64,000 bases of DNA, taken from assembly GCA_035936835.1 (NCBI GenBank), contig DASYVT010000199.1:1-64000 (forward strand). Direction: 5' to 3'. This document shows positions 1-64,000 of this stretch, in pieces. The notes under the pieces were generated by a model that worked only from the letters and a program-made list of their open reading frames with translations, was not told the DNA's origin and did not search any database. Source of the DNA: Candidatus Methylomirabilota bacterium (GTDB taxonomy: Bacteria; Methylomirabilota; Methylomirabilia; Rokubacteriales; CSP1-6). The first letter of the stretch is position 1. Every line of letters begins with the position of its first letter. Both the position numbers and the translations under genes were made by a program.

Positions 1-112
1 CGCTACTCTAACTCACGGCGCTGACGTCTTCACGCAGAACGTAATCTGCCATACTCGGACGCGCGGCCCAGCCAGCCGGCTTCACCGAGCGCCCGCCTTC
101 TCACGCTCAAGT

Positions 113-139
113 TGGTGCAAACTGGTGCACACTGATGTA
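113..139 (+). promoter_or_regulatory. Triple 10-bp-spaced direct repeat, probable RHH operator
   Basis: The heptamers TGGTGCA (113-119), TGGTGCA (123-129) and TGATGTA (133-139) follow one another with an exact 10-bp period and end 2 bp before the start codon of the ribbon-helix-helix gene. Ribbon-helix-helix dimers typically bind direct or inverted repeats spaced by about one helical turn next to their own promoter, so an autoregulatory operator is the simplest reading. That role is inferred; only the repeat itself is seen. Confidence 0.6.
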
Positions 140-141
140 GC

Positions 142-408
142 ATGACCGACATGGCTGACATGGAGAGATCTGTTCGCCAAAGCGTGTCAATCCCCACCGG
201 TATTGCCAGGCGGGTGCGCGCCTTGGCCAAGACTCGGAAGACAAGCGCCAATCGCGTACTCGTAGATCTGATCGAGGCCGGCCTTCAGTCCAAGGAAGCC
301 GAGAAGGAACGCTTCTTTTCGCTCGTGAATCGACTTACTCAATCTAGGGACTCTGCTGAGCGGCAGCGGCTGAAGGAAGAACTCGCGCGGATGACATTCG
401 GTGATTGA
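142..408 (+). CDS. Ribbon-helix-helix (CopG/Arc-like) DNA-binding protein, putative antitoxin
   Basis: The 88-residue protein has the size and layout of a CopG/Arc-type ribbon-helix-helix protein. A short strand (RQSVSIPTGI, about residues 12-21) is followed by two helices to about residue 50, including ANRVLVDLIEAGL. The rest is a charged helical tail that may contact a partner. It lies directly behind a triple 10-bp repeat and overlaps the next gene as TGATG, so the two are translationally coupled. That is the normal layout of a type II toxin-antitoxin pair, with this protein as antitoxin and repressor. No clear Shine-Dalgarno precedes ATG 142, so leaderless translation or a later ATG (151 or 160) is possible. 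Confidence 0.7.
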   Translation: MTDMADMERSVRQSVSIPTGIARRVRALAKTRKTSANRVLVDLIEAGLQSKEAEKERFFSLVNRLTQSRDSAERQRLKEELARMTFGD

Positions 409-650
409 TGCCGAAGATTCGGTGGACCGATCTTCCACCAGTTCTCCGCCAGCATCTCTTCGATCGGGTCGCGGATCGCCAGATATCCCCTGAAGATCTC
501 TACAAGCTCAAACTGTGGCGCGAAACTGAGCCAGAGGCGCCTGACGGGCCTTGGTATAAGGACTTCGGATCATTCAAGATCTGTGGCGAAGGCGAGTTCC
601 CCAAGACATTTCTCTTGAAGGGGCAAGCTGCAAAAGGGAAGGCATTGTAG
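408..650 (+). CDS. Small uncharacterised protein coupled to an RHH regulator
   Basis: This 80-residue protein begins MPKIRWTDLPPVLRQHLFDR. The ATG at 408 overlaps the stop of the RHH gene (TGATG). I prefer it to the TTG one codon earlier because of that coupling. The N-terminal half is a predicted amphipathic helix with RISP-like turns, and the C-terminal half is rich in Gly, Phe and Lys. I do not recognise a family. Its position behind a small DNA-binding protein suggests the toxin or effector half of a toxin-antitoxin module, but no catalytic motif of RelE, PIN or HicA type is visible. The role is inferred from context only. Confidence 0.6.
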   Translation: MPKIRWTDLPPVLRQHLFDRVADRQISPEDLYKLKLWRETEPEAPDGPWYKDFGSFKICGEGEFPKTFLLKGQAAKGKAL

Positions 651-691
651 ACCGCTCCGGCGCCCGAGCGACCCGGGGCCCTCCTGCCGCG

Positions 692-1537
692 TTAGCCCTT
701 GACGGCCCCAGCGGTAAGCCCCGCGACGTAGTACTTCACGAAGAACGAATAGATGAGCGCAACAGGAATAGAGCCCAGGAGCGCGCCGGCCATCAGCTGG
801 CCCCAGTAGAAGGCGTCGCCGCGGATCAGCTCGCCCACGACGCCGATCGGTATGGTGCGCACGCTCGACTTGCTGAGGAAAAGGAGCGCGTAGAGGAACT
901 CGTTCTGTGACAGCGTGAAGGCGAAGATGCCGGCGGACAGGAAGCCGGGCAAGCAAAGGGGAAGGATGATCCTTGTCATGGCGCGCCAGCGGCTGGCGCC
1001 GTCGATCATGGCCTGCTCTTCCAATTCCTTCGGCACCGTCTTGAAGTAGCCCATCAAGAGCCACGCGATGAAGGGCACGAGTAGCGTCGGATAGGTCAGC
1101 ATGACGGCGGTGAGCGTATTGCCCAGGTGCATCCGGCCGATGAGATCGGCCATGGGCACGAACAGGAGTGTCTGGGGAATCAGGTAGGTGACGGCCACGG
1201 CAATGGCCAGCAGCGCGCCGCCGCGAAACCGCATGCGCGCGAGCGGGTAGGCCAGCATGGCCCCGAGCAGGAGCGAGATGGCGGTGGCGATCGCGGCCAC
1301 CAGCATCGTGTTGGCGACCCAGACCAGGAAGTTGGTCTCGCGGAGGAGATCGATGTAGTGGACCAGCGACGGGTGCTTGATGGCCAGCGGCATGGCCTTG
1401 GGGTCGTACAGCTCGGCGTTGGTCTTGAGCGACGTGGCCGCCATCCAGGTGAACGGGAAGAGCGCCACCACCAGGAACCCCGCCAGCGGCAGCCAGAGAC
1501 CCAGGAGCCGTTTCTGCCAGGTCAGCTCGCCGACCAT
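692..1537 (-). CDS. Carbohydrate-type ABC transporter permease (MalG-like)
   Basis: A 281-residue inner-membrane permease of the binding-protein-dependent family (PF00528), second permease type. About six hydrophobic segments are visible. The EAA loop that contacts the ATPase lies near residues 172-195 (EEQAMIDGASRWRAM, then ILPLCLPG). The C-terminus ends YYVAGLTAGAVKG, which is typical of MalG/UgpE proteins of the CUT1 group. It is the last gene of a minus-strand operon of binding protein, MalF-like permease and this gene, with a 5-bp gap to the previous gene. No ATPase gene is present here, so a shared ATPase encoded elsewhere must power the importer. The substrate is unknown, probably a sugar or polyol. 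Confidence 0.9.
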   Translation of the reverse strand: MVGELTWQKRLLGLWLPLAGFLVVALFPFTWMAATSLKTNAELYDPKAMPLAIKHPSLVHYIDLLRETNFLVWVANTMLVAAIATAISLLLGAMLAYPLARMRFRGGALLAIAVAVTYLIPQTLLFVPMADLIGRMHLGNTLTAVMLTYPTLLVPFIAWLLMGYFKTVPKELEEQAMIDGASRWRAMTRIILPLCLPGFLSAGIFAFTLSQNEFLYALLFLSKSSVRTIPIGVVGELIRGDAFYWGQLMAGALLGSIPVALIYSFFVKYYVAGLTAGAVKG

Positions 1538-1542
1538 CTAGA

Positions 1543-2481
1543 TCAGTCCTTGCGCACGAAGAGGGTGAGCGCCACGAGCAGGAGCCCCAGCACCGGCACC
1601 ATGCTGAGCGCCACCGCGGAGCCGAGCCCCATCTGCCCCGCGCCCATGCTGAGGCTGTAGGCGTAGGTGGCCATCAGGTGCGTGGAGTTGGCGGGGCCGC
1701 CGCCGGTGAGCACGTAGACCAGCTGGAAGTCGAAGAAGGTGATGACGATCGAGAACACGGTGACGATGAGGATCACGGGCATGAGCGACGGCAGCGTGAC
1801 GTAGCGGAAGCGGCCCCAGGTGCCGGCGCCGTCGATGGTCGCCGACTCGTGCAGGTCGACGGGAATGGTCTGCAGGCCCGCGAGGATCGAAATGCCGAAG
1901 AACGGCAGGCCGCGCCACGTGTTGACCATGATGATCGAGATCATGGCCATGGTCGGGTTGCCGAGCCAGGAGGGCCCCGTCGTCGCGAGCCCGCTCACCA
2001 CCAGCAGGCGGTTGAAGAGGCCCATGCCGGGGTCGAGGATCCACTGCCACGCCACGGTGCTGAGCACCGTGGGCACGATGAACGGGAGGAGCAGCGCGGC
2101 GCGCGTGACGGACTTCATCTTGAAGCTCTGGTTCATCACGAGCGCCATGGCGAGCCCGCCGGAGGCCTTGAAAATTGTCGCGACCCCGGTGAAGATGATC
2201 GTGTTTCTGACCGCCTGCCAGAAGATCGGGTCGTTATAAAGTTTGACGAAATTGCCGAAGCCCACGAACGAGGCGGCGCGGGCCACCTCCTTGTGGAAGA
2301 AGCTCAGGTACACGCCGTAGATGAACGGGTAGCCGAGGAAGGCCAGCAGGAACAGCAGGGGCGGCGTGAGCATGAGCCAGGAGAACACGGACTCGCGCTC
2401 CATGAACGCGCCGAGCCGGAACGGCCGGTGGGCGGGCGCCGACAGGGCGCCCGCCCGCGAGGCCTCGAGGATCTTGCTCAA
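1543..2481 (-). CDS. Carbohydrate-type ABC transporter permease (MalF-like)
   Basis: A 312-residue permease (PF00528) that pairs with the MalG-like permease downstream. A cytoplasmic N-terminus precedes the first membrane span (FSWLMLTPPLLFLLAFLGYP, about residues 34-53). The EAA loop is recognisable as ATIDGAGTWGRFRYVTLP near residue 215. The start is TTG at 2481, three bases after the binding-protein stop, so translation is probably coupled. Together with the other two genes it forms a three-component CUT1-type importer lacking its own ATPase. Confidence 0.9.
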   Translation of the reverse strand: MSKILEASRAGALSAPAHRPFRLGAFMERESVFSWLMLTPPLLFLLAFLGYPFIYGVYLSFFHKEVARAASFVGFGNFVKLYNDPIFWQAVRNTIIFTGVATIFKASGGLAMALVMNQSFKMKSVTRAALLLPFIVPTVLSTVAWQWILDPGMGLFNRLLVVSGLATTGPSWLGNPTMAMISIIMVNTWRGLPFFGISILAGLQTIPVDLHESATIDGAGTWGRFRYVTLPSLMPVILIVTVFSIVITFFDFQLVYVLTGGGPANSTHLMATYAYSLSMGAGQMGLGSAVALSMVPVLGLLLVALTLFVRKD

Positions 2482-2484
2482 TGC

Positions 2485-3783
2485 CTACCCGTAGATGGTC
2501 TTGATCTGCGACACGGCCTCCGCGATGGCGGTCTTGGTCGGCGTGCCCGTGATGGCCTTGGTGAACATGTCGATCACGATCCAGCGGTTGATCACCTCCC
2601 CGTGCTGGCGGTTGGCGGGCGCCGGCCACGACGTGAGCTTGCCGGTCTCCAGCACCTTCTGGAACGGCTTGACGCGCGGCTCGATGTCCCACTCGGGCGC
2701 CTTGTCGAAGCCGTGCAGGTACGGGGCGAAATACATATCGCCCGAGGCGATCCATGGGCGGAACTGCTTCGGGTCCATGGTCCAGCGCATGAAATCCTTG
2801 GCTGCCTGCGGGTCTTTGCTGTAGGCGAACACGCCGTGCGTCACGGGCACGAGCGCGTGGTAGCGCTGGCCGGTGGGTCCCTTGGGATTGAGGCCGTGGT
2901 CGATCACCTTGCCCATCTCCGGCAGGTCGCGCTTGGCCGAGACCATGATGCTGTAGGCGTTGTTGGTGCATGAGATCTGGCTGGTCAGGAAGGCCTTGTT
3001 GTTGGCCGGGTCCAGCCACCCGATGCAGTCTTCGATGCAGGCTTTCTTGTACAGCTCTTTCACGTACTCCACGGCCTTCGCGGTCTCGCTGCTGTCGAGC
3101 GCGACCTTCTTGCCGTCCTTGTCCATGACCGTCACGCCGTAGGACCACAGGAGCGGGTAGAGCCAGGAGTAGTTGTCGGCAAAGCCGTGACCCATGGACA
3201 TCCCGAACGGATGGCCCTTGGCCTTGAGCTTGGTGCCGACTTCCAGGAACTCGTCCCAGGTATCGGGGAATTTATTGGCCCCGACCTCGTCGAACCAATC
3301 CCTCCGGTAGTTCATCACCTGGCCGATGTTGGCCTGGGGCACGGACTTCCACTTGCCCTTGTCGATGGACAGGCGCTTGATCTCGTCGTACCAACCGCCC
3401 TGCTGCTTGCCTACTTCTTCGGCAATGTCGGACACGTCCACCAGGGCGTCGCGGTAGAGCCACTCCTGCTGAGTCCAGGCCAGGTCGGCGCCGTTCTTGT
3501 TCTCGACCATCGAGACCAGCTGGGGCACCGCGCTGCCGCCGGCGGCCTGGATCTGGTACTCGATCTTGATGCCGGTGGCCTTTTCGTAGGCAGGCGCCAT
3601 CACGTTCTGGAAGTGCACGTCGAAGTTCTTCACGTAGGAGCTTTCGCGCGCGAACGTGATCTGAAGCGGCTTGGCCTGGGCGTTGCGGGAGATGAAGGGC
3701 CCCGCGGCAACGCCTGCGGCCCCGGCGGCGGCATATTTCAGGAAATCACGACGAGTGGCCTTCGACTGTGCGGGCTTTGCCAT
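2485..3783 (-). CDS. Extracellular solute-binding protein of ABC importer, Tat-exported
   Basis: A 432-residue periplasmic binding protein of the MalE-like extracellular binding family (PF01547/PF13416). The N-terminus has a twin-arginine signal (TRRDFLKYAAAGAAG, residues 10-24) followed by a hydrophobic stretch and an SRNAQA cleavage region. The mature protein starts near residue 37 (KPLQITFAR). It is the first gene of the operon with the two permeases that follow. An AGGATC/TTGACG promoter-like element shared with the second ABC operon of this window lies 50-80 bp upstream. The ligand is unknown. Confidence 0.9.
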   Translation of the reverse strand: MAKPAQSKATRRDFLKYAAAGAAGVAAGPFISRNAQAKPLQITFARESSYVKNFDVHFQNVMAPAYEKATGIKIEYQIQAAGGSAVPQLVSMVENKNGADLAWTQQEWLYRDALVDVSDIAEEVGKQQGGWYDEIKRLSIDKGKWKSVPQANIGQVMNYRRDWFDEVGANKFPDTWDEFLEVGTKLKAKGHPFGMSMGHGFADNYSWLYPLLWSYGVTVMDKDGKKVALDSSETAKAVEYVKELYKKACIEDCIGWLDPANNKAFLTSQISCTNNAYSIMVSAKRDLPEMGKVIDHGLNPKGPTGQRYHALVPVTHGVFAYSKDPQAAKDFMRWTMDPKQFRPWIASGDMYFAPYLHGFDKAPEWDIEPRVKPFQKVLETGKLTSWPAPANRQHGEVINRWIVIDMFTKAITGTPTKTAIAEAVSQIKTIYG

Positions 3784-3834
3784 GCATTTTCCCCTTATGT
3801 GTGACGTGGATGGCCCCTAGGTGACGCTGGCGAT

Positions 3835-3864
3835 GATCCTGCCCCGAGACGGGGGCGTCGTCAA
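3835..3864 (-). promoter_or_regulatory. Promoter-like element shared by two ABC operons (copy 1)
   Basis: On the minus strand TTGACG (3864-3859) is followed after 18 bp by AGGATC (3840-3835), about 52 bp upstream of the binding-protein start codon. The spacer contains the inverted repeat GCCCC...GGGGC. The same arrangement, with identical flank GGCCCTTGACGACGCCCC, occurs at 22803-22833 upstream of the second ABC binding protein. Sigma-70 promoter function is inferred from the -35-like hexamer and its location. Confidence 0.45.
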
Positions 3865-3994
3865 GGGCCGTGTGAGTGGTGCAAACGGGGGGTCTGGGGC
3901 CGGCGCCAGCCTTCTCCAGGCGGGGTAGAGGGGGCCGAGCAGCCCCGCTCGGTATGCCGCCCGCCGCTCGAGAAGCCGCGACGGAACGCGCCTC

Positions 3995-4231
3995 CTAGCG
4001 ACGATCAGCGCGGTCGTCGGCAACGGTCGTGGAGAGCGGAGGATCGAAGACCGGCATCTTCCGGCGGAACGCGGCGAGGTTCGGAACGCCCTTGCCGCGC
4101 GCGCGATCGGGTGGCACAAGCCTCGCCACGGGACGCCCCCGCTCCGTGATGAGGACCTCGCGCCCCTTCCGGACCTCGTCCAGAAGCGCCGAGAGGTTCT
4201 GGAGGGCCTCGCGGACTCCAACGGTGCGCAT
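3995..4231 (-). CDS. Phd/YefM-family antitoxin, orphan
   Basis: A 78-residue protein with the Phd/YefM antitoxin fold (PF02604). VGVREALQNLSALLDEV is the N-terminal dimer/DNA-binding part, and GREVLITERGRPVARLVP is the family's hallmark strand pair. The C-terminal tail is the toxin-neutralising part. Such antitoxins normally sit directly upstream of a VapC or Doc/YoeB toxin. I see no PIN-domain or RelE-like frame in the 210 bp downstream on the same strand, so the toxin is missing and the gene may be a relic or a free regulator. Confidence 0.8.
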   Translation of the reverse strand: MRTVGVREALQNLSALLDEVRKGREVLITERGRPVARLVPPDRARGKGVPNLAAFRRKMPVFDPPLSTTVADDRADRR

Positions 4232-4309
4232 GGCCTCAGTCTGTTACATGTAGCACTCGGCGTCAACCTTCCGCAGCCTCGCGTCCCGCCTGGATCGACT
4301 AGCCAGAGC

Positions 4310-5920
4310 TCAGTCGGCCGGGGCGGGTAGTCCGGGGTCGCGCGCGCCCGATTCGCCCTCCTCCGCGCCGCGCCGACCTCGCGCCCCCTGGCCGGAGCGA
4401 ATCCGCCGCATGAAGGGGATCAGGAGCAGGACGGAGGAGTAGACGGCGAGGAGAAGCCAGAAGTCATCGGCATACGACAGGATGTGCGCTTGCGTCACCG
4501 TCTCGCGGTACAGCATGGCCATGGCCTGCCGATTGGCGGTGAACGTGTCGGCGCCATGGTTCACGAAGTGGTCGGTCCACGTGCGTAGCCGCGCCGCCGT
4601 CTCGAAGCTCCACTGGTCGACGTGGCTCGTCAGCGTGGCCTGGTGGACCTGGCTCCGTCGCGCCAGGAGCGTCGTCACCAGCGCAACACCCATGCTTCCG
4701 CCGATATTGCGGGCGACATTGTAGGCGGCCGTCGAATTGCCCAGCCGCTCCGTCGGGATGGTGGCGAGGGTCAGGGCCTGGAGCGGCACGAAGATGAAGC
4801 CCTGGGAAAACCCCTGGACGAAGCGCGGCCAGGCGAGGTTCCAGAAATCGATGGTGGGAGTAACGCGGGTCATGAAGAAGAGAGACACCACGGCCAGCGT
4901 GCAGCCCCCGGCCAGCATGAGGCGCTGGTCCATGCGCGACACGAGGCGTCCCGAGATCATGAGCGCGATCATGGTGCCGAGCCCACCCGGGGCCAGGGTG
5001 AGCCCCGCCGTCCACGCGTCATACCCGAGGATCGTCTGCGTGTAGAGCGCCAGGAGGAGCATGCTCGAGTTGAATCCCAGACCCACCAGGAAGATGGCCA
5101 GCGTGCCGAGGCCGAAGTTGCGGTCCCCGAAGACGGTGAGGTCCAAGATGGGCTCGGCGGCCATGAGCTCCCGGACCACGAAGCCGGCCAGCATGCACGC
5201 GGCGAGCACCGCGCACATCAGGACCAGCGTGGAGTCGAACCAGTCGTTCCGCTCACCGAGGTCGAGGACGAGTTGGAGGCAGCCAAAACCCACGACCATG
5301 AGGACGATGCCGGCCACGTCGACGCGGCGCGGCCGGCGGTGAAACGGCGCGTCGAACAGGAACGCGCTGACCATCATGAAGGCGAGGATGCCGATGGGCA
5401 GGTTGATGTAGAAGATCCAGCGCCACGACCAGTTGTCCACGATGAGGCCGCCCACCGTCGGGCCGAGGATGGGCGCCAGCATGATGCCGGTGCCCCACAC
5501 CGCCATGGCGGTGCCCCGCTCCTCGAGCGGGAAGATCTCCCACATCACGGCCTGGGCCATGGGGACGATGGGTCCGCCGCCGAGACCCTGCAAGATGCGC
5601 ATGAGAATGAGGAACTCGAGATTGGGCGCGATGCCGGAGAGGAACGAGCTGGCGGTGAAGGTGACCGTGCAGATGAGAAAGAATCGACGCCGACCGAAAA
5701 CAGCCGTCAGCCAACCGCTGGCCGGGATCACCACCGCGTTGGCGGCCAGGTACGAGGTGATGACCCACGACATCTCATCGATGCTGGCGGAGAATGACCC
5801 CTGCATGTGGGGGAGCGCGACGTTGGTGATGCTGGTGTCGAGCACCTGCATGACCGTGACGAGCATCACGGAGAAGGTGATGGCCCACTTGTGCTCGGAG
5901 CCGAGGGGCGCGTCGCTCAC
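4310..5920 (-). CDS. DHA2-family MFS multidrug efflux transporter (EmrB/QacA-like)
   Basis: A 536-residue inner-membrane protein with about 14 hydrophobic segments, the length and topology of drug:H+ antiporter family 2. Visible hallmarks are motif D1 near the start (LDTSITNVALPHMQG), motif A (GWLTAVFGRRRFF) and motif C (GPTVGGLIVDNWSWRWIFY). The start is GTG at 5920, overlapping the stop of the upstream AraC-type regulator as GTGA. The pump and its likely regulator are therefore co-transcribed and translationally coupled. The C-terminal tail is charged and Gly/Arg rich. The transported compound is unknown. Confidence 0.92.
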   Translation of the reverse strand: MSDAPLGSEHKWAITFSVMLVTVMQVLDTSITNVALPHMQGSFSASIDEMSWVITSYLAANAVVIPASGWLTAVFGRRRFFLICTVTFTASSFLSGIAPNLEFLILMRILQGLGGGPIVPMAQAVMWEIFPLEERGTAMAVWGTGIMLAPILGPTVGGLIVDNWSWRWIFYINLPIGILAFMMVSAFLFDAPFHRRPRRVDVAGIVLMVVGFGCLQLVLDLGERNDWFDSTLVLMCAVLAACMLAGFVVRELMAAEPILDLTVFGDRNFGLGTLAIFLVGLGFNSSMLLLALYTQTILGYDAWTAGLTLAPGGLGTMIALMISGRLVSRMDQRLMLAGGCTLAVVSLFFMTRVTPTIDFWNLAWPRFVQGFSQGFIFVPLQALTLATIPTERLGNSTAAYNVARNIGGSMGVALVTTLLARRSQVHQATLTSHVDQWSFETAARLRTWTDHFVNHGADTFTANRQAMAMLYRETVTQAHILSYADDFWLLLAVYSSVLLLIPFMRRIRSGQGARGRRGAEEGESGARDPGLPAPAD

Positions 5921-6807
5921 GGCGTCTCGCAGCGCCCCCGGACCGGCGGGCGGTTAGCTTCTAGCGCGCGGTAGCGCGCCGGGGTGACGCCGAAGGCGTG
6001 CTTGAACATCCGCGAGAGATGCGCCTGGTCGGCGAAGCCGGCGGCGAGCGCCACGTCGGCCAGCGATCGGTTCCGGCGCAGCTGCGCCCGTGCCCGGTCG
6101 AGACGCCGCATCAGGGAATAGCGATATGGGCTGGTGCCGAATGCCGAGCGGAACTGCCGAGCGAGGTCGTATCGCGTCAGCCCCGTGACCTCCTCCAGCT
6201 CGGACGACCGGATCACGCGGGTCGTCTCCGCGCCGAGGAACTTTCGTGCTCGTGCGACCGCGCTGCCGTCGAGGTGGATCGGCCTGGCACCCCCACGGCA
6301 CGACGGATCGGCGTCGAGGAGCGCCTCGGCCAGACTGAGGATCAGGTCGTCGGTCGCCAACGGCTCCGGGCCGAGCCGGAACGCCGCCTCGATCGTGGAC
6401 GCCAGGGTCTGGTTCACGGTCACCGGTTCGCGCACGAAGGGCAGTGCGCAGGGACGCCCGCAGATGGCGCGAGCGGCCTCGTGGATGAGCGCCGGCGCGA
6501 CGTAGACGATGCGATAGCCGAAGCCGTCCGGCGAGCCGGCGCGGCCGTCGTGCGTCTCGTCGGGGTGCAGCACGACGACCTTGCCGGGCGTGCTAATTTG
6601 GGCCACGCCGCGATAGTCGAAGGCCTGCACGCCGGCGTCGGTCAGGCCGATGGCATAGGTGTCATGGCGATGCGTGTCGAAGCCACGTCCGCCGAACCAG
6701 GCCTGGAGCAGCTGCACGCCGTCCGAGAGGTCGCGGCTGTGTATCCAGTCCGACCGCCTTATCCCGCACGATCGTTCAAGACCGGCCCAGTCGGATCCCC
6801 GTAGCAT
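5917..6807 (-). CDS. AraC-family transcriptional regulator
   Basis: A roughly 296-residue regulator with an N-terminal AraC-type sensor domain (cupin-like, HRHDTYAIGLTDAGVQAFDY, and the VVLHPDETHDG turn) and a C-terminal double helix-turn-helix (PF12833). The second HTH carries the signature SLADVALAAGFADQAHLSRM and ends FKHAFGVTPARYR. I chose ATG 6807 because longer frames run into the divergent LysE gene, leaving only 9 bp between the two start codons. It lies immediately upstream of, and overlaps by 4 bp, the DHA2 efflux pump, and it faces the LysE exporter. Control of both exporters is the likely role. Confidence 0.88.
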   Translation of the reverse strand: MLRGSDWAGLERSCGIRRSDWIHSRDLSDGVQLLQAWFGGRGFDTHRHDTYAIGLTDAGVQAFDYRGVAQISTPGKVVVLHPDETHDGRAGSPDGFGYRIVYVAPALIHEAARAICGRPCALPFVREPVTVNQTLASTIEAAFRLGPEPLATDDLILSLAEALLDADPSCRGGARPIHLDGSAVARARKFLGAETTRVIRSSELEEVTGLTRYDLARQFRSAFGTSPYRYSLMRRLDRARAQLRRNRSLADVALAAGFADQAHLSRMFKHAFGVTPARYRALEANRPPVRGRCETP

Positions 6808-6816
6808 TCCGACATC

Positions 6817-7413
6817 ATGACATCGGAACAGGAAGTCGCGTTCCTCCTCTTTGCGGTTGCCGCCGCGGGCACGCCGGGGCCGAGCAACCTCCTGCTGACG
6901 GCTACGGGCGCCAATGTCGGCGTCGTGCGCGGGCTGCCCTGCCTGCTCGGGGTCACCATCGGCATGGGGTTGATGATGTTCGTCGTGGCGTTCGGGCTGG
7001 GCAGCGTTGTCCTCACCAATCACACAGTGTTGCGGGCGCTCAACTGGATTGGCGCCGCCTTTCTGCTGTGGCTGGCCTGGAAGATCGCGACAGCGGGTCG
7101 CGGCGGCGCGGCAGCCGGGAAAAAGCCGGTCGGCTTTATCGGCGCGGCGGCGTTCCAGTGGATCAACCCGAAGTCCTGGCTGGTCTGCGCCAGTGCCGCG
7201 GGCGCCTACCTCAACGCCGGGTCCGGCAGCGCCCTCGCGCAGGCTATGGCGTTCGGCGCCTTGTTCATCCTGGCGTCCCTGCCCTGTTGCTTCGTGTGGC
7301 TCGCCTTCGGCGCCACCACGCAGCGATTCCTGCGCACCGACCGCGCCCGGCGGACGTTCAATATCGCCATGGGGGTGCTCCTGGCCGGATCAGTCGTCCT
7401 GGTCGTGCGGTAG
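6817..7413 (+). CDS. LysE/RhtB-family exporter
   Basis: A 198-residue membrane protein of the LysE/RhtB amino-acid and metabolite exporter family (PF01810). Six hydrophobic segments are visible. The conserved GTPGPSNLLLTATGANVG motif sits at residues 18-35 and a QWINPKSW motif lies in the middle. It is divergent from an AraC-family regulator with overlapping control regions (9 bp between starts), a common arrangement for regulated LysE exporters. Substrates of the family are amino acids or small basic metabolites; the specific one here is unknown. Confidence 0.9.
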   Translation: MTSEQEVAFLLFAVAAAGTPGPSNLLLTATGANVGVVRGLPCLLGVTIGMGLMMFVVAFGLGSVVLTNHTVLRALNWIGAAFLLWLAWKIATAGRGGAAAGKKPVGFIGAAAFQWINPKSWLVCASAAGAYLNAGSGSALAQAMAFGALFILASLPCCFVWLAFGATTQRFLRTDRARRTFNIAMGVLLAGSVVLVVR

Positions 7414-7428
7414 CGAGAACGCGGCGCG

Positions 7429-7482
7429 CTAGTCCAGCCAGTCATCCTCTTTGAGCTTCCTGCGCAGGAAGGTCTTGGTCAG
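7429..7482 (-). pseudogene. 3' tail remnant of topoisomerase VI subunit A gene
   Basis: Read on the minus strand this stretch ends LTKTFLRRKLKEDDWLD and a TAG stop. It aligns with LTTTYLPRELKEEDWLD, the C-terminus of the longer topoisomerase VI A fragment at 10945-11379. Only about 17 codons remain, between LysE and DUF1345, and nothing upstream continues the frame. It is a second, independent scrap of the same 3' end, in the same orientation. Confidence 0.55.
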
Positions 7483-7490
7483 GGGCCGCC

Positions 7491-8174
7491 TCACATCGCA
7501 CTGGCGGCGATGTTCACCGTAAGGGCGAGGAGCGCGACGTTGAAAAAGAAAGATACGACACCGTGAGCGGCGACGGTCCGGCGGATCTTCTTGGTCGTGA
7601 TGCCCACGTCCGCGACTTGGGCGGTCATACCTATGACCAACGCGAAGTAGACGAAGTCCCAGTAGTCCGGCTCTTTCTCACCCCCGGGGAACGCCAGCCC
7701 AGGGACACCGCTCTGATCATAAAACTCGTGGGCATAGTGCAGCGCGAACATCGTGTGGATGAGAGCCCAAGACAGCCCAATCGTGATGATCGCGAGGACG
7801 AGATCTATCGACTGCCGCTGTGCCGCACCGACCGCGGATGTACCGAGCAACGCGACTATGGCAAGGAGGCTCGCCAGCGCCGTGGCGACAGTCAGGACCA
7901 GGATGACGATCGCTCCCTCGTCCTGGGCCGCGGCGCGGCGGCGAATCTGGTGCACATCGGCCCGCGCCATCATCTCGATGGCGAGTACTACGTAGAGCCC
8001 GATGCCGATGTCCCAGCCGACCAGGCCACGCATCACCGGTCTCCAATTGGTCAGTGCGATGAGCGCCCCGATGGCCGCCATGCCAACCACGGAAGATGTG
8101 AATAGTCTCGGTCGGGCCCGAATGATCCGCCACACCCAGGGTGGTCGGCGAGTTCTCCGATTGCGGGTTGGCAT
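7491..8174 (-). CDS. DUF1345 membrane protein
   Basis: A 227-residue protein matching the DUF1345 family (PF07077). An N-terminal basic stretch (RNRRTRRPPWVW) precedes about six hydrophobic segments. The conserved centre HTMFALHYAHEFY and the DFVYFALVIGMTAQVADVGI stretch are family hallmarks. The function is unknown; relatives are predicted inner-membrane proteins. It starts 3 bp from the stop of the Uma2 gene on the same strand, so the two may share a transcript. Confidence 0.85.
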   Translation of the reverse strand: MPTRNRRTRRPPWVWRIIRARPRLFTSSVVGMAAIGALIALTNWRPVMRGLVGWDIGIGLYVVLAIEMMARADVHQIRRRAAAQDEGAIVILVLTVATALASLLAIVALLGTSAVGAAQRQSIDLVLAIITIGLSWALIHTMFALHYAHEFYDQSGVPGLAFPGGEKEPDYWDFVYFALVIGMTAQVADVGITTKKIRRTVAAHGVVSFFFNVALLALTVNIAASAM

Positions 8175-8177
8175 CTC

Positions 8178-8759
8178 TTACGGCAGGAGATCGGCGACGC
8201 TGATGGCCGCCGCCAGCGCGGCGAGCGGCGTGACGGTGGCGTCGGCGCCCAGCGTTTCGATCGCCAAGTAGCCCCAGTTCCGCCGTGCCGGGCCAGGGCG
8301 CGCCGGCTCGCGATAGACTTCCAGGACCCGGTCGCTGAGATTGAGTATCCAGTAGTCCGCGATTCCCGCGCGGGCATATGCCGCGGCTTTTCGGCCGCGG
8401 GCGAGGGGCAAGCCCGACTGCGCGACCTCGACGATGAGCGCCGGGCGAGTCGGATGCGCGGCGGCGTAGTCGCGCGGCGAGCCCCGAACGACGCAGACAT
8501 CCGGCTCGGGCTCGGACCGGTCGTCGAGAATGATCGGACTCTGAGTCTGAACGAACCAGCCCTCTCCAAATCCGCGCTCCAGCGCCTTCGCGGTCAGAAG
8601 GACCGCCGTCCGGCGCGGGCTGTGCTGGGGCTCCTTGACGAGCAGCAAGCCGTCGAGCAGCTCGACCGAGTCGTCCTCGTCGAGGAGGCCGTGATCGATC
8701 AATTGCCCGTACTCGTGGCGGGACCACCGATGCAGACCGGGACGCTCCGCTTGCTTCAT
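8178..8759 (-). CDS. Uma2-family putative endonuclease
   Basis: A 193-residue protein of the Uma2 family (PF05685), a PD-(D/E)XK nuclease-like fold abundant in cyanobacteria and soil bacteria. ELLDGLLLV, the EPEPDVCVVRG core and the PALIVEVAQSG strand supply the expected acidic active-site residues. The usual Lys that follows is in the GRKAAAYARAGIADYWILNL segment. ATG 8759 (MKQAERPGLHRWSRHEYGQL) matches the family's N-terminus better than the longer frame. The biological role of the family is not established. Confidence 0.88.
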   Translation of the reverse strand: MKQAERPGLHRWSRHEYGQLIDHGLLDEDDSVELLDGLLLVKEPQHSPRRTAVLLTAKALERGFGEGWFVQTQSPIILDDRSEPEPDVCVVRGSPRDYAAAHPTRPALIVEVAQSGLPLARGRKAAAYARAGIADYWILNLSDRVLEVYREPARPGPARRNWGYLAIETLGADATVTPLAALAAAISVADLLP

Positions 8760-8843
8760 GGCGTTGAGTGACTCCGATGTTATCCGGGATCTCCGGCATG
8801 CGTCAATGTATGCGGGTTGATACACCAAAAGTCGGCATCCCGC

Positions 8844-9318
8844 GCATTCCGGCGCCTGGCGTGCGACGCGAGCCGGGTGGTGGCGAGTGCTCCACCATCG
8901 GGACCGCGGCTGCCGTTTCCCCGGCTGCGGCGTGAGCAATGGCCAGGGGCATCATCTCCGCCACTGGGCGCAAGGTGGCTCGACGACGCTCTCGAACCTC
9001 GCGCTCCTCTGCCGCCGGCATCACCGGGCGGTGCACGAGGAGGGCTACCAGGTCGCTCGCGGTCCCGACGGGACTCTTCGATTCCGGCGGCCGGACGGCC
9101 GCCCGCTGCCTGAGGTGCCGCCGCCTGCTGCCGTGCCCGGTGATCCCGTCAGGGCTCTCCGGGCGTGTCAGGACTCGCAGGGCCTTCGTCTCAAAGCGCG
9201 GACGGGGTGTGCTGGCTGGCTCGGGGAACGCCTGAATCTGGGTTGGGCGATCGACGTCCTGCACCGACGGGCCGCAACAACCGTCCTGACGGCCGGGCCA
9301 CCGTCAACCCTTAAGTAG
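8844..9318 (+). pseudogene. Decayed DUF222/13E12-type HNH endonuclease gene
   Basis: The C-terminal HNH part is clear. RDRGCRFPGCG is followed by GHHLRHWAQGGSTTLSNLAL and LCRRHHRAVHEEGYQV, the zinc-binding HNH module at the end of DUF222 proteins. In a different frame just upstream (8850-8880) the peptide RRLACDASRVV is another DUF222 signature that normally precedes the HNH module by about 30 residues. Both pieces together with the missing N-terminal 300 residues show a truncated gene with an internal deletion and frameshift. It lies between Uma2 and TauD and is not expected to function. Confidence 0.7.
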
Positions 9319-9406
9319 GTGCAGGATGCTACAAGATTCTCTCGATCTGCGGTACCTTCGGGGCCTGGCCGGCTGGGCCGATGTGAGACCGCGTGGAGGA
9401 CGCGCC

Positions 9407-10219
9407 ATGGCACACCTACGGATCACCCCGCTCCATCCCTCGCTGGGCGCCGAGGTCGCCGGCGTCGACCTCAGCGTGCCGATCGCCGAGCCGACCCGGC
9501 ACGAGCTGTCCCGCGCGCTGGCCGACCACCTGGCGCTCGTGTTTCGCGGCCAGGCCCTGACGCCGGCCCAGTATCTCGCGGCCGCTTCCGCGTTCGGGCC
9601 GCCGATGGAGCAGCACTATTCGCAGCACAACATGCCCGACTTCCCCCTGATCGGGCTGATCTGGCATCGCAACGGCCAGCAGCCCGCTGAGAAGTGGCAC
9701 ACCGACCACACCAACCGCGAGTGTCCACCGGCCGCCACCATCCTGTACGGGGTCGAGATCCCATCTGCCGGCGGCGGCACCAGCGTGGCGAGCATGCGCG
9801 CGGCCTATCTCGCCCTGCCCGAGGACGAGCGCCGGCGCCTCGAGTCGCTGACGACGTTCAACGGGCTGGACGGGCACCCCGACACGCGCCAGGAGGATCG
9901 GGACAAGTACGGCCGGTCCATCGAGCATCCGATGGTGCGCACGCATCCCGTACACGGATCGAGGGCGGTGTACTTCCACATTTCCAAGGCCACCCACATC
10001 AGCGGCATGACGCCCGAGGCGAGCCGGACCTACATGAGCGCGCTGCTCGACCGGATGATCCGGCCGGAGATCGTCTATCACCACGTCTGGCGCAAGGGCG
10101 ACCTGTTGGTCATCGACGACCGCGCGACGATGCATCGCGCTCACGGCGACTACGACCGCAGCCAGAGCCGGGTGCTTTGGCGGATCATCGTCGAGGGCGA
10201 TCGCCCTCGGCTGGTCTGA
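9407..10219 (+). CDS. TauD/TfdA-family Fe(II)/2-oxoglutarate dioxygenase
   Basis: A 270-residue member of the TauD/TfdA family (PF02668), which uses 2-oxoglutarate and O2 to hydroxylate substrates such as taurine, aryloxyacetates or alkyl sulfates. The proximal iron ligands are in EKWHTDHTN (His and Asp) and the distal His is in MHRAHGDY. The conserved Arg for 2-oxoglutarate is in SRVLWRIIVEG. The N-terminus (LHPSLGAEVAGVDLS) is typical. ATG 9407 has GGAGG 8 bp upstream. It is followed after 10 bp by a Cu/Zn superoxide dismutase gene. The substrate is unknown. Confidence 0.92.
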   Translation: MAHLRITPLHPSLGAEVAGVDLSVPIAEPTRHELSRALADHLALVFRGQALTPAQYLAAASAFGPPMEQHYSQHNMPDFPLIGLIWHRNGQQPAEKWHTDHTNRECPPAATILYGVEIPSAGGGTSVASMRAAYLALPEDERRRLESLTTFNGLDGHPDTRQEDRDKYGRSIEHPMVRTHPVHGSRAVYFHISKATHISGMTPEASRTYMSALLDRMIRPEIVYHHVWRKGDLLVIDDRATMHRAHGDYDRSQSRVLWRIIVEGDRPRLV

Positions 10220-10229
10220 CCGGACCCCC

Positions 10230-10802
10230 ATGCGAGTGGACCGGATCTCCGAGGAAGGAAGAGTTGGGCGCGCCGCGTGGACCATCGCGCTCACGTTTGC
10301 CCTGACCTCGTGCAGCCTGCCCTATATCCCTGGCGTGACCTCGCCGCCTCCCGCTGCCGGCGTGACTCTCAGGGATGCCACCGGCCGCGTGGTAGGGAGC
10401 GCCGTGCTCCTGCAGGAAAGCGACGGCGTCCGTATTCTGCTCGATCTTAAGGATTTCAAGCCCGGAACCAAGGCCGTCCACATCCACGCAGTGGGGCGAT
10501 GCGATCCGCCGTCGTTCGAGTCCGCCGGGCCTCACTTCAACCCGAGCAAGGCCGAGCACGGCTCAGCGAACCCGAAAGGGCCTCACGCGGGCGATCTCCC
10601 CAACATCACCGTGGACGCCACGGGCCGGGGCCATCTCGAGGTCACCAATTCTCGAGTGACCGTCGAATCGGGACCGACCTCCCTGGTCGGTGCCAATGGA
10701 AGTGCCCTGGTCGTGCACGAAGGCCCGGACGACATGCGCACCGATCCGGCCGGGAACAGCGGCGCTCGCGTAGCCTGCGGGGTTGTAGTTCGCGGCGGAT
10801 AG
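10230..10802 (+). CDS. sodC: Cu/Zn superoxide dismutase family lipoprotein
   Basis: A 190-residue exported protein of the Cu/Zn superoxide dismutase family (PF00080), which dismutates superoxide in the periplasm. A hydrophobic N-terminus ends in a lipobox-like LTSCS. All metal-ligand segments are present: HIH, GPHFNP, EHGS, HAGDLPNI with the zinc Asp, and VVHEGPDD. The disulfide cysteines sit in VGRCDPP and RVACGVVV. The GNSGARVACGV terminus is a family signature. It lies 10 bp downstream of the TauD gene and is probably co-transcribed with it. Confidence 0.93.
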   Translation: MRVDRISEEGRVGRAAWTIALTFALTSCSLPYIPGVTSPPPAAGVTLRDATGRVVGSAVLLQESDGVRILLDLKDFKPGTKAVHIHAVGRCDPPSFESAGPHFNPSKAEHGSANPKGPHAGDLPNITVDATGRGHLEVTNSRVTVESGPTSLVGANGSALVVHEGPDDMRTDPAGNSGARVACGVVVRGG

Positions 10803-10864
10803 GAGCTACAGAACTTTCCCAGCGAATGACCGACACGAGCCTCCGGCATGACGGCGATCGAGCA

Positions 10865-10898
10865 GGACAATAGCGGCACGAGCGACCCGCTATTGTCC
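10865..10898. terminator. Perfect 12-bp inverted repeat between convergent genes
   Basis: GGACAATAGCGG (10865-10876) and CCGCTATTGTCC (10887-10898) pair perfectly around a 10-base loop. The element sits between the 3' end of sodC on the plus strand and the topoisomerase VI A remnant on the minus strand. There is no T-run, so a bidirectional or factor-dependent transcription end, or a protein-binding palindrome, are both possible. Confidence 0.55.
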
Positions 10899-10944
10899 CG
10901 GCGGAATGCCCGTCGACTGCCACGACACGAACTGGATCCCGGCG

Positions 10945-11379
10945 CTAGTCCAACCAGTCTTCCTCTTTGAGCTCTCGGGGCAGGTAGGTCGTGGTCAGGT
11001 AGCGGAAGTCCTTGTTGGCGAGGGCGTCGAGCTCGTACTTGACCCCGCTCGCGAGCATCCGCTTGATCTCTTCCTGCCAGGGCTTCTTCTGAAACCAGCG
11101 GTACTTGAGCAGCTCCTTGGCCCGGCTGATGTCCTTGTCGTTGAGCTTGATGCCGACGTTGCGCGGGAGGCCGTAGGCGTCGGGATCGGCGCTCGAGAGG
11201 CCGATGAACTTGGCCTTCGGAATGGCCATCCGCTCGCTCTCGAACGCGAGGTTGATCGATCCCTGCTTGACGACCGAGTAGATGTAGTAGCCCAAGGGGT
11301 CGTTGTCGACGAGGACGTAGACGGGAATCTTGTATTCCTCGTGCAGGCGCCGCGCCAGGCGCCGGACGCCGCGGGGTAC
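10945..11379 (-). pseudogene. Truncated DNA topoisomerase VI subunit A (Spo11-like), C-terminal fragment
   Basis: On the minus strand the frame reads VPRGVRRLARRLHEEYKIP, then VYVLVDNDPLGYYIYSVVKQ, and continues with GSINLAFESERMAIPKAKFIG to the end EEDWLD. This is the C-terminal third of the topoisomerase VI A subunit, with the DxD Toprim motif (VDNDP) that binds Mg2+. The first two thirds, with the catalytic tyrosine in the winged-helix domain, are absent. The homology stops abruptly at about 11379, next to the HigBA module. No B subunit is seen. The fragment is a relic, possibly left by replacement of the upstream part. Confidence 0.8.
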
Positions 11380-11404
11380 TGATCGGGCGGCACCACGAGA
11401 TCAG

Positions 11405-11755
11405 CTAGGAACGCCTCCGTTTCGGCCCTCGTGTCGCTGAGCGCTCGATGTCCCGGAACTGGTCGATCCGGACTGTGCCCTCTGGGAATACCGCACGGAT
11501 CTCCAGGTCGCCACCCATCGCCCTGATTGCGGTTTGCAACGTACTGACATACATGTCGGTGCGGCGCTCCATCCGCGACACTGCAGCCTGTTCGACTCCG
11601 AGCGCCTTCGCGAGCTGCTCCTGTGTCAGCTTGCGAGCCGAACGCAGCTCGTCGAGTGGCATGTCGCGGATCAGGGCGTCGGCCTTCTCGGCGGCGCGCT
11701 GCTGCGCCTGAGGTGACATCTTCTCACGCAGCGTTCGAAACGGCTTGGCCATCAT
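11405..11755 (-). CDS. higA: XRE-family antitoxin of a HigBA module
   Basis: A 116-residue protein with an XRE/Cro helix-turn-helix around residues 33-90 (LDELRSARKLTQEQLAKALG, then VEQAAVSRMERRTDMYVSTL). This layout matches HigA antitoxins. It starts with two ATG codons (11755 and 11752) overlapping the stop of the toxin gene upstream, so the pair is translated together in the toxin-first order typical of HigBA. It is expected to neutralise the toxin and repress the operon. Confidence 0.85.
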   Translation of the reverse strand: MMAKPFRTLREKMSPQAQQRAAEKADALIRDMPLDELRSARKLTQEQLAKALGVEQAAVSRMERRTDMYVSTLQTAIRAMGGDLEIRAVFPEGTVRIDQFRDIERSATRGPKRRRS

Positions 11756-12000
11756 CGATCCTCCTGGCGGCGCGGGTCGAAAGCGAACAGGATACGGTAC
11801 GGTCGCACCGCGTGCTGCACGATCAACTCCTTCATGTTGGCGTGCCGCGAGCCGTCGATCATCCCCACGTGAGGACGACGAAGCGCGGAGCCGCGCTGTT
11901 CGAGCACACGTACGACCGCGTCAATGTCTTCCTGCTCCGCCTCGGTGAGTCCTTCCCACCAGGTGTTGAACTGGTCCGTGTACTCGACTTCCAACTCCAT
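11752..12000 (-). CDS. higB: HigB/RelE-type mRNA interferase toxin
   Basis: An 82-residue protein of the HigB/phage Gp49-like RelE superfamily (PF05973). MELEVEYTDQFNTWWEGLTE begins it, and SRHANMKELIV and RPYRILFAFDPRR are the conserved strands. The basic residues in the latter form the RNase active surface of the family. ATG 12000 fits the family length; the longer frame upstream has no support. Its stop overlaps the XRE antitoxin start. The family cleaves mRNA on the ribosome. Confidence 0.85.
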   Translation of the reverse strand: MELEVEYTDQFNTWWEGLTEAEQEDIDAVVRVLEQRGSALRRPHVGMIDGSRHANMKELIVQHAVRPYRILFAFDPRRQEDR

Positions 12001-12126
12001 AGGGTGAATATTACTCCGATGGAATACACTGTCAAGGGATTTGGCACACCCGCTGGCAAGAACGATAGATCGCCGTCCCGCTAAGACCTGCCCCCGCTCC
12101 GCAAACCGCAACAAGGACGTCTGTCG

Positions 12127-12396
12127 TCATCGCGTGACGTCGCGGAATGCCGACAGGGCGGGATCGGCAGCGATGCGGCCGGCCGAGAGGCTCGTGAGCG
12201 CAGCGCGCACCAAGGTGAGGTCCCGCGCGGCCCACGCCAGACCGAGCGCTACCCGCAGCTCCGCCGGCGTCAGCAGGACAGCCTGATCCGCGCGGAGGCA
12301 TTCGAGAGCCCGCGGGCCGACGAACGCCCGGTGAAGCGACAGACATAGGTCGCGTGCCTGGGAGGTCGCCAGCACGGCCCGTTCAGCGGGGGTCAT
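12127..12396 (-). CDS. Hypothetical helical protein
   Basis: An open frame of 89 residues starting MTPAERAVLATSQARDLCL. It is predicted to be almost entirely alpha-helical, with many Ala and Leu. It lies 68 bp after the MFS gene on the same strand. A weak GAGGA is close to the start codon. No family is recognised. The reading frame could be a high-GC artefact, though codon choice resembles its neighbours. Confidence 0.4.
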   Translation of the reverse strand: MTPAERAVLATSQARDLCLSLHRAFVGPRALECLRADQAVLLTPAELRVALGLAWAARDLTLVRAALTSLSAGRIAADPALSAFRDVTR

Positions 12397-12464
12397 TCCT
12401 CGAAGAGGTTCGGCATGCTCACCTCGGGGGAGCGTAACACGGCAAGCGATAAGAGAACGGTCGA

Positions 12465-13703
12465 TCAGGCTGGCTTCGAGGGCGCGGAGACCTTGACGCT
12501 GAGCGCCCGGCCGGCCGACAGCACGGCCAGCGCGGATAGGATCGCCAGCCCGATGAGAATCGGCCGGTAGCCTCCCCACGCCAGGTAGGCGAGGCCGATG
12601 CTCAGCGGCGCGACGGCGCGGGCCAGCGTGGACGCCACCGACAGCGCGCCCGCGATGGCGCCGTAGTGGGTGCGGCCCCACAGCTCGGCGACGATCGACG
12701 CCCGCACGAGGGTGGCCATGCCGTTGCTGATTCCGAAGCAGATCACGAAGGCGAAGAGACCGACGATGCCCGGCACGCCCCACAAGATGAGGAAGGCCAG
12801 GCTCTGGCACGCGAGGATCATCATCGTCACCGCGCGCGCCGACAGACGCGTGCGCAGCGGCGCGAACACCAGCCGGCCGACGACCTGCATCGCGCCTACC
12901 AGGCCGATCACGGTCGCCGCGAAGGTCGGCTTGTAGCCCCACTCGATCAGCATGGGGACGGAGTGCAGGCTGATGCCCGCGTGCGCGAACGATTGGATCA
13001 GGAATGCGAGCGCCAGGAACCAGAAGGTGGCAGTCCGGAGCGCCGCCCGGGCGTTGAGGTCAGGCGACTTGCCGTCTCCACGCCCAGCGGTGGCCGCGCG
13101 CGCGGGTAGGCCCTCGTCAACCGGGCCGCCGCGCAGCAGGAAGGCGTGCATCGGGATCGTCGTTACTCCGAGGATGGCCGCCAGCACCAGCACCGCCTGC
13201 CGCCATCCGAGCGAGGCGGCCAGCAAGCTCGCGATGGGATTGAAGATCGTGCTGGCGAGGCCGGCCGCGAGCGTCAGGATGGTGAAGCCACGCTCGCGAT
13301 CGTGCACGAACCACTTGGCGAGGACGGCGAACGCCGGCTCGTACAGCACGGCCGCCATCGTCACGCCGACGGCCGCCCAGATGAGGTACAGGGCCGGCAG
13401 GCTCTCGACGCGCGCCCAGGCCACCAGGAGCGCGACGCCCGCGCACGAGCCGAGCGTCATCATGAGGCGGGCGCCGCCGCGATCGACCCACCGCCCGACG
13501 GGGACGGCGAAGATAGCGGACACGAGCAGCGCGATGGAGAAGGCCGCCGTGCTCTCGGCGCGCGACAAGCCCATCTCCTGCTCCATCGGGGCCAGGAGGA
13601 TGCCGAAGGCGTAGTAGAGGATGCCCCACGAGATCGTCTCGGTCACGGACAGGGTCGAGACGATGACCCAGCGGTAGCTTGGCGCGGTCGAATCGTCTCG
13701 CAT
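12465..13703 (-). CDS. MFS transporter, monocarboxylate/oxalate-like
   Basis: A 412-residue protein with 12 hydrophobic segments of the major facilitator superfamily. The N-terminal half starts WVIVSTLSVTETISWGILYY. Motif A appears between segments 2 and 3 as VGRWVDRGGARLMM, and WFVHDRERGFTI follows in the region before segment 5. It resembles the monocarboxylate/oxalate:formate group of MFS proteins. It is the first gene of a short minus-strand unit and faces the flavin monooxygenase gene at 13761 with 57 bp between starts. The substrate is not evident. Confidence 0.88.
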   Translation of the reverse strand: MRDDSTAPSYRWVIVSTLSVTETISWGILYYAFGILLAPMEQEMGLSRAESTAAFSIALLVSAIFAVPVGRWVDRGGARLMMTLGSCAGVALLVAWARVESLPALYLIWAAVGVTMAAVLYEPAFAVLAKWFVHDRERGFTILTLAAGLASTIFNPIASLLAASLGWRQAVLVLAAILGVTTIPMHAFLLRGGPVDEGLPARAATAGRGDGKSPDLNARAALRTATFWFLALAFLIQSFAHAGISLHSVPMLIEWGYKPTFAATVIGLVGAMQVVGRLVFAPLRTRLSARAVTMMILACQSLAFLILWGVPGIVGLFAFVICFGISNGMATLVRASIVAELWGRTHYGAIAGALSVASTLARAVAPLSIGLAYLAWGGYRPILIGLAILSALAVLSAGRALSVKVSAPSKPA

Positions 13704-13760
13704 CGTCGGGCGATCGTGCCAGAACGGATGGGAGACGTCAAACTGCGCTAGAATCGCTCC

Positions 13761-14642
13761 ATGAAGATCCGCATTGGGGTGGGGGCCGCGGGAGCATCCT
13801 CGACGCCGGAGGCGCTGGCCGAGCTCGTCACGGCGATCGATGATCTCGGGTTCGACTCGCTCTGGCTCTCGGAGGTGCTGACCGGGCCGGTGATCGACCC
13901 CGTCGTGGGCCTCGCCTGGGCGGCGGCGAGCAATCCGCGGGTGAAGCTCGGGACCACGATGCTCTTGCCGGGGCGCAACGTGCTGCGTCTCGCCAAGCAG
14001 CTCGCGAGCCTCGACGTCCTGTGCAGGGGGCGGCTGCTGGTGACGCTGGTTCCCGGACTCACGTACGCGCCGGAGCGCGAGGCCATCGGCGTCGAGCCCA
14101 AGCGCCGCGGCGCGTTCATCGACGAGGCGCTGCCGCTCTTACGGCGTCTGTGGGCGGGCGAGACGGTGAGCCACGACGGCCCCGCCGGCAGCTTCCGCGA
14201 CGTCAAGCTCTCGCCGCTGCCGGTGCAGCAGCCGCTCGAAGTCTGGCTGGGCGGCACGGTGCCCGCCGCGCTTGAACGCTGCGGGCGATTGTCCGACGGC
14301 TGGCTGCCGTCGCTGTGCACGCCCGAAGAGGCGGCCGCGGGACGCGTGGTGATCGACGAAGCGGCGGCCAAGGCCGGACGCTCGATCAGTGGCGAGCACT
14401 TCGGCGTGAGCATCGGGTACGCTCGCGAGCCCATCGATCCGGCTACCGCGCGCATGATGACCGCCCGCCGTCCCCGAGCCCTCGAGCTCACGCCGGTGGG
14501 ATTGCCGGCTCTGCGTCAGCTCCTCGAACGCTTCATCGGAGTCGGCTTCTCCAAGTTCGTCGTGCGTCCCGTAACTCCGCCGGCGTCCTGGCGCGCCGAG
14601 CTCGAGGCCCTGTCCGCGGCGGTGGGTGACCTCCAGACCTGA
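13761..14642 (+). CDS. Luciferase-like (LLM) flavin- or F420-dependent oxidoreductase
   Basis: A 293-residue TIM-barrel protein of the bacterial luciferase-like family (PF00296). IDDLGFDSLWLSEVL, the GTTMLLPGRN strand and the FSKFVVRPV terminus fit the F420- or FMN-dependent members. The family oxidises or hydroxylates small organic substrates using reduced flavin or F420H2. It is transcribed alone, followed by a strong rho-independent terminator 30 bp after the stop. The cofactor cannot be decided from the sequence. Confidence 0.88.
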   Translation: MKIRIGVGAAGASSTPEALAELVTAIDDLGFDSLWLSEVLTGPVIDPVVGLAWAAASNPRVKLGTTMLLPGRNVLRLAKQLASLDVLCRGRLLVTLVPGLTYAPEREAIGVEPKRRGAFIDEALPLLRRLWAGETVSHDGPAGSFRDVKLSPLPVQQPLEVWLGGTVPAALERCGRLSDGWLPSLCTPEEAAAGRVVIDEAAAKAGRSISGEHFGVSIGYAREPIDPATARMMTARRPRALELTPVGLPALRQLLERFIGVGFSKFVVRPVTPPASWRAELEALSAAVGDLQT

Positions 14643-14671
14643 CGAATCTACATCGGTCCACGAGACACACC

Positions 14672-14705
14672 AAACCCCCGAGATCTGTTTGATCTCGGGG
14701 GTTTT
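14672..14705 (+). terminator. Rho-independent terminator
   Basis: AAACCCCCGAGATC (14672-14685) and GATCTCGGGGGTTT (14691-14704) form a perfect 14-bp stem with a 5-base loop TGTTT and end in a T-run. The element ends transcription of the flavin monooxygenase gene. Its symmetry and the A-rich 5' side mean it could also act from the opposite strand. Confidence 0.9.
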
Positions 14706-14715
14706 CGCTGGTTGC

Positions 14716-14768
14716 GGGAGTCCGCAATCACCGAAATCGAACTGCCTGATCTTCGAGGTTGACCTCAT
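14716..14768 (+). repeat. Dispersed ~50-bp repeat, copy 1
   Basis: The segment from TTGCGGGAGTCCGCAATC through GCCTGATCTTCGAGGTTGA is about 86% identical to 19094-19146, in the same orientation. Both copies open with a small hairpin (TTGCGG...CCGCAA). The two copies bracket the peroxiredoxin-TlpA operon. Confidence 0.7.
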
Positions 14769-15025
14769 CTGAGAGGCTCAACGCCGAGGCCAATGCTCTC
14801 TCGCAGCCTTCGGTGTCTGAGAGTTCGCTGGACATTGATGTGGGAATAACTCGGGAATATGGGAATCGGACTGGATTTCCCCGGCAATCTGCTGACCTGG
14901 GAAGGGCGCGACCACATCAAGCCGGCCTGAGGTCCGCCGATCCGATCCATGACTCAGCGCACCTTCTACCTGACGACGCCATCTATTGTGTCAACGCCTG
15001 CCCCCATCTCGGGCACGCGCGACTA

Positions 15026-15193
15026 TCATGCGCGTAAGTAACATAGCGCCTGTTCTCCGACACGGCGGCCCTGGGGGCCCGTGTCACAGCCGATAGCGAA
15101 CGCGATGGCGCGACCATTCCGGGCCACGGGGAACATCTCCGGGAGGCCGACCACTCCGTACACCGCGTTGACCGCGCCATCCGGATTCGCTCG
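15026..15193 (-). pseudogene. C-terminal fragment of a TlpA-like thioredoxin
   Basis: The peptide NPDGAVNAVYGVVGLPEMFP followed by VARNGRAIAFAIG closely parallels DRDGKINALYGVIGLPTTFV and GRDGRAIALAIG of the intact TlpA gene at 17052-17669. The cis-proline region is retained (GLP), but the CXXC half is absent and the remaining tail is unrelated. It directly follows the SUMF1 gene. It is a truncated duplicate of a TlpA gene. Confidence 0.6.
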
Positions 15194-15203
15194 GAGCGCT
15201 CCA

Positions 15204-15968
15204 CTACGATATTCCGTTCGCACAACGGAACCCGATCACGGTGTTCCGGAGGTCCGGCATAATACTGAGGCGGCTCGTCGTCCGCAGGAGAGACGGCAGG
15301 TAGCCCCAGGACCCTCCACGGAGGACCTTCCACGGTCCGGTCTCCGGGCCCCGCGGGTTCCGCCGGGGGCTGCGTTCGTAATAGTCCTTCGCGTACCAGT
15401 CGGCGACCCACTCCCACACGTTGCCCGCCATATCGTAAGCTCCGTATGGGCTCACCCCGCTCGGGTACGAGCCGACCGGCGCAGGCTTGTTCCGCTGGCT
15501 CTCTTTCGAGTTCGCCCGGCTGGAGTCCCACTGCTCACCCCACGGATACGTCCGTCCATCGTCGCCGCGCGCGGCCTTTTCCCACTCAGCCTCCGTCGGC
15601 AACCGCTTCCCGACCCATCGACAATACGCCTCAGCGTCGTGCCAGCTCACGCCCACGACCGGCTGGGAGGCACCATTGAGGTGGCTGTCGCTCCAGAACC
15701 GTGGCACCGCACGATTGGTGGCCTCCATGAAGCGCTGGTAGAGCCCGTTGGTGATCTCGTACCTATCGATGTAGTAGGCATCAAGATCGACGCGATGGCG
15801 GGGCTTCTCGTCGTCGTTACCGTCGTCGCTCCCCATCCAGAACTCGCCTGCCGGAACCAGCACCATCTCGGCACCATTGTCGGCTCGGACGGCCTGCTCC
15901 GCGCCGAAACCTACGGTGGACGCGAAGGCAACCATCATGCACGTCACCCCAGGTGCGATCCTGTTCAT
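15204..15968 (-). CDS. Exported SUMF1/formylglycine-generating-enzyme-family protein without catalytic Cys
   Basis: A 254-residue protein with an N-terminal signal peptide (MNRIAPGVTCMMVAFASTVG, cleavage near AVRA) and a complete SUMF1 domain (PF03781). MVLVPAGEFWMGSDDGNDDE begins the domain, followed by GKRLPTEAEWEKAARG, DMAGNVWEWVADWY, LRGGSWGY and IGFRCA. In true formylglycine-generating enzymes two cysteines lie in the segment before the final strand; here that segment reads RTTSRLSIMPDLRN without cysteine. It is therefore probably a binding or structural member. A longer GTG start at 16022 exists but adds no signal-like sequence. It is the last gene of the peroxiredoxin operon. Confidence 0.85.
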   Translation of the reverse strand: MNRIAPGVTCMMVAFASTVGFGAEQAVRADNGAEMVLVPAGEFWMGSDDGNDDEKPRHRVDLDAYYIDRYEITNGLYQRFMEATNRAVPRFWSDSHLNGASQPVVGVSWHDAEAYCRWVGKRLPTEAEWEKAARGDDGRTYPWGEQWDSSRANSKESQRNKPAPVGSYPSGVSPYGAYDMAGNVWEWVADWYAKDYYERSPRRNPRGPETGPWKVLRGGSWGYLPSLLRTTSRLSIMPDLRNTVIGFRCANGIS

Positions 15969-16074
15969 CTTCGGGCGATGGGCATGGTCGGACGCCACGT
16001 GCAAGAGTCCGATCCGCGGCACCTTTCACACCGGCCGGGGTCGCGCCCACGAGCGCGGAGAGGAACGCAATCGA

Positions 16075-17055
16075 TCATGGAATGAGTCGATCCGCCCGCA
16101 GCAGCAATGATTGTGAAATCGTAAGGCCGAGCGTCTTGGCGGTCTTGAGGTTGATGACCAGCTCGAACGTCGTCGGCTGTTCAACAGGCAGATCGGCCGG
16201 CTTCGTCCCTTTGAGAATCTTGTCCACCAGGCGGGCAGCCTGGCGGCCCAACTCATAATTGCTCGCAGAATAGCTGGCCAGTCCGGTCCGCTCCACATAG
16301 AACGATTCGTCGAACATCGTTGGGATCGCCCGCCTGGGCGCGATCTCCAGAATAAGACCGGGGATGTTCAACGAGAGGTGCCGGGGCGAGAATATTCCGT
16401 CCACCTCACCCTTCCGGACCCCGGTGATCGCCGCTCGGGCCTCCTCTTCGGTCCGCACCGGTTTTTCCACGAGCGTGAGGCCGAGGCGGCGCGCGGCGTC
16501 GCGGTACACCTCCAGTCTCGAGACAGCGAGTGCGTTTGTCGCGTCGTAGACCAAGAGAACGCGTTTCAGGCCCGGGATGAGCTCGCGAAAGATCTCCATT
16601 CGCTTCGGCACGAGCTCGAGCTCGGCGATCCCAGTGATGTTTCCACCGGGGCGCGCGAAGCTCGTCACCAGTCCTGCTCCTACCGGGTCGCTCCCGCCCA
16701 CGAAGACGATCGGGATCCGATTCGTCGCCATCTGGGCGGCCTTCGCCTCATTGCCTCCTCCACTCGCGACAATGATATCCACCCCGCGGCGGACGAGGGC
16801 ACGGGCTGCCTCGGGTAGCTCGGCGACGTTGCCCTGTGTGAAGCGCACTCCGATCACGAAGGTCTCGTTCTCGCGGTATCCAAGATCCTGAAGGCCGTCG
16901 CGGAGCCCGACGATGGCCGGCGTCGGTCCCCATGACTCCGTCAGTGCTCCGATCTTGACCAGGCGAGGCGCTTGCGCGTCGGTCGCGCGCGCCATCGGCC
17001 CTGCGAGCGTGAGCACGATTCCGAGCACAAGCAGAACGCCGCGGCCTGCCGTCAT
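16075..17055 (-). CDS. PF04392-type ABC transporter substrate-binding protein
   Basis: A 326-residue exported binding protein of the ABC_sub_bind family (PF04392). The signal peptide is VLLVLGIVLTLAGPMARATD, and the mature protein starts near PRLVKIGALTE. Family motifs are VAELPEAARALVRRGVDIIV, IPIVFVGGSDPVGAGLV, SFARPGGNITGI and GRQAARLVDKILKGTKPADL. ATG 17055 overlaps the stop of the TlpA gene (ATGA), so it is coupled to it. Relatives are often encoded without permeases, as here, and may act as sensors or with distant permeases. The ligand is unknown; the coupling to a thioredoxin is notable. Confidence 0.9.
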   Translation of the reverse strand: MTAGRGVLLVLGIVLTLAGPMARATDAQAPRLVKIGALTESWGPTPAIVGLRDGLQDLGYRENETFVIGVRFTQGNVAELPEAARALVRRGVDIIVASGGGNEAKAAQMATNRIPIVFVGGSDPVGAGLVTSFARPGGNITGIAELELVPKRMEIFRELIPGLKRVLLVYDATNALAVSRLEVYRDAARRLGLTLVEKPVRTEEEARAAITGVRKGEVDGIFSPRHLSLNIPGLILEIAPRRAIPTMFDESFYVERTGLASYSASNYELGRQAARLVDKILKGTKPADLPVEQPTTFELVINLKTAKTLGLTISQSLLLRADRLIP

Positions 17056-17669
17056 CGGGGGGCCGGACCTGGGGCCGGCTCGGCCAGCAGCGCCGCGATA
17101 AGCGCGCGGGCCGGCGCACTCTCCCACTGGCGAGGTCCGATGGCCAAGGCGATGGCGCGTCCATCCCGGCCGACGACGAACGTCGTCGGAAGCCCAATGA
17201 CACCGTACAGGGCATTGATCTTGCCGTCCCGATCAAGCACGAGTGGGAACGTCAGGCCCAGCTCCTTGGCATAGCGCCTGACAGCCTCCTTGCTCTCCCG
17301 GGTATTGACCCCGATGATGGCGAGTCCCCGCGACGAGAACTCGCGCTGGAGCCGCTCCAGCGCGGGCATCTCTACCCGACATTCGAGACACCAGCTCGCC
17401 CAGAAGGTCAGAACAATGACCGTCCCTCGGTACTCCGTCATCGACAGTTGCCGGGCGTCGAGCGTGCTGCCACTGAACTGGGGAGGCGCCGTGCGGGAGG
17501 TATAGCCACGGAGGTCGAGGGTCTTGAGAAGAGATCCCAGCGCCGGCTCGTCGGCGCTCGCGGCACCGGCCAGGACAGCAATGAGCAGCCCGAACGCGAG
17601 CAGCCCTGCCCGGGCGGTGAGCCAGGCGGGCGGCCATGCGTCCATCGCCGCCGGGCGACTCGGCGTCAT
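17052..17669 (-). CDS. TlpA-like periplasmic thioredoxin with CLEC active site
   Basis: A 205-residue TlpA/ResA-type thiol-disulfide oxidoreductase (PF08534/PF00578). A signal peptide or anchor spans residues 20-38 (ARAGLLAFGLLIAVLAG). The redox motif is WASWCLECRVEMPALERL near residue 95, and the cis-proline loop is GLPTTFVV. It starts 2 bp after the stop of a cysteine-free selenocysteine peroxiredoxin and overlaps the downstream binding protein by 4 bp. This makes it the best candidate reductant for that peroxiredoxin in the periplasm. The partner role is inference from gene order and from the missing resolving thiol. Confidence 0.92.
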   Translation of the reverse strand: MTPSRPAAMDAWPPAWLTARAGLLAFGLLIAVLAGAASADEPALGSLLKTLDLRGYTSRTAPPQFSGSTLDARQLSMTEYRGTVIVLTFWASWCLECRVEMPALERLQREFSSRGLAIIGVNTRESKEAVRRYAKELGLTFPLVLDRDGKINALYGVIGLPTTFVVGRDGRAIALAIGPRQWESAPARALIAALLAEPAPGPAPR

Positions 17670-17671
17670 GG

Positions 17672-18235
17672 TCAGCGCTTGGCGAGCACCTCTCGGATAT
17701 CCCGCAGGAGGGTGTCGCTATACACAACCGTCGTCCCGCCGTTCTCGATGATCCACTTCTTGCGGATGATGCCCTGCGGATCAATCAGAAAAAGCGACCT
17801 GTGCGCCAACATATTTTTCTCATTGAAGACCCCGTAACTGCGCATGAGCTTCCGGTCGGGGAAGTCGCTGAGCAGCGGGTACGGCAGCTTCAGCGATTCG
17901 GCGAACGTCTGCTGCGAGAAGGTCAGGTTAGCGCTGGCGGCGAGGTTCTGGATGCCCAGGTCTTCGAAGCTCTTATAGCTGGCCTTCCTGGCCAACAGGT
18001 TCGCCGCTCACGTCGGAACGAAGTCGGCGCCGTAGAACTCGAGGAGAACCCACTTCTTCCCCCGAAAGTCGCTCAGCGAGATGTCGGATCCAGTGGTGCT
18101 CGCCAGCGTGAAGGCGGGCGCCGGCTCGCCCACCTCCACCGCCCTCGCCGGCCCTGGACCGACGGCGACCACGGTCAGTCCCAGTACCGTTGCCAGCAGC
18201 ACGACCCCAAACGTTCGGCTCACGAAGTGCACCAT
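17672..18235 (-). CDS. prxU: Selenocysteine peroxiredoxin, exported, cysteine-free (copy 1)
   Basis: A 187-residue peroxiredoxin (AhpC/TSA family) if the in-frame TGA at 18010-18008 is read as selenocysteine. The N-terminal part has a signal peptide (residues 7-32) and VEVGEPAPAFTLASTTG. The active-site strand is EFYGADFVPT followed by UGA and AANL. The frame continues with [20 protein letters not shown] and HRSLFLIDPQGIIRKKW, the family's C-terminal half including the conserved active-site Arg. The UGA stands where the peroxidatic Cys belongs. There is no cysteine anywhere, so resolution needs an external thiol. A SECIS-like hairpin follows. The gene ends 2 bp before TlpA, and GGGGGAGG precedes the start. 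Standard gene calling would split it at 18008. Confidence 0.9.
17966..18010 (-). promoter_or_regulatory. Bacterial SECIS-like hairpin after UGA (copy 1)
   Basis: Counting from the base after UGA, GUUGGCC (+12 to +18) pairs with GGCCAGC (+24 to +30) around the loop AGGAA (+19 to +23); plus-strand coordinates of the hairpin are 17978-17996. A second, outer pairing of +6 to +11 with +37 to +42 has five of six pairs. The position and the G-containing loop fit the bacterial SECIS that binds SelB. Confidence 0.75.
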
Positions 18236-18287
18236 GTCGGCATCCTCCCCCGCGAAAGTGTCAGTGTTCGTTCTTGGACGGTGCGTC

Positions 18288-18884
18288 CTACTGCTTCCCA
18301 GTCATCGCGCGCGCAACCTTGAGTATGTCCTCGCTGGGGAAAATGGCGTTGTTCGCGATCAACCACTTCCCCCGGACGATCCCCTGCTGATCCACCAGGA
18401 AGAACGCCCGCCGTGCAGCCGTATTCGGTCGATGCTCGACCACCACACCGCTGTCCTTCAAGGGGCCAATCTGGTCGGGCCAAAGGACGCCGTAATTCCG
18501 GATAACCTGGAGGTCCGGAGAGTCGCTGAGGAGCGGGTACGGGAGCTGAAGCGACTCCGCGAACGTCTGTTGTGCGAAGGTGTGGTCAGCGCTGATCCCG
18601 AGAATCTGGACGTTTAAATCCCGGAACCTGCCATAGTCGACCTTCCTGGTCGACAGGTTCGCCGCTCACGTTGGGGACTCGCCGACGTAGAACTCGATAA
18701 GAACCAGCTTGTTGCCGCGGAACTGGCTCAGGCTGATCTTCTCCCCCGTCGTGCCGGGGAGCGTAAAGTCCGGCGCCTTCTCCCCGACCTCCAGGGCTGT
18801 GGTCACGCTGACTCCTACGAGCACGCCGGCCAGCAGCACGCCCAACAGCAACCAGCTTCTCACGAGCTTCGGCAGCCTGCTCAT
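18288..18884 (-). CDS. prxU: Selenocysteine peroxiredoxin, exported, cysteine-free (copy 2)
   Basis: A 198-residue peroxiredoxin with one in-frame TGA (18668-18666) at the peroxidatic position. Residues 1-31 are a signal peptide ([20 protein letters not shown]), then [17 protein letters not shown]. The active site is [21 protein letters not shown] translated the frame past the UGA by hand. It stays open to TAG 18290-18288 and contains [17 protein letters not shown] and [18 protein letters not shown]. Copy 1 has the same order, with [17 protein letters not shown]. There is no cysteine in the protein. Start ATG 18884 has AGGAG 7 bp upstream. It is the first gene of the operon; copy 1 starts 52 bp downstream. 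It reduces peroxides by family. Confidence 0.9.
18624..18668 (-). promoter_or_regulatory. Bacterial SECIS-like hairpin after UGA (copy 2)
   Basis: After UGA, GUCGACC (+12 to +18) pairs perfectly with GGUCGAC (+24 to +30) around the loop AGGAA; an outer stem GAACCU (+6 to +11) with AGGUUC (+37 to +42) is also perfect. Plus-strand hairpin coordinates are 18636-18654. Compared with copy 1, two of the seven inner pairs differ by compensatory changes while loop and spacing are identical, which supports a selected RNA structure. Confidence 0.8.
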
Positions 18885-19323
18885 GTGTCGATCTCCTGGC
18901 CGTCAAGGTACACCATCTGCCCTGGCTCCACCTGACTTGCTCGTTCGAATTAGGAACTCTAATGCTCCCGCTCAGAAAGCTCAGCAGTCTTCGGCCCGCC
19001 GAGCGGAGTGAGCGACAAGGACGTGGCGCACGCCGTCCCGCCGTTCAAGAACCACTTGAGACCTGAACGGGTCAATGCTGGTCGTGTTCGGTCATTGCGG
19101 GGGCCCGCAATCACCGACATCGACCTGCCTGACCTTCGGGGTTGATCTCGACTAGGGAAGTGCCGCGGGCGGCGCAGCTCAAGGTCTTGGCCGGGCCACC
19201 CATGACGTCTGCTCAGGTCATCGAGGGAATCCTGATCAACCACGTCAACGAGCATCTGGGGAGCATCAAGGCCACCACCGGCGCCAAGCAGCCGATGCGG
19301 TGTTGCGGACCGTCGGCTCGGAG
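18885..19323. other. Intergenic region between peroxiredoxin operon and ABC importer
   Basis: About 440 bp without a supported gene. It should contain the promoter of the peroxiredoxin operon (upstream of 18884 on the minus strand), one copy of the dispersed repeat (19094-19146), and about 170 bp before the permease stop in which I recognise nothing. Confidence 0.5.
19094..19146 (+). repeat. Dispersed ~50-bp repeat, copy 2
   Basis: The second copy of the repeat at 14716, same orientation, about 86% identical. It opens with the palindrome ATTGCGGGGGCCCGCAAT (an 8-bp stem) and runs through CTGCCTGACCTTCGGGGTTG. Together with copy 1 it brackets the 4.3 kb that hold the peroxiredoxin operon. Confidence 0.7.
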
Positions 19324-20229
19324 CTAGCCCTTGACCGAGCCGGCGGTCAGGCCCTCCACCAGATACTTCTGGAAGAAGAGGACGAGGAGCACGGCGGGGA
19401 GCGCGCCCAGGAAGCCGGAGGCGGCGATCACCGAGTAGTCGATATTGATCTGCCCGTTCATCCCCGCGATGACCGGCGGGAGTGTCGTCGTCCCCGGCTT
19501 GGTGTTCAGCACCTGGGCGACGATGAACTCGTTCCAGCACAGCATGAAGGTGAAGGCGCCTCCCGCCACGAGACCCGGGCCCGACACGGGCAGCACTACG
19601 TACAGGTAGGCCTGGAGGCGATTGCAGCCGTCGACCAGGGCGCTCTTGTCGAGCTCGGCCGGCACCGTCTCGAAGTAGGCCTTCATGATCCACACGGTAA
19701 AGGGCAGCGTGAAGGAGCAATAGGCCACGATGAGCCCGGTCAGCGTGTTCTGGAGGCCCAGGGCCCGCAGCATCAGGAAGAACGCCGGGATCAAGACCAC
19801 GGTCGGCAGCATCCGCGTGAAGAGGAGCGCGAAGAGCGAGAGCGTCTTCAGCGGGAATCGGTAGCGGGCATAGGCATAGCCCGCCGTGGTGCCGATCACC
19901 AAGTTGAGCGCGGTGACGAGTGAGGCCACGACCAGGCTGTTCAGCATGGAGGGCAGGATCTTGGCGGCCTGACCTTCGGCATGGAACCGGACCAGCCCGA
20001 AGATCATCTTGTAGTTGTCCAGCGTCACCTCGGGCGGAATGAAGGACAGAGGCCGGGCCATGAGGTTGCGCTGGTAGGAGATGCTGGTGACGAAGAGCCA
20101 GACGAAGGGGCCGATGAGCCAGACGGCCACCGCCAGGATCAGCCCATACAGCACGAGCCGGCTGCCCGCGGAGCGCCTTCGATAACTCCCGCCCCGGTAT
20201 CCGCGGGCCACGGATGCTGTCGTCGCCAT
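19324..20229 (-). CDS. Carbohydrate-type ABC transporter permease (MalG-like)
   Basis: A 301-residue CUT1-type permease (PF00528) with about six membrane spans after a basic N-terminus. The EAA loop reads ELDKSALVDGCNRLQAYLYV, then LPVSGPG. It ends YLVEGLTAGSVKG, the family C-terminus also seen in the permease at 692-1537. It starts 4 bp after the MalF-like permease stop. It is the last gene of a second ABC operon (binding protein, MalF-like, MalG-like) that again lacks an ATPase. Confidence 0.9.
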   Translation of the reverse strand: MATTASVARGYRGGSYRRRSAGSRLVLYGLILAVAVWLIGPFVWLFVTSISYQRNLMARPLSFIPPEVTLDNYKMIFGLVRFHAEGQAAKILPSMLNSLVVASLVTALNLVIGTTAGYAYARYRFPLKTLSLFALLFTRMLPTVVLIPAFFLMLRALGLQNTLTGLIVAYCSFTLPFTVWIMKAYFETVPAELDKSALVDGCNRLQAYLYVVLPVSGPGLVAGGAFTFMLCWNEFIVAQVLNTKPGTTTLPPVIAGMNGQINIDYSVIAASGFLGALPAVLLVLFFQKYLVEGLTAGSVKG

Positions 20230-20233
20230 CCCG

Positions 20234-21181
20234 TCAGCTCTCCGGTTCGAAGCGGGCGAGGAGCAGCCGCTGGTAGACGAAGGTGAGGAGCAGGCAGAGG
20301 GCGGTCAGCGTATACAGGATGGCGGTGCCCGGACCGAACTTGAAGAACGTGAACGTCGTCTGGAAGCCGAGCCACGAGACGGTCGTCGTGTCGTGTCCGG
20401 GGCCGCCCATGGTCAGCACGTAGATCAGGTCGAGCATCAGGAACCCGTTCACCGTGGCCAGGACCAGGACCAGGAACACGATGGGCCGGAGCGCAGGCAG
20501 GGTGACGTAGCGGAAGCGCTGCCAGTACCCCGCCCCGTCCACCTCCGCCGCGCTGTACAGATCCTCCTGGACGGATTGCATGCCCGCCAGGAAGAGCAGG
20601 GTGGCAAAGGGGGCCTGGTTCCACATGTAGACCGAGACGAGGACATTGAGGGCGCTGAAGCCGTCCTTGAAGAAAGAGATAGAGCCGTCGATCAGACCGA
20701 GGTTCGAGAGCAGACCATTCAGCGCTCCGAATTCGAAGTCGAGGATGCCGACCCAGAGGAGCCCGACGACGACACGAGAGAGAGACCAAGGAACAAGGAG
20801 AAGGCTCCGCATGAGCGGACGCCCGGTGAACCGCTCCTGCAGCACCAGCGCCATGCCCATGCCGATGACGGTGGCCTCGAGCACGAAGGCCCCGACGAAG
20901 TAGAGGGTGCGCCAGAGCGAGCTCCAGTAGAGCGGATCGTGGAGGATCTTGACGTAGTTCTGAAGCCCGATCCAGCGGAAGAGCGGCACGCGGACCCCGA
21001 AGAGCTCAATGGCCGGGCCGGTGGTCCGGAGCAGGTTGACGTCGGTGAAGGAGAGCCACAGCGAGTACAGGAGCGGGAACAAGACGACGAGGAAGATTCC
21101 GAGGAGCGCGGGCAGGACGAGGAGAAAGGCGAACCATCGCTCCGAGAGACGGATCGATGGCAGGTGGAGCCCGGGCGCCAT
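20234..21181 (-). CDS. Carbohydrate-type ABC transporter permease (MalF-like)
   Basis: A 315-residue permease (PF00528). The first span is FAFLLVLPALLGIFLVVLFP, near residue 17. The EAA loop is LYSAAEVDGAGYWQRFRYVT, then LPALRP. I chose ATG 21181 because the longer frame passes through a palindromic repeat and unlikely sequence. A 150-bp gap with a stable hairpin separates it from the binding-protein gene, the same place where E. coli malE and malF are separated by REP elements. Substrate unknown. Confidence 0.9.
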   Translation of the reverse strand: MAPGLHLPSIRLSERWFAFLLVLPALLGIFLVVLFPLLYSLWLSFTDVNLLRTTGPAIELFGVRVPLFRWIGLQNYVKILHDPLYWSSLWRTLYFVGAFVLEATVIGMGMALVLQERFTGRPLMRSLLLVPWSLSRVVVGLLWVGILDFEFGALNGLLSNLGLIDGSISFFKDGFSALNVLVSVYMWNQAPFATLLFLAGMQSVQEDLYSAAEVDGAGYWQRFRYVTLPALRPIVFLVLVLATVNGFLMLDLIYVLTMGGPGHDTTTVSWLGFQTTFTFFKFGPGTAILYTLTALCLLLTFVYQRLLLARFEPES

Positions 21182-21261
21182 GGTCTGGCTCGGGATCCGG
21201 TGCGGGATAGTCGAGCGATTCGGCTCGGTGGTCACGGGATGGGAGTCCGCGCCAGTCGGGC

Positions 21262-21297
21262 CCCTCACTTTACCCTCTCCCCCGATGGGGGAGAGGG
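21262..21297. repeat. REP-like palindromic repeat, copy 1
   Basis: CCCTCTCCCCC (21273-21283) and GGGGGAGAGGG (21287-21297) form a perfect 11-bp stem with loop GAT, preceded by CCCTCACTTTA. The same core and leader (CCCTCACCCTA) occur at 52647-52678. It lies between the binding-protein and permease genes of the operon, where a hairpin can stabilise the upstream message and lower permease expression. Confidence 0.75.
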
Positions 21298-21330
21298 AAT
21301 CAGAGGACCGCCCGGCGCCTGAGAGATTCC

Positions 21331-22629
21331 CTACGCGAGAGACTTCTGGAGCGCCGTGAGGTCCTTCAGGCCCTTGGGAACGGTGGTGACGCCGCGGATG
21401 ATGTTTTGGACCGTGGCCACGGCTTTCGTATCGTATTCCCCGTACCACGGCTCCTTGTAGGCCGCGATGACCTTGCCCTTCTTGTACTGCTCGCGGAGGA
21501 GCTTGAGGTCTATCCATCGGTCGTAGGACTGGATGATCTCGGCATGGTCGTACATCTCGGGGTATGGGTTATCGAGCCCCGAGATCAGGCACCACTGGCG
21601 CTGGACGTACCAGTCGCCGTGCAGGTTGCCGCCGAGGAACCGCGTGAGCTTCCACGCGTCCTCGAGCACCTTGGTCTTGGCGTTCACCACGTAGGAGTCG
21701 GTCCACATGTAGCTGCTGCCATTGCCGGGGTACATCGCCATCTTGGCTTTCTTCGGGGCGAGCTTCGAGTTCTCAGGCTCCCCGGCGATGGTCTTGAGGT
21801 AGTAGGAGTGATTCGTGTGATAGGCGTACCGACCTGTCCAGAAGAGCCGGTGGGTATCCGTCGACGAGGTCTTGGTCAGCACTTCGGGATTCACGAGCTC
21901 CGCCTTGTAGAGCTTCTGCCAGCGCTCCATGGCCCGCGCCGCCCCCGGCTCCTGGTCGACGATGACCCGGTTCTTCGCGTCGAAGACCTGGGCGCCCTCC
22001 GAGAAGCAGTCGCTCATGAACTGCGGCATGGTTCCGGACGGACTATTGTTCCAGTTGGGCAAGAAGGGCGTGTCGCTGACCTTGTCCTTCTTGAGCTTCG
22101 TGCAGTGTTCGACCAGCTCGTCCCAGCTCTTCGCGGGGGCCTTGATGCCCGCCTGCTGGAGCATGGGCTCGTTGTAGATCAGGATGAAGAGACTGGTGAA
22201 GTACGGCAGGCCGAGGAGCTTGGTGCCGTCCTTGTTCTTGAGGCTGTCGAGATTCGCTGGGGTCATCTTCTTCTTGAGCTCGTCTGCCCCGGGTAGATCG
22301 TCGACGGCCCGGATCAGGCCGTTCTCGTACCAGCGCTCCCGGTTATTGTGATTGCAGTACATGACGTCGACGACTTCGCCCGCCAGCGCGCGGGTCTCCA
22401 TGGTCGGGTGGTACTGCGCCCACGGGATGGCCTCGTAGTTCACCTGGCCATGGAACTTCTGGTTGTAGTAGTTGACGTAGTCCTTGACCGTGTCGGGCTT
22501 GAACACCCACCCCGAGAAGCTGATCGGCTTGTCCGCGTGGGCGGGGGCGCGCAGACCGTCGGCAAGCACCGCCGACGCGCCGAGCAGGCCCGAGGTCTTG
22601 AGGAAGGTCCGCCGACTGATGGTCTTCAT
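21331..22629 (-). CDS. Extracellular solute-binding protein of ABC importer, Tat-exported
   Basis: A 432-residue MalE-like binding protein with a twin-arginine signal (ISRRTFLKTSGLLGASAVLA, residues 4-23, cleaved after APAHA). The mature part begins near KPISFSGWVFKPD. The domain layout matches extracellular binding family 1. It heads the operon with the two permeases that follow. A promoter-like element about 175-205 bp upstream is shared with the first ABC operon. The ligand is unknown and differs from the first system to judge by the poor similarity. Confidence 0.9.
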   Translation of the reverse strand: MKTISRRTFLKTSGLLGASAVLADGLRAPAHADKPISFSGWVFKPDTVKDYVNYYNQKFHGQVNYEAIPWAQYHPTMETRALAGEVVDVMYCNHNNRERWYENGLIRAVDDLPGADELKKKMTPANLDSLKNKDGTKLLGLPYFTSLFILIYNEPMLQQAGIKAPAKSWDELVEHCTKLKKDKVSDTPFLPNWNNSPSGTMPQFMSDCFSEGAQVFDAKNRVIVDQEPGAARAMERWQKLYKAELVNPEVLTKTSSTDTHRLFWTGRYAYHTNHSYYLKTIAGEPENSKLAPKKAKMAMYPGNGSSYMWTDSYVVNAKTKVLEDAWKLTRFLGGNLHGDWYVQRQWCLISGLDNPYPEMYDHAEIIQSYDRWIDLKLLREQYKKGKVIAAYKEPWYGEYDTKAVATVQNIIRGVTTVPKGLKDLTALQKSLA

Positions 22630-22802
22630 GAGTCGTCTCTCCTCTGGGTTGGCCCATAGGAAACATTAACGCCAGTTCGCATCACGCGGCCCCATGCAGA
22701 GGGCATCCAGGACCCCCTGAAAGACCCCAGCGTCGTCGAGCCGCCGGCCCCGGAGCCCTCCCTGGAGCCGAGACCGCCCGGCTCCGATCCGACTCCTGCG
22801 GC

Positions 22803-22833
22803 GATCCTGCCCCCGGGACCGGGGCGTCGTCAA
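22803..22833 (-). promoter_or_regulatory. Promoter-like element shared by two ABC operons (copy 2)
   Basis: TTGACG (22833-22828) and AGGATC (22808-22803) on the minus strand are 19 bp apart around a GC-rich inverted repeat, about 175 bp upstream of the second binding-protein gene. The flanking GGCCCTTGACGACGCCCC is the same as in copy 1 at 3835-3864. Common transcription control is inferred. Confidence 0.4.
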
Positions 22834-22905
22834 GGGCCGCATGAGCGGCTAGCTTTCGAGGACCGGCTATCGAAGTGGCTCCCTTTGGCGTCTGGGCGTC
22901 AGGGA

Positions 22906-24246
22906 CTACCCGAGGAACAGCTCGCAGGTGTCGAGCCAGGCCTGGGTGGTGAGGGCCAGCGATTCCACATCGACACGCTCGTCGTTGCCGTGGAAACGGC
23001 TGGACATCGCCTCCGCCGTCAGGGTCCGCGAGAACAGGCCGAAGCCGTAGGCGACAGCGCCATGCTCGCGGAAGTAGGGCGCGTCCGTGAACCCGACGAT
23101 CATGCGCGGCAAGAGCTTCGCGCCCTGGTAGTGCCCGTCGACAACTCGACCCAGCACGTCCCAGAGCGGTGTCCCCGTGGGCGACACGGACGCCTGCTTG
23201 GAGAAGAGCTTCTCGACGGCCACCTCTTCCGACAGGTCGCCGAGGGCCTTGTCGATGTGCCGGCGCACCTCGTCCTCGTTGTCGCCTGGGATAGTCCGGA
23301 TGTCCACCTCGATGTCGACGATGTCGGGGATGACGTTGGTCTTCACGCCGGCGCGGCACATATTCGGCGAGAAAGTCGTGTGCGTGGCCGACCACGCGAA
23401 CTTGGCCATGGCCGGGGAGAGCTTGGCGATGGTCTCGTCCACGCGAGAGGGATCGACCAGGGCGGCCTTCACAGCCGGGTCGAGGCTGAGCGAGGCGACG
23501 AAGGCGGTCCAGAGATCATCCACGTACGGCGCCGGCCGGTAGTCCGCCAGGCGGCTGACCACGTGCGCGGCCTTGACGAGCGCGTTGTCCGCGCCGTACG
23601 GCATCGAGCCGTGTCCCGGCGTGCCCTTGACGCGCAGCCGGCGCCAGGCCACGCCCTTCTCGCCGACGTGCACAGTCACGTTCAGCTGGTCGCCGTGCGA
23701 GCTGACGGTCCCGCCATTCTCGGTCAACAGGTAATCCGCCCGGAGCGCATCCCAGTGCCGCTTGCACACGTGCCCGGCGCCGAGCGCGCCGCCGGCCTCC
23801 TCGTCGGCGCACGCCAGGTAGACCAGCGTGCCCCGGGGCCGCCACCCGCGCCGGGCCAGCGCCTTCAGCGCGACGGCCTGGGAGGCGGTGAGGTTCAGCA
23901 TGTCGACCGCGCCGCGACCCCACACCTCGCCGTTCACCAGCTCGCCCCCGAAGGGATCGCGCGTCCAGGTCGCGGGCGTCACGGGCACGACGTCGGTGTG
24001 CCCCATCAGGCAGAGGGTGGGCGCGGCCGGATCAGTCCCCTCGATGCGGGCGACGAGACTGGTGCGGCCCGGCGCTCCGTCGGGCTCGTAGACCTCGATG
24101 TCGAGGCCGCTGCCCTCGAGATAAGCGCGCAGCACGTCGCTGGTGCGCACCTCCTGGCCGGATGCGACAGAGCCGTCGTTCACGCACTGATTACGGATCA
24201 TCTGCTGCAGCAGCTCGACGGTCTGGCCGCTTAGGGCGTCGTTCAT
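22906..24246 (-). CDS. M20-family metallopeptidase (ArgE/DapE/ACY1-like)
   Basis: A 446-residue zinc amidohydrolase of the M20 family (PF01546 with dimerisation domain PF07687). Metal-binding motifs are MGHTDVVPV, WGRGAVDML and ACADEEAGG; a dimerisation domain follows in the middle. The family removes acyl or aminoacyl groups from amino acids and small peptides in the cytoplasm. No signal peptide is visible. It overlaps the upstream alpha/beta hydrolase stop by 4 bp (ATGA), so both are made together. Substrate not determined. Confidence 0.9.
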   Translation of the reverse strand: MNDALSGQTVELLQQMIRNQCVNDGSVASGQEVRTSDVLRAYLEGSGLDIEVYEPDGAPGRTSLVARIEGTDPAAPTLCLMGHTDVVPVTPATWTRDPFGGELVNGEVWGRGAVDMLNLTASQAVALKALARRGWRPRGTLVYLACADEEAGGALGAGHVCKRHWDALRADYLLTENGGTVSSHGDQLNVTVHVGEKGVAWRRLRVKGTPGHGSMPYGADNALVKAAHVVSRLADYRPAPYVDDLWTAFVASLSLDPAVKAALVDPSRVDETIAKLSPAMAKFAWSATHTTFSPNMCRAGVKTNVIPDIVDIEVDIRTIPGDNEDEVRRHIDKALGDLSEEVAVEKLFSKQASVSPTGTPLWDVLGRVVDGHYQGAKLLPRMIVGFTDAPYFREHGAVAYGFGLFSRTLTAEAMSSRFHGNDERVDVESLALTTQAWLDTCELFLG

Positions 24247-24995
24247 GTCTTGGGCGTGTGCCGGGTCAGGAAGTCGGTGACCCGGCGGATCGACTCGGCC
24301 AGGTGCTCCGGGCCGCGCCAGTCCTTCTGGATCTCGAGATTGGGGGCCAGGCGGGCGATCTCGGCGCTGGTCTCGGCCGGGTGCGGCTTGTCGGTGCCGG
24401 GCTGGAGCAGGAGCGGCGTGGTGCAGCGGCGGACGAACTCGCGGCTCACCGAGAAGACGAACTCTCCGCCGAACATGTTGTGACCGAACTTCTGAATGAT
24501 GTCCTCGCTTAGCGTGGGATCGCGCGCCAGCATGGTCTTGGCGAAGTTGCGCACACCATCGTCCCAGGTGTCCCGGTTCTCGTGCATGCCGATCGGGTTC
24601 TGGAGCACCGCGGCGGTGACTCGCTCAGGCGCCAGCTCGCACAGCGTCAGGCAGTAGGTGCCCCCGATGCAGCCGCCCATGACATGGAAGCGGCGATGGC
24701 CGAGATGATCCATCAACGCCAGGTGATCACCGGCGTACGTGTGCCATCCGTGGGTCGCCGTCACCGCCCCCCGCGAATTGCCCGCGTTGCGCTGATCCAT
24801 GCCGATCACGGTGAACCGGCCCGCCAGATCGACCATGGGATTCATCCACGGCGGCGGGGCATCGGGATTACCCGGGCTGTGACGCCAGAACTCGAGCTGC
24901 GAGCGCAGGCCGCCCGGCGCAAAGAGCAGCAGCGGATAGCCCGACCCGTGGACTTCGTAGTGGATCTCGGCATCAGGGCGCGTGAATAACGGCAT
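24243..24995 (-). CDS. Alpha/beta hydrolase with cysteine nucleophile elbow
   Basis: A 250-residue alpha/beta-hydrolase (PF00561/PF12697). The oxyanion region is LLLFAPGGLRSQLEFW, the acid/strand region is FTVIGMDQRNAGNSR, and the nucleophile elbow reads VMGGCIGGTYC. The usual GxSxG serine is therefore Cys (GGCIGG), as in dienelactone hydrolases. A C-terminal HLAESIRRVTDFL holds the likely histidine (GPEHL). ATG 24995 has GGGAGG 6 bp upstream; ATG 25001 would leave no spacing. It is divergent from a truncated amidohydrolase copy and coupled to the M20 peptidase. A truncated duplicate of its 5' end lies at 26290-26478. Confidence 0.88.
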   Translation of the reverse strand: MPLFTRPDAEIHYEVHGSGYPLLLFAPGGLRSQLEFWRHSPGNPDAPPPWMNPMVDLAGRFTVIGMDQRNAGNSRGAVTATHGWHTYAGDHLALMDHLGHRRFHVMGGCIGGTYCLTLCELAPERVTAAVLQNPIGMHENRDTWDDGVRNFAKTMLARDPTLSEDIIQKFGHNMFGGEFVFSVSREFVRRCTTPLLLQPGTDKPHPAETSAEIARLAPNLEIQKDWRGPEHLAESIRRVTDFLTRHTPKT

Positions 24996-25088
24996 CGTCA
25001 TCCTCCCGGCGTGTGGTGACCGCGATTGCCGTGCCACGATAGCACCGTTTGGAGGCCTCTTCTCTCGGTTAGAATCCCCTGGGGGGAA

Positions 25089-25295
25089 ATGCTGGTGCGC
25101 GTGATCGACATGGAGTGCAGCGTCCCGAAGCGCGCGGCCCCTGACGGCTGCACCGGGCGCGTCGCGGGCCGAACGACCGGCCGGCTACGGCATGGCCAAC
25201 TACGAGCGCATCTTCCGCTCGCGCCAGGACGGCGGCGACGCGCGGCCGGCGACGGAGCTCTCCGCCTACGTGGAGCTGCTCGAGCGGGGGGGGAG
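25089..25295 (+). pseudogene. 5' fragment of a duplicated amidohydrolase gene
   Basis: The start MLVRVIDMECSVPKRA matches MRVIDMECSVPKRA of the intact amidohydrolase at 26577. After a frame change, GYGMANYERIFRSRQDGGD and ARPATELSAYVELLERG also match. The copy stops being similar at about 25291. The intergenic region to the hydrolase (including GGTTAGAATCCCCTGG) is duplicated too. It is a dead 5' copy. Confidence 0.85.
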
Positions 25296-25440
25296 GGCCG
25301 AGGTGCGAGTCAGCTGATCCCGGTGGGGGCGGGCGGGACCGAGCCGGACGGCTCGGGGGAGAGCGAGCAGCCCCGGTGGGCGAGGATCGTGCCCACGACC
25401 ACCGGGTCCTGCACGGCACGCAGAGCACCGCCCGATCTAG

Positions 25441-25851
25441 CTATGGGTTCTTGATGATATCCACGCCGACGAGCACGACCTTGCTGGAGGTCTTGTTCTC
25501 GGCCCAGTGAGTGACGGTGCGCGCTTCCGTAAGGACGTCACCCGCCTTGTACTGCTTCACGTAGCCGCCTTCTCTCCCTTCCGTCAGCGTGCCTTCGAGG
25601 ATGTAGGCGAAGGCGGGCCGGTCCTTGTGGCTGTGGATCCCGGCCACGCCGCCGGGTTCGATGGTGAGCTTCCGCAACCGCAACTGATAGCCCGACATGT
25701 CAGGAGCCAGATCGACGGTACTCACGACTTGCGCATCAACTCCCTTGGTGTCGACCGGGGGGCTCTGCTGGCCGATTGCCGTCCCGATTCCGACGCCTGC
25801 TACCAGCGTGAACAGCCAAGCCACGAACCGCAGCGAACGTCTTGTGCCCAT
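25441..25851 (-). CDS. Exported cupin-domain protein
   Basis: A 136-residue small protein with a signal peptide (VAWLFTLVAGVGIGTAIG, residues 9-26) and one cupin barrel (PF07883). The metal motif is GIHSHKDRPAFAYILEG, followed by GDVLTEARTVTHWAENK. ATG 25851 is preceded by GAGGGAC; the longer frame would run through a transposase relic. Such cupins bind a metal through His residues, but no catalytic role can be assigned. It lies inside the duplicated hydrolase-amidohydrolase interval. Confidence 0.85.
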   Translation of the reverse strand: MGTRRSLRFVAWLFTLVAGVGIGTAIGQQSPPVDTKGVDAQVVSTVDLAPDMSGYQLRLRKLTIEPGGVAGIHSHKDRPAFAYILEGTLTEGREGGYVKQYKAGDVLTEARTVTHWAENKTSSKVVLVGVDIIKNP

Positions 25852-25978
25852 AGGTCCCTCCGTCGGATGGGTGGAATTGGTGGGGGGAGGGTAGCACGTT
25901 TTGGCGTTCTGTTCGACGAGCACCGGAAAAATATCACGGCCATGTCTGCGGGATCCCGGCGTCGTGCGCACGACCGCC

Positions 25979-26056
25979 AGGGTCCTGTACGGTGACGATG
26001 ATCCGCAGCCGGCCCCCACGGCGCGGACAAGTGAAGGCGTCGACGTCGAAGACGGG
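25979..26056 (-). pseudogene. Transposase C-terminal remnant (zinc-ribbon type, IS91-like)
   Basis: VFDVDAFTCPRRGGRLRIIV followed by TVQDP resembles the zinc-ribbon tail of IS91-like or related transposases (usual form VFxxDVxxCPxCGGRLRIIA). One zinc cysteine is Arg here, and the frame breaks after QDP. Only the tail survives, between the cupin gene and the hydrolase fragment. Confidence 0.5.
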
Positions 26057-26239
26057 ACCGGCTACAGCGCCTCGTACACCAGGTCGATGAGGTGGCGAGC
26101 GCTCAGGAAACATAGAGAGCGGGTTGCCCCCCAAAATTTGTAGCCGGCCAACGCCGCATTGTCACTCGGCTCACCGAAACACGGTTCTCCGATGTAGTCG
26201 GATCGTTATGACTCCGGCAAGTTACACGCGCCTCTGCCA

Positions 26240-26283
26240 AGGCGATGACTGAGAATAGGCTTTATGTCATCTACGCTCCTGCA
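26240..26283 (+). repeat. ~40-bp repeat at a duplication breakpoint, copy 1
   Basis: GGCGATGACTGAGAA and the following TTTATGTCATCTACGCTCCTG match 28155-28196 (GGCGATGACTGAGAA, TTTTGTGTTATCTACGTTGCTG) at about 80-85%, same orientation. Copy 1 ends a few bases before the point where the hydrolase fragment loses its match, so it marks a junction. Confidence 0.6.
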
Positions 26284-26289
26284 TCCGCC

Positions 26290-26478
26290 CACGGTGAACC
26301 GGCCGGCAAGATCGACCATGGGATTCATCCATGGCGGCGGTGCGTCCAGATTGCTCGGGCTGTGGCGCCAGAACTCGAGCTGCGAGCGCAGGCCGCCCGG
26401 CGCAAAGAGCAGGAGTGGAAAGCCCGACCCGTGGACTTCGTAGTTGATCTCGGCATCAGGACGCGTGAATACCGGCAT
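26290..26478 (-). pseudogene. 5' fragment of a duplicated alpha/beta hydrolase gene
   Basis: MPVFTRPDAEINYEVHGSGF continues through LLLFAPGGLRSQLEFWRHSP to VDLAGRFTV and is nearly identical to residues 1-63 of the intact hydrolase at 24243-24995. It then breaks off at a repeated 40-bp junction sequence. It faces the intact amidohydrolase as the intact hydrolase faces the truncated amidohydrolase. Confidence 0.88.
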
Positions 26479-26576
26479 CGTCATCCTTCCGGCGTGTGGT
26501 CACCGCGATTGCGGTGACCCGATAGCACCGTTTTGGACCTCGTCTCTCGGTTAGAATCCCCTGGGAGGAGATGCTT

Positions 26577-27446
26577 ATGCGCGTGATCGACATGGAGTGC
26601 AGCGTCCCGAAGCGCGCCGACGCGCCGCCGACAGCAGCGCCTGGCCCGCCGCGAGCCGAGCGGCCTGCCGGCTACGGCATGGCCAACTACGGGCGCATCT
26701 TCCGCTCGCGCCGGGACGGAGGCGACGCGCGGCCGGCGACGGAGCTCTCAGTCTACGTCGAGTTGCTCGAGCGCGCGGGTATCGTGCGGGCCGTCCCCTT
26801 CGGCACCACCAACGACGAAGCGGCCGAGCTGGTGCGCGACTACCCCGACCGCTTCATCGGCCTCGCCCGCATCAGCGCGTTCGACGGCATGCGCGGGGTC
26901 CGCGAGCTGGAGCGCCGGGCGCGTGAGCAGGGCTTCCGGGCCCTCGGGGTCTCGGCCCTCATCGACGGCATCCCGGCCAGCGATCGGCGCTTCTACCCGC
27001 TCTACACCAAGGCCGCGGAACTGGACATCCCCGTGCGCATCTACTCGTCCATGAACTACGCGACCGACCGGCCGTACGACCTCGGCCACCCGAGGCACCT
27101 CGACCAGGTGGCCATCGACTTCCCCGAGCTGACGATCATCGGCGGGCTCGGGGGCTGGCCGTGGGTGAACGAGATGGTCGCGCTCGTCCGTCGCCATCCG
27201 AAGCTCTACCTCGACACCTCCGCCCACCGCGCCAAGTACCTCGGCCAAGCCGGCTCGGGATGGGAGATGCTGATGCAGTTCGGCAACACGCTCATCCAGG
27301 ACAAGGTCCTGGTCGGGCTCTCGGCGGGCCTCGTCGGCCAGCCGCACGAGACGCTGATCAAGGAGTACCTGGACCTGCCGCTCAAGGACGCCGTCAAAGA
27401 GAAGTGGCTCTACGGCAACGCCGCCCGGGTCTTCGGGCTCGAGTAG
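26577..27446 (+). CDS. Amidohydrolase family 2 (TIM-barrel metal hydrolase)
   Basis: A 289-residue amidohydrolase (PF04909) of the group that includes decarboxylases and 2-pyrone-4,6-dicarboxylate lactonase. VIDMECSVP replaces the usual DxHxH entry. DRFIGLARISAFDGMRGVRE, IPVRIYSS, PELTIIGGLGGWPWV and the closing EKWLYGNAARVFGL are family signatures. The start ATG 26577 has GGAGGAG 6 bp upstream (ATG 26571 would touch it). Originally it was probably followed directly by the hydratase gene; 3' copies of it now stand in front of 29580 and 32423. Confidence 0.85.
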   Translation: MRVIDMECSVPKRADAPPTAAPGPPRAERPAGYGMANYGRIFRSRRDGGDARPATELSVYVELLERAGIVRAVPFGTTNDEAAELVRDYPDRFIGLARISAFDGMRGVRELERRAREQGFRALGVSALIDGIPASDRRFYPLYTKAAELDIPVRIYSSMNYATDRPYDLGHPRHLDQVAIDFPELTIIGGLGGWPWVNEMVALVRRHPKLYLDTSAHRAKYLGQAGSGWEMLMQFGNTLIQDKVLVGLSAGLVGQPHETLIKEYLDLPLKDAVKEKWLYGNAARVFGLE

Positions 27447-27514
27447 GCGAGGCGCCCCGATTCGGATCTCCGCTTCATGGACCGCTCGTTAGCGGATGGG
27501 GCCAGCAAACAAGC

Positions 27515-27754
27515 TTAGGAGGCGGCCTTCAGGAGGGCCTTCTCGAGTGGCTTGGGCAGCACGATCGAGAAGAAACGATCCGCCGAGTAGCCGTAATCTT
27601 CTCCGCTTTCGTCGACGATGCGCACGTACCCGTGCTTTGCCGCCGTCGGATCGGGAATCGTTCGATACAGCTTCCCGACCTCCAACGAGGCCCTGTAGCC
27701 CTTGTTGTTGATGCATACGGCGAACTGGACAGCCGATTTGGTCTGTCTCTTCAT
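27515..27754 (-). CDS. Small conserved protein of unknown function
   Basis: A 79-residue protein (MKRQTKSAVQFAVCINNKGY, then SLEVGKLYRTIPDP and YVRIVDESGEDYGYSADRFF). This pattern of a beta-rich core with VxINNxGY, KxYRxIPDP and DESGEDY is one I know from a widespread family of small bacterial proteins without assigned function. It is transcribed against the amidohydrolase and stands alone. Confidence 0.8.
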   Translation of the reverse strand: MKRQTKSAVQFAVCINNKGYRASLEVGKLYRTIPDPTAAKHGYVRIVDESGEDYGYSADRFFSIVLPKPLEKALLKAAS

Positions 27755-28212
27755 GTCTCAATCGGCCATCGTTTCGACGCTTCGGATCCGGCCGACGATG
27801 TCGAAATCCATCGACCAACGCTAGCATGAGCCACCAGAGTCCGGAACGGTGTCATCTTTCGGATACAGTATCATGGCAAGACGTCGGTGCGGACGCATGA
27901 AGCTCGAGTTCGGGACTGCCTGACATCCCACCACGCCAGGTTGACCGTCATTGAAAACCGTCCCTGCTGCGTGGACGCCGAAGCCGCAGAGTTTCGAAAG
28001 TCACCTGCCAAAGCATAAGCGTGGTTGCCGAGAAGAAAACAACCTATGCCGAGGGCGTAGGTGACATGAAATCTATTGCCAGCTACGGTCAGCGCGGGCC
28101 TTTGCGTGTCAGGTTGGCACAGTGCTGTGACAAAAACGCCTTCGGGCTCGACGGGCGATGACTGAGAACGGGTTTTGTGTTATCTACGTTGCTGAGGATA
28201 CCCTCCCGAGAG
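27755..28212. other. Non-coding interval
   Basis: About 460 bp between two opposing genes. It has a lower GC content than the flanks and no supported frame. The only recognisable structure is the second copy of the 40-bp junction repeat at its right end (28155-28196). Confidence 0.5.
28155..28196 (+). repeat. ~40-bp repeat, copy 2
   Basis: Second copy of the 26240 junction sequence, immediately upstream of the nuclease-like gene. A shared terminus of inserted segments is the likely meaning. Confidence 0.55.
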
Positions 28213-29270
28213 ATGAAAGAGAGCGCGCTCGACAGGTTCCGTACCGAGTTTCGACGCTGGGTCGCCGCCCACAACAGGGCGAAGTGCTTCACGACGAACG
28301 CCAACGAGCTACTCGCGCGTCTCGAAGAGCGACTCGGCGAGGAGCGTCTCCTCCACATTGGAGCGGCGTTCCTCAACGATTGGTTAGAGACGGAACGCGG
28401 CTACTTCGTTCGCGAAGCTGACCTCGGCCCCGATCGGCATGGGCAGTTCACGATCACGCACCAAGGCGGTGGCAAGGTTGCTCCGTGCTGGGAACTGTTC
28501 GTCCAGCTCGCGGACTACGGGTGGCTGCGAACCGTCGCTGAGCGCCATCACCAACGCGTGCGCCTTGAGGATCGCCTCATGGACCTCACGGTGCGGGCGG
28601 GGTCGAAGCTCGTGCTTTACGTGGAGGAGAAGACAACCCGCGGTGCCGCCGAAAAGCTCCTCTCGGGAATGCGCCGCTTTGGGGACGCGGGCTTCAAGCT
28701 CGACGATCCCGACAAGGGCAAGGATGCCCTGCGAAAGGCAAAGTACCTCGTGAGACCCGATACGCACCCGCTCTATCTGGGGCTGAGCGCGATCGATTAC
28801 AAGCATCTCTTCAAGGTCGATTACCAAGAAGCCAACCGCTTCCGATTACTCGACGACGACCGCGCTTTCGCCACCGTGCTTGCTGAGCATCCCGGTCTGG
28901 CGAGCGACGAGCCGCCCCCCCCTCGCCTGTCGATCCGCTCGCGAGCGAGATCGAGCACACGTGCCGTAACGTGTGGATCTCCGTCGGCTCCGGCAAAACG
29001 GCGTACAACTTTTACGTCCCCGGCCCTTCCGGCGACGCCTTGATAATCGGCGTGTACGAGAACGGGGCGGTCTGGACCGACATTGCCGCGCTTGGGTCTG
29101 AGCGAGCAGCACGCTTCGCAGCGGCCCTCGCGCGGATCGGCGTCGCCATCGATGTGACGAAGAAGTGGTGCATCTGGAAGAAGGATGGAATGAAGGTCTA
29201 CCTCGGGGACGTAGATGCGGTTGCCGTCGCCGAGGCCGTGCGCGCCGCGATCCGCTCGACGGGTTCGTGA
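28213..29270 (+). CDS. Nuclease-like protein (possible PD-(D/E)XK), frameshifted in a C8 run
   Basis: The first frame (from MKESALDRFRTEFRRWVAAH) covers about 235 residues up to DEPPPP. A second frame then continues with DPLASEIEHTCRNVWISVGS and YNFYVPGPSGDALIIGVYEN to 29270. The switch lies in eight C residues (28915-28922); one more C would join both parts in one frame. The core LMDLTV plus KLVLYVEEKTTRGAAEKLL has the spacing of a PD-(D/E)XK active site (Asp, then ExK). I do not recognise a named family. It may be a sequencing slip, a real mutation or phase variation. ATG 28213 is preferred to the TTG at 28177. Confidence 0.6.
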
Positions 29271-29330
29271 ACCAGTCGGGACCGATCCTCACCGGACGTG
29301 GCTCGTGAGGACCACGCTGCCATCGGCATC

Positions 29331-29637
29331 TTGAGCATAGGAAACACAAAGGCTCTTATCGGCTCTGGGCCTTCACTGGGCGTCGACGTTCTCCCTTTTC
29401 AGTGTATCGTTGCGGAGACACTTGCGGGTTGCCGCGCTGAACGGAGAGCCGAGGCTGTGGCACTGTTCCTCGTGAGGGGACGCCTGAGAGCTACCGCTCA
29501 AGGACGCCGTCAAGGAGAAGTGGCTCTACGGCAACGCGGCCCGCGTCTTCGGGCTCGCGTAGCCATGGGAGGAGACCGATGCTGACCCCTGAGACGATGG
29601 ACGCCACCGCCCGCGCCTACTTGGAAGCGCGCCGGTT
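29331..29637 (+). repeat. ~305-bp direct repeat R, copy 1
   Basis: Matches 32170-32477 at roughly 90%. It contains about 160 bp of unknown non-coding sequence (CATAGGAAACACAAAGGC start), then the last 21 codons of the amidohydrolase gene (LKDAVKEKWLYGNAARVFGL), the 17-bp spacer with GGGAGGAG, and the first codons of the hydratase gene ([19 protein letters not shown]). It ends at 29637 next to an unrelated gene start. Confidence 0.9.
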
Positions 29638-29685
29638 GGTCATGTCGTCCCTCCTTATGCCCATTCGTATGATCCGCTCGGAGGG

Positions 29686-29814
29686 CTACTCAACCTTTTT
29701 CTCTTGCTCCAGATATTGCTCCACCAAGGCATCCGTCAACAGGCTGACGAGGTCCTGGCGTACATCCTCGGGCAAGGACTCGCTAGGTGACGGAGGTGGC
29801 GGAGTGGGCTCCAT
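29686..29814 (-). CDS. Small acidic helical protein, first gene of a truncated mobile-element operon
   Basis: A 42-residue frame: MEPTPPPPSPSESLPEDVRQ, then DLVSLLTDALVEQYLEQEKK and VE. An AAGGAGG motif (plus-strand 29650-29656) and an ATG at 29643 (MTN) follow on the same strand. They look like the start of a next gene, but that gene is cut after three codons by the hydratase-derived repeat. Small helical proteins of this make-up commonly precede recombinase genes of mobile elements. The identification is by resemblance only. Confidence 0.5.
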   Translation of the reverse strand: MEPTPPPPSPSESLPEDVRQDLVSLLTDALVEQYLEQEKKVE

Positions 29815-29925
29815 ACCAGAGTATCCGGCGGTGCACGATGCTCAGAGGCGAATTGACTCGGCGCGTCGTGACGCGGAGCCGTATGTTGAGTTTCAGCAGT
29901 TCACCTTCAAGCGAAGGAGGCAGGG

Positions 29926-30090
29926 ATGGCGACGTTGAACAGCACGTGCCCGAAGTGCGGGAAGACGGTCTCCGAGCAGGATCACAACGTCAGGAATGTG
30001 GAGCCCGCCATCAGACAGACAGGCCCCGCGGGAGTAGCGGGTATCCCGATGCAAGCTCACTGGCAGCACCGGCGGTGCCCCGCACGCTGA
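29926..30090 (+). CDS. 54-residue zinc-ribbon-like small protein
   Basis: The frame MATLNSTCPKCGKTVSEQDH continues with NVRNVEPAIRQTGPAGVAGI and ends AHWQHRRCPAR. AAGGAGG at 29914-29920 lies 5 bp upstream of the ATG. CPKCG and the later His/Cys residues (AHWQHRRC) could bind one zinc ion. It is too short for routine gene calling, but the ideal ribosome-binding site argues for a real gene. Function unknown. Confidence 0.6.
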   Translation: MATLNSTCPKCGKTVSEQDHNVRNVEPAIRQTGPAGVAGIPMQAHWQHRRCPAR

Positions 30091-30219
30091 TTCGTCAGTG
30101 AAGGCAGTGGGAGCCCGCTCACTTCCCCTTCGGCCCGGCGCTCCTTCCCCCAACCGCCCGGATTGAGAACGTCACCCATGAACGGTCTTCGAGTAAAATG
30201 ACACGCGGAGGGCGCTGTG

Positions 30220-31251
30220 ATGACTGCGCGGGTTTCTGCACTCTTCAGCGCGCTGATGCTGCTGATCGGCTGCGCAACGACGGCGCCGCCGACGCGGTAT
30301 CAGAACGCCGCACACCCCGAGTACCGGCAGACCGACTTCGATCGCGATTGGTACGAGTGTCGGCGAGAGAACACACACCCGGTCGCCCAATCTTCGTCGT
30401 ACCGACTCCCGTACAGTGCCGGCTCCGAGTCCAGCGAATCGATGGTGGTCGATGAGGACATGGCCCGGGCATGCTTCGCCGCACGCGGCTGGCGCCCCGT
30501 CACGTCCAGCACGATAGGGTTCCCCGCCACTCCAGCGGCCGGCAGTTCAACACCTACGGTCGAGGGCGCACGCACCGAGCGATTTCAACGGTTGGCTCGA
30601 GAGATGCTCGCCAAGCCGTATACTCGCGAGCCCTTCGCGTGTACAGACAGCGCCTGGCTGGCAGTCAAGGGGTACGTGGTCGATCTGGCGCCGTGGGGCG
30701 AAGCTGCTGGTCTTCGAAGAGGCGACCGTATCGTTGAGATTGGCGGCATTTCGTTGGCGCGGTACGACTCCGAGTCGGAGGCGTGGTCGAGAGTACCCCG
30801 TGGCGACAATGTGGCGGTACGTCTTTATCGCGCGGGCCAGGACATGTCGATCCAGGTGCCGTGTCGCGACGATGCGGAGGCATGGCGTGCCCGCGTCGCG
30901 GTTTGGCAGGCGATCGCTGATGGGCAGTGGCAGTCCTGTACCGACGCGGTCCAGGACTACATCCGGCTCAGGCGGGGGACGTCAGCGGGATTACTTCGTG
31001 TGGCATGGGAGTGCATGCGAGAGCGCGGGAAGGCCATGGGTCAGCGCCTCCCTGATCAGTATTGGCGCACATTGCACGCCTGGGCTTCGAAGGCCATTGA
31101 TGAGGCGCGGTACCGACCAACGGGGTTGAGCGACATCCGGAGTCAGTTACTGGACGCCGCCGACGTGTTGGCGAAGGCCGGCTGGGCGACGTTGGCTGAT
31201 GACATCAAAGCCCAAATTGCCGCGTTTCGAGAGGCATCCTCAACACCATGA
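30220..31251 (+). CDS. Lipoprotein with a PDZ-like segment, unknown function
   Basis: A 343-residue protein. The signal peptide ends in a lipobox (ALMLLIGCATT), so it is probably anchored in the outer or inner membrane. Residues about 155-215 read like a PDZ domain (AWLAVKGYVVDLAPWGEAAG, LRRGDRIVEIGGISLARYDS). A Trp- and Arg-rich helical C-terminal region follows, with Cys pairs at ECR, ACFAARGW and PFACTD. ATG 30220 has GGAGG 9 bp upstream. Its stop overlaps the next gene start (ATGA). It lies in the segment flanked by repeat R. Confidence 0.65.
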   Translation: MTARVSALFSALMLLIGCATTAPPTRYQNAAHPEYRQTDFDRDWYECRRENTHPVAQSSSYRLPYSAGSESSESMVVDEDMARACFAARGWRPVTSSTIGFPATPAAGSSTPTVEGARTERFQRLAREMLAKPYTREPFACTDSAWLAVKGYVVDLAPWGEAAGLRRGDRIVEIGGISLARYDSESEAWSRVPRGDNVAVRLYRAGQDMSIQVPCRDDAEAWRARVAVWQAIADGQWQSCTDAVQDYIRLRRGTSAGLLRVAWECMRERGKAMGQRLPDQYWRTLHAWASKAIDEARYRPTGLSDIRSQLLDAADVLAKAGWATLADDIKAQIAAFREASSTP

Positions 31252-32168
31252 CGGCGCCTGACATTCTTGCAGAAGTGTTTCCACCTCTTGTAATCGAAGC
31301 ATTGCAGTGCGCCCCGAATCCAACGAAGGAGCTTCGTACGAGGCTTCTTGTGTTGACAGCCGATCGACCGCACATACCGGAGCTCAGCGTATTCCCCGAA
31401 CTCCGCGTATACCGAGACGCGTGGGGAGAGTACTTGAGCTGCGCGTGGCGACTGGGCTTTTTCGAGGGCTCCCACGGCGGAGACTTGCGAACTCGTCTTG
31501 TGGGCCGAGACGATGATCTATTCGCCTCGGCCATGAGCGAGTGTCTTGCCGCTTGGTTTCTTGCCGAGCGCCTCTCCATGGTTGTGTCCCCGCGTCCAAA
31601 GGGCCAGGCGGCGCACATTCTAGAGATGGCGATAGAATTGCCGGGCGGGCACATCAACGTCGAGGTCAAAGCACCGCATCGTCCCTTCCCTCTTACCACG
31701 CAAGCAGGCGATGACTCCGACGCGCTCCGTGCAGTAATCAAGTCGGCTAACGAACAGTTCGCGCGACACGAGAAGAACCTGCTCGTCATCATTCCGCGAC
31801 TGCCTGTTTTCTTCTTCGAAGAGCCTTGGGCGCTCCAACGCCTCGTTGCCTTGAAGGCATTCGTTATCGAAGAGACGCTTCGGGTGGCGATTGATCCGGC
31901 AACGGGCGGACCCGCTGGGGCTGTCTACATTGCGATGCGCCCCTCTGGTGAATTCGTCAAGCCAAGGGGCGCGAAGGCGCGCCGGTTCACTAGAACCGGT
32001 GGCGCTCTACTCATAAATGAGCACGTCGGGATGCCGATGAGGTATTCCGCAATGTTGATTCACAACCCTTGTGCACTAAATCGGCTGCCAAAGGATTTAT
32101 GGAACGGTGTCGATCAATTCTGTGAAGCCGATGGACAGTGGGCGTGGCGTAGTTCGGAGTGTGCTTAG
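31248..32168 (+). CDS. Putative PD-(D/E)XK-fold protein, unknown function
   Basis: A 306-residue protein coupled to the upstream lipoprotein by an ATGA overlap. HILEMAIELPGGHINVEVKA has the Asp/Glu...ExK arrangement (VEVK) of restriction-endonuclease-like folds. FARHEKNLLVIIPRLPVFFF is a following strand. MSECLAAWFLAERLSMVV is a helix. I do not recognise a family name. As one of two ExK proteins near the repeats it may belong to a mobile or defence-type element. Confidence 0.6.
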   Translation: MTAPDILAEVFPPLVIEALQCAPNPTKELRTRLLVLTADRPHIPELSVFPELRVYRDAWGEYLSCAWRLGFFEGSHGGDLRTRLVGRDDDLFASAMSECLAAWFLAERLSMVVSPRPKGQAAHILEMAIELPGGHINVEVKAPHRPFPLTTQAGDDSDALRAVIKSANEQFARHEKNLLVIIPRLPVFFFEEPWALQRLVALKAFVIEETLRVAIDPATGGPAGAVYIAMRPSGEFVKPRGAKARRFTRTGGALLINEHVGMPMRYSAMLIHNPCALNRLPKDLWNGVDQFCEADGQWAWRSSECA

Positions 32169-32169
32169 C

Positions 32170-32477
32170 GCGTCGAGCATAGGAAACACAAAGGCCCTTG
32201 TCGGCTCTGGGCCTTCACTGGGCGTCGGCGTTCTCGCTCTTCAGTGTATCGTTGCGGAGGCACTTGCGACGTTGCCGCGCTGAACGGAAAGCCGAGGCTG
32301 TGGGACTGTTCCGCGTGAGGGGGACGCCTGAGAGCTGCCGCTCAAGGACGCCGTCAAGGAGAAGTGGCTCTACGGAAACGCCGCCCGGGTCTTCGGGCTC
32401 GCGTAGCCATGGGAGGAGACCGATGCTGACCCCTGAGACGACGGACGCCACCGCCCGCGCCTACTTGGAAGCGCGCC
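32170..32477 (+). repeat. ~305-bp direct repeat R, copy 2
   Basis: Second copy of repeat R (see 29331). Here the hydratase part continues into the intact gene at 32423. The amidohydrolase tail at 32341-32405 is only the last 21 codons, as in copy 1. R1 and R2 flank 2.5 kb of foreign-looking genes. Confidence 0.9.
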
Positions 32478-33223
32478 GGTCGCGCACACGGTACCGCCCG
32501 CTGGACCCTGCCGTCCGCTCGGCGCCGCTCGACGACGCCTATCGCATCCAGGACGCGCTGCACAGGCTCATGGCCGATGCCGGGCGGGGCGAAATCGTCG
32601 GCTGGAAGATCGCGCTGACCTCGAAGGCGATGCAGCAGATGACCGGGGTGGACCAGCCCGCCGCCGGCGCCATCTTCTCGAAGGTCATGCATCCCTCGCC
32701 GGCCCGGATCGAACTAACCGCGTATCACCACCTGGGCGTCGAGTTCGAGGTGGCGGTGCGGCTCGGCGACGATCTGCCGGTGAGCGGCACGCCCTGGACG
32801 CGCGCGTCCGTGACAGGCCGCGTGACCGCCTGCATGCCCGCCTTCGAGCTCGTGGAGGACGGGAATGCGGACTACAAGACGCTCGACGCCTTCACCCTCG
32901 TGGCCCAGAACGCCTGGAACGGCGGGGTCGTCCTCGGTAGGCCGGTGACGGATTGGCGCGGCGTTGACCTCGAGAGCGCGGTGACGCGGTGCTGGATCAA
33001 CGATGCGCCCGGGGGCCAGGGCAAGACCGGCGATGCGCTGGGCCATCCCTTCGAGGCGGTGGCGTGGCTGGCGAATCTCCTCAACCGCCGCGGCCGCATG
33101 CTCCATCGCGGGATGATCGTGATGACGGGCAGCAGCATAACCACGAAGTTCCCGGCGCCCGGCGACCGCGTGCGCTTCGCCATCGACGGCCTCGGCGAGG
33201 TAACGCTCGAGGCCGCGCGGTAG
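32423..33223 (+). CDS. 2-keto-4-pentenoate hydratase / FAH-family protein
   Basis: A 266-residue member of the 2-hydroxypenta-2,4-dienoate hydratase/oxalocrotonate decarboxylase family (PF01557). It adds water to 2-hydroxydienoates in meta-cleavage aromatic catabolism. Features are [37 protein letters not shown] (the metal-binding Glu-x-Glu), [14 protein letters not shown] and [16 protein letters not shown] 32423 is preceded by GGGAGGAG. It is followed after 41 bp by the Rieske oxygenase gene. Its upstream neighbour was probably the amidohydrolase before the insertion. Confidence 0.9.
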
Positions 33224-33264
33224 CGCCGAGAGCAGACGTGCTATCCTCCCCGCAAGGCAACCGC

Positions 33265-34506
33265 ATGAGCACATCGCCTCCGCGTCGCGAATGGCCCGGC
33301 GCGACTCTCGCCCGCGTCCCGTACTGGGTCTACGGGGACGAGGCCAACTACCGCGCCGAGCTGCGGCGCATCTTCGAGGGCCCCGTCTGGAACTATGTTG
33401 GCCTGGAGTCCGACCTCGCCCGGACTGGCGACTTCCGCACGACCTTCGTGGGCGAGATGCCGGTGGTCGTGGTGCGGGGCGAGACGGGCGAGATCCATGC
33501 CTTCGAGAACCGCTGCGCCCATCGCGGCGCCCTCATCGCGCTCGACGACTGCGGCTCGACCGGCAAGCGCTTCCAGTGCGTCTATCACGCGTGGAGCTAC
33601 GACCTGCGGGGCGCGCTCGTGGGAGTGGCCTTCGAGAAGGGCGCGAACGGCAAGGGCGGGATGCCGGAGTCCTTCTGCAAGGCGGACCATGGACCGCGCC
33701 AGCTCCGAACGGCCACGATCGGCGGCCTGGTGTTCGCCAGCCTGTCGCCGGCGGCGCCGCCCATCGAGGAGTATCTGGGAGAGGCGGTGCGGGCGCGGCT
33801 CCTTCGCGTGCTCGGCAGGCCGGTCCAGGTGCTGGGCCGCTTCGTCCAGGCCCTGCCGAACAACTGGAAGCTCTACGTCGAGAACGTGAAGGACACCTAT
33901 CACGCGAGCTTGCTCCACACCTTCTTCAGCACCTTCCACATCTCGCGCCTCACCCAGGGCGGCGGGGTGCTCGTCAGCCCTGACGGCGCCCACCACGTCA
34001 GCGCCACCATCGATCGCGGCGACGACCGGGGCAGCACCGCTTACCGCGACCAGGGCATCCGCTCGGAGAGCGACCGCTACCGCCTCACCGATCCGAGCCT
34101 CCTCGACACGGTGAAGGAGTTCGGCGACGACATCCAGCTCCAGATCCTCACCGTCTTCCCGAACCTGGTGGTGCAGCAGGTGTACAACGCGCTCGCGGTG
34201 CGCCAGGTGCTGCCCAAGGGACCGGGCGCGATGGAGCTGCACTGGACCTACCTGGGCTTCGCCGACGACACCGCCGAGATGCGGCGCCGGCGGCTCCGCC
34301 AGGCCAACCTCGTCGGGCCGGCCGGGTACGTCTCGATGGAAGACGGCTGCGTGGGCGGCTTCGTCCAGCGCGGCGTCGCCGCCGCGGAGGATGCACTGTC
34401 GGTCGTGAACATGGGCGGGGAGGGCGCCGAGTCCCAGGACACGCGGGCCACCGAGGCAGCGGTGCGTGGCTTCTGGAAGGCGTATCGCGCCTACATGGGC
34501 TACTAG
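33265..34506 (+). CDS. Rieske aromatic-ring-hydroxylating dioxygenase, alpha subunit
   Basis: A 413-residue oxygenase large subunit. The Rieske [2Fe-2S] site is CAHRG and CVYH, about 20 residues apart (ENRCAHRG to RFQCVYHAW). The non-heme iron site is DTYHASLLH in the C-terminal domain, with an Asp in MEDGCVGGF as further candidate. The family adds both atoms of O2 to aromatic or related substrates using electrons from a ferredoxin and reductase, which are not seen here. It is followed after 2 bp by the beta subunit, forming one transcript. Confidence 0.94.
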
Positions 34507-34508
34507 CC

Positions 34509-34967
34509 GTGCTCGAGCGGGTGTCCCGGCTCAACGCGGAGTACGCGCGCGCCATCGACGACGACCGGCTCGAGGACTGGCCCGACTTCTTCACCGAGCC
34601 CTGCCTCTACTCCATCACGTCCGCCGACAATCACCGCCAAGGGATGCCCGTCGGCGTCATCTACGCCGACTCGAAGGGCATGCTGAAGGATCGCGTCGCC
34701 GCCCTGCGCGAGGCGAACGTCTACGAGCGCCAGTCGTACCGGCACGTGGTGGGCCTGCCCGCCATCCTCGGCGAGCGGGACGGCGCGGTGCGCGCGGAGA
34801 CGCCATTCCTCGTGGTCCGCATCATGCGCGACGGCACCATGGCGCTCTTCGCCACCGGCCGTTACCTGGACGCCCTCGTCGAAGAGGCGGGTGTCCTCCG
34901 CTTCCGCGAGCGGGTCGTCGTCTGCGACAGCAGCCGCATCGACACCCTGCTCGCGATCCCCCTCTAG
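34509..34967 (+). CDS. Ring-hydroxylating dioxygenase, beta subunit
   Basis: A 152-residue protein of the small-subunit family (PF00866), a cone-shaped fold of the NTF2 type. RLNAEYARAIDDDRLEDWPD, FFTEPCLYSITSADN and YRHVVGLPAIL are typical. The GTG start at 34509 follows the alpha-subunit stop by 2 bp. It stabilises the alpha3beta3 oxygenase and does not bind metal. About 70 bp after its stop a short stretch (GPGEVTFEATRAR) resembles the hydratase C-terminus and may be another 3' relic. Confidence 0.9.
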   Translation: MLERVSRLNAEYARAIDDDRLEDWPDFFTEPCLYSITSADNHRQGMPVGVIYADSKGMLKDRVAALREANVYERQSYRHVVGLPAILGERDGAVRAETPFLVVRIMRDGTMALFATGRYLDALVEEAGVLRFRERVVVCDSSRIDTLLAIPL

Positions 34968-35121
34968 CGCCACAACGGCGTAACGGGCCTGCTGGCTGCC
35001 CTGGCCGCTGAAGGCCCCGGCGAAGTGACGTTCGAGGCCACGCGGGCGCGATAGACACTCCCGGCGCCGTTGACACAGGGGCGCGCGCGCCGTATGGTGC
35101 GCGCTTATGGAGGCCATACCC

Positions 35122-35991
35122 ATGCGAGAGCGGAAAGTCGGCGACATCCTGATTACGCGCGTCATCGAGTCCGAGCGTCCCGACTTCGACGCCGGGCAGT
35201 TCTTTCCCACCATCACTCCGGAGCAGTGGGCGCCCTACCGCCAGCGCCTGGCCGGCTGGGCGATGGACCCGGGCTCGAACGGCCTCGTCTTCCCGATGCA
35301 GTCCTTCCTGGTGCGCACCCCGCACCACACCATAGTCGTGGACACCTGCGTGGGCGATCACAAGAAGCGCCTCCGCCCAAACTGGAACATGACCTCCAGC
35401 GGCGAGTTCCTCAAGCGATTCGCCGAGACAGGAGTCCGGCCGGAGCAAGTGGACTACGTGCTGTGCACCCACATGCATACCGACCACGTGGGGTGGAACA
35501 CGCGCTGGGAGAACGGACGCTGGGTGCCGACCTTCCCCAACGCGAAATACATCATGTCCGAGAAGGAGCTGGCCTACTGGTCCACTCTCCACAAGGAGAC
35601 GCCCCAGAACCAGATCGAAGACAGCGTGCTCCCGATCGTCGAGCAGGGCCGCGCCCAGCTGGTGAAGAACGATTTCGCCATCGGCGACGAAGTCCGGTTC
35701 GAGTCCACCGCGGGGCACACGCCCGACCACGTCAGCGTGCGCATCGTCTCGAAGGGCGCGGAGGCGGTGATCACCGGTGACCTCATCCACTCGCCGGTGC
35801 AGTGTCTCGAGACCGACTGGGTGCCCCGTCCGGATTTCGATCCGCCGCAGGCGGCGGCCACTCGCCGCGCCTTCCTCGAGCGCTACTGCGAACGCGACGT
35901 GCTGGTCTGCGCCTCGCACTTCCCGTCGCCTTCCTTCGGCCGCGTGGTCCGGGAGGGCAAGGCATTCTGGTTCGAGTACGCGAAGGCTTGA
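35122..35991 (+). CDS. MBL-fold metallo-hydrolase
   Basis: A 289-residue metallo-beta-lactamase-fold hydrolase (PF00753). The zinc site is THMHTDHVGW, and further metal His/Asp positions are in STAGHTPDHV and VITGDLIHSP, CASHFP. ATG 35122 has GGAGG 8 bp upstream, better placed than ATG 35107. It resembles quorum-quenching/arylsulfatase-like N-acyl hydrolases in layout but may hydrolyse any ester or lactone. It lies in the operon with the Rieske oxygenase and an SDR, 12 bp before the SDR. Confidence 0.9.
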   Translation: MRERKVGDILITRVIESERPDFDAGQFFPTITPEQWAPYRQRLAGWAMDPGSNGLVFPMQSFLVRTPHHTIVVDTCVGDHKKRLRPNWNMTSSGEFLKRFAETGVRPEQVDYVLCTHMHTDHVGWNTRWENGRWVPTFPNAKYIMSEKELAYWSTLHKETPQNQIEDSVLPIVEQGRAQLVKNDFAIGDEVRFESTAGHTPDHVSVRIVSKGAEAVITGDLIHSPVQCLETDWVPRPDFDPPQAAATRRAFLERYCERDVLVCASHFPSPSFGRVVREGKAFWFEYAKA

Positions 35992-36003
35992 GGAGGAGAT
36001 CGC

Positions 36004-36822
36004 ATGGACCTGGGGCTCGAAGGCAAGCACGCGATCGTCACAGGCGGGAGCCTCGGCATCGGCAAGGCGATCGCGAGAGAGCTGGCGCGCGAAGGGGCGG
36101 ATGTCGCCATCGTCGCGCGCACGAAGGAGACGCTCGAGGCGGCGGCGCGCGAGCTGGCGGCCGAGACCAAGCGACGCGTCATCCCGCTCGTGTGCGATGT
36201 CACCAGCAAGGCGCAGGTGGACGCGATGGTCGCCCAGGCGGCCGCGCAGCTGGGCGGGCTGCACATCCTGGTGAACAGCGGGTCCGCGCCCGGCGGGTCG
36301 GCCACCGCGACCGGCCCCATCGAAACCATCGTCGACGAGGACCTGCTCCAGGACTTCAACGTGAAGTTCGTGGGGGCGCTCCGCTGCGCCCGAGCCGCCA
36401 TCCCCTACATGAAGGAGCAGGGCTGGGGCCGCATCATTAATATCAGCGGGTTGAACGCCCGCAACGCGGGGAACCTGAGCGGCGGCGCGCGCAACACCTC
36501 CCTCGTCCACTTCACCAAGACCCTGGCCATCCAGCTGGGCCGCTTCGGGATCACAGTCAACTGCGTTCACCCAGGCGTGACGCGCACCGAGCGCACCCCG
36601 CGCCTGCTGGCCGCCCGGGGCAAGGAGATGGGCGTCGACGCCGCGGAGGTGGAGAAGGGCGACTTCGCCCACGACTCGCCGCGCGGCAACGCCATCGGGC
36701 GCATGGTGGACGCCTCCGAGGTCGCCTACGTCACCGCCTTCCTCGCCTCAGACAAGGCCTGGGCGATCTCGGGCGAGCTCATCGTGGCGTCGGGCGGCGC
36801 CGGGCGCTCGGTGTTCTACTGA
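36004..36822 (+). CDS. SDR-family oxidoreductase, catalytic Tyr apparently missing
   Basis: A 272-residue short-chain dehydrogenase/reductase (PF13561). The nucleotide-binding motif is TGGSLGIGKAIA, and the NAG-like strand is ILVNSGSAP. The catalytic region reads INISGLNARNAGNLSGGARN, then TSLVHFTKTLA. Where the family has YxxxK, only GGARN is present, so Tyr and Lys are lost. GGAGGAG precedes ATG 36004. It may be non-catalytic or use another residue. It sits between an MBL hydrolase and an LLM monooxygenase. Confidence 0.88.
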   Translation: MDLGLEGKHAIVTGGSLGIGKAIARELAREGADVAIVARTKETLEAAARELAAETKRRVIPLVCDVTSKAQVDAMVAQAAAQLGGLHILVNSGSAPGGSATATGPIETIVDEDLLQDFNVKFVGALRCARAAIPYMKEQGWGRIINISGLNARNAGNLSGGARNTSLVHFTKTLAIQLGRFGITVNCVHPGVTRTERTPRLLAARGKEMGVDAAEVEKGDFAHDSPRGNAIGRMVDASEVAYVTAFLASDKAWAISGELIVASGGAGRSVFY

Positions 36823-36835
36823 TGCGGGGTCCGCG

Positions 36836-37984
36836 TTGATCACCCGCTTCTCGACCCTCTACGTCGGCCACATCGAGCTGGAGCGATGTGGGCTCGAGGG
36901 CACGCCCGCCGACGACCGCCGGTATCCCAACGAGCGCCTGATCGAGGTGTTCGACACCGCGGCGGCCCTGGCCCGCGCCACCGACGCGCTGGGGTACGAG
37001 ACGTTGTGGCTAGCCGAGCATCACTTCCAGCACGAGGGATACGAGTGCATCCCGAGCATCCCCATGCTGGCGGTGGATCTGGCCCATCGCACGGAGCGCG
37101 TGAAGATCGGCTGCGCATTCAACGTCGTCCCCGCCTGGCATCCGCTTCGCCTCGCCGAGGACTACGCCGTCGCGGATATCCTCACCAAGGGGCGGGTCGT
37201 GTTCGGCGTGGGGCGGGGGTACCACACGCGGGAAGTCGAGACGTTCGGCAACCCGATGCTGGACGGCGAGGCCAACCGCGAGCTCTTCGAGGAGCAGGTG
37301 GAGATCATCCTCAAGGCGTTCCGCGAGGAGTCGTTCTCGCACCGGGGGAAGCACTACACGATTCCACCCGAGGTCCCCTATCGCGGCTATCAGCTGAAGG
37401 AGATCACCCTGGTGCCGCGTCCCCTGCGCCAGCCCGTCGAGGTCTGGCAGCCCATCGTGAGCGGCAGCGCGCGGGGCTTGGACTTCATGGCCCGGAACCG
37501 CATCAAGGGCGTCATCTCCGCCACCGCCGAGGAGCTCGTCGAGCGCTGGGTCCGCGACTATCAGGAGACGGCGCGCCGCCACGGCATCCCACTCCAGCTC
37601 GGGGAGGATCTGATCCTCGGCTTCCGGATGTGCATCGACGACACCGCGGACCGGGCCATCCAGCGCGCGCGCCCCTACTTCGAGGAGCACGCCAAGGTCA
37701 TGGCGCCGCTCGGGATGCTGCGCTACAGCGAGGAGCACGTGAAGGCTGTCGCCGCGCGCCAGCCTCAGTCACCGACCACCGCCTCCCTGGAGAATGGCGT
37801 ACACAATCGCTCCTGGCTCTGCGGCCCACCCGGAGACATCGTCACCTACCTGAAGGAGGTGGAGCGGCGATACCCGGGACTGGACCACGTCATGATCGCC
37901 TGGGCGATCGGAACGCCGAGAGACCTCATGGTCGAGCAGCTCACCCGCTTCGCCCGGGAGGTCATGCCCGCCTTTCGCCCGTAG
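36836..37984 (+). CDS. Luciferase-like (LLM) flavin-dependent monooxygenase
   Basis: A 382-residue TIM-barrel oxidoreductase (PF00296). TLWLAEHHFQHEGYECIP, FGVGRGYHTREVETFG and LKEITLVPRPLRQPVEVWQP are closely similar to the paralogue at 48971-50134. The TTG start at 36836 is supported by alignment to the ATG of that paralogue. The family hydroxylates or desulfurises organic substrates with reduced FMN. It is probably the last gene of the Rieske operon, 13 bp after the SDR. Confidence 0.9.
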   Translation: MITRFSTLYVGHIELERCGLEGTPADDRRYPNERLIEVFDTAAALARATDALGYETLWLAEHHFQHEGYECIPSIPMLAVDLAHRTERVKIGCAFNVVPAWHPLRLAEDYAVADILTKGRVVFGVGRGYHTREVETFGNPMLDGEANRELFEEQVEIILKAFREESFSHRGKHYTIPPEVPYRGYQLKEITLVPRPLRQPVEVWQPIVSGSARGLDFMARNRIKGVISATAEELVERWVRDYQETARRHGIPLQLGEDLILGFRMCIDDTADRAIQRARPYFEEHAKVMAPLGMLRYSEEHVKAVAARQPQSPTTASLENGVHNRSWLCGPPGDIVTYLKEVERRYPGLDHVMIAWAIGTPRDLMVEQLTRFAREVMPAFRP

Positions 37985-37988
37985 CGCC

Positions 37989-38774
37989 TCAGCTCGAGAA
38001 GAACTCCAGCATCAGGCGATTGACCTCGGCGGCGTTCTCGTACGCGGACCAGTGGCCGGCCCGCGGGATCCGATGCGCGTCGAGCGCACTGATGACACCG
38101 CGGATCTCGCCGATCAAGAGATCCGCGGGCCGGAACGGGGAATCGTCGCGCTCACCCCAGAGCAGCCGGATCCGGCAGTTGAGCTGAGCGAGGTCGCCCA
38201 GGAGCGTCCCGCCACCGCTGACTTTGCGGCTATTGAAGCGAGTTTTTCTGACGCAGTCGGCCTGGATGTCCACCGTCTCTTCGGTGACGCTCGCCGGATC
38301 GCTGAGCATGTTGACGAGCAGGTTGTGGCGGCAGATCTCGCGGAAGAGTCTCTCGTCGTCTCCCGCTTCCTTGTAGCTCCGCGTCGGCCGGTCGGCAAAG
38401 CGGCGGAGGGGGAAGCCGGCGGGAGAGATCAGGCACAGGTGCGTCACCCGCGGGGCGAGCCGCCGAGTGAGATTCGCGGCGATGGCCGCGCCGAACGAGA
38501 ACCCGGCAACGCGCAGCGGACCGCCACCCGGGAACATCTCGACGAATAGACGGTACACGAGGTCGAGATAGGCCGCGCCGGAGGTCTCGCGCGGGACCGG
38601 CGCCGAAGCGCCATACGCCGGGTGGTCGAGCGCATGCACGGTGAAACGCGCCGCGAGCGGCTCGACGTTCCGGATCCAGTGCTTCCACGAGCCCATGCCG
38701 CCGTGAAAGAGCACGACGTCGGGCCCGCTGCCGCTCCGGTGGACCGCCATGCCGGGAGCGCCGTCGCTGCGCAC
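37989..38774 (-). CDS. Alpha/beta hydrolase
   Basis: A 261-residue alpha/beta hydrolase (PF00561). The oxyanion turn is LFHGGMGSWKHW, the nucleophile elbow GFSFGAAIA (Ser), the acid probably in LLWGERDDSPF, and the histidine in RAGHWSAYEN. The start is GTG 38774; ATG 38750 is an alternative. It is transcribed with the LLM gene upstream (17-bp gap). MhpC-type C-C hydrolases of meta-cleavage routes have this shape, but the substrate is unproven. Confidence 0.9.
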   Translation of the reverse strand: MRSDGAPGMAVHRSGSGPDVVLFHGGMGSWKHWIRNVEPLAARFTVHALDHPAYGASAPVPRETSGAAYLDLVYRLFVEMFPGGGPLRVAGFSFGAAIAANLTRRLAPRVTHLCLISPAGFPLRRFADRPTRSYKEAGDDERLFREICRHNLLVNMLSDPASVTEETVDIQADCVRKTRFNSRKVSGGGTLLGDLAQLNCRIRLLWGERDDSPFRPADLLIGEIRGVISALDAHRIPRAGHWSAYENAAEVNRLMLEFFSS

Positions 38775-38791
38775 GGTGCGATCCTTCGCGA

Positions 38792-39715
38792 TCAGGCGAG
38801 CTTGGGCCGCACGCGCTCGGCGAAGGCGACCATTTGCCCGTCCAGCTCCGGGCAGTCGGCGGCGAGGAACTCGAGGACCAGATGCTCGACTCCGCAGTCG
38901 GCCAGCTCCGCGATCTGCTCGATCAGGCGTGCCGGCTCGCCCGCGAGCACGCGGCCGCCATGGGTCGAAGCCGGCACAGCCTGGCCGGGCCCCTGGGCGG
39001 ACCCCTGGGCGGACCCAAGGATGCGAACGTCGTTGCGAAGCGTGAGCGCGGGAGGCACGGCACGGCCGCGCGCCTGGCAGAGCCGCGCCAGCTCGGTTCG
39101 GCCGGCCCGCAGCTCCTCAGGCGAACGATTGATCGGATGCCAGGCGGCGCCGAACTGGGCGGTGCGGCGAAGCGCGGCCCGGCTGTGCCCCCCGACCCAG
39201 ATCGGCGGGTGCGGCTTCTGCAGGGGCTTGGGCTCGAACGTGAGTCCGCTGAACTGCGTGTATTTTCCACTAAAAGATGGAGCCTGCTTCGTCCAGAGCT
39301 CCTGCATGGCCTCGAGGTACTCGTCGGTCATGGCGCCGCGCTCCGCGAACGGCACACCCAGCATGGCGCTCTCGGCCGCCACCCAGCCCGCGCCGATTCC
39401 GAACACGACCCGCCCGCCGCTCAGCGCGTCGAGCGAGGAGATCATCTTGGCCGTGACGACCGCGTTGCGGTACGGGACGATGAGCACCGTGGTGCCGAGC
39501 CGCACCCGGCTGGTCGCCCCCGCGATCACCGCAAGCGTCACGAGCGGGTCGAAGATGGTCTCGCCGAAGTTGACGACATTCGCGTGCGGCACGACGACGT
39601 GATCGCTGACCCAGACGGAGTCGTAGCCGAGCAGCTCGGCCCTGACGGCCGCGCCCCGGATGATGTCCGGCGTGGCCAGGTGCCGGCAGTTGGGAATCCA
39701 GATGCCGAATTTCAT
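38792..39715 (-). CDS. F420-dependent LLM-family oxidoreductase
   Basis: A 307-residue luciferase-like protein (PF00296). MKFGIWIPNCRHLATPDII begins it, and GYDSVWVSDHVV, GTTVLIVPYRNAVVTAKMIS, GGRVVFGIGAGWVAAES and PIWVGGHSRAALRRTAQFG are the family's signatures in the F420 subset. It heads a two-gene unit with the alpha/beta hydrolase. Substrate unknown. Confidence 0.9.
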   Translation of the reverse strand: MKFGIWIPNCRHLATPDIIRGAAVRAELLGYDSVWVSDHVVVPHANVVNFGETIFDPLVTLAVIAGATSRVRLGTTVLIVPYRNAVVTAKMISSLDALSGGRVVFGIGAGWVAAESAMLGVPFAERGAMTDEYLEAMQELWTKQAPSFSGKYTQFSGLTFEPKPLQKPHPPIWVGGHSRAALRRTAQFGAAWHPINRSPEELRAGRTELARLCQARGRAVPPALTLRNDVRILGSAQGSAQGPGQAVPASTHGGRVLAGEPARLIEQIAELADCGVEHLVLEFLAADCPELDGQMVAFAERVRPKLA

Positions 39716-39748
39716 GGTGGGCTCTTCTACCGCGCCGTCAACGTGAAG

Positions 39749-40993
39749 TCAATGCCACATGCTCGCCCGCCACCTGATCCCGATGAGGAGCGTGAACGCC
39801 AGGCCGACCACCGACAGCGCGCTGATGGTCAGCGGATAGCCGATAAGATCGATGAGGGCGCCCGAGGCCATCAGTCCCAGCGGGAGACCGTAGACCGCGA
39901 GCATCCGGACACCCATGACCCGTCCCCGGAACCGCTCGCCGGCGGCCGTGAGCAGGCTGGCGGTCATCGAGATCATTGCCACGTTCTGGACGAAGCCGGC
40001 GACGAGGAGCGCGAGGAGCCCGGCCCGCAAGCTTCCCACGTGGCCGAAACCGAGCAGGACGGCGTACCAGATCGCCGTGCAGACCAGCATGAAGCGCTCG
40101 GGGCGGCGTGGCCCTCCCGTCACGATCGTGGCGACCGAGCCAAGAAGACCGCCGAACGCGAAGCTGGCGACGAGCCACCCGAGCCCCGTGGCGCCGACGG
40201 CGAAGACGTTCTTGGCGGTGTACGCCAAAATACCGTTCGACACGGGGTATGCGGTCAGGTTGATCAAAAACGCCAGCCACATGGGAGCGAGCAGCGCGGG
40301 CGTCCTCAGGACGTAGAGGAGCCCGTCCTTGAGATCGCGGCCGCGCGAGGGGCTGGATATTCCGACCGTGCTTACGACCGTCGAAGGCGCGCGCGGCGCT
40401 CCACCCGGATCGGGCACCGGATGCCTTCGCGCCACGCCGAAGGTCAGCGCTAGGCTCGCCGCATAGAAGACCGTAACCAAGAGGTAGGTGGGCCCGATGC
40501 CGAGGACGGTGGAGAGCTCCGCGCCGGCGAGCGCGCCGATCACGCGGGCGGAATCCGTGGTGGCGCGGGACAGGCCCACGGCGCCCATCAGGTGCTGCGA
40601 GGGAATCGTTTCGCCGATGAGCGAGTTCCTGAGCACGAGATCGTTGGGGCGGACGATGCCGGCAACCGTCGCGATGGCGAAGACCCACAGCGGCGTCAGG
40701 TGCCCGTTCAGGCTCAGGATCGCGAGGAGCAAGGCCAGGACGACGTAGACCGCGCGCATCGCGAACAGCACGGTCCGGCCGCCGAGCCGATCGCCCAGCA
40801 CCCCGAACATCGGCGCGAGGAGAGTGCCCACGAACAGCAGAGAGCCGAAGGCGGTGAGCAGGAGCACCGAGCCGGTCTGGACCATCACGTACCAGCTCAG
40901 GATGACCGTCTCCATCTCGAACGCCAGCGACGTGAGCAGGTCGGCGGGGAACTGGAAGCGGAAGCTGCGGACGCGGAACGCGGCCAGGGTCAA
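39749..40993 (-). CDS. MFS transporter (MFS_3/enterobactin-exporter-like)
   Basis: A 414-residue protein with 12 hydrophobic segments. Features are the MFS loop GVLGDRLGGRTVLF, the IRLNNxL-like region RPNDLVLRNSLIGETIP, and RFRGRVMGVRMLAVYGLPLG, which match the DUF894/MFS_3 group that includes EntS-type exporters. The start is probably TTG 40993 with AAGGA upstream. It follows no obvious partner, so its substrate is unknown. It lies between the LLM unit and the SMP-30 unit, all on the minus strand. Confidence 0.88.
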   Translation of the reverse strand: MTLAAFRVRSFRFQFPADLLTSLAFEMETVILSWYVMVQTGSVLLLTAFGSLLFVGTLLAPMFGVLGDRLGGRTVLFAMRAVYVVLALLLAILSLNGHLTPLWVFAIATVAGIVRPNDLVLRNSLIGETIPSQHLMGAVGLSRATTDSARVIGALAGAELSTVLGIGPTYLLVTVFYAASLALTFGVARRHPVPDPGGAPRAPSTVVSTVGISSPSRGRDLKDGLLYVLRTPALLAPMWLAFLINLTAYPVSNGILAYTAKNVFAVGATGLGWLVASFAFGGLLGSVATIVTGGPRRPERFMLVCTAIWYAVLLGFGHVGSLRAGLLALLVAGFVQNVAMISMTASLLTAAGERFRGRVMGVRMLAVYGLPLGLMASGALIDLIGYPLTISALSVVGLAFTLLIGIRWRASMWH

Positions 40994-41040
40994 GAGACGT
41001 CGTCGTCCTTGCTAAGGATCCGCCGCTGCAGGCGGGGTGA

Positions 41041-41979
41041 CTACCGGTTGAGGTGGCGAAGCGGGAGCCCGGGGCGCGGCCACTCGAACGACACGAGCGT
41101 GCCGCCCATCGACAAGGTCGCGTACGCGGTGCGCAGGTCGCGGCCGCCGAAGCAGACGTTCGTGACCATCATGTCGGGCAGCATGTACTGGTCGACGCGG
41201 CTGCCATCCGGCCAGATGTCGCTCACGGCGCCCGTGATCAAGGTTGCCACGCAGACGTGGCCCTCGGCGTCCACCGCCAGCGAATCGAACATCTGGTAGC
41301 CGCCGAGCCCGACGACGACCTTGCCCTTCTCGCCCCGGTACGGTCCGTTCGCCGACTCGATCTCGCCCGGGGCCGAGAGCCGGAACGACCAGCAGCGCGC
41401 CGTCGGCGTCTCGACGACGTAGAGCGTCTTCAGGTCCGGCGAAAGCCCGATCCCGTTTGGACGCTCGAGCGGGAAGATCGCCTCGCGGATCAAGGACCCG
41501 TCGGCCTTGGCGTAGTAGACGATACCGCGGTCATTGTCGCGCTCGCGCGTCTTGCCGAGGTCGGTGAACCAAAACCCGCCGGCCCCGTCGAACACGAGGT
41601 CGTTCGGCCCCTTGAGCTTCTGGCCGTCGCAGCGGTCGTAGAGCGTGTCGAACATGCCGGTCTCGGGATCCACGATCTGGATGCTTCCGCCGGCGTAGTC
41701 ATCGGCCTGGAGCACCGGGAAGAGCTTGCCGGGCCGCTCGACGAACTTGAGCCCGCCGTTGTTGGTCACGTAGATCTTGCCCCCCGGCCCCATGGCCGCG
41801 CCGTTCGGGCCGCCGCCGAGCTTGGCGATCACGTGGATCGTCCCGTCGGGCGTGACCCGCGACAATGTCCGGCGCTCGATCTCGACCAGGATGACGGAGC
41901 CGTCCGGCATCGCCACGGGACCCTCGGGAAAGCGCAGTCCTGACGCGATCTGCTTGTACGCGGGCGTGAGCGTCGTCAT
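41041..41979 (-). CDS. SMP-30/gluconolactonase-family hydrolase
   Basis: A 312-residue beta-propeller protein (PF08450). LRFPEGPVAMPDGSVILVEI holds the first metal-binding Glu. GPNDLVFDGAGGFWFTDLG holds the Asn/Asp ligands, and RPNGIGLSPDLKTLYVVET, FDSLAVDAEGHVCVAT follow. The family hydrolyses lactones using one divalent metal. ATG 41979 overlaps the TPR gene stop by 4 bp, so both are made from one transcript. Confidence 0.92.
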   Translation of the reverse strand: MTTLTPAYKQIASGLRFPEGPVAMPDGSVILVEIERRTLSRVTPDGTIHVIAKLGGGPNGAAMGPGGKIYVTNNGGLKFVERPGKLFPVLQADDYAGGSIQIVDPETGMFDTLYDRCDGQKLKGPNDLVFDGAGGFWFTDLGKTRERDNDRGIVYYAKADGSLIREAIFPLERPNGIGLSPDLKTLYVVETPTARCWSFRLSAPGEIESANGPYRGEKGKVVVGLGGYQMFDSLAVDAEGHVCVATLITGAVSDIWPDGSRVDQYMLPDMMVTNVCFGGRDLRTAYATLSMGGTLVSFEWPRPGLPLRHLNR

Positions 41980-43307
41980 CGCGATTCTCCTGGGGTCCCC
42001 TGTTGCGCGGCGAGCCCTGCGCTCGCTCGATCGAGCCAGCCGAGGTCCCGAGGCGACGCGCGTCGCTGGAGGCGCCGGCGCACGAGCCGGAGGGCGTCGT
42101 CGTAGCGTTCGAGCGAGAGATAGCATGCCACCATCGTCTCTTCGAAGATCTCCCACTGGGCGTGGCTGCCACCCATGCGGTGCATCTCGCCCTCGACGGC
42201 CTCGAAGTACTCGAGAGCGCCCGCGTGATCGCCCGCCACGAACGCCGCGGTCCCCTGCACCAGCGGCAGCGCGACTGTCCCAGCGATCGGATGCCCCTTC
42301 GCGTGGAGCGCCCGCAGGCCATCTATCAGCTTCGCGAGCGCCCTCTCGTCACCGCACGCCGCGTAGGCGAGCGCCGCGTGGATCTCGCCGAACACGAAGC
42401 CGGGCCGTGAGACCCGCTCGGCGAGGTCGGCGAGCGCTCGCCACGCCGGCGGCTGGTCATGCCCGCCGTCGAGCCGGACCCTCCACAGGAGCGCCGCACC
42501 GTCGGTCATCGCCGACCGTGGATTGACGCCGCCCAGGATGTCGCGCTCGAAGATCTCGAGAGCGCGCGCGTAGCGGCCCCGGTGCAGCTCGAACATCCCC
42601 AGGTGCCACGCGAGATGACAATGAAATGACGCGCGCCTGTCGTATCCGGCCATCCAACCTGAAAGGTACGCGGTGCCCGCCTCGGTGTCCAGGGTTTCGA
42701 AGGCGATGTGAGCGAGGTTGTGGACGGCGTTGGCATTGCGTGGGTACTGCTGCAGCGAGCGCTCCGACAACCGCCGGGACTCCTCGAACCGGTCCACCTC
42801 GTGGTAGGTGAACGCCAACGCTGACTGGAACCACCAGTCATCGCCGTACGCGGGGGCCAGCCGCTCGATGACGGCCACGCGGTGCTCCTCGCGGTCGCTT
42901 CGGCCGGCCAGGGCGATGGCGTTACTGGCCTGGTTGACGAGCACGGCATCGCGCGGAAAATCCGCCACGTGCTCGTCGACCAAGGCGAGCCCGCGGGCGG
43001 TCTCCCCCGCGATGAGGGCGCTCAAGGCCTCGACATGCTGCCGCTCGCGCCGGGTCGCGCCGGCCACCGTTTCGCGCGCCCGCGCGACCGCGGCCCGCGC
43101 CGACCTCGCGTCGCCCTGCAGCAAGGCCAGGATCGCGACGCCCGAGTGCGCCACCGCGAGCCTCTCGTCCGCCTCGAGCGCCGCCGAGAAGGACTCCTCG
43201 GCGCCCGCGCCGTACGAGAGCAGCTTGTCCATGCCGTCCTGGAAGCGCTCGGCGGCGACGGCCGACGAGGTCGTGACCTCTAATCCGTAGCGGTCGGTGA
43301 TGGCCAT
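41976..43307 (-). CDS. TPR-repeat protein, TTC38-like
   Basis: A 443-residue soluble protein made of tetratricopeptide-like helical pairs. DGMDKLLSYGAGAEESFSAA opens the protein. WWFQSALAFTYHEVDRFEES, NAVHNLAHIAFETLDTEAG and GRYARALEIFERDILGG are typical repeats. HCHLAWHLGMFELHRG and the general order agree with the TTC38 family found in bacteria and animals. Protein-protein interaction is expected; no enzymatic motif. It is the first gene of a pair with the SMP-30 hydrolase. Confidence 0.88.
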   Translation of the reverse strand: MAITDRYGLEVTTSSAVAAERFQDGMDKLLSYGAGAEESFSAALEADERLAVAHSGVAILALLQGDARSARAAVARARETVAGATRRERQHVEALSALIAGETARGLALVDEHVADFPRDAVLVNQASNAIALAGRSDREEHRVAVIERLAPAYGDDWWFQSALAFTYHEVDRFEESRRLSERSLQQYPRNANAVHNLAHIAFETLDTEAGTAYLSGWMAGYDRRASFHCHLAWHLGMFELHRGRYARALEIFERDILGGVNPRSAMTDGAALLWRVRLDGGHDQPPAWRALADLAERVSRPGFVFGEIHAALAYAACGDERALAKLIDGLRALHAKGHPIAGTVALPLVQGTAAFVAGDHAGALEYFEAVEGEMHRMGGSHAQWEIFEETMVACYLSLERYDDALRLVRRRLQRRASPRDLGWLDRASAGLAAQQGTPGESR

Positions 43308-43431
43308 GAGGAGGCAAGTATAGCCGGGCGGCGCCGGGCGTGGTGAATGGAGCGCGGCGACGGTGCGGCGCCAGGCCCGGCCCCTGGTCCGGCTGGCGTC
43401 GAGCCGGCGGATACCGTATGATCCTCGCGCC

Positions 43432-44547
43432 GTGAACTTCGACTTCTCGTCCGATCAGAGATCCCTGCGGGAGCAGGCTCGGAAGTTCCTTGCCGAGCAC
43501 GCCTCCTCCACCCGCGTCCGGCGCATCCTCGAGGGCGCCGCGCCGTATGACGCGGAGCTCTGGCGTGGGATGGCTGAGATGGGCTGGATGGGCACCGCCA
43601 TCCCGGAAACCCATGGCGGCGCCGGCTTCGGCTACCTCGAGCTGTGTGTCATCGCCGAGGAGCTGGGCCGGAGCCTCGCGCCGACGCCCTTCTCGTCCAC
43701 GATCTACCTCGCTTCCGAGGCCCTGCTGCTCGTGGGCAGCCCAGCCCAGAAGAAGCGCTGGCTGCCGCGTGTCGCTCAGGGAGAGGCGATCGGTTGCTTC
43801 GCGCTGGCCGAGGGCCCGCAGGTGGCGACGCCTGGCAATATCACGACGCGCGCCGACGACGGGCGCGTGAGCGGCACGAAGATCCCGGTGATGGACGGCG
43901 ACGTGGCGGATTTCGCCATCGTCGTGGCCGGTGAGGCGGACGGCCGGCGGGCGGGCCTCTTCCTGGTGGACCTGACGGGCGCGGGTATCACGCGAACTTC
44001 GGTCACCACCGTGGACCCCACGCGCTCCCACGCGCGGCTGGTCTTCGACGGCGCCGCGGCCGAGCCACTCGGCGCTCCCTTCGCTGGTTGGCCCCTGGTG
44101 GAGCGCCTGCTCGACCGCGCGGCCGTGCTCGTGGCCTTCGAGCAGGTCGGCGGCGCGCAGGCGGCGCTCGACATGGCGCGCGACTACGCGCTCGGCCGTT
44201 TCGCCTTCGGCCGCCAGATCGCGTCCTTCCAGGCCATCAAGCACAAGCTGGCCGACATTTACGTGGCCGTCGAGCTGGCGCGGTCGAACGCCTACTACGG
44301 CGCCTGGGCGCTCTCGAAAGACGCGCCCGAGCTGCCCGTTGCCGCCGCAACCGCGCGCGTGGCCGCTACCGAGGCCTACTATCAGGCCGCCAAGGAGAAC
44401 ATCCAGGTGCATGGCGGCATGGGCTTCACCTGGGAGTTCGACTGCCACCTGCACTACCGGCGCGCCAAGCTCACCGGCCTCATGCTGGGCAGCGCCCGCC
44501 GCTGGAAAGACTTGCTGGTGACGCGGCTTCAAGCCGGCGCCGCCTAG
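43432..44547 (+). CDS. Acyl-CoA dehydrogenase family protein (first of a pair)
   Basis: A 371-residue flavoprotein of the acyl-CoA dehydrogenase superfamily (PF02771/PF00441). IPETHGGAGFGYLELCVIAE lies in the N-terminal helical domain. ALGRFAFGRQIASFQAIKHK is the FAD-contact region, and KENIQVHGGMGFTWEFDCHL the C-terminal signature. The start is GTG 43432. It is followed after 9 bp by a second, related gene; such adjacent pairs often form alpha2beta2 heteromers in steroid or branched-acid degradation. Confidence 0.92.
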   Translation: MNFDFSSDQRSLREQARKFLAEHASSTRVRRILEGAAPYDAELWRGMAEMGWMGTAIPETHGGAGFGYLELCVIAEELGRSLAPTPFSSTIYLASEALLLVGSPAQKKRWLPRVAQGEAIGCFALAEGPQVATPGNITTRADDGRVSGTKIPVMDGDVADFAIVVAGEADGRRAGLFLVDLTGAGITRTSVTTVDPTRSHARLVFDGAAAEPLGAPFAGWPLVERLLDRAAVLVAFEQVGGAQAALDMARDYALGRFAFGRQIASFQAIKHKLADIYVAVELARSNAYYGAWALSKDAPELPVAAATARVAATEAYYQAAKENIQVHGGMGFTWEFDCHLHYRRAKLTGLMLGSARRWKDLLVTRLQAGAA

Positions 44548-44556
44548 GAGATCACC

Positions 44557-45798
44557 GTGGATTTCGACGACACGCGAGAAGAAGCCGCCTTCCGCGCCGA
44601 GGCCCGCCAGTGGCTCGGAGCGAACGCAGAAATCAAGGGCGGCGCCTTCGAGACCTGGCAGAGTCGCTACTCCGGCCGCGATGGCTTCGACGGCCTGGAG
44701 CGCGCCAAGGCCTTCCAGCACAAGAAGGCCGAGGCCGGCTTCGCCGCGCTCCACTGGCCGGTCGAGTCGGGCGGGCGCGCCCTGCCCCCGGTCTACCAGG
44801 TAATCTACTCGCAGGAGGAGTCGCGCTATCTCGTGCCGCGCGGCTACTTCGAGATCGGGCTCGGCATGTGCATGCCGACGCTGTTCACGTACGGCACCGA
44901 CGCGCAGAAGCGGCGCTACGCGCCGGCCGCCCTGTTCGGCGACGAGGTGTGGTGCCAGCTCTTCTCCGAGCCGGGCGCCGGCTCCGACCTGGCCGGCCTG
45001 CGCACGCGCGCCCAGCGCGAGGGCGACGAGTGGGTGATCAACGGGCAGAAGATCTGGACGTCGGGCGGGCACTGGGCGGACTGGGCCATCCTGGTGGCCC
45101 GCAGCGATCCCAAGGCGGCCAAGCACAAGGGCCTCACCTTCTTCTTCCTGTCCATGAAGTCGCCGGGGATCGAGACCCGGCGCATCAAGCAGATCTCGGG
45201 GGCGTCCCACTTCAACGAGGTCTACCTCACCGACGTGCGCATCCCGGACAGCCAGCGGCTCGGGGCCGTGGGCGCGGGCTGGGGCGTGGCCATCACCACG
45301 CTCATGAACGAGCGCCTCGCCTCCGGCGATCTCCGCGGCCCCGACTTCGAGGAGATCTTCGGCCTGGCCCGATCGGTCTCGCTCGAAGACGGCCCCGCCA
45401 TCGCCAACGCGGCCGTCCGCGAGCGGCTGGCCGATTTCTATGTGAAGACCCAGGGCGTCCGCCTTACGCGCTTCCGCACCATGACCGCGCTCTCGCGCGG
45501 CGAGACACCGGGCCCGGAGAACTCCATCGGCAAGCTTGTCAACGCGCCCAAGGCGCAGGAGATCGCCTCCTTCGCCATGGACCTGCTCGACATGGGCGGC
45601 GTGATCATGGACAAGGACACGGCGCCGCTGCGCGCCGCCTTTCAGGAATCGCTGCTCAACTCGCCGGGCGGCCGCATCGCGGCGGGCACCGACGAGATCC
45701 TGCGCAACATCATCGCCGAGCGCGTGCTCGGCCTGCCTCAGGATATGCGCGTGGACCGCGACCTGCCCTTCGACCAGCTCCCGACCGGCCCGCGCTGA
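44557..45798 (+). CDS. Acyl-CoA dehydrogenase family protein (second of a pair)
   Basis: A 413-residue acyl-CoA dehydrogenase. WCQLFSEPGAGSDLAGLRTR is the FAD/substrate signature, and VINGQKIWTSGGHWADWAIL the beta-domain core. The C-terminal helix contains SPGGRIAAGTDEILRNIIAE. The GTG 44557 start follows AGGAG. It is probably the partner of the preceding gene in a heteromeric dehydrogenase that introduces an alpha-beta double bond into an acyl-CoA thioester. Confidence 0.93.
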   Translation: MDFDDTREEAAFRAEARQWLGANAEIKGGAFETWQSRYSGRDGFDGLERAKAFQHKKAEAGFAALHWPVESGGRALPPVYQVIYSQEESRYLVPRGYFEIGLGMCMPTLFTYGTDAQKRRYAPAALFGDEVWCQLFSEPGAGSDLAGLRTRAQREGDEWVINGQKIWTSGGHWADWAILVARSDPKAAKHKGLTFFFLSMKSPGIETRRIKQISGASHFNEVYLTDVRIPDSQRLGAVGAGWGVAITTLMNERLASGDLRGPDFEEIFGLARSVSLEDGPAIANAAVRERLADFYVKTQGVRLTRFRTMTALSRGETPGPENSIGKLVNAPKAQEIASFAMDLLDMGGVIMDKDTAPLRAAFQESLLNSPGGRIAAGTDEILRNIIAERVLGLPQDMRVDRDLPFDQLPTGPR

Positions 45799-45818
45799 CT
45801 GCCGGCCAGGAGGCCCGC

Positions 45819-46991
45819 ATGCGACGCGAGCGATGGAGTGAGGTCGTCGCCGTCTTCCTGAAGCTCGGGGCGATGAGCTACGGCGGCCCTGCCATCATGG
45901 GCGTGATGCAGCAGGAGATCCAGACGCGACGCAACTGGGTCTCACGCGAGCGCTTCGTCGAGGGGCTCGCCCTGGTGAACATGCTCCCGGGCCCACTGGC
46001 CGCGCAGCTCAGCATCTTCCTGGGTTACAGCCGTCTGGGATGGCTCGGCGGTGTTCTCGGCGGCGTCTGCTTCATCCTGCCCGCGTTCTTCATCATGCTC
46101 GGACTGACGATGATCTACTCACGGTTTGGAGCGATTCCTGCGATGCGCGGCGTGTTCTACGGTTTGAGTCCAGTGGTCATCGGCATCTTCGCGGTTGCAA
46201 CCTATCGGCTCGGGAAATCGGCGATCAAGGACGTGAAGCAAATCGTGATCGCCATCGTCAGCGCCGCGGTCGTGGCGCTCACGCCCTTCGGGCTCGTGCC
46301 GACGATGGTGCTCGCCGGGGCCGTCGGCGTGGCACTCTACGCTTCCAGAGTCTGGGGCACCGCCGCTGCCGTCGCTGTCGCGCTTCTCTTCACGGTGCGG
46401 TTCTGGGGCGGCCCGTGGCTTCCCGCGATGTCGTGGCTCTCCGTGGACGCGTCAGCCGGCGCAACGGCGCCGACATTATGGAACCTGGGCGTGTTCTTCC
46501 TGAAGGTCGGCGCGTTCACCTTCGGCGGTGGGCTGGCGATTCTCGCGTTCGTCCAGGACCAGGTGGTCAATCAGCTGCATTGGTTGTCGCCGCGCGAATT
46601 TCTCGACGGCCTGGCGCTCGGACAGCTCACGCCGGGCCCGATCGTCATGCTGGCGGCGTTCGTCGGCTATCGGGTCGCGGGCGTGTGGGGCGCGGCCGTG
46701 AGCGGTGCGGCGATCTTTCTTCCGTCATTCCTGTTGATTCTCTCGACCGTGCCCGTGCTGGATCGCGTGAAACGCATCCGGTGGATGAGCGCGGCGCTGA
46801 AGGGGATCAGCCCCGCCGTCATTGGCATGATCACCGCCGCGCTGCTCGCCATGTTGCCACACGCGGTGCTGGACCTGACGACGGTGGTCCTCACGCTCGC
46901 GACCGTCGTGGCCATCGTCGCGTGGCGCGTGAGTCCGCTGCCTGCGATGGCGGCCGGCGGAGCGATCGGCGCCGTGCTGAAAGCGCGGTAA
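45819..46991 (+). CDS. chrA: Chromate transporter (CHR family), two-domain
   Basis: A 390-residue inner-membrane protein with two homologous CHR domains (PF02417). Repeat 1 has FLKLGAMSYGGPAIMGVMQQ, VSRERFVEGLALVNMLPGPL and FLGYSRLGWLGG. Repeat 2 has FLKVGAFTFGGGLAILAFVQ, LSPREFLDGLALGQLTPGPI and FVGYRVAGVWGA. The family exports chromate by proton or sulfate exchange. It is 20 bp after the acyl-CoA dehydrogenase and 13 bp before an SDR gene, an unexpected place for a metal exporter. ATG 45819 has CAGGAGG close upstream. Confidence 0.92.
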   Translation: MRRERWSEVVAVFLKLGAMSYGGPAIMGVMQQEIQTRRNWVSRERFVEGLALVNMLPGPLAAQLSIFLGYSRLGWLGGVLGGVCFILPAFFIMLGLTMIYSRFGAIPAMRGVFYGLSPVVIGIFAVATYRLGKSAIKDVKQIVIAIVSAAVVALTPFGLVPTMVLAGAVGVALYASRVWGTAAAVAVALLFTVRFWGGPWLPAMSWLSVDASAGATAPTLWNLGVFFLKVGAFTFGGGLAILAFVQDQVVNQLHWLSPREFLDGLALGQLTPGPIVMLAAFVGYRVAGVWGAAVSGAAIFLPSFLLILSTVPVLDRVKRIRWMSAALKGISPAVIGMITAALLAMLPHAVLDLTTVVLTLATVVAIVAWRVSPLPAMAAGGAIGAVLKAR

Positions 46992-47004
46992 ACAGGAGAC
47001 AGCC

Positions 47005-47781
47005 ATGGAGCTCAAGGGACAGGTCGCCATCGTCACCGGCGCGGGGCGCGGCATCGGCCGCGCGACCGCACTCGAGCTTGCGCGTCAGGGCGCCGATGTC
47101 GTCATCGCCGAGCTGGACCAGGCGAGCGCCAAGCGCACGGCCGAGGAGGTGGGCGCGCTCGGGCGGCGCGCCGTCGTGGCGCCGACCGACGTCACCTCGC
47201 GCGTCGACCTGCGCGCCATGGTGGACCGCGCCCGCGCCGAGCTCGGGCGCATCGACATCCTCGTCAACAACGCCGGCATCTATCGCGCCGCCGCGTCCCT
47301 CGACGTCACCGAAGAGCACTGGGACGCGATCATGACCATCAACGCCAAGGCGGTGTTCTTCGCCAGCCAGGCCGTGCTGCCGACGATGATCGCGCAGAAG
47401 AGCGGCAGCATCGTCAGCCTGGCGTCCATGGCGGGCAAGATCGGCAGCAAGACCAACCTTCCCTACAATGCCAGCAAGGCCGCCGTCGTCAGCATGACCA
47501 AGAGCCTGGCCCTCGCCCACGCGGCAGACGGCATCCGGGTGAACTGCGTCTGCCCCGGCTTCGTCGAGACCGACATGTGGACGATGGTGTCGCGGGACCA
47601 GGGCAAGCTCCTGGGCATGACGGCGGAAGAGTTCACCCGCCAGCGCGCCGCGCAGGTGCCGCTGGGGCGCATGGAGAAGCCGGAAGACGTGGCGCACGTG
47701 GTCGCCTTCCTCGCGGGGCCGCGGTCGGGTTACATGACCGGCCAGGCCCTCAGCGTCGACGGCGGCCTCGTGATGCACTAA
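47005..47781 (+). CDS. SDR-family oxidoreductase
   Basis: A 258-residue classical short-chain dehydrogenase. TGAGRGIGRATA is the dinucleotide site, LVNNAGIY the family NNAG, and SLASMAGKIGSKTNLPYNAS, with KAAVVSMTKS, contains Ser, Tyr and Lys of the catalytic set. VCPGFVETDM and YMTGQALSVDGG complete the pattern. CAGGAGA precedes ATG. Its 3' end overlaps by 4 bp with the convergent aminotransferase gene. Substrate unknown, probably a 3-hydroxyacyl or cyclic alcohol. Confidence 0.93.
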   Translation: MELKGQVAIVTGAGRGIGRATALELARQGADVVIAELDQASAKRTAEEVGALGRRAVVAPTDVTSRVDLRAMVDRARAELGRIDILVNNAGIYRAAASLDVTEEHWDAIMTINAKAVFFASQAVLPTMIAQKSGSIVSLASMAGKIGSKTNLPYNASKAAVVSMTKSLALAHAADGIRVNCVCPGFVETDMWTMVSRDQGKLLGMTAEEFTRQRAAQVPLGRMEKPEDVAHVVAFLAGPRSGYMTGQALSVDGGLVMH

Positions 47782-48974
47782 GCGCCGGCAGCCAGCTCCC
47801 TGCCGAGGGCGTCGGCCAGCCGGATGTACTGATCGGGCGTGTTGTAGAGCTGAGCGGAGATTCTGAGAAGACGCCGGGGCGCGGCGGGCCAGCGCATGAT
47901 CGGCACCTCGATGCCCCAGCCGTCGAAGAGCCGCCCCTGGATCGGATCGCGGACCCGCCATCCGGTCTCCATCGTCGGACTGTCGGGCATGACCACGCTG
48001 GCAAGCGAGCCGAGCATCTGGTCGGGACACGGTGGTGGCGTGCCGGCGGCGGCGCAGAGAAGCCGGCGCGCCTCGAGCGCAAGCGCGCGGTTGCGCGCCA
48101 TCAAGGCGGGCCACCCGCCCGGGACCAGCCCGCCAAGGTATTCGATCGCCTTCGGCACCGTCAGCCACGCCGTGGGATCCTGGGTGCCCGTCCAGTCGAA
48201 CTCGAGGCGGAAGCGCGAGCGCCCCGGCCGCACGGCCGTCGCGCCGTGGCTGATCGTCAGCGGGTGGATGTCGGCCTGGCGGTCACGACGCACCCAGAGA
48301 AACGCCGAGCCCTTCGGCGCGCAGAGCCACTTGTGACAGTTGGCGCTGTAGTAGGTCGCCCCCAGCGCGCGGAGGTCGAGCGGGATCATTCCGGGCGCAT
48401 GCGCGCCGTCCACCAGCGTCTCGACGCCGCGGCGCGCGAGCTCGGCGACGAGCCGCTCGATGGGCAGGATCAGCCCGGTGGGGCTCGTGATGTGGTCGAG
48501 GAGCGCCAGGCGCGTGCGCGGCGTCACCTTCGCCAGGACGGCGTCCACGACCGCATCAGGAGAGGCGACGGGGAACGGGACGACGGCGACGTTGACCCGC
48601 GCGCCGGACCGGCCGGCGACGTAGTCCAGCGTGTTCCGGCAGGCGGCATAGGCGTGGTCCGTCGTGAGCAGCTCGTCGCCGGACGAGAGCGTGAGCGACC
48701 GGAGCACGGCGTTGACGCCGGACGTCGCATTGGTGATGAAGGCGAAATCGTCTGGATCGGCGCCGACGAAGGTGGCAAGCGCCTCGCGCGCGGTGTCGAG
48801 GCGCCCGTCCAGCTCGCGCCCCAGGAAGCGCACCGGCTCGGCCTCCATCTCGGCGCGGAGCGCAGCCTGGTGGCGGAGGACCTCGGTCGGGCACGCGCCG
48901 AACGAGCCGTGATTCAGGAACGCGACGCCGCGATCGAGCGGCCAGAGGGCCGCCAACTCCCCGGGGCTCGTCAC
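47778..48974 (-). CDS. Class V aminotransferase (isopenicillin-N-epimerase-like)
   Basis: A 398-residue PLP enzyme (PF00266). FLNHGSFGACPTEVLRHQ is the N-terminal signature of isopenicillin N epimerase-like members. NATSGVNAVLRSL, LVDGAHAPGMIPLDLRALGA and the Schiff-base Lys in NCHKWLCAPKGSAFLWV are clear. The start is GTG 48974, overlapping the LLM gene stop by 4 bp (GTGA). It may epimerise or desulfurise an amino acid derivative; cysteine/selenocysteine lyases belong to the same class, but nothing here indicates that function. Confidence 0.9.
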   Translation of the reverse strand: MTSPGELAALWPLDRGVAFLNHGSFGACPTEVLRHQAALRAEMEAEPVRFLGRELDGRLDTAREALATFVGADPDDFAFITNATSGVNAVLRSLTLSSGDELLTTDHAYAACRNTLDYVAGRSGARVNVAVVPFPVASPDAVVDAVLAKVTPRTRLALLDHITSPTGLILPIERLVAELARRGVETLVDGAHAPGMIPLDLRALGATYYSANCHKWLCAPKGSAFLWVRRDRQADIHPLTISHGATAVRPGRSRFRLEFDWTGTQDPTAWLTVPKAIEYLGGLVPGGWPALMARNRALALEARRLLCAAAGTPPPCPDQMLGSLASVVMPDSPTMETGWRVRDPIQGRLFDGWGIEVPIMRWPAAPRRLLRISAQLYNTPDQYIRLADALGRELAAGA

Positions 48975-50134
48975 ACCGCGTGGGCCGTGAACTTCGGCAG
49001 CACGTCCTTGCCGAGCCTGGCGATCTGTTCCAGCATCGCGTCCTTGGGCATGCCCATGCTGTTGCTCAGGTGCACATACTCGAGGCCGGGAAACTTCTCC
49101 TCGAGCGATCGCAGGTAGGCGATCAGCTCCTCGGGCGGGCCGGCGAACCAGGCGCCGACCTTCATGTAGTCCTCGACGGTCGGGACGCCGGCGGCGCTCC
49201 AGCCGCCGCGGCGCGTGGACGCCTCGAGCTGCGCCGGCGTGATCCCCGGCACGAAGCCCAGCGGGCCGAACATCTTGACGTGCTCCTCGTACCACGGCGT
49301 GATCTCGCGGACGGCCCGCTCGCGCGAATCCGCCAGGTGGTAGAAGATGCCGAGGCTCAGGCCTTCTCCCAAGGTGTAGTTGAGCCCGGCGCGCTCGGCG
49401 GCCTCCTGATAAGCATAGATCGACTTCTCCGCCATCGTCGCCGCGCCGCCGCCGATCAGCCCCTTGATGCGGTGCTTCATCATGAAGTCGAGGCCGCGGG
49501 CGCCGGCGCTCACGACCGGCTGCCAGCATTCGACCGGCTGGCGAAGCGGCCGCGGGACGAGGGTGATCTCCTTCAGCTCGTAGCCGCGATACGGCACGGC
49601 GGGCGGCAGGGTGTAGTGCTTGCCCTGATGCGAGAAGGACTCCGAGCGAAACGCCTTCATGACAATGTCCACCTGCTCCTCGAAGAGATCGCGGTTGGCC
49701 TCGGCGTCGAGCATCGGCGCGCCGAACGTCTCGACCTCGCGCGTGTGGTACCCGCGGCCCACGCCAAAGACGGTGCGCCCACCCGTAAGGACGTCCGCGG
49801 TGGCGAAGTCTTCCGCCAGCCTGAGCGGGTGCCACATGGGAGCGATGTTGAACCCGCAGCCGATGCGCAGGTACCTAGTCAGATGCGCCAGGTGGACGGC
49901 AACCATCATGATGTTGGGAATGCACTCGTAGCCCTCGTGCTGGAAATGATGCTCGGCCAGCCAAAGGGTGTGGTACCCGTGCTCGTCCATGCAGCGCGCG
50001 ATGGCCTCGGCCTTCTCGAAGACGGAGACGAGGTGCTCGTTCGGATAGCGACGCTCGTTGGCGGGCGTGGCCAGCTGGCCCATGTCGCCGAGATCGATGT
50101 GGCCCGCGTAGACGTTCGAAAACTTGGTGATCAT
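48971..50134 (-). CDS. Luciferase-like (LLM) flavin-dependent monooxygenase
   Basis: A 387-residue paralogue of the gene at 36836. MITKFSNVYAGHIDLG, TLWLAEHHFQHEGYECIP, FGVGRGYHTREVETFGAPML and LKEITLVPRPLRQPVECWQP are shared nearly word for word. ATG 50134 sits behind GAGAGG. It is encoded between an enolase-superfamily gene and a coupled aminotransferase in one minus-strand operon. Confidence 0.92.
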   Translation of the reverse strand: MITKFSNVYAGHIDLGDMGQLATPANERRYPNEHLVSVFEKAEAIARCMDEHGYHTLWLAEHHFQHEGYECIPNIMMVAVHLAHLTRYLRIGCGFNIAPMWHPLRLAEDFATADVLTGGRTVFGVGRGYHTREVETFGAPMLDAEANRDLFEEQVDIVMKAFRSESFSHQGKHYTLPPAVPYRGYELKEITLVPRPLRQPVECWQPVVSAGARGLDFMMKHRIKGLIGGGAATMAEKSIYAYQEAAERAGLNYTLGEGLSLGIFYHLADSRERAVREITPWYEEHVKMFGPLGFVPGITPAQLEASTRRGGWSAAGVPTVEDYMKVGAWFAGPPEELIAYLRSLEEKFPGLEYVHLSNSMGMPKDAMLEQIARLGKDVLPKFTAHAV

Positions 50135-50157
50135 CTCGGTGTCCTCTCTCCTCGCCC

Positions 50158-51309
50158 CTATGGCCCTTCGTCGGCCACAGAGGGCAGCGACCGCGGCGGA
50201 AACCGGCGGCCCGGGAAGCGCGCGAGCGCCGCTTCGTCCAACTCGATGCCGAGACCGGGGTCCTGGGGGACGGTGATGTAGCCGTCGCGCACCGCGAAAC
50301 CTGGGCGCGCGATCTCGCGCCCCCGGGCCTCGAAGTTCACGAAGTACTCGGTGATGAGAAAGTTCGGGATGGCGGCCGAGACCTGGAGCGTCGCGGCGAG
50401 CCCCACCGTGGTGCTGTTGTAGTTGTGGGGCGCGACCGTCACGAACGAGGGCTCGGCCATCTGGGCGATCGCGCGGAGCTCCAGGATGCCGCCGCAGTTG
50501 CAGACATCGGGATTGATGATGTCCGCGGCGCGCAGCTCGAAGACGCGGCGGAACTCCGCGCGCGTGTACAGCTCTTCTCCGGTCACGACGGGAATGCGGA
50601 TCTGCCGGCGGCACTCGGCCAGCGATTCCAAATTTGTTGAGGAGACGGGCTCCTCGTACCAGAACGGCCGGAAGGGCTCCATGGCGCGGGCGACGCGGAT
50701 TGCGTGCATGGGCGCCAGCCGGCGGTGCACCTCGATCAGGAGATCCACCTCAGGCCCGACGGCCTCGCGCACGGCGGCCACCGTGGCCACGGCCTGCTCT
50801 TCGGTCTCGCGCGAGACGTGCGTGCGCCAGGGACCTGGAAACGGGTCGAACTTGAGCGCGGTGAACCCGCGGCCGACCGTCTCGCGCGCCCGCGCCGCGT
50901 AGTCGGCGGGCGACTTGCCGTGGCCGTACCAGCCGTTGGCGTACACGCGGATGCGCTCGCGGCACGGCCCGCCCAGCAGCGCGTGCACCGGGACACCATG
51001 GCGCTTGCCGGCGATGTCCCACAGCGCCTGCTCGAGCCCGCTGACCGCGCTCCAGAAATCCATCGCCCCGCGCTTGGCCGCGAAGTCGTTGTACGCCATG
51101 TGGACGAAGTGCGTGATGTGCGAGGCGTCGCGTCCGACCAGGTAACGGGCGAGCGCTTCGACATGGGCGACGATGCTCGCGTCACGATCCGCCTGGGTGT
51201 AGCACTCGCCCCATCCGTGCAGACCCGCCTCCGTCTCGACCTTGACGAAGAGCAGGTTTTTGCCGCCGCCGAGGTCGGTCAGAAACGGCATAACTCCTGT
51301 GACACGCAT
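50158..51309 (-). CDS. Mandelate racemase/galactonate dehydratase-like enolase-superfamily enzyme
   Basis: A 383-residue enzyme of the enolase superfamily. The KxD strand is TALKFDPF. Metal ligands are in LLIEVH (Glu), WYEEPV (Glu) and VTGEELYT (Glu), and the catalytic His in VAPHNYNS. The N-terminal capping domain includes LHGWGECYTQ. The superfamily abstracts a proton alpha to a carboxylate, giving racemisation or dehydration of acid sugars. It heads the operon with the LLM gene and the aminotransferase. Confidence 0.92.
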   Translation of the reverse strand: MRVTGVMPFLTDLGGGKNLLFVKVETEAGLHGWGECYTQADRDASIVAHVEALARYLVGRDASHITHFVHMAYNDFAAKRGAMDFWSAVSGLEQALWDIAGKRHGVPVHALLGGPCRERIRVYANGWYGHGKSPADYAARARETVGRGFTALKFDPFPGPWRTHVSRETEEQAVATVAAVREAVGPEVDLLIEVHRRLAPMHAIRVARAMEPFRPFWYEEPVSSTNLESLAECRRQIRIPVVTGEELYTRAEFRRVFELRAADIINPDVCNCGGILELRAIAQMAEPSFVTVAPHNYNSTTVGLAATLQVSAAIPNFLITEYFVNFEARGREIARPGFAVRDGYITVPQDPGLGIELDEAALARFPGRRFPPRSLPSVADEGP

Positions 51310-51393
51310 GACCGGGACTCTACCAGAATCTGGCAGCCGTGATACGATTCGGCGCGATTCGAGATTCCGCACTTGAAGAGGAGAGGGGCATCC

Positions 51394-52623
51394 ATGAACG
51401 AGGGGGCGCAGGCGGGGAGCGAGGGCGCGCTGGCGGGCATCCGCATTTTGGACCTGACGCAATTCGAGGCCGGCACGTCGTGCACGCAGCTCCTGGGCTG
51501 GCTCGGCGCCGACATCATCAAGATCGAGCCCATCGGCGGCGAGCAGTCGCGCCGGAACCGCCAGGAGGTGCCTGGGCTCGACGCGATGTTCTTCCTGCTC
51601 TTCAACGCCAACAAGCGCAGCGTCACGATCGACCTCAAGCATCCTGACGGCCGCGCGCTCTTTCTCTCGATGGCAGAGCGCGCGGACGTGGTCGTCGAGA
51701 ACTTCGCGCCCGGCCTGATGGAGCGGCTGGGGCTCGGCTGGGACGCGCTGTGCGCCGTCAACCCGCGGATCATCTTCGCGCGGTTGAAGGGCTTCGGGCT
51801 CTCGGGGCCGTACCACGAATACAAGAGCTTCGACATGATCGCCCAGGCGACAGGCGGCGTGATGAGCGTCACCGGCTTCGCGGATCGCGAGCCCGTGCTC
51901 TGCGGCGCCAATATCGGCGACAGCGGGGCCGGCGTGCACATGGCGGCCGGCATCATGGCCGCGCATATCGAGCGGACGCGGACCGGCAAGGGCCAGGTCG
52001 TCGAGGTGTCGATGCAGGAGGCGGTGGCCAACCTGATGCGCCAGCGCTACGTCGCCCACTACCGCGACGGCAGGCCGACCGGGCGCCGGGGAAACAACGC
52101 GCCGCCGGGCGCCGTCCCGGACGGCCTCTACGCGTGCGCGCCAGGGGGACCGAACGACTACGTGTACATCTACGTGCAGCCGATGAACCAGGGCATGTGG
52201 TCCGACTTTGCCCGCGCCATCGGCCGCGAGGATCTCCTCAGCGACCCCCGCTGCGTGGACGCGCCGACGCGCTGGCAGCACGTCGACGCGCTCAATGAGA
52301 TCGCGCGGGCGTGGACGGGCGCGCGCTCGAAGCAGGAGGTGATGGCCACGCTCGCCAAGGCCGGCGTGCCGTGCGGCGCCGTCCTGGACACGGCCGAGGT
52401 GCTGGACGACCCGCACCTGAACGCCCGCGACGCCATCGTGACGATCGACCATCCCACCCGGGGGCGGTTCCGTGTCCCCGGCTGTCCGATACGGCTGTCA
52501 GCCTCGGAGCCAGTGACCACACCCCCGCCGCTCGCCGGACAGCACACCGACGAAGTGCTGGGAGAGGTACTCGGTCTGTCGCCGGCCGGCGTGGCTGACC
52601 TGAGGACGCGCGGCGTCGTCTGA
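51394..52623 (+). CDS. CaiB/BaiF-family (class III) CoA-transferase
   Basis: A 409-residue CoA-transferase (PF02515). LDLTQFEAGTSCTQLLGWLG and ADIIKIEPIGGEQSR open it, with NKRSVTIDLKHPDGRALFL and VENFAPGLMERLGLGWD. The catalytic Asp is in KSFDMIAQATGGVMSVTG. It transfers CoA between carboxylic acids. ATG 51394 has GAGGAGAGG upstream. Downstream is a REP-like hairpin, then an MFS transporter. With the acyl-CoA dehydrogenases it suggests activation of an uptake substrate as CoA thioester. Confidence 0.93.
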   Translation: MNEGAQAGSEGALAGIRILDLTQFEAGTSCTQLLGWLGADIIKIEPIGGEQSRRNRQEVPGLDAMFFLLFNANKRSVTIDLKHPDGRALFLSMAERADVVVENFAPGLMERLGLGWDALCAVNPRIIFARLKGFGLSGPYHEYKSFDMIAQATGGVMSVTGFADREPVLCGANIGDSGAGVHMAAGIMAAHIERTRTGKGQVVEVSMQEAVANLMRQRYVAHYRDGRPTGRRGNNAPPGAVPDGLYACAPGGPNDYVYIYVQPMNQGMWSDFARAIGREDLLSDPRCVDAPTRWQHVDALNEIARAWTGARSKQEVMATLAKAGVPCGAVLDTAEVLDDPHLNARDAIVTIDHPTRGRFRVPGCPIRLSASEPVTTPPPLAGQHTDEVLGEVLGLSPAGVADLRTRGVV

Positions 52624-52646
52624 GTCGGCGCCCGCCTCGCTCTCCC

Positions 52647-52678
52647 CTCACCCTACCCTCTCCCCTCAGGGGAGAGGG
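52647..52678. repeat. REP-like palindromic repeat, copy 2
   Basis: CCCTCTCCCC (52656-52665), loop TCA, GGGGAGAGGG (52669-52678), preceded by CCCTCACCCTA. A perfect 10-bp stem. It shares sequence and layout with copy 1 at 21262 and lies just after the CoA-transferase stop, where it can serve as a transcription end or message stabiliser. Confidence 0.75.
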
Positions 52679-52702
52679 ATTCGATGGTGTATCATCCGCC
52701 AG

Positions 52703-53968
52703 ATGAGCACGCTGACAACGACGTCAGTTCACGCATCCGTCCGCGGCAAATTGATGGCCACGCTGTTCGTGGCGCAGGTCTGCGGGAGCACCGGGCAGTC
52801 GATCGGGATGGCGGTCGGCAGCATCGTGGCGGCCAGCATCACCGGGACGAATACCTGGTCGGGCCTGCCGATCGCCGTCGGCGCGCTCGGAACAGCCCTC
52901 GCGAGCTGGCCGCTGGCCCGCCTGATGGCCCGTTCGGGGCGCCGGCCGGGTCTGGCGCTGGGCTATGGCCTCGCCGTCATCGGTTCTCTCCTCGCCATGA
53001 TGGGCGTGGGCGTCGGCAGTTTCTGGCTGCTGCTCGGCGGGATGGCGCTCTTCGGGATCGCGAGCACCTCCAACCTCCTCGCCCGGTACGCCGCCGCCGA
53101 CGTCACGTCGCCCGCGCAGCGCGGCCGGGCGATGGGGCTGATCGTGTGGGGCTCGACGATCGGCTCGATCATCGGGCCGAACCTGATGGCCCCGGCCCTG
53201 CGCCTCGGCGCGCTTCTCGGGGTCTCGTCGGTCGCGAGCGCGTTCCTCATCGCCGTGGGCAGTTACGCGCTCGCGTCGCTCCTGATCGAGGTGTTCCTGC
53301 GGCCCGATCCGCTGGCGATCGCGCGCCACAGCCAGGAGATCGCCGACGCGGGCCGTCCCGCCGGCCCGGCCCGCCGGCTGGGCGCGATCCTCGGAGATGT
53401 GCGCGTGCAGATCGCGCTGGCGACGCTCTCGATCAGCCAGTTCGTGATGATCAGCACGACCTCCACGTCACCCCTCTACCTCCACGACCAGGGGCATCAC
53501 GTGCAGACGATCGGGCTGGCCGTGTCCTTTCACCTGGCCGGCATGTATGTCACGTCGCCGCTGTCGGGCTGGCTGTGCGACCGCTTCGGACGGCTGCTGA
53601 TGATCGGCGCCGGCGCCGTGATCCTGATCGTCGCCGTCCTGCTGGCGGGACTCGCCCCGGGTACCGACCGCGTCCTGGTCATCCTCGCGCTCTTCCTGAA
53701 CGGCGTGGGCTGGAATCTCGCGTTCGTGGCCGGGAGCGCGCTGCTGACCGACGCGCTGACGCCGGCGGAGCGGCCGTCGATCCAGGGCTTCGCCGACCTC
53801 TTCATGGGCTTGATGGGCGCCCTCGGATCCGCCGCCGGCGGGATGATCCTCGGCGTGTGGGGCTTCGCCATTCTCAACGCGGTGGGCGGCGCGCTGGCGC
53901 TCGGCCCGCTCGCGGTCACGCTGTTCCGCCGCCCGGCCCTCTACCCGCTCGCCACGAGGGAAAGCTGA
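52703..53968 (+). CDS. MFS transporter
   Basis: A 421-residue protein with about 12 hydrophobic segments. LATLFVAQ-like first span (KLMATLFVAQVCGSTGQSIG), motif A copies PLARLMARSGRRPGLALGYG and GWLCDRFGRLLMIG, and RGRAMGLIVWGSTIGSIIGP are typical. It is followed after 1 bp by the amidohydrolase gene, so transporter, amidohydrolase and hydrolase form a transcript that imports and processes a compound. Confidence 0.9.
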   Translation: MSTLTTTSVHASVRGKLMATLFVAQVCGSTGQSIGMAVGSIVAASITGTNTWSGLPIAVGALGTALASWPLARLMARSGRRPGLALGYGLAVIGSLLAMMGVGVGSFWLLLGGMALFGIASTSNLLARYAAADVTSPAQRGRAMGLIVWGSTIGSIIGPNLMAPALRLGALLGVSSVASAFLIAVGSYALASLLIEVFLRPDPLAIARHSQEIADAGRPAGPARRLGAILGDVRVQIALATLSISQFVMISTTSTSPLYLHDQGHHVQTIGLAVSFHLAGMYVTSPLSGWLCDRFGRLLMIGAGAVILIVAVLLAGLAPGTDRVLVILALFLNGVGWNLAFVAGSALLTDALTPAERPSIQGFADLFMGLMGALGSAAGGMILGVWGFAILNAVGGALALGPLAVTLFRRPALYPLATRES

Positions 53969-53969
53969 C

Positions 53970-55439
53970 ATGACAAACCAGAATCCCCACGCGTTCCGCA
54001 TCCGCCCGGGCATGCGTCGCGGGCTTCGCTCCGAGATTCCCCTCCCCACCCGGCTCGTCTCCAACGAAGAGTTCCCGCCCCTGCCGCAGACGGCCGCACA
54101 GCGGGCGGTCGAGGACAGAATCCTCGCCGAGGCGGGGCGCCTGGCGCCGCGGCTCGGGTTGAGTCGGCGCGATTTCTTGCGACAAAGCGGCGGCATCGCG
54201 ACATCACTCCTGGCCATGAACGCGGTCTTCGGCCGGTTCTTCGACGTGCTGCCGGTCGAGGCGGCCGATCCGGGCGCGTTCAAGGAGCGCACGGGCGATC
54301 CCTTCTTCATCCTCGACGTGCAGCTCCACTACGTAGGCGCCGGGTACGACCCCGGCAATGCGGAGGCGGGAAGGAAGGGCGCAGTCACGAAGCAGGCGCT
54401 CCTCGGGCTGCGCCGGCAGTCGCGGCGCTTGAACCCGAAGCTCGCGTCCGACCACGGCACGCTCGCCGATCTCTCGTGGGAGAATCTCGTCAAGGAAGTG
54501 TTCCTGGACAGCGAGACGGCGATCGGCCTCATCTCGACCCCGCCCGGACCCTATCCCGAGGAGGCGGTGGTGCCGCCGAAGGAGATGACGCATATCCGCG
54601 ACGAGATCAATCGCGTGACGCAGTCGCGCCGCATGCTGGCCCACGGCCTCATCACTCCCCAGCTCGGCCAGGCCGATCTCGACTTCATGGACCAGCAGGC
54701 CTCCACGCTCAAAGTGGACGCGTGGAAGGGATATACCGGAGCCGCTCCCAAGGGTTTCGATCGTGGGTGGTTCGTCGACGACGAGAAGATCGCCTACCCC
54801 ATGCTCGAGCGGGCGCGCAAGCTCGGCGTGCGGCGCGTGTGTCTGCACAAGGGCCTGCCGCTCGGGCCCGTCGCGGACTACAACCACCCGCGCGACCTGA
54901 TCAAGGCGGCCAGGGATTTCCCCGACATCGACTTCATCGCATACCATGCCGGGCTGCTCGGCGTGTTCTCGACGAATCAGTCCGCCGAAGTGCCGTGGAC
55001 CAGCGAGTTCTGCCGGATGAAGCAGAAGGAGCCGGGCCTCAAGAACATCTACATGGAGCTGGGATCGACATTCGGGCAGCTCGCCACGACCAATCCCACC
55101 GCCTGCGCCCATCTGCTGGGCCAGGTCATCGCCGCTTTCGGCGCCGATCACGTGCTGTGGGGCACGGACTCCATCTGGTACGGCACGCCGCAGTGGCAGA
55201 TCGAGGCATTCCGGCGCTTCGACATCCCCGACGCGCTGGTGGAGAAGCACGGGTATGCCCCGCTCACTCGCCCGGTCAAAGAACAGATCTTCGGGCTCAA
55301 CGCGGCCCGTCTCTTCAACGTCGACCTGAACGCCAAACGCAACGACATCCCGAAGGACTACCTGAGTCGGATGAAGATGAGCTATCTCGAGGAGGGGCCC
55401 GACCCGAGCCACCGCTGGTATGGATGGGTCACGGGATGA
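53970..55439 (+). CDS. Amidohydrolase family 2 protein with twin-arginine motif
   Basis: A 489-residue amidohydrolase (PF04909). A long N-terminal extension of about 65 residues precedes SRRDFLRQSGGIATSLLAMN, which looks like a Tat signal with an unusually long n-region. The metal site begins FFILDVQLHYVG. IDFIAYHAGLLGVFS, HVLWGTDSIWYGTPQ and IFGLNAARLFNVD are family strands. GTDS contains the catalytic Asp. It is followed by an alpha/beta hydrolase with an ATGA overlap. Probably exported or membrane associated. Confidence 0.88.
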   Translation: MTNQNPHAFRIRPGMRRGLRSEIPLPTRLVSNEEFPPLPQTAAQRAVEDRILAEAGRLAPRLGLSRRDFLRQSGGIATSLLAMNAVFGRFFDVLPVEAADPGAFKERTGDPFFILDVQLHYVGAGYDPGNAEAGRKGAVTKQALLGLRRQSRRLNPKLASDHGTLADLSWENLVKEVFLDSETAIGLISTPPGPYPEEAVVPPKEMTHIRDEINRVTQSRRMLAHGLITPQLGQADLDFMDQQASTLKVDAWKGYTGAAPKGFDRGWFVDDEKIAYPMLERARKLGVRRVCLHKGLPLGPVADYNHPRDLIKAARDFPDIDFIAYHAGLLGVFSTNQSAEVPWTSEFCRMKQKEPGLKNIYMELGSTFGQLATTNPTACAHLLGQVIAAFGADHVLWGTDSIWYGTPQWQIEAFRRFDIPDALVEKHGYAPLTRPVKEQIFGLNAARLFNVDLNAKRNDIPKDYLSRMKMSYLEEGPDPSHRWYGWVTG

Positions 55440-56257
55440 CGAGTTCGGGATTGAGTGGGAAGCTCGATAGGCCGGGTGGCGCCCTCCACTACGAGATCAT
55501 CGACGTGACGGCGCCGTGGGCGGCCGACGCGCCGCTGATCGTGTTCCATCACGGCGTCGGCGCCACCGCGGATATCTGGGCCGAGTGGCTGCCGGCTCTC
55601 GTGGATCGCTACCGCATCGCGCGGTTCGACACGCTGGGCTTCGGCCGCTCCGCCGTGCCCGGGCCGGGCTTCGCCTGGTCGCTCGACGGGCTCGCCGACG
55701 ACGTGCTGGCCGTCGCGCGGACGGCCGGCGCCGACCGTTTCCACCTGGTGGGAGAATCGCTGGGCGGCACAGTCGCGCTCCATCTCGCCAGCCGACATCC
55801 AGAGGTCGTGCGGAGCGTCACCGTCTCGAATGCCTCGCATCGTGGAGGCTCGATACAGCGCGCTCGGGAATGGCGCGCGTTCATCGGTGCGCGGGGCATG
55901 ATCGCGTGGGGCGAGATGATGACGCCGCTCCGACTCGACCGCGCGCATGTGCCCGAGGCGAAGTACCGCTGGTTCGAGCGCGCGCAGGCGGAGGCATCGG
56001 CCGACAGCGTCCTCGACCTGGCCGATCTGCTCATCGGCACCGATCTCACGGCCGAGCTCGGCGCCATCCGCGCTCCCGCGCTGCTCCTGGCGCCCGACCA
56101 GAGCCCGTTCGTGCCCCTCGCGGTCATGGAAGACATGCACGCGCGCATACCAGGATCGGAGCTCCAGGTCTTCCCCGGCGCCCGGCACGGCCTCCCCTGC
56201 TCGCATGGAGAGGCGTGCGGGCGCGCTCTGCGGGCCTTCCTCGACCGCCGCGGCTAG
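55436..56257 (+). CDS. Alpha/beta hydrolase (3-oxoadipate enol-lactonase-like)
   Basis: A 273-residue hydrolase (PF00561). VFHHGVGATADIWAEW, FDTLGFGRSAVPGPGF, LVGESLGGTVALHLASRHPE (Ser nucleophile) and a C-terminal GARHGLPCSHGE with the His are in the right order for enol-lactonase or peroxidase-like members. ATG 55436 is inside the amidohydrolase stop (ATGA). The same three-gene unit (MFS, amidohydrolase, hydrolase) suggests hydrolysis of a lactone or ester. Confidence 0.92.
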   Translation: MTSSGLSGKLDRPGGALHYEIIDVTAPWAADAPLIVFHHGVGATADIWAEWLPALVDRYRIARFDTLGFGRSAVPGPGFAWSLDGLADDVLAVARTAGADRFHLVGESLGGTVALHLASRHPEVVRSVTVSNASHRGGSIQRAREWRAFIGARGMIAWGEMMTPLRLDRAHVPEAKYRWFERAQAEASADSVLDLADLLIGTDLTAELGAIRAPALLLAPDQSPFVPLAVMEDMHARIPGSELQVFPGARHGLPCSHGEACGRALRAFLDRRG

Positions 56258-56290
56258 CGGATGGCGACCGGGGCGACGGACACTTCGTAA

Positions 56291-57325
56291 TCAGGGCGTG
56301 GTGGCACGCCGGGCCCCTTCCTCGCGGGCGTAGAGACGCAGGACGGCAACGGCGAGCCCCATGATCACCGGCCCCACGATCAAACCCGAAAGCCCCAGGA
56401 CTTCCAGGCCGCCGAAGAGCGCGACGAAGGTCAGCAAGGCCGGCATGGCCGCGTCGCCTACCAGGCGAGGCCGGATCACATAGTCGCTGAACCCCACGAC
56501 GATCAGCGCGCCCCAGACCAGCTCGACGATGGCCTTGGCCGGATGCCCACTCGCGAAGAGATAGAGCCCGGCGGGGATCCAGACCAGGAGCGTGCCGACG
56601 GCGGGCACCAGCGAGGCGAGCGCCGTCGCGACGCCGAAGAAGATCGCCTGTGGCACGCCGGTCATCCAGAAGCCGATGGTGGCGAGCACGCCCTGTGCGA
56701 GCCCGGTCAGCACCGTCCCGGACAGGGTCATGTGTCCCACACGCCGGAACTCGTCGAGCAGCATCCGCGTGTACTCGGGGCGAAGCGGCGAAACGACGAC
56801 GAGCGCCGAGACCATGCGCGGCCAGTACCGCAAGACCACGTGCATGGCCAGCAGCGCGAAGAAGAGACCGAGGAGAGCAATGAAGGTGCCCGACGCGAGG
56901 GAGCCCGCTATGCCGGCCGATCGTGACGCGACCTCGCCGGCGCCGGCCTCCAGACGCGCTGTCAGGCTCGCGGCGGAGATGCCGAAGCGCTCGAGCCACC
57001 CTGTCACCACATCCACCCACACTGTCAGCGCTCCGCCGGGGCGCAGCTCCTCGCGGACGGTATTCGCGAGCCCCACCGCCCGCGTGACGAAGAGCGACAC
57101 GAAGCCCGCCAGGGCGCCCACGATGACCACCGCCGAGGCCATCACGGTCGTGAGCGATGCGACGAAGGGGCGCCCGGTGCGCCGCACGAGATACGCGTAG
57201 ATTGGCTGGAGCGTGAATGCCATCAGCACTCCGAGCAGCAGCCCCGTGACGAATGGGAGCACGAGCCAGGTGAGGGCCACCAGGGCCCCGACCGCGAGCC
57301 ATCCGAGCGCCTGCCGCTCGTTCAC
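56291..57325 (-). CDS. AI-2E (PerM/DUF20) family transporter
   Basis: A 344-residue inner-membrane protein (PF01594) with about eight hydrophobic segments. VLPFVTGLLLGVLMAFTLQP, LVPAVGTLLVWIPAGLYLFA, VGFSDYVIRPRLVGD and GGLEVLGLSGLIVGPVIMGL are family signatures. The start is GTG 57325, overlapping the DctM stop (GTGA), which ties it to the TRAP transporter operon. The family exports autoinducer 2 or other small molecules or acts as Na+/H+ exchanger. Confidence 0.9.
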   Translation of the reverse strand: MNERQALGWLAVGALVALTWLVLPFVTGLLLGVLMAFTLQPIYAYLVRRTGRPFVASLTTVMASAVVIVGALAGFVSLFVTRAVGLANTVREELRPGGALTVWVDVVTGWLERFGISAASLTARLEAGAGEVASRSAGIAGSLASGTFIALLGLFFALLAMHVVLRYWPRMVSALVVVSPLRPEYTRMLLDEFRRVGHMTLSGTVLTGLAQGVLATIGFWMTGVPQAIFFGVATALASLVPAVGTLLVWIPAGLYLFASGHPAKAIVELVWGALIVVGFSDYVIRPRLVGDAAMPALLTFVALFGGLEVLGLSGLIVGPVIMGLAVAVLRLYAREEGARRATTP

Positions 57326-58620
57326 CGCATCATGCTCGGCAGCCAGAGCGAGATCCAGGGAAACGCGACCAAAATCGCGAGACGCAGCACGTCGGCCCAC
57401 ATGAAGGGCAGCACGCCGCTGAAGACGGTCCCGGTGCTCACCTCGGGCAGGAGCGTCTTGAGCACGAACATGTTCATCCCGACCGGCGGGCTGATCAGGC
57501 CGATCTCGACCACGCACACGATGATGATGCCGAACCAGATGGGGTCGAACCCCAGCTGGACGATCACCGGGAAGAACACCGGGATCGTAAGCAGGATCAT
57601 CGACAGCTCCTCCATCGCCGTGCCGAGCACCACATAGACCACGCAGATCGCCGCCACCACCATCGTCGGGCTCAGATTGAAGCGCGTCACCCACCCCTTG
57701 AGGTCCGCCGGCATGGTCGTGATATTGACGAACTCCGCGAAGATCAGCGCGCCGATCAGGATCACGAACAGCATGGACGTCGTGCGGGCGCACTCGAGGA
57801 GCGAGGCGTAGAGCGTCCGCCAGGTGAGCGCGCGTCGCCACAGGGCGAACACCATGGCCCCGAAGGCGCCCATGGCCGCGCCCTCGGTGGCGGTGAAGAA
57901 GCCCACGTAGATGCCGCCCATCACGAAGATGAACAGCACCGCCACCGCCCACACGTCCTTGAGCGCGAGCAGGCGCTCGTGCCATGTCGAGTGTTCGCCC
58001 GGCGGGCCCGAGGCCGGATCGCGCCAGGTCATGTATTGGACGGCGCCGCAGAGCAGGAAGGCGCCGAGAATGCCGGGCAGGATCCCGGCCGCGAACAGCT
58101 TGCCGATATTCGTCTCGGTGAAGACACCGTAGATCACCATAATGGTGGACGGCGGGATCATGATGCCGAGCGTGCCGCCGCCGGCGACAACGCCCGCCGC
58201 GAGCCGGTCCGAGTAGCCGAAGCGCTTCATGGACGGGTACGCCACCTTCGCGAAGGTCGCCGCGGTGGCGATCGAGGAGCCGCAGATCCCGCCGAAGCCG
58301 GCGGACGCCCACACGGTCGCCATGGCCAGCCCCCCGCGCAGATGGCCGATGAAGGTGTACGCGGCGCGGAACAGCTCCTGCGACATGCCCGCGCGCGTGA
58401 CGAAGTTGCCCATCAGGATGAAGAGCGGCACCACCGACAGCGTGTAGTTGCGCCCCGTCTCGTAGATCTTGGTCTGCACCATGGCGGAGGCCACGAGCCA
58501 GTTCCAGTCGCGCATGTAGGCGTAGCCGATGATGCCGACGATGCCCATGCAGTACGCGATGGGGATGCGCAGGAAGGCGAGCGCCATCATCGCGGTGAGG
58601 CCGACGAGGCCCTCGATCAT
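57322..58620 (-). CDS. dctM: TRAP transporter large permease (DctM)
   Basis: A 432-residue membrane protein of the TRAP large-permease family (PF06808) with 12 or more segments. LGIMIPPSTIMVIYGVFTET is the family's substrate-region motif, and GLISPPVGMNMFVLKTLLPE the C-terminal one. It provides the sodium-coupled translocation unit. Order on the minus strand: dctP, dctQ, dctM, then AI-2E transporter. Confidence 0.94.
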   Translation of the reverse strand: MIEGLVGLTAMMALAFLRIPIAYCMGIVGIIGYAYMRDWNWLVASAMVQTKIYETGRNYTLSVVPLFILMGNFVTRAGMSQELFRAAYTFIGHLRGGLAMATVWASAGFGGICGSSIATAATFAKVAYPSMKRFGYSDRLAAGVVAGGGTLGIMIPPSTIMVIYGVFTETNIGKLFAAGILPGILGAFLLCGAVQYMTWRDPASGPPGEHSTWHERLLALKDVWAVAVLFIFVMGGIYVGFFTATEGAAMGAFGAMVFALWRRALTWRTLYASLLECARTTSMLFVILIGALIFAEFVNITTMPADLKGWVTRFNLSPTMVVAAICVVYVVLGTAMEELSMILLTIPVFFPVIVQLGFDPIWFGIIIVCVVEIGLISPPVGMNMFVLKTLLPEVSTGTVFSGVLPFMWADVLRLAILVAFPWISLWLPSMMR

Positions 58621-58650
58621 CGGCGGACTTCACTCATCGACGGACTCCCC

Positions 58651-59124
58651 TTATCGACGCTCAAGCACTTTGTAGAGGTGGATCAGGCCCGCCAGCCCGA
58701 TCGAGACCGCCATGAAGTAGACGAAGGGGCCGTAGACGATGCGCAGGACGTCGGTGGCGTCACGGTAGGCCCAGATCCGGTCGGCCTTGATCCAGACCTG
58801 CCAGGCGAGCAGGAACATGATCGCCGCGCATACCCCCTGCACGAGGCCCTCGAGCGCTCGCTGCGCGCGCGAGGGGAGCAGGCGGTCGATGAAATCCATG
58901 AGGGCGTGCTCGTCGGTGAACGACACGAGGGGCAGGCCGGCGAAGATCAGCACCAGCAGCATCAGCTCGGTCACTTCGAAGGCGCCCCGGACCGGGCGGC
59001 TGAAGATGTACCGCGCCACCACGTCCACGAAGGTGAGGAGCATCATGGCGAGGAGAATGACGGAAGCGACGACGCCGAGAAGCGCCTCGACGCGCCGCTC
59101 CCATTTCGCCGCGGGAGCGGTCAC
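58651..59124 (-). CDS. dctQ: TRAP transporter small permease (DctQ)
   Basis: A 157-residue protein with four hydrophobic segments (PF04290). VVASVILLAMMLLTFVDVVA and RYIFSRPVRGAFEVTELMLL are the signature start. The GTG start at 59124 overlaps a mini-frame stop created by a 23-bp tandem duplication of the dctP-dctQ junction. It holds the large permease together with the binding protein. Confidence 0.92.
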   Translation of the reverse strand: MTAPAAKWERRVEALLGVVASVILLAMMLLTFVDVVARYIFSRPVRGAFEVTELMLLVLIFAGLPLVSFTDEHALMDFIDRLLPSRAQRALEGLVQGVCAAIMFLLAWQVWIKADRIWAYRDATDVLRIVYGPFVYFMAVSIGLAGLIHLYKVLERR

Positions 59125-59153
59125 TGGTTAGCCGCGGGAGCGGTCACTGGCCG
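59108..59153 (-). repeat. 23-bp tandem duplication at the dctP-dctQ junction
   Basis: GCCGCGGGAGCGGTCACTGG plus three bases occurs twice in a row (59108-59130 and 59131-59153, 20 of 23 identical). On the minus strand each copy gives a GTGACCGCTCCCGCGG start. The first now leads to an 8-codon frame MTAPAANQ ending in TGA that itself overlaps the second GTG, the true dctQ start. Confidence 0.8.
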
Positions 59154-60172
59154 GCGGCGACCTTCTTCAGCTCCGCGCGGAACTCGGCGAGGATCTTGGC
59201 GGCCTCCACGCCCTTGGCACTGGCCTTCTTGATCCAGTCGTCGACGATGGGGGCGGAGCGCTTCTGCACCTCGGCGACGAACGCCGGGTTGGCGTTGACG
59301 ATCTTGACGCCGGACTTCTTCAGCGCCTCCAGGCCCTTCTTGTCGGCGTCGTCCCACGACGCCCCCGCGAGGCGCGCGATGTGCTCGCCGGAGAGCTTCT
59401 CGATCGCGGCCTGGTCCTCCTTCGACAGCTTGTTCCACTTCTCCTCGTTCATGAAGAACCCGAACGACGAGCTGTACATCCCGCCAGGGAACAGCGTCGC
59501 CTGCTCGAGGACGGTGTCGAGCTTGAAGGACACGATCGACTCGAGCGGGAAGAACACGCCGTCGGCGACACCCGACTGCAACAGCTCGTAGGACTCGGGC
59601 GCGGGCTTCACGAAGGCGGATGTGCCGAGCGCCTTCGCCACTGCCTCGGCGATGCCGCCGCCGGTGCGGATCTTCAAGCCCTGGATGTCGTTGATGCCCG
59701 AGACCGGGCGCTTGGTGAACATCTGGCCCGGGCCGTGCGTGAACACGCCCAGAAGCTTCACGCCCTTGTACTCGTCGACCTTGGCGAAGTACTTCCAGTA
59801 GATGCGCGAGTAGGCGACCGAGTTGACGAGCGCGGTCTCGCCGGCGCCCGGCAGCTCCGCCAGGAGCGGCAGGATGTGCCGCGCCGGCGTGTAGCTCGCA
59901 GTGACGTACGAGAGGTCCACGAGGCCGTCCCTGACCGCGTCGAAGGTGCCGGGCGGCGCCGACGGGTGCTTGGGCAGCATCGTGAACTTGACGCGGCCGT
60001 TGGTGGCCTTCTCGACCTCGGTCGCCCAGCCCTGCAGCACGACGCTCGTCAGGTGGTGCTGGGGCGACACCCAGGAGGACATCGTGAGCGTGGTCTGGGC
60101 GAGCGCGGGCTGGGCGGCGGCGATGACGCCGACGGCCAGAGCGGCGAGTACGATTCTCCCGACGTTGGGCAT
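59144..60172 (-). CDS. dctP: TRAP transporter solute-binding protein (DctP)
   Basis: A 342-residue periplasmic binding protein (PF03480). The signal peptide is IVLAALAVGVIAAAQPALAQ. The conserved arginine region is KIRTGGGIAEAVAKALG, with SFVKPAPESYELLQSGVADG. ATG 60172 has AGGAG upstream. TRAP binding proteins usually take up C4-dicarboxylates, 2-oxo acids or aromatic acids; the Arg contact implies a carboxylate ligand. It heads the operon. Confidence 0.93.
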   Translation of the reverse strand: MPNVGRIVLAALAVGVIAAAQPALAQTTLTMSSWVSPQHHLTSVVLQGWATEVEKATNGRVKFTMLPKHPSAPPGTFDAVRDGLVDLSYVTASYTPARHILPLLAELPGAGETALVNSVAYSRIYWKYFAKVDEYKGVKLLGVFTHGPGQMFTKRPVSGINDIQGLKIRTGGGIAEAVAKALGTSAFVKPAPESYELLQSGVADGVFFPLESIVSFKLDTVLEQATLFPGGMYSSSFGFFMNEEKWNKLSKEDQAAIEKLSGEHIARLAGASWDDADKKGLEALKKSGVKIVNANPAFVAEVQKRSAPIVDDWIKKASAKGVEAAKILAEFRAELKKVAAGQ

Positions 60173-60292
60173 GTGCTCCTCCTCTGTACGGGTGGGACGA
60201 TGGCCTGGCGGCGGGTAGTCTATCGTATGCGCGGCGGCCCCGGACGGGCTAAAATAGGCTACCCATCGAACCTGCGAACAACGGAGGACGTC

Positions 60293-60724
60293 ATGGCGAA
60301 GATCAAGCACATCGCGCTGTCGACCCAGGACCCGGAGAAGACCGCGCGCTTCTACACCGACGTGTTCGGCATGAAGCAGATCGGGCGGGTCGATCATCCG
60401 GCCGTGAGCGGCTACTTTCTCACCGACGGCGACCTCAACCTGGCCGTCCTCAAGTTCAAGAACGATGCGGTGGCGGGAGTCGAGCGAGGCAAGGACTTCT
60501 ACGGTATCCACCACATCGGCTTCAAGGTGGACAGCCTGGAGGCGATCGCCGAACGGCTGGCCGCCGCCGGCTCCGAGCGCCGCGACGACGTCAACGAAGC
60601 GCTCGGCGTCGGGCAGAGCAGTCAGCGCCACGCCAACGTCGAGGTGAAGTACAGCGGCCCGGACGGGGTCATGCTCGACGTCTCTGAGACGGGCTGGGTC
60701 GGCTCCTCGGACTTCCGGCCATAG
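60293..60724 (+). CDS. VOC-family (glyoxalase/extradiol dioxygenase fold) protein
   Basis: A 143-residue protein of the vicinal-oxygen-chelate fold (PF00903). KIKHIALSTQDPEKTARFYT, VFGMKQIGRVDHPAVSGYFL and YGIHHIGFKVDSLEAIAERL are the two half-domain signatures. His in KHIAL and HHIGF are likely metal ligands, with DVSET. GGAGG lies 6 bp upstream of ATG. It may be a lactoylglutathione-lyase-like or dioxygenase-like enzyme. It is followed by a BNR-repeat gene after 27 bp. Confidence 0.9.
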   Translation: MAKIKHIALSTQDPEKTARFYTDVFGMKQIGRVDHPAVSGYFLTDGDLNLAVLKFKNDAVAGVERGKDFYGIHHIGFKVDSLEAIAERLAAAGSERRDDVNEALGVGQSSQRHANVEVKYSGPDGVMLDVSETGWVGSSDFRP

Positions 60725-60751
60725 CCAGCCGCGAACATAGGAGACCACACC

Positions 60752-61816
60752 ATGACCAATCCATCGGCGGCTTCGCACGTCTACGTCGGCGCGGCGCGGT
60801 CCAGCTCAAAGACGCTCGGGGGGATCTTCCGGCGCGCGGACGGCGACGACCGCTGGACGCAGCTGACCAAGGGCCTGCCCGAGGTAACCCAGGTCCAGGC
60901 GATCACCATCCACCCGACGAACCCGGACGTCGTCTATCTCGGCACCCGGAGCGGCCCCTACCGGAGCACGGACCGCGGGGAGCATTGGGAGCGGCTCGGC
61001 TTCCCCGATGACGGCGCCGAAGTCTGGTCCATCCTCGTGCATCCGACCAATCCCCGCATCCTGTACGCCGGCACCTCGCCCGTCGGCGTGTACCGGAGCG
61101 ACGACGGTGGGGACACCTGGCGGCGGCTTCCGAAGGCCGCGCAGCCCGAGCGCGTCAAGATGAAGTCGTTCGTCTGCCGCGTGATGCGCCTCGTGGCGGA
61201 TCCCGCCCGGCCCGAGGAGCTGTACGCGGCGCTCGAAGTCGGCGGCGTCATGCGGAGCCTCGACGCCGGCGAGACGTGGGATGACTGCAGCTCGGACCTG
61301 CTCAAGCTCGCCGAGCTGCCGCATCTCAAGAGCACGATCGACAGCGACAGCCACCTGGAAGGCATGCTCGACGGCCACGCGGTGTGCGTGAGCGCCGCGC
61401 GGCCCGGCACCGTGTTCCTGGCGGTCCGCATGGGCCTGTTCCAGAGCGCCGACCGCGGCGCGAGCTGGCAGAACATGGACATCGGCCGCTTCTCGCCGCT
61501 CACGTACAGCCGTGACATCCTGGTGTCGCCGCACGATCCGCGCGACCTGTACGCCTGCCTGAGCCCCGCGGCGCGAAGCGTGGACGGGTCGCTCTACCGC
61601 AGCCGTGACGTCGGCGAGACCTGGACGCGCTTCGACCACGGCGTCAAGGCCGGGAGCACCATGATGGCGGTGGCGCTGCACAGGGCCGATCCCAACCAGG
61701 TCTACTGCGTCAGCCGCGGCGGGCAGGTCTTCGGCACCCAGGACGGCGGCCGTACGTGGTCCGAGCAGCACCTGCCCGACGGCGTCCAGGACGTCTTCAC
61801 GGTCGCCTGCGGTTGA
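60752..61816 (+). CDS. BNR/Asp-box repeat beta-propeller protein
   Basis: A 354-residue protein of repeated beta-propeller blades with Asp-box turns (STDRGEHW, SDDGGDTW, SLDAGETW, SADRGASW, SRDVGETW, TQDGGRTW), as in Vps10/sialidase-like WD40/YVTN-type proteins. No export signal or catalytic glycosidase motif is seen. It probably binds a ligand or another protein. Its neighbour is the VOC protein. Confidence 0.88.
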   Translation: MTNPSAASHVYVGAARSSSKTLGGIFRRADGDDRWTQLTKGLPEVTQVQAITIHPTNPDVVYLGTRSGPYRSTDRGEHWERLGFPDDGAEVWSILVHPTNPRILYAGTSPVGVYRSDDGGDTWRRLPKAAQPERVKMKSFVCRVMRLVADPARPEELYAALEVGGVMRSLDAGETWDDCSSDLLKLAELPHLKSTIDSDSHLEGMLDGHAVCVSAARPGTVFLAVRMGLFQSADRGASWQNMDIGRFSPLTYSRDILVSPHDPRDLYACLSPAARSVDGSLYRSRDVGETWTRFDHGVKAGSTMMAVALHRADPNQVYCVSRGGQVFGTQDGGRTWSEQHLPDGVQDVFTVACG

Positions 61817-61839
61817 CCGTCAAGGGAAAGGAGGCTTCC

Positions 61840-62130
61840 ATGCCCGCGCTCAGATCCGTTGCCTACGTGCTGCTCGCCGGGCTCCTCGCAGGGTGCTCGC
61901 TCTACGGTACCGACTATCGCCTCTGGCACAAGGCAAACGCATCGAACATGGAGATGAAGAGCGCCCTGTCCGCGTGCGGCCCGGAGTCGCGTGTGGGATC
62001 AGTCGAGGGCAACACCGACCCGCGCACGTACTTCGAAGGGCCGGTGACGCCGGAGCAAACCAGCGCGAATCGCCTCTTTCAACGCTGCATGGTAAGCCGA
62101 GGGTGGTGGGCGCTCCAGCCTCCACTCTGA
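61840..62130 (+). CDS. Small lipoprotein of unknown function
   Basis: A 96-residue protein with a signal peptide and lipobox (VAYVLLAGLLAGCSL). The mature part has two further cysteines, in SACGPESR and FQRCMVSRGWW. The ending with CMVSRGW recalls ACFAARGW of the lipoprotein at 30220. ATG 61840 has AAAGGAGG ahead. It is convergent with the third peroxiredoxin gene, 16 bp apart. Confidence 0.75.
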   Translation: MPALRSVAYVLLAGLLAGCSLYGTDYRLWHKANASNMEMKSALSACGPESRVGSVEGNTDPRTYFEGPVTPEQTSANRLFQRCMVSRGWWALQPPL

Positions 62131-62146
62131 GAGGAGCCTCTACGCG

Positions 62147-62701
62147 TTAGGCCCCGAAATCCTTTAGCGCCTTGAGGACCTCGTCCGCGCTCAGCAGATC
62201 GAGCGAGTTGTCCATGACCTTCACGAATCTGACCGTGCCGGTCTTGTCGATGATGAAGAACGCCCGCTTCGCGTATCGGTAGACCGGGCTGTCCTCCTTC
62301 GTCACCATCGCGCCGTACGCGGGGAGCATCTGGCGCCGGAAATCCGACAGGAGCAGCTGCCTGCTGCCGTTCTCCTTCCGCCACGCGTTGAGAGCGAGGA
62401 AGTGATCCGTGCTGACGCCCACGACCTGGGCGCCCGCGGCTTCGAACTGCGGCAGGGCCGCCTCGAAGCCGTTCAGTTCCTTCGTTCAGGTGGGGGTAAA
62501 CGCCGCGATGAATGTGTAGAGGACCACGGGCCCTTTGGCCGTCAGGTCGGAGAGCTTGATCGGCTTGCCCTCAGGCCCCATGAGCGCGAAGTCGGGCGCC
62601 TTCTCTCCAACCTCGAGCGCTCCGGCCGCGCCCGCAACGACCAAGGCGAGCAGCGCGCCGGCAAGAACACCCAAGATCAGTGACCGTTTCGTGGGCATCA
62701 T
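62147..62701 (-). CDS. prxU: Selenocysteine peroxiredoxin, exported, cysteine-free (copy 3)
   Basis: A 184-residue peroxiredoxin with TGA at 62488-62486 in the peroxidatic position. Signal peptide SLILGVLAGALLALVVAGAA, then [17 protein letters not shown]. The active site reads TFIAAFTPT-UGA-TKELNGF, the classic T-P-x-C(U)-TKE pattern. The frame continues with FEAAGAQVVGVSTDHFLALN, SDFRRQMLPAYGAMV and RYAKRAFFIIDKTGTVRFVK to TAA 62147. The Arg before AFF is the active-site Arg. There is no cysteine in the whole protein. It is more divergent from copies 1 and 2 than they are from each other and stands alone, 44 kb away, beside a small lipoprotein gene and a HicA gene. Confidence 0.9.
62444..62488 (-). 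promoter_or_regulatory. Bacterial SECIS-like hairpin after UGA (copy 3)
   Basis: After UGA, GAACUG (+7 to +12) pairs with CAGUUC (+37 to +42), and CGGC (+15 to +18) with GCCG (+33 to +36); the apical part holds GAGG at +22 to +25. The outer stem sits at nearly the same offset as in copies 1 and 2. The apical geometry is less clear than in those two. Confidence 0.6.
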
Positions 62702-62743
62702 CGTGTCCTCCCGCTGGGAGTATAGCGCACGGCCGCGGGAAGT

Positions 62744-62968
62744 TCACGCATCGCCCCACTCACGCCGGACTTTGGCGCGGTCGAAGCCGATGGACTCCAG
62801 CGAGCGTAGGATCATGCCGAGGTGCTTCTTGCTGAGGTCCTTGGAGCCGTGACCCGGCACCGTCACCTTGCACGTGCCGAGCACGAACTGCTTATGGCTT
62901 GTCTTGCCCGCAGGAACCTGCGCGAAGTTGTTGCGGATGAGCCACTTCTCCAAGTCCATTCGGGTCAT
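62744..62968 (-). CDS. hicA: HicA-like mRNA interferase toxin, orphan
   Basis: A 74-residue protein of the HicA fold (PF07927), a double-stranded-RNA-binding-like RNase. KWLIRNNFAQVPAGKTSHKQ carries the catalytic His after GKTS. VTVPGHGSKDLSKKHLGMIL, then RSLESIGFD, is the family ending. A HicB antitoxin gene is expected next to it, but neither side has one on this strand, so the antitoxin is missing or distant. Confidence 0.8.
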   Translation of the reverse strand: MTRMDLEKWLIRNNFAQVPAGKTSHKQFVLGTCKVTVPGHGSKDLSKKHLGMILRSLESIGFDRAKVRREWGDA

Positions 62969-63016
62969 CGCGTCATCTGCTCTGGAACCTGTTGCTCCAA
63001 CCGGTCAGGGCGCCGG

Positions 63017-63550
63017 TCAGTCCTCGCCCCCGTCGTCCTGCCACGGATCCCCTGACAAGGGCACCGGAAAGCCATAGTCGTAGCGCGCGGTTCGAGGCGT
63101 TGTAGCTGCCAGCGACCCTACCGCTATTGGATGATCCCGCGGCCCAAAGACGAACGGCTCACGCATCGGCCGGCGCGTGAGCGCACCCCCCGGCCGGCCG
63201 ACGGCTCGGGGTTGCGCCGCCTGTAACGCGCCAACCTGCGCGGCCTTGCGAATCGGCACGCCCTCGAGGAAGACACCAACCGCCGGGTCCGCGTACACGC
63301 CGAAGGCGTCCACCAGTGTTCCTCGAACGCCGCTGTGGCTTTCGATCGCGTAGACGATTGCCATGTCGTCCGGATCCGAAACACCCTCGAATCGATGGTA
63401 GGCTCGGATCACCAGCTCGGCCGCGTTGAATGTCTTCCCGCTATCGAGCGCCAGAAGTTTGCCGGCCTTCATTTGGAAGTGCTCGCGGAAGCCCGAACGC
63501 GCCAGATCGTCGACCGCGCTCGCCAGTGTCATGTATCCCGTCTGCGCCAT
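63017..63550 (-). CDS. Small conserved domain protein with extra C-terminal tail
   Basis: The first 100 residues (MTLASAVDDLARSGFREHFQ, RFEGVSDPDDMAIVYAIESH, GVRGTLVDAFGVYADPAVGV) match a small uncharacterised family that databases often mislabel as phosphoribosylpyrophosphate synthetase. The remaining 75 residues are Pro/Arg/Gly rich and look unlike the family. ATG 63550 with GGCGAGG in front is preferred to 63568. The tail may be a run-on after loss of the normal stop. Confidence 0.65.
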   Translation of the reverse strand: MAQTGYMTLASAVDDLARSGFREHFQMKAGKLLALDSGKTFNAAELVIRAYHRFEGVSDPDDMAIVYAIESHSGVRGTLVDAFGVYADPAVGVFLEGVPIRKAAQVGALQAAQPRAVGRPGGALTRRPMREPFVFGPRDHPIAVGSLAATTPRTARYDYGFPVPLSGDPWQDDGGED

Positions 63551-63613
63551 GATCAGCCTCGCCTTCATCTGTAATCATACGCCCGGTATCGAGTGGCGGA
63601 GGCCGGCTGATCA

Positions 63614-64000
63614 TCAGCTGACCGGCTGCACGAGGCGCGGCCCTTCGTTCCCGGGCGATGACACGAGCGTCGATACCGGGTACCCCTCCATGAGCGAAGC
63701 GGGCAGCGGGCGGAGGCACGGCAGCACCGTGGCCGGGTCGGTTACGCGCGCGTCGGTCCAGCGGACCTCGTCGTCCCGCTCGAGGATCACCGGCATCCGG
63801 TTGTGAATCGCGGCCACGAGGTCGTTGGGCGTGGTCGTGATGATGGTGCACGTCGCCGGCGCGGCGGCCTGGGCGTCCGCGGGAGTGCAGAGCCCGGCGA
63901 ACGCGAACACGCCCCCACCCTTGAGCCGCAGATAGTATGGCTGCTTGCGCCTCTGGCCGGGCACAGCCTTCCACTCGTAGAAGCCGTCGGCCGGCACGAG
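63614..64000 (-). CDS. SOS-response-associated peptidase (SRAP/YedK/HMCES), partial
   Basis: The C-terminal 130 residues of a SRAP-family protein (PF02586). The frame runs off the right end of the window. PADGFYEWKAV contains the Glu, and LVAAIHNRMPVIL the His, of the family's active site. ITTTPNDLV is typical. The family crosslinks to abasic sites in single-stranded DNA to protect them; the N-terminal Cys2 of the mature protein lies outside this window. Confidence 0.9.
   Translation of the reverse strand, partial: LVPADGFYEWKAVPGQRRKQPYYLRLKGGGVFAFAGLCTPADAQAAAPATCTIITTTPNDLVAAIHNRMPVILERDDEVRWTDARVTDPATVLPCLRPLPASLMEGYPVSTLVSSPGNEGPRLVQPVS

Follow-up and report, generated by a model that had tools for sequence, protein, structure and literature searches.

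Peroxiredoxins in which selenocysteine (Sec) replaces the peroxidatic Cys have long been known (Sargasso Sea survey, PMC1088965; PMC13188914, Table 1), and the meaning of the PxxxTxxC/U signature for peroxiredoxins and for their Sec-containing counterparts has been set out (PMC13188914). Among the described families, PrxU (TxxU; NF040737; PMC13188914, Table 1) combines an AhpC/TSA domain with Sec in the place of the peroxidatic Cys, while the Prx-like thiol:disulfide oxidoreductase selenoproteins (UxxC) and Prx-SUH (NF045827, CxxU) are likewise peroxiredoxin-related (PMC13188914). The phylum Methylomirabilota, to which the DNA studied here belongs, is itself Sec-rich, with 63 genes of one MAG predicted to encode selenoproteins (Deng et al. 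2026, cited in PMC13188914), and genes of the kind described below are easily truncated in annotation (PMC13188914). We analyzed a window, i.e., the whole stretch of 64,000 nucleotides, in which two tandem genes, referred to as A and B (Table 1), share with PrxU the AhpC/TSA domain and, very probably, the use of Sec, and differ from it in the active-site signature and in their gene neighborhood.

Genes A and B each contain exactly one in-frame TGA, situated at the peroxidatic position (U73 in A, U76 in B) and in the same context in both, P-T-TGA-A-A-N-L. The frame stays open for a further 125 codons in A and 111 codons in B, just as an earlier sequence-only reading of this DNA had stated. The two genes are separated by 52 nt, and Shine-Dalgarno-like stretches were found upstream of the ATG of both; a scan for promoters and terminators revealed none above chance. 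According to PF00578, both belong to the AhpC/TSA family, with scores of 101.9 bits (A) and 112.5 bits (B) against a Pfam gathering score of 26. Neither protein contains a Cys, and both begin with an N-terminal segment that is hydrophobic when judged by eye, by which they look exported. When compared to genome G059, dN/dS after the TGA was approximately 0.35 in A (15 changed codons) and 0.38 in B (29 changed codons). Before the TGA, it was 0.70 in A and 0.31 in B, so that the contrast between the two sides is no proof by itself; the counts are also small.

Table 1. Predicted features of the selenoprotein locus, with positions in the window.
Feature	Coordinates	Strand	Remarks
Gene A, AhpC/TSA-domain selenoprotein (predicted)	18288..18884	-	198 aa, Sec73, stop TAG; PF00578 E 3e-29
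Gene A in-frame TGA (Sec codon)	18666..18668	-	ORF reading
Gene A SECIS-like hairpin	18636..18654	-	7-bp stem GUCGACC/GGUCGAC, loop AGGAA
Gene B, AhpC/TSA-domain selenoprotein (predicted)	17672..18235	-	187 aa, Sec76, stop TGA; PF00578 E 1.5e-32
Gene B in-frame TGA (Sec codon)	18008..18010	-	ORF reading
Gene B SECIS-like hairpin	17978..17996	-	7-bp stem GUUGGCC/GGCCAGC, loop AGGAA
TlpA/ResA-like thioredoxin, WCLEC	17052..17669	-	begins 2 nt downstream of gene B; candidate reductant
PF04392 (ABC_sub_bind) substrate-binding-protein gene	16075..17127	-	E 3.1e-55; third cassette member
FGE-sulfatase-domain protein	15204..16022	-	next in line after the PF04392 gene

When scored against the models of the described families, A and B reached 44.8 and 74.8 bits with PrxU NF040737 (cut-off 270) and 20.4 and 33.7 with Prx-SUH NF045827 (cut-off 298). 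PrxU also has a bacterial SECIS downstream. In contrast to PrxU, the two genes lack PxxxTxxU, encode the N-terminal hydrophobic segment, and have conserved TlpA-like and PF04392 neighbors, and in contrast to the UxxC type and Prx-SUH, they carry neither a Cys nor a further Sec at position +3 or -3, and Cys is absent from the rest of the proteins as well. In B, the classical signature is replaced by GADFVPTU, i.e., GxxxVxxU, with G at -7 and V at -3, while A has VGESPTU, which is one residue shorter, carries S at -3, and lacks the Pro. A conserved active-site Arg is a defining feature of classical peroxiredoxins, and this residue is present in both proteins (HRSLF in B, RRAFF in A) and in 47 of the 49 Sec-containing rows of the homolog alignment described below.

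Regarding the fold, an AF2 model of B, built from a 14-row alignment with Cys substituted for Sec, had a mean pLDDT of 85 and placed residue 76 close to where a helix (residues 74-85) begins. The 50 PDB matches listed by Foldseek for this model were peroxiredoxins, for example Bcp4, Prx1, AhpC2, and the 1-Cys AhpE. The model of A was poorer, with a mean pLDDT of 72, falling to 54 across residues 71-80. Specifically, the modeled product of gene B appears to share its fold with the Bcp homolog Bcp4 (PDB 3hjp; Foldseek E 8.2e-16) and with the 1-Cys peroxiredoxin AhpE (PDB 1xxu; TM-score by target 0.92), at about 30% identity. The 3hjp chain bears Ser at the place aligned with the Sec of B, and AhpE is by name a Cys enzyme, whereas gene B has Sec and no PxxxT. 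The designation of A and B as peroxiredoxins in the sequence-only reading was therefore borne out for the domain and the fold (PF00578; PDB peroxiredoxins) and not for the PxxxTxxU signature or the PrxU model, whose cut-off was not reached. With PxxxTxxC lacking, the fold can be assigned with more certainty than peroxidase activity, and we place A and B in the AhpC/TSA domain family without filing them as classical peroxiredoxins or as PrxU.

From +12 to +30 after each TGA lies a 7-bp hairpin with exact stem pairing; the earlier description, with AGGAA as the loop in both genes and stems that differ in sequence yet still pair, proved exact. The 19 nt of the hairpin have energies of -10.7 (A) and -11.0 (B) kcal/mol. 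We compared these elements to the bSECIS model in the legend of Fig. 2A of PMC13188914. The model has an apical loop of 3-9 nt and an upper stem of 4-16 bp, and A and B have a 5-nt loop and a 7-bp stem; it places a G at loop position 1 or 2, with G or U as the usual next base, and in both genes G occupies loop position 2 and is followed by G. The distance from the UGA to the apical loop is 16-37 nt in the model and 18 nt in A and B. The energy limit (MFE <= -7.5 kcal/mol) is reached by both genes and by 15 of the 17 TGA-containing sequences of their subfamily, the two outside it being gene B of L025 (-4.8 kcal/mol) and L029 (-7.3 kcal/mol). An Rfam scan of positions 17400-19100 returned a single match with an E of 1.4, below the gathering score.

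The chance of obtaining such a stem was estimated with the peptide fixed and codons drawn according to the usage of nine window ORFs (200,000 draws per gene), and a 7/7 stem arose in 5.2% (A) and 3.4% (B) of the draws. The window contains 1593 TGA trinucleotides when every frame of the two strands is counted (830 + 763), and three of these have a 7/7 stem at +12, two of them being those of A and B. Folding of the 53-nt stretch from the TGA surpassed that of shuffles by just 1.45 SD (A) and 1.10 SD (B), and for this reason fold energy was not used as main evidence; tighter stretches fold better relative to shuffles, with a z of -4.06 for 37 nt of A and -2.40 for 27 nt of B. Fold energy aside, the case for the hairpin rests mainly on conservation and covariation within the subfamily, which comprises 17 distinct TGA sequences (A and B included, one being a broken copy) from 12 of the 95 genomes of the phylum. 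The AGGAA loop is invariant in all 17, and the stem pairs at 7/7 positions in 13 of them and at 6/7 in four. Paired cells account for 96.6% of the 119 (17 sequences x 7 pairs), compared to 0.8-48.7% after shifting either strand relative to the other by 1-3 columns. Two-sided changes occur in three of the seven pairs (5 cells), compared to one pair at a shift of +3, which supports the covariation claimed from the two genes of the window. In 500 shuffles, the observed percentage paired and covariation score were never reached, whereas the number of two-sided cells was reached by 2, that of pair types by 12, and that of two-sided pairs by 35, and in this comparison related sequences may beat shuffles without any structure.

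Relatives with Cys at the same position provide a further comparison. Locus L054, from a MAG labeled Deltaproteobacteria, is 53% identical in its best segment and has TGC in place of the TGA. Its peptide AANLSARK is the same as in seven of the 17 Sec sequences, and its hairpin is lost, with 4/7 pairs and -0.2 kcal/mol compared to the values of A and B given above. Since L054 keeps the peptide but not the hairpin, the hairpin is not dictated by the peptide alone. Another Cys relative, L036, retains 3/7 pairs and has a different peptide. Both sit, with moderate support, inside Sec clades of the tree, a position that suggests a change from Sec to Cys, and for the function of SECIS elements in bacteria that are mainly known through metagenomes, L054 represents a natural control.

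Homologs were collected by searching the 95 genomes of the phylum with the query P0001 (E <= 1e-10), which had matches in 90 of them, and most of the matches listed contained exactly one TGA. The loci used for the alignment came chiefly from the best 30 matches of this search, from 40 chosen stretches, and from another 80 loci, and represent a set picked by similarity, not a random sample. Across the 120 homologs that are distinct around the site, the column aligned with the TGA contained U in 49 rows, C in 69, R in one, and a gap in one, with Trp in none. The alternation of UGA and Cys that the sequence-only reading had anticipated for selenoproteins was thus found. Some of the C rows stem from proteins of the UxxC or CxxC type, whose second Cys is the residue that falls in the column. 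Excluding 10 rows in which position -3 or +3 is Cys or Sec, as well as a few short rows, left 107 rows, of which 47 had U and 60 had C. In raw counts, Pro at -7 was present in seven of the 47 U rows compared to 50 of the 60 C rows (117 rows less the 10 in which -3 or +3 is Cys or Sec). A general rule by which Sec goes with the loss of the catalytic Pro was rejected, as the five independent pairs on supported branches (eight in total) showed no trend, in a quick tree that still included the active-site columns; the association is retained as a description of the A/B clade.

The A/B tandem was observed in the genome of the window (G000) and in G059 alone among the loci seen. Genes A and B are approximately 50% identical and fall into two separate tree lineages, indicating an old pair and no fresh duplication. 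A gene-A relative in G055:C216 (L137/L193) is broken, with one TGA, a TAA, and a split frame, and its hairpin still pairs at 7/7 positions. Another TGA-containing relative is located elsewhere in the genome of the window (L154, G000:C150; match 33729-34244, + strand), in a stretch that also has a thioredoxin-like frame of the UxxC type (FFWATWUPTC), whose TGA is followed by a hairpin.

Regarding the machinery for Sec, SelA (E 2.1e-149) and SelB (E 1.4e-111) are neighbors on contig C235 of G000, and a tRNA-Sec with the anticodon tca (ARAGORN) is situated on the same contig about 1.6 kb from SelA, with a score of 71.3 bits (gathering score 47). SelD is encoded on C183 with one in-frame TGA of its own, and the stretch 3' of this TGA also folds into a hairpin. 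The full sel set that the sequence-only reading had named as supporting evidence, i.e., selA, selB, selC, and selD, is accordingly present in one and the same genome. Within the subfamily, SelA and SelB were over the cut-off in nine of the 12 genomes (in G056 as fragments), while in G004 (76% complete), G077 (81%), and G087 (100%) SelA, SelB, and tRNA-Sec were all below it; the tRNA-Sec search covered these three genomes together with G000 and G060. A SelD with an in-frame TGA was found in G004, G077, G087, and G060, which makes an assembly gap likely in the first three, and given that selA, selB, and selC are located together in G000, a single gap could have removed all of them. G087, with none of these over the cut-off at a rated completeness of 100%, also bears TGA-containing Prx-like genes alongside its SelD. 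The distribution of SelA was tried as a discriminator and rejected as too wide, 84 of the 95 genomes having the gene.

The genes downstream of B recur in other genomes, a feature that the sequence-only reading had not mentioned. A TlpA-like homolog with the motif WA[ST]WCxxC lies closely downstream in 12 of the 13 intact subfamily loci; G040 lacks it, and of the two Prx-like copies in G004, one has it downstream and the second does not. The TlpA/ResA-like protein of the window itself scored below every NCBIfam cut-off. Homologs of the PF04392 protein, identified by similarity to the window protein and not by a Pfam scan one by one, lie downstream in all 13 intact loci, window included, and these loci span seven genera of three families; in the window, the true start of this gene is probably further in than that of the annotated ORF. 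The Cys relative L054 also has a PF04392 homolog nearby, separated from it by another open frame; none was found beside the more distant relatives L191 and L192. At the broken copy in G055:C216, neither a TlpA-like nor a PF04392 neighbor was found. The genome of the window contains 46 PF04392 matches (some partial), several of them in runs on C161, C139, and C63, so a single such neighbor could be due to chance, the repeated order hardly; common descent of the cassette is assumed. The FGE-sulfatase-domain protein had a homolog in G059:C170 alone among the 16 neighborhoods searched and is therefore probably outside the core cassette.

The machinery, the U/Cys alternation, and the covarying hairpin make it very probable that A and B are selenoproteins, in line with what the first reading had proposed. 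That the TGAs are instead true stops or nonsense mutations and the genes broken is highly improbable: standard gene calling does treat TGA as a stop, gene B terminates with this codon, and the related copy in G055:C216 is truly broken by a TGA and a TAA, yet the TGA column is common to 17 sequences from 12 genomes, selection continues after it, and the U/C alternation, the covariation of the hairpin, and the complete Sec machinery all argue against decay. An open frame alone cannot separate Sec from a UGA read as some other residue, through a Trp code or general read-through; such decoding is nevertheless highly improbable here, as relatives have Cys and never Trp at the column, a tRNA-Sec with anticodon tca is present, UGA serves as the stop of gene B, and the hairpin disappears in the Cys relative L054.

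With respect to function, we consider it likely that A and B are exported one-Sec peroxidases of the AhpC/TSA fold that acquire Sec through the UGA and the hairpin and are recycled by the TlpA-like partner, a reading built on the UGA position, the hairpin and its covariation, the Sec machinery, the fold model, and the cassette. The hairpin, beginning 11 nt past the UGA, would direct the decoding of this codon as Sec through tRNA-Sec and SelB, and the proteins would then be exported. The Sec would sit at the start of the helix where peroxiredoxins have their peroxidatic Cys, with the active-site Arg kept, and would most likely reduce peroxides outside the cytoplasm, being converted to a selenenic acid. 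As A and B have no Cys to resolve the oxidized Sec, its reduction would most likely be carried out by the TlpA-like WCLEC thioredoxin. The main rival to peroxidase activity also takes A and B as real selenoproteins and sees them as exported selenol redox relays or sensors, without peroxidase turnover, linked both to the TlpA-like protein and to a ligand that the PF04392 protein binds. The missing PxxxT, with the catalytic Pro and Thr replaced, the conserved association with a thioredoxin-like protein and a substrate-binding one, and the absence of Cys from A and B would all suit such a role, which we nonetheless regard as rather unlikely because the active-site Arg is kept in nearly all U rows, the structural matches listed are peroxiredoxins, and Sec could compensate for a weaker pocket. 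A wider proposal, which we regard as unlikely, would join an AhpC/TSA protein that carries Sec in an altered peroxidatic pocket, a dedicated TlpA-like reductant, and a PF04392 protein supplying or sensing the substrate into an undescribed exported selenium-dependent cassette. If true, selenocysteine chemistry would be coupled to extracytoplasmic ligand binding.

Since Sec peroxiredoxins and the large selenoproteomes of the phylum are already known, A and B are a variant of something known, and genes like them may already be among the 63 predictions of the Methylomirabilota MAG. The excerpted Table 1 of PMC13188914 contains no recognizable entry with the motif of A and B, and no description of the cassette with the altered active site was found in excerpts of PMC13188914, PMC9312934, PMC1088965, or related, mainly open-access, literature; none of the terms sought occur in the deep-Sep paper PMC12013277. 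What the locus adds is a Sec-using subfamily without the Pro/Thr signature that is held important for peroxidatic catalysis, and because the likely partner proteins come along with it, whether selenium can replace the Pro/Thr pocket is directly testable.

Additional genes with an in-frame TGA were observed outside this subfamily. A third peroxiredoxin-like gene of the window (62165-62680, - strand; FIAAFTPTUTKELNGF) belongs to a different Sec subfamily, with Thr at -3 and Ile at -7, and scores below every NCBIfam cut-off. Its TGA is followed by a long hairpin, with an energy of -24.8 kcal/mol over 54 nt and a z of -2.16 when a stretch of 71 nt is taken. Elsewhere in the phylum, a subfamily of the UxxC type with the motif FYRG[YS]WUPFC (L140, L142-L144, L146-L150, L153, L166, L167, and L173) has a different hairpin located further downstream, GCUCCAAGG...CUUGG[AG]GC.

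Follow-up and report, generated by a model that had tools for sequence, protein, structure and literature searches.

In the window, by which we mean the whole 64-kb stretch of DNA analysed here, a peroxiredoxin gene carrying an in-frame TGA occupies positions 62147–62701 of the minus strand. Read from the ATG at 62701 (a second in-frame ATG lies at 62698) to the TAA at 62149–62147, it encodes 184 aa with U72 at the TGA (62486–62488, minus strand), and this residue aligns to the peroxidatic Cys of solved PrxQ/Bcp proteins. The context FTPT-TGA-TKEL and the 112 open codons that follow the TGA, both given in a preliminary description of this DNA, are exact in the sequence. A Shine-Dalgarno-like GGGAGG, read from the sequence, lies 5 nt upstream of the ATG (62707–62712, minus strand). 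The N-terminus (62618–62701, minus strand) resembles a signal peptide when read by eye, with KR, a hydrophobic stretch and AGA at residues 26–28, and residues 6–22 form a lone, low-confidence helix in an AlphaFold2 model; on sequence grounds, the protein is probably exported. The AhpC/TSA (peroxiredoxin) domain recognised by Pfam (62225–62611, minus strand) includes the active-site residues T69 and R146.

Just upstream of this gene is a HicA-toxin-like gene (PF07927, 33.7 bits; 62744–62968, minus strand), and the next ORF upstream (63017–63568) had no Pfam match; no HicB was recognised. A search for a sigma-70-type promoter near the focal gene gave no match, and nothing in its neighbourhood was conserved between the source genome and the relatives. 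An Rfam scan of the 64-kb window likewise gave no match, and a tRNA scan of the window found none, the tRNA-Sec being located on a different contig.

Two other TGA-containing peroxiredoxins, mentioned in the preliminary description as lying 44 kb away, were located in tandem on the minus strand at 18315–18851 (TGA 18668–18666, followed by a canonical-looking SECIS hairpin with an AGGAA loop) and at 17693–18199 (TGA 18010–18008, also with an AGGAA-loop hairpin). The focal protein, which had been called more divergent, is 36% and 31% identical to the members of this pair and belongs to a different clade. The second tandem protein has Val in place of the usual Thr/Ser(−3) (GADFVPTU). Directly 3′ of the pair is a gene for a TlpA-like thiol:disulfide oxidoreductase with cysteines in a W-C-L-E-C motif (17052–17669, minus strand; AhpC-TSA 1e-25, Thioredoxin_8 2.7e-12), which makes this a second Prx-TlpA arrangement in the window. 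Elsewhere in the source genome, other AhpC/TSA-type genes with a catalytic TGA, UxxC types included, are found on contigs C138, C70, C122, C31, C47, C50 and C139 of the assembly (G000). A scan of the genome's contigs with the single focal protein returned just three distant relatives (32–37% identity).

Conservation of the TGA and the selenocysteine machinery

A family search covering 95 genomes of the phylum gave 56 strong matches in 44 genomes. Exactly one TGA was present in 54 of the 56, or in 54 of the 55 that cover the site: the match in G082 is cut off by a contig end upstream of the site, and the only site-covering relative without TGA, L087 (G035:C79), has TGT there. In pairs of relatives, dN/dS downstream of the TGA was 0.06–0.48, and it was low on either side of the codon. 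These substitution ratios indicate that the part of the protein downstream of the TGA is under purifying selection.

Many relatives end in TGA, which thus serves for ordinary termination in this lineage too, and in-frame starts downstream of the codon (ORF 62147–62422) might allow re-initiation. The TGA might then be an ordinary stop, and the locus a pseudogene or a 71-residue fragment with or without a re-initiated product. At the level of conservation this is refuted by the retention of the TGA in 54 genes; the low dN/dS on both sides, the position of the TGA at the catalytic residue itself and the covarying hairpin that follows also speak against it, and we consider it very improbable. That the codon is a TGC or TGT altered by sequencing or assembly error might be entertained for an assembly of 4.1 Mb in 236 contigs, in which the window is positions 1–64000 of contig C199. 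However, the same TGA is present in dozens of other assemblies, and 13 of the 23 AhpC/TSA matches in the source genome itself have one TGA (at the catalytic position in the 12 that were read), which leaves an error with next to no probability. The preliminary description had argued from three UGA codons in one window that mutation or sequencing error was hard to credit. Across the 95 genomes, 54 homologous genes retain the TGA, which is not the product of chance or base calling.

The same description had made its reading depend on selenocysteine machinery being present, and selA, selB, selD and a tRNA-Sec are all in the genome. The selA and selB genes are adjacent, the tRNA-Sec (anticodon UCA) is ~1.3 kb from selA, and the three lie within 5 kb of one another. 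The selD gene (L098, G000:C183:11015–11956) itself has one in-frame TGA; Sec-containing SelD proteins encoded in this way are already known. Among the relatives, selA scored above the cut-off in 56 of 60. G002 and G035 carry TGA versions of the gene, yet have neither selA nor selB above the cut-off, which assembly gaps at a single selAB locus would explain. A SelB-like fragment at a contig edge in G035 was not counted as SelB, its 39% identity over 86 aa being about that of other GTPases.

Which amino acid is inserted cannot be told from an open frame through a TGA alone, and UGA could be read as Trp, Gly or Cys by a change of code or by suppression. By contrast, the Sec machinery is complete, TGA serves as a terminator in the same family, and the site corresponds to the peroxidatic Cys of homologues, the lone non-TGA relative having TGT; insertion of another amino acid is thus highly unlikely. 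Taken together, these data support the idea that the mid-gene TGA almost certainly encodes selenocysteine. Within the same class, every genome of one genus has a PmoA/AmoA gene and a size of some 2.5–3 Mb, in keeping with Methylomirabilis; the larger source genome would then fit Rokubacteriales (phylum Methylomirabilota). A review (PMC13188914) cites Deng et al. 2026 for a Methylomirabilota MAG in which 63 selenoproteins are predicted. That MAG is probably from the same phylum as the source genome and, going by the figure as quoted in the review, a rich selenoproteome is to be expected in the phylum.

A candidate SECIS hairpin and its departure from the loop rule

The candidate SECIS element of the focal gene is a 13-bp hairpin at 62438–62470 (minus strand), consisting of 9 bp, a 2-nt 3′ bulge (AG) and a further 4 bp, with the five-base loop CCCTG at 62453–62457. 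With the T of TGA numbered 1, the hairpin spans +19 to +51, positions 19–31 pairing with 37–51. Across 24 relatives, 92.9% of the hairpin cells were paired, and 5 cells carried double changes compared to 0.6 in shuffles. In a larger alignment of 41 relatives (39 distinct), pair 29–39 was C-G in 32 and G-C in 6, while pair 31–37 was G-C in 34 and C-G in 2. On the tree, the carriers of G-C at pair 29–39 include a clade of four and the separate L049, so that at least two events are needed.

When folding energy was compared with that of synonymous recodings, all 27 Sec members gave z values between −1.9 and −4.8, whereas the TGT member gave +1.3 and had lost the hairpin. As the register was slid along the gene, the hairpin alone was extreme (mean z −2.84, 27 of 27 members below −1.6); at other registers at most a third of the 27 fell below −1.6. 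The family thus holds a natural SECIS control, with 27 Sec members that keep the hairpin and one Cys member without it. Applied to single paralogues of other families, the recoding test was weak for several, and no evidence was drawn from it.

The preliminary description had proposed a different outer stem, at +7 to +12 with +37 to +42 after the TGA (10–15 with 40–45 in the present numbering). It is perfect in the focal sequence (GAACTG/CAGTTC), but in 15–16 of 24 relatives two of the six base pairs cannot form, and its covariation is equal to that of shuffles. This stem was therefore set aside.

The published bacterial SECIS model places the loop 16–37 nt after the UGA and expects an unpaired G in it. 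The spacing from UGA to loop in the focal family, 28 nt, lies within this range. The loop itself reads CNCTG in most members, and G30 and G31 are paired, so that it has no leading unpaired G; the family hairpin agrees with the loop-G rule only if its top one or two pairs are counted as loop. No hairpin that obeys the literal loop-G model is conserved in the family, and 9 of the 41 members have none at all. Loops at most of the other Sec loci in the source genome and at the tandem pair fit the rule, as AGGAA, GGT or AGTT(G). According to the review, a subset of putative bacterial SECIS elements falls outside the model (PMC13188914), and the departure of the family hairpin from the loop-G rule hence does not exclude membership among selenoproteins. 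It does mean that genes of this kind may escape gene finders that rely on SECIS detection, and standard annotation of Methylomirabilota would truncate them at residue 71.

Active site and a probable TlpA-like partner

Translated across the TGA, the protein matched Pfam AhpC-TSA at 7e-30 (104 bits versus a cut-off of 26) and Redoxin at 2.8e-19, and the AlphaFold2 model (pLDDT 86) has a peroxiredoxin fold, nearest to Sulfolobus Bcp4 and Aeropyrum PrxQ. Of the active-site residues, Thr(−3) is retained in 32 of the 34 Sec relatives read, and R146 is invariant across the alignment. By contrast, the proline of the PxxxTxx(C/U) motif, Pro(−7), is replaced in all 34 (Ile in 29, Val in 3, Gly in 1, Leu in 1). 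The peroxiredoxin assignment is nonetheless kept because both domain and fold match. At NCBIfam cut-offs, the protein matched neither PrxU (NF040737, 37 versus 270 bits) nor Prx-SUH (NF045827, 39.1 versus 298 bits), and it falls in no curated NCBIfam peroxiredoxin family.

Among the peroxiredoxins of the phylum that were read, Pro(−7) is nearly always absent from the Sec types (L003, L004, L007, L056, L057) and is kept in the Cys types (L058–L060, L008, L009, L013), with L005 as an exception. Its loss may mean that the proline is less strictly required where Sec has been adopted.

The Sec relatives also lack cysteines. The PrxQ resolving Cys at +5 is missing in 34 of 34, which sets them apart from the 2-Cys PrxQ/Bcp enzymes, and cysteine is wholly absent in 32 of the 34; the focal protein is Cys-free. 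Lacking any cysteine, it has no means of closing an intramolecular disulfide in the usual way and would have to be reduced by an outside partner. The focal protein is thus predicted to be a 1-Sec enzyme that needs an external reductant. The replacement of Pro(−7), mostly by Ile or Val, and the loss of Cys(+5) in every member, together with the absence of the active-site Thr from the TGT relative, could instead indicate a Sec protein that is not a peroxidase, such as a thiol/selenol oxidoreductase or a chaperone-like relative. Conservation of Thr(−3) and Arg146 and the proximity to PrxQ/Bcp in both fold and sequence argue for a peroxidase, and we regard the non-peroxidase reading as unlikely. 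The reading of the gene as a selenocysteine peroxiredoxin, as first put forward in the preliminary description, is borne out by the complete Sec machinery, the conserved TGA, and the peroxiredoxin family and fold.

A candidate for the external reductant emerged from gene order. In 27 of the 42 family loci, a TlpA-like gene with a second TGA lies directly downstream on the same strand, at a distance of −27 to +32 nt (mostly −1 to +8) from the peroxiredoxin gene. Its motif is W-U-P-x-C, or W-U-T-x-C in two loci. The source genome has such a pair on contig C150, where the paralogous Sec-peroxiredoxin gene overlaps a TlpA-like W-U-P-T-C gene in a two-selenoprotein operon (L026, G000:C150:33741–34792; L002, L010). 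The L087 locus (TGT) is among the 27 paired loci; its peroxiredoxin has also lost Thr(−3), and its TlpA partner still has a TGA. The loci without a neighbouring TlpA gene comprise the focal gene, its close relatives L032–L037 and L104–L108, and the branch L040/L109/L111. A TGA-TlpA gene was found elsewhere in the source genome and in 14 of the 14 other solo-type genomes searched. The TlpA-like W-U-P-x-C selenoprotein is the likely reductant of the Sec-peroxiredoxin family; gene order suggests this link, which for the solo focal copy is one step weaker.

In the mechanism that we infer, SelB and Sec-tRNA would read the hairpin and insert Sec72. The selenolate of Sec72, kept in place by Thr69 and Arg146, would then attack H2O2 or an organic peroxide and be converted to a selenenic acid, as expected from the family. 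The simplest relay would run outside the cytoplasm from peroxide to the peroxiredoxin selenenic acid and on to TlpA-U, which for the focal copy would act in trans, its gene lying together with that of the paralogue on a different contig. Overall, we hold it to be highly probable that the focal gene encodes a Sec peroxiredoxin, itself probably exported, whose Sec72 is directed by the hairpin and which depends on an external reductant, the TlpA-like W-U-P-x-C protein being the best candidate. More tentatively, and with a somewhat less than even chance of being right, the family might form part of an all-selenium extracytoplasmic pair for peroxide reduction, confined to the phylum, in which a Cys-free 1-Sec Prx is recharged by a dedicated UxxC TlpA-like selenoprotein, the Prx mRNA using a SECIS class that lacks the customary unpaired loop G and is read by an adapted SelB.

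Relation to known selenoproteins

The best sequence and fold matches of the focal protein are PrxQ/Bcp proteins, namely Sulfolobus Bcp4 (3hjp), S. tokodaii PrxQ (4g2e/2ywn) and Aeropyrum pernix PrxQ (2cx3/4gqf). Where 2cx3 and 2ywn have the peroxidatic Cys, the proline and a Cys at +5, the focal protein has Sec, Ile and no Cys. The review also describes Sec peroxiredoxins (PF00578, TxxU), for example PrxU of Eubacterium acidaminophilum (PMC13188914). The focal family shares with the PrxU type the AhpC/TSA fold, the peroxidatic Sec, Thr(−3) and a hairpin just after the UGA, and differs in having no other Cys, Ile or Val at Pro(−7), apparent export and a SECIS loop without a leading G.

The two-selenoprotein operons given in the review comprise grdA-grdB, a Prx with a SELENOW-like protein, and a Prx-like with an AhpD-like protein (PMC13188914). 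None of these combines a Sec-Prx and a TlpA-like protein of the UxxC type. What they share with the present pair is that two Sec genes with linked roles in redox chemistry lie side by side in close coupling. A Cys-free Sec peroxiredoxin that is mostly paired with a Sec thiol:disulfide protein offers a clean system for two questions: what maintains Sec in an exported defence against peroxide, and by what route a 1-Sec enzyme is recycled. Sec-peroxiredoxins as such are already known, and the focal family is a lineage-specific variant of them; its points of interest are the lack of cysteine, the Sec-TlpA partner gene conserved in the family, and a SECIS element outside the usual loop rule.
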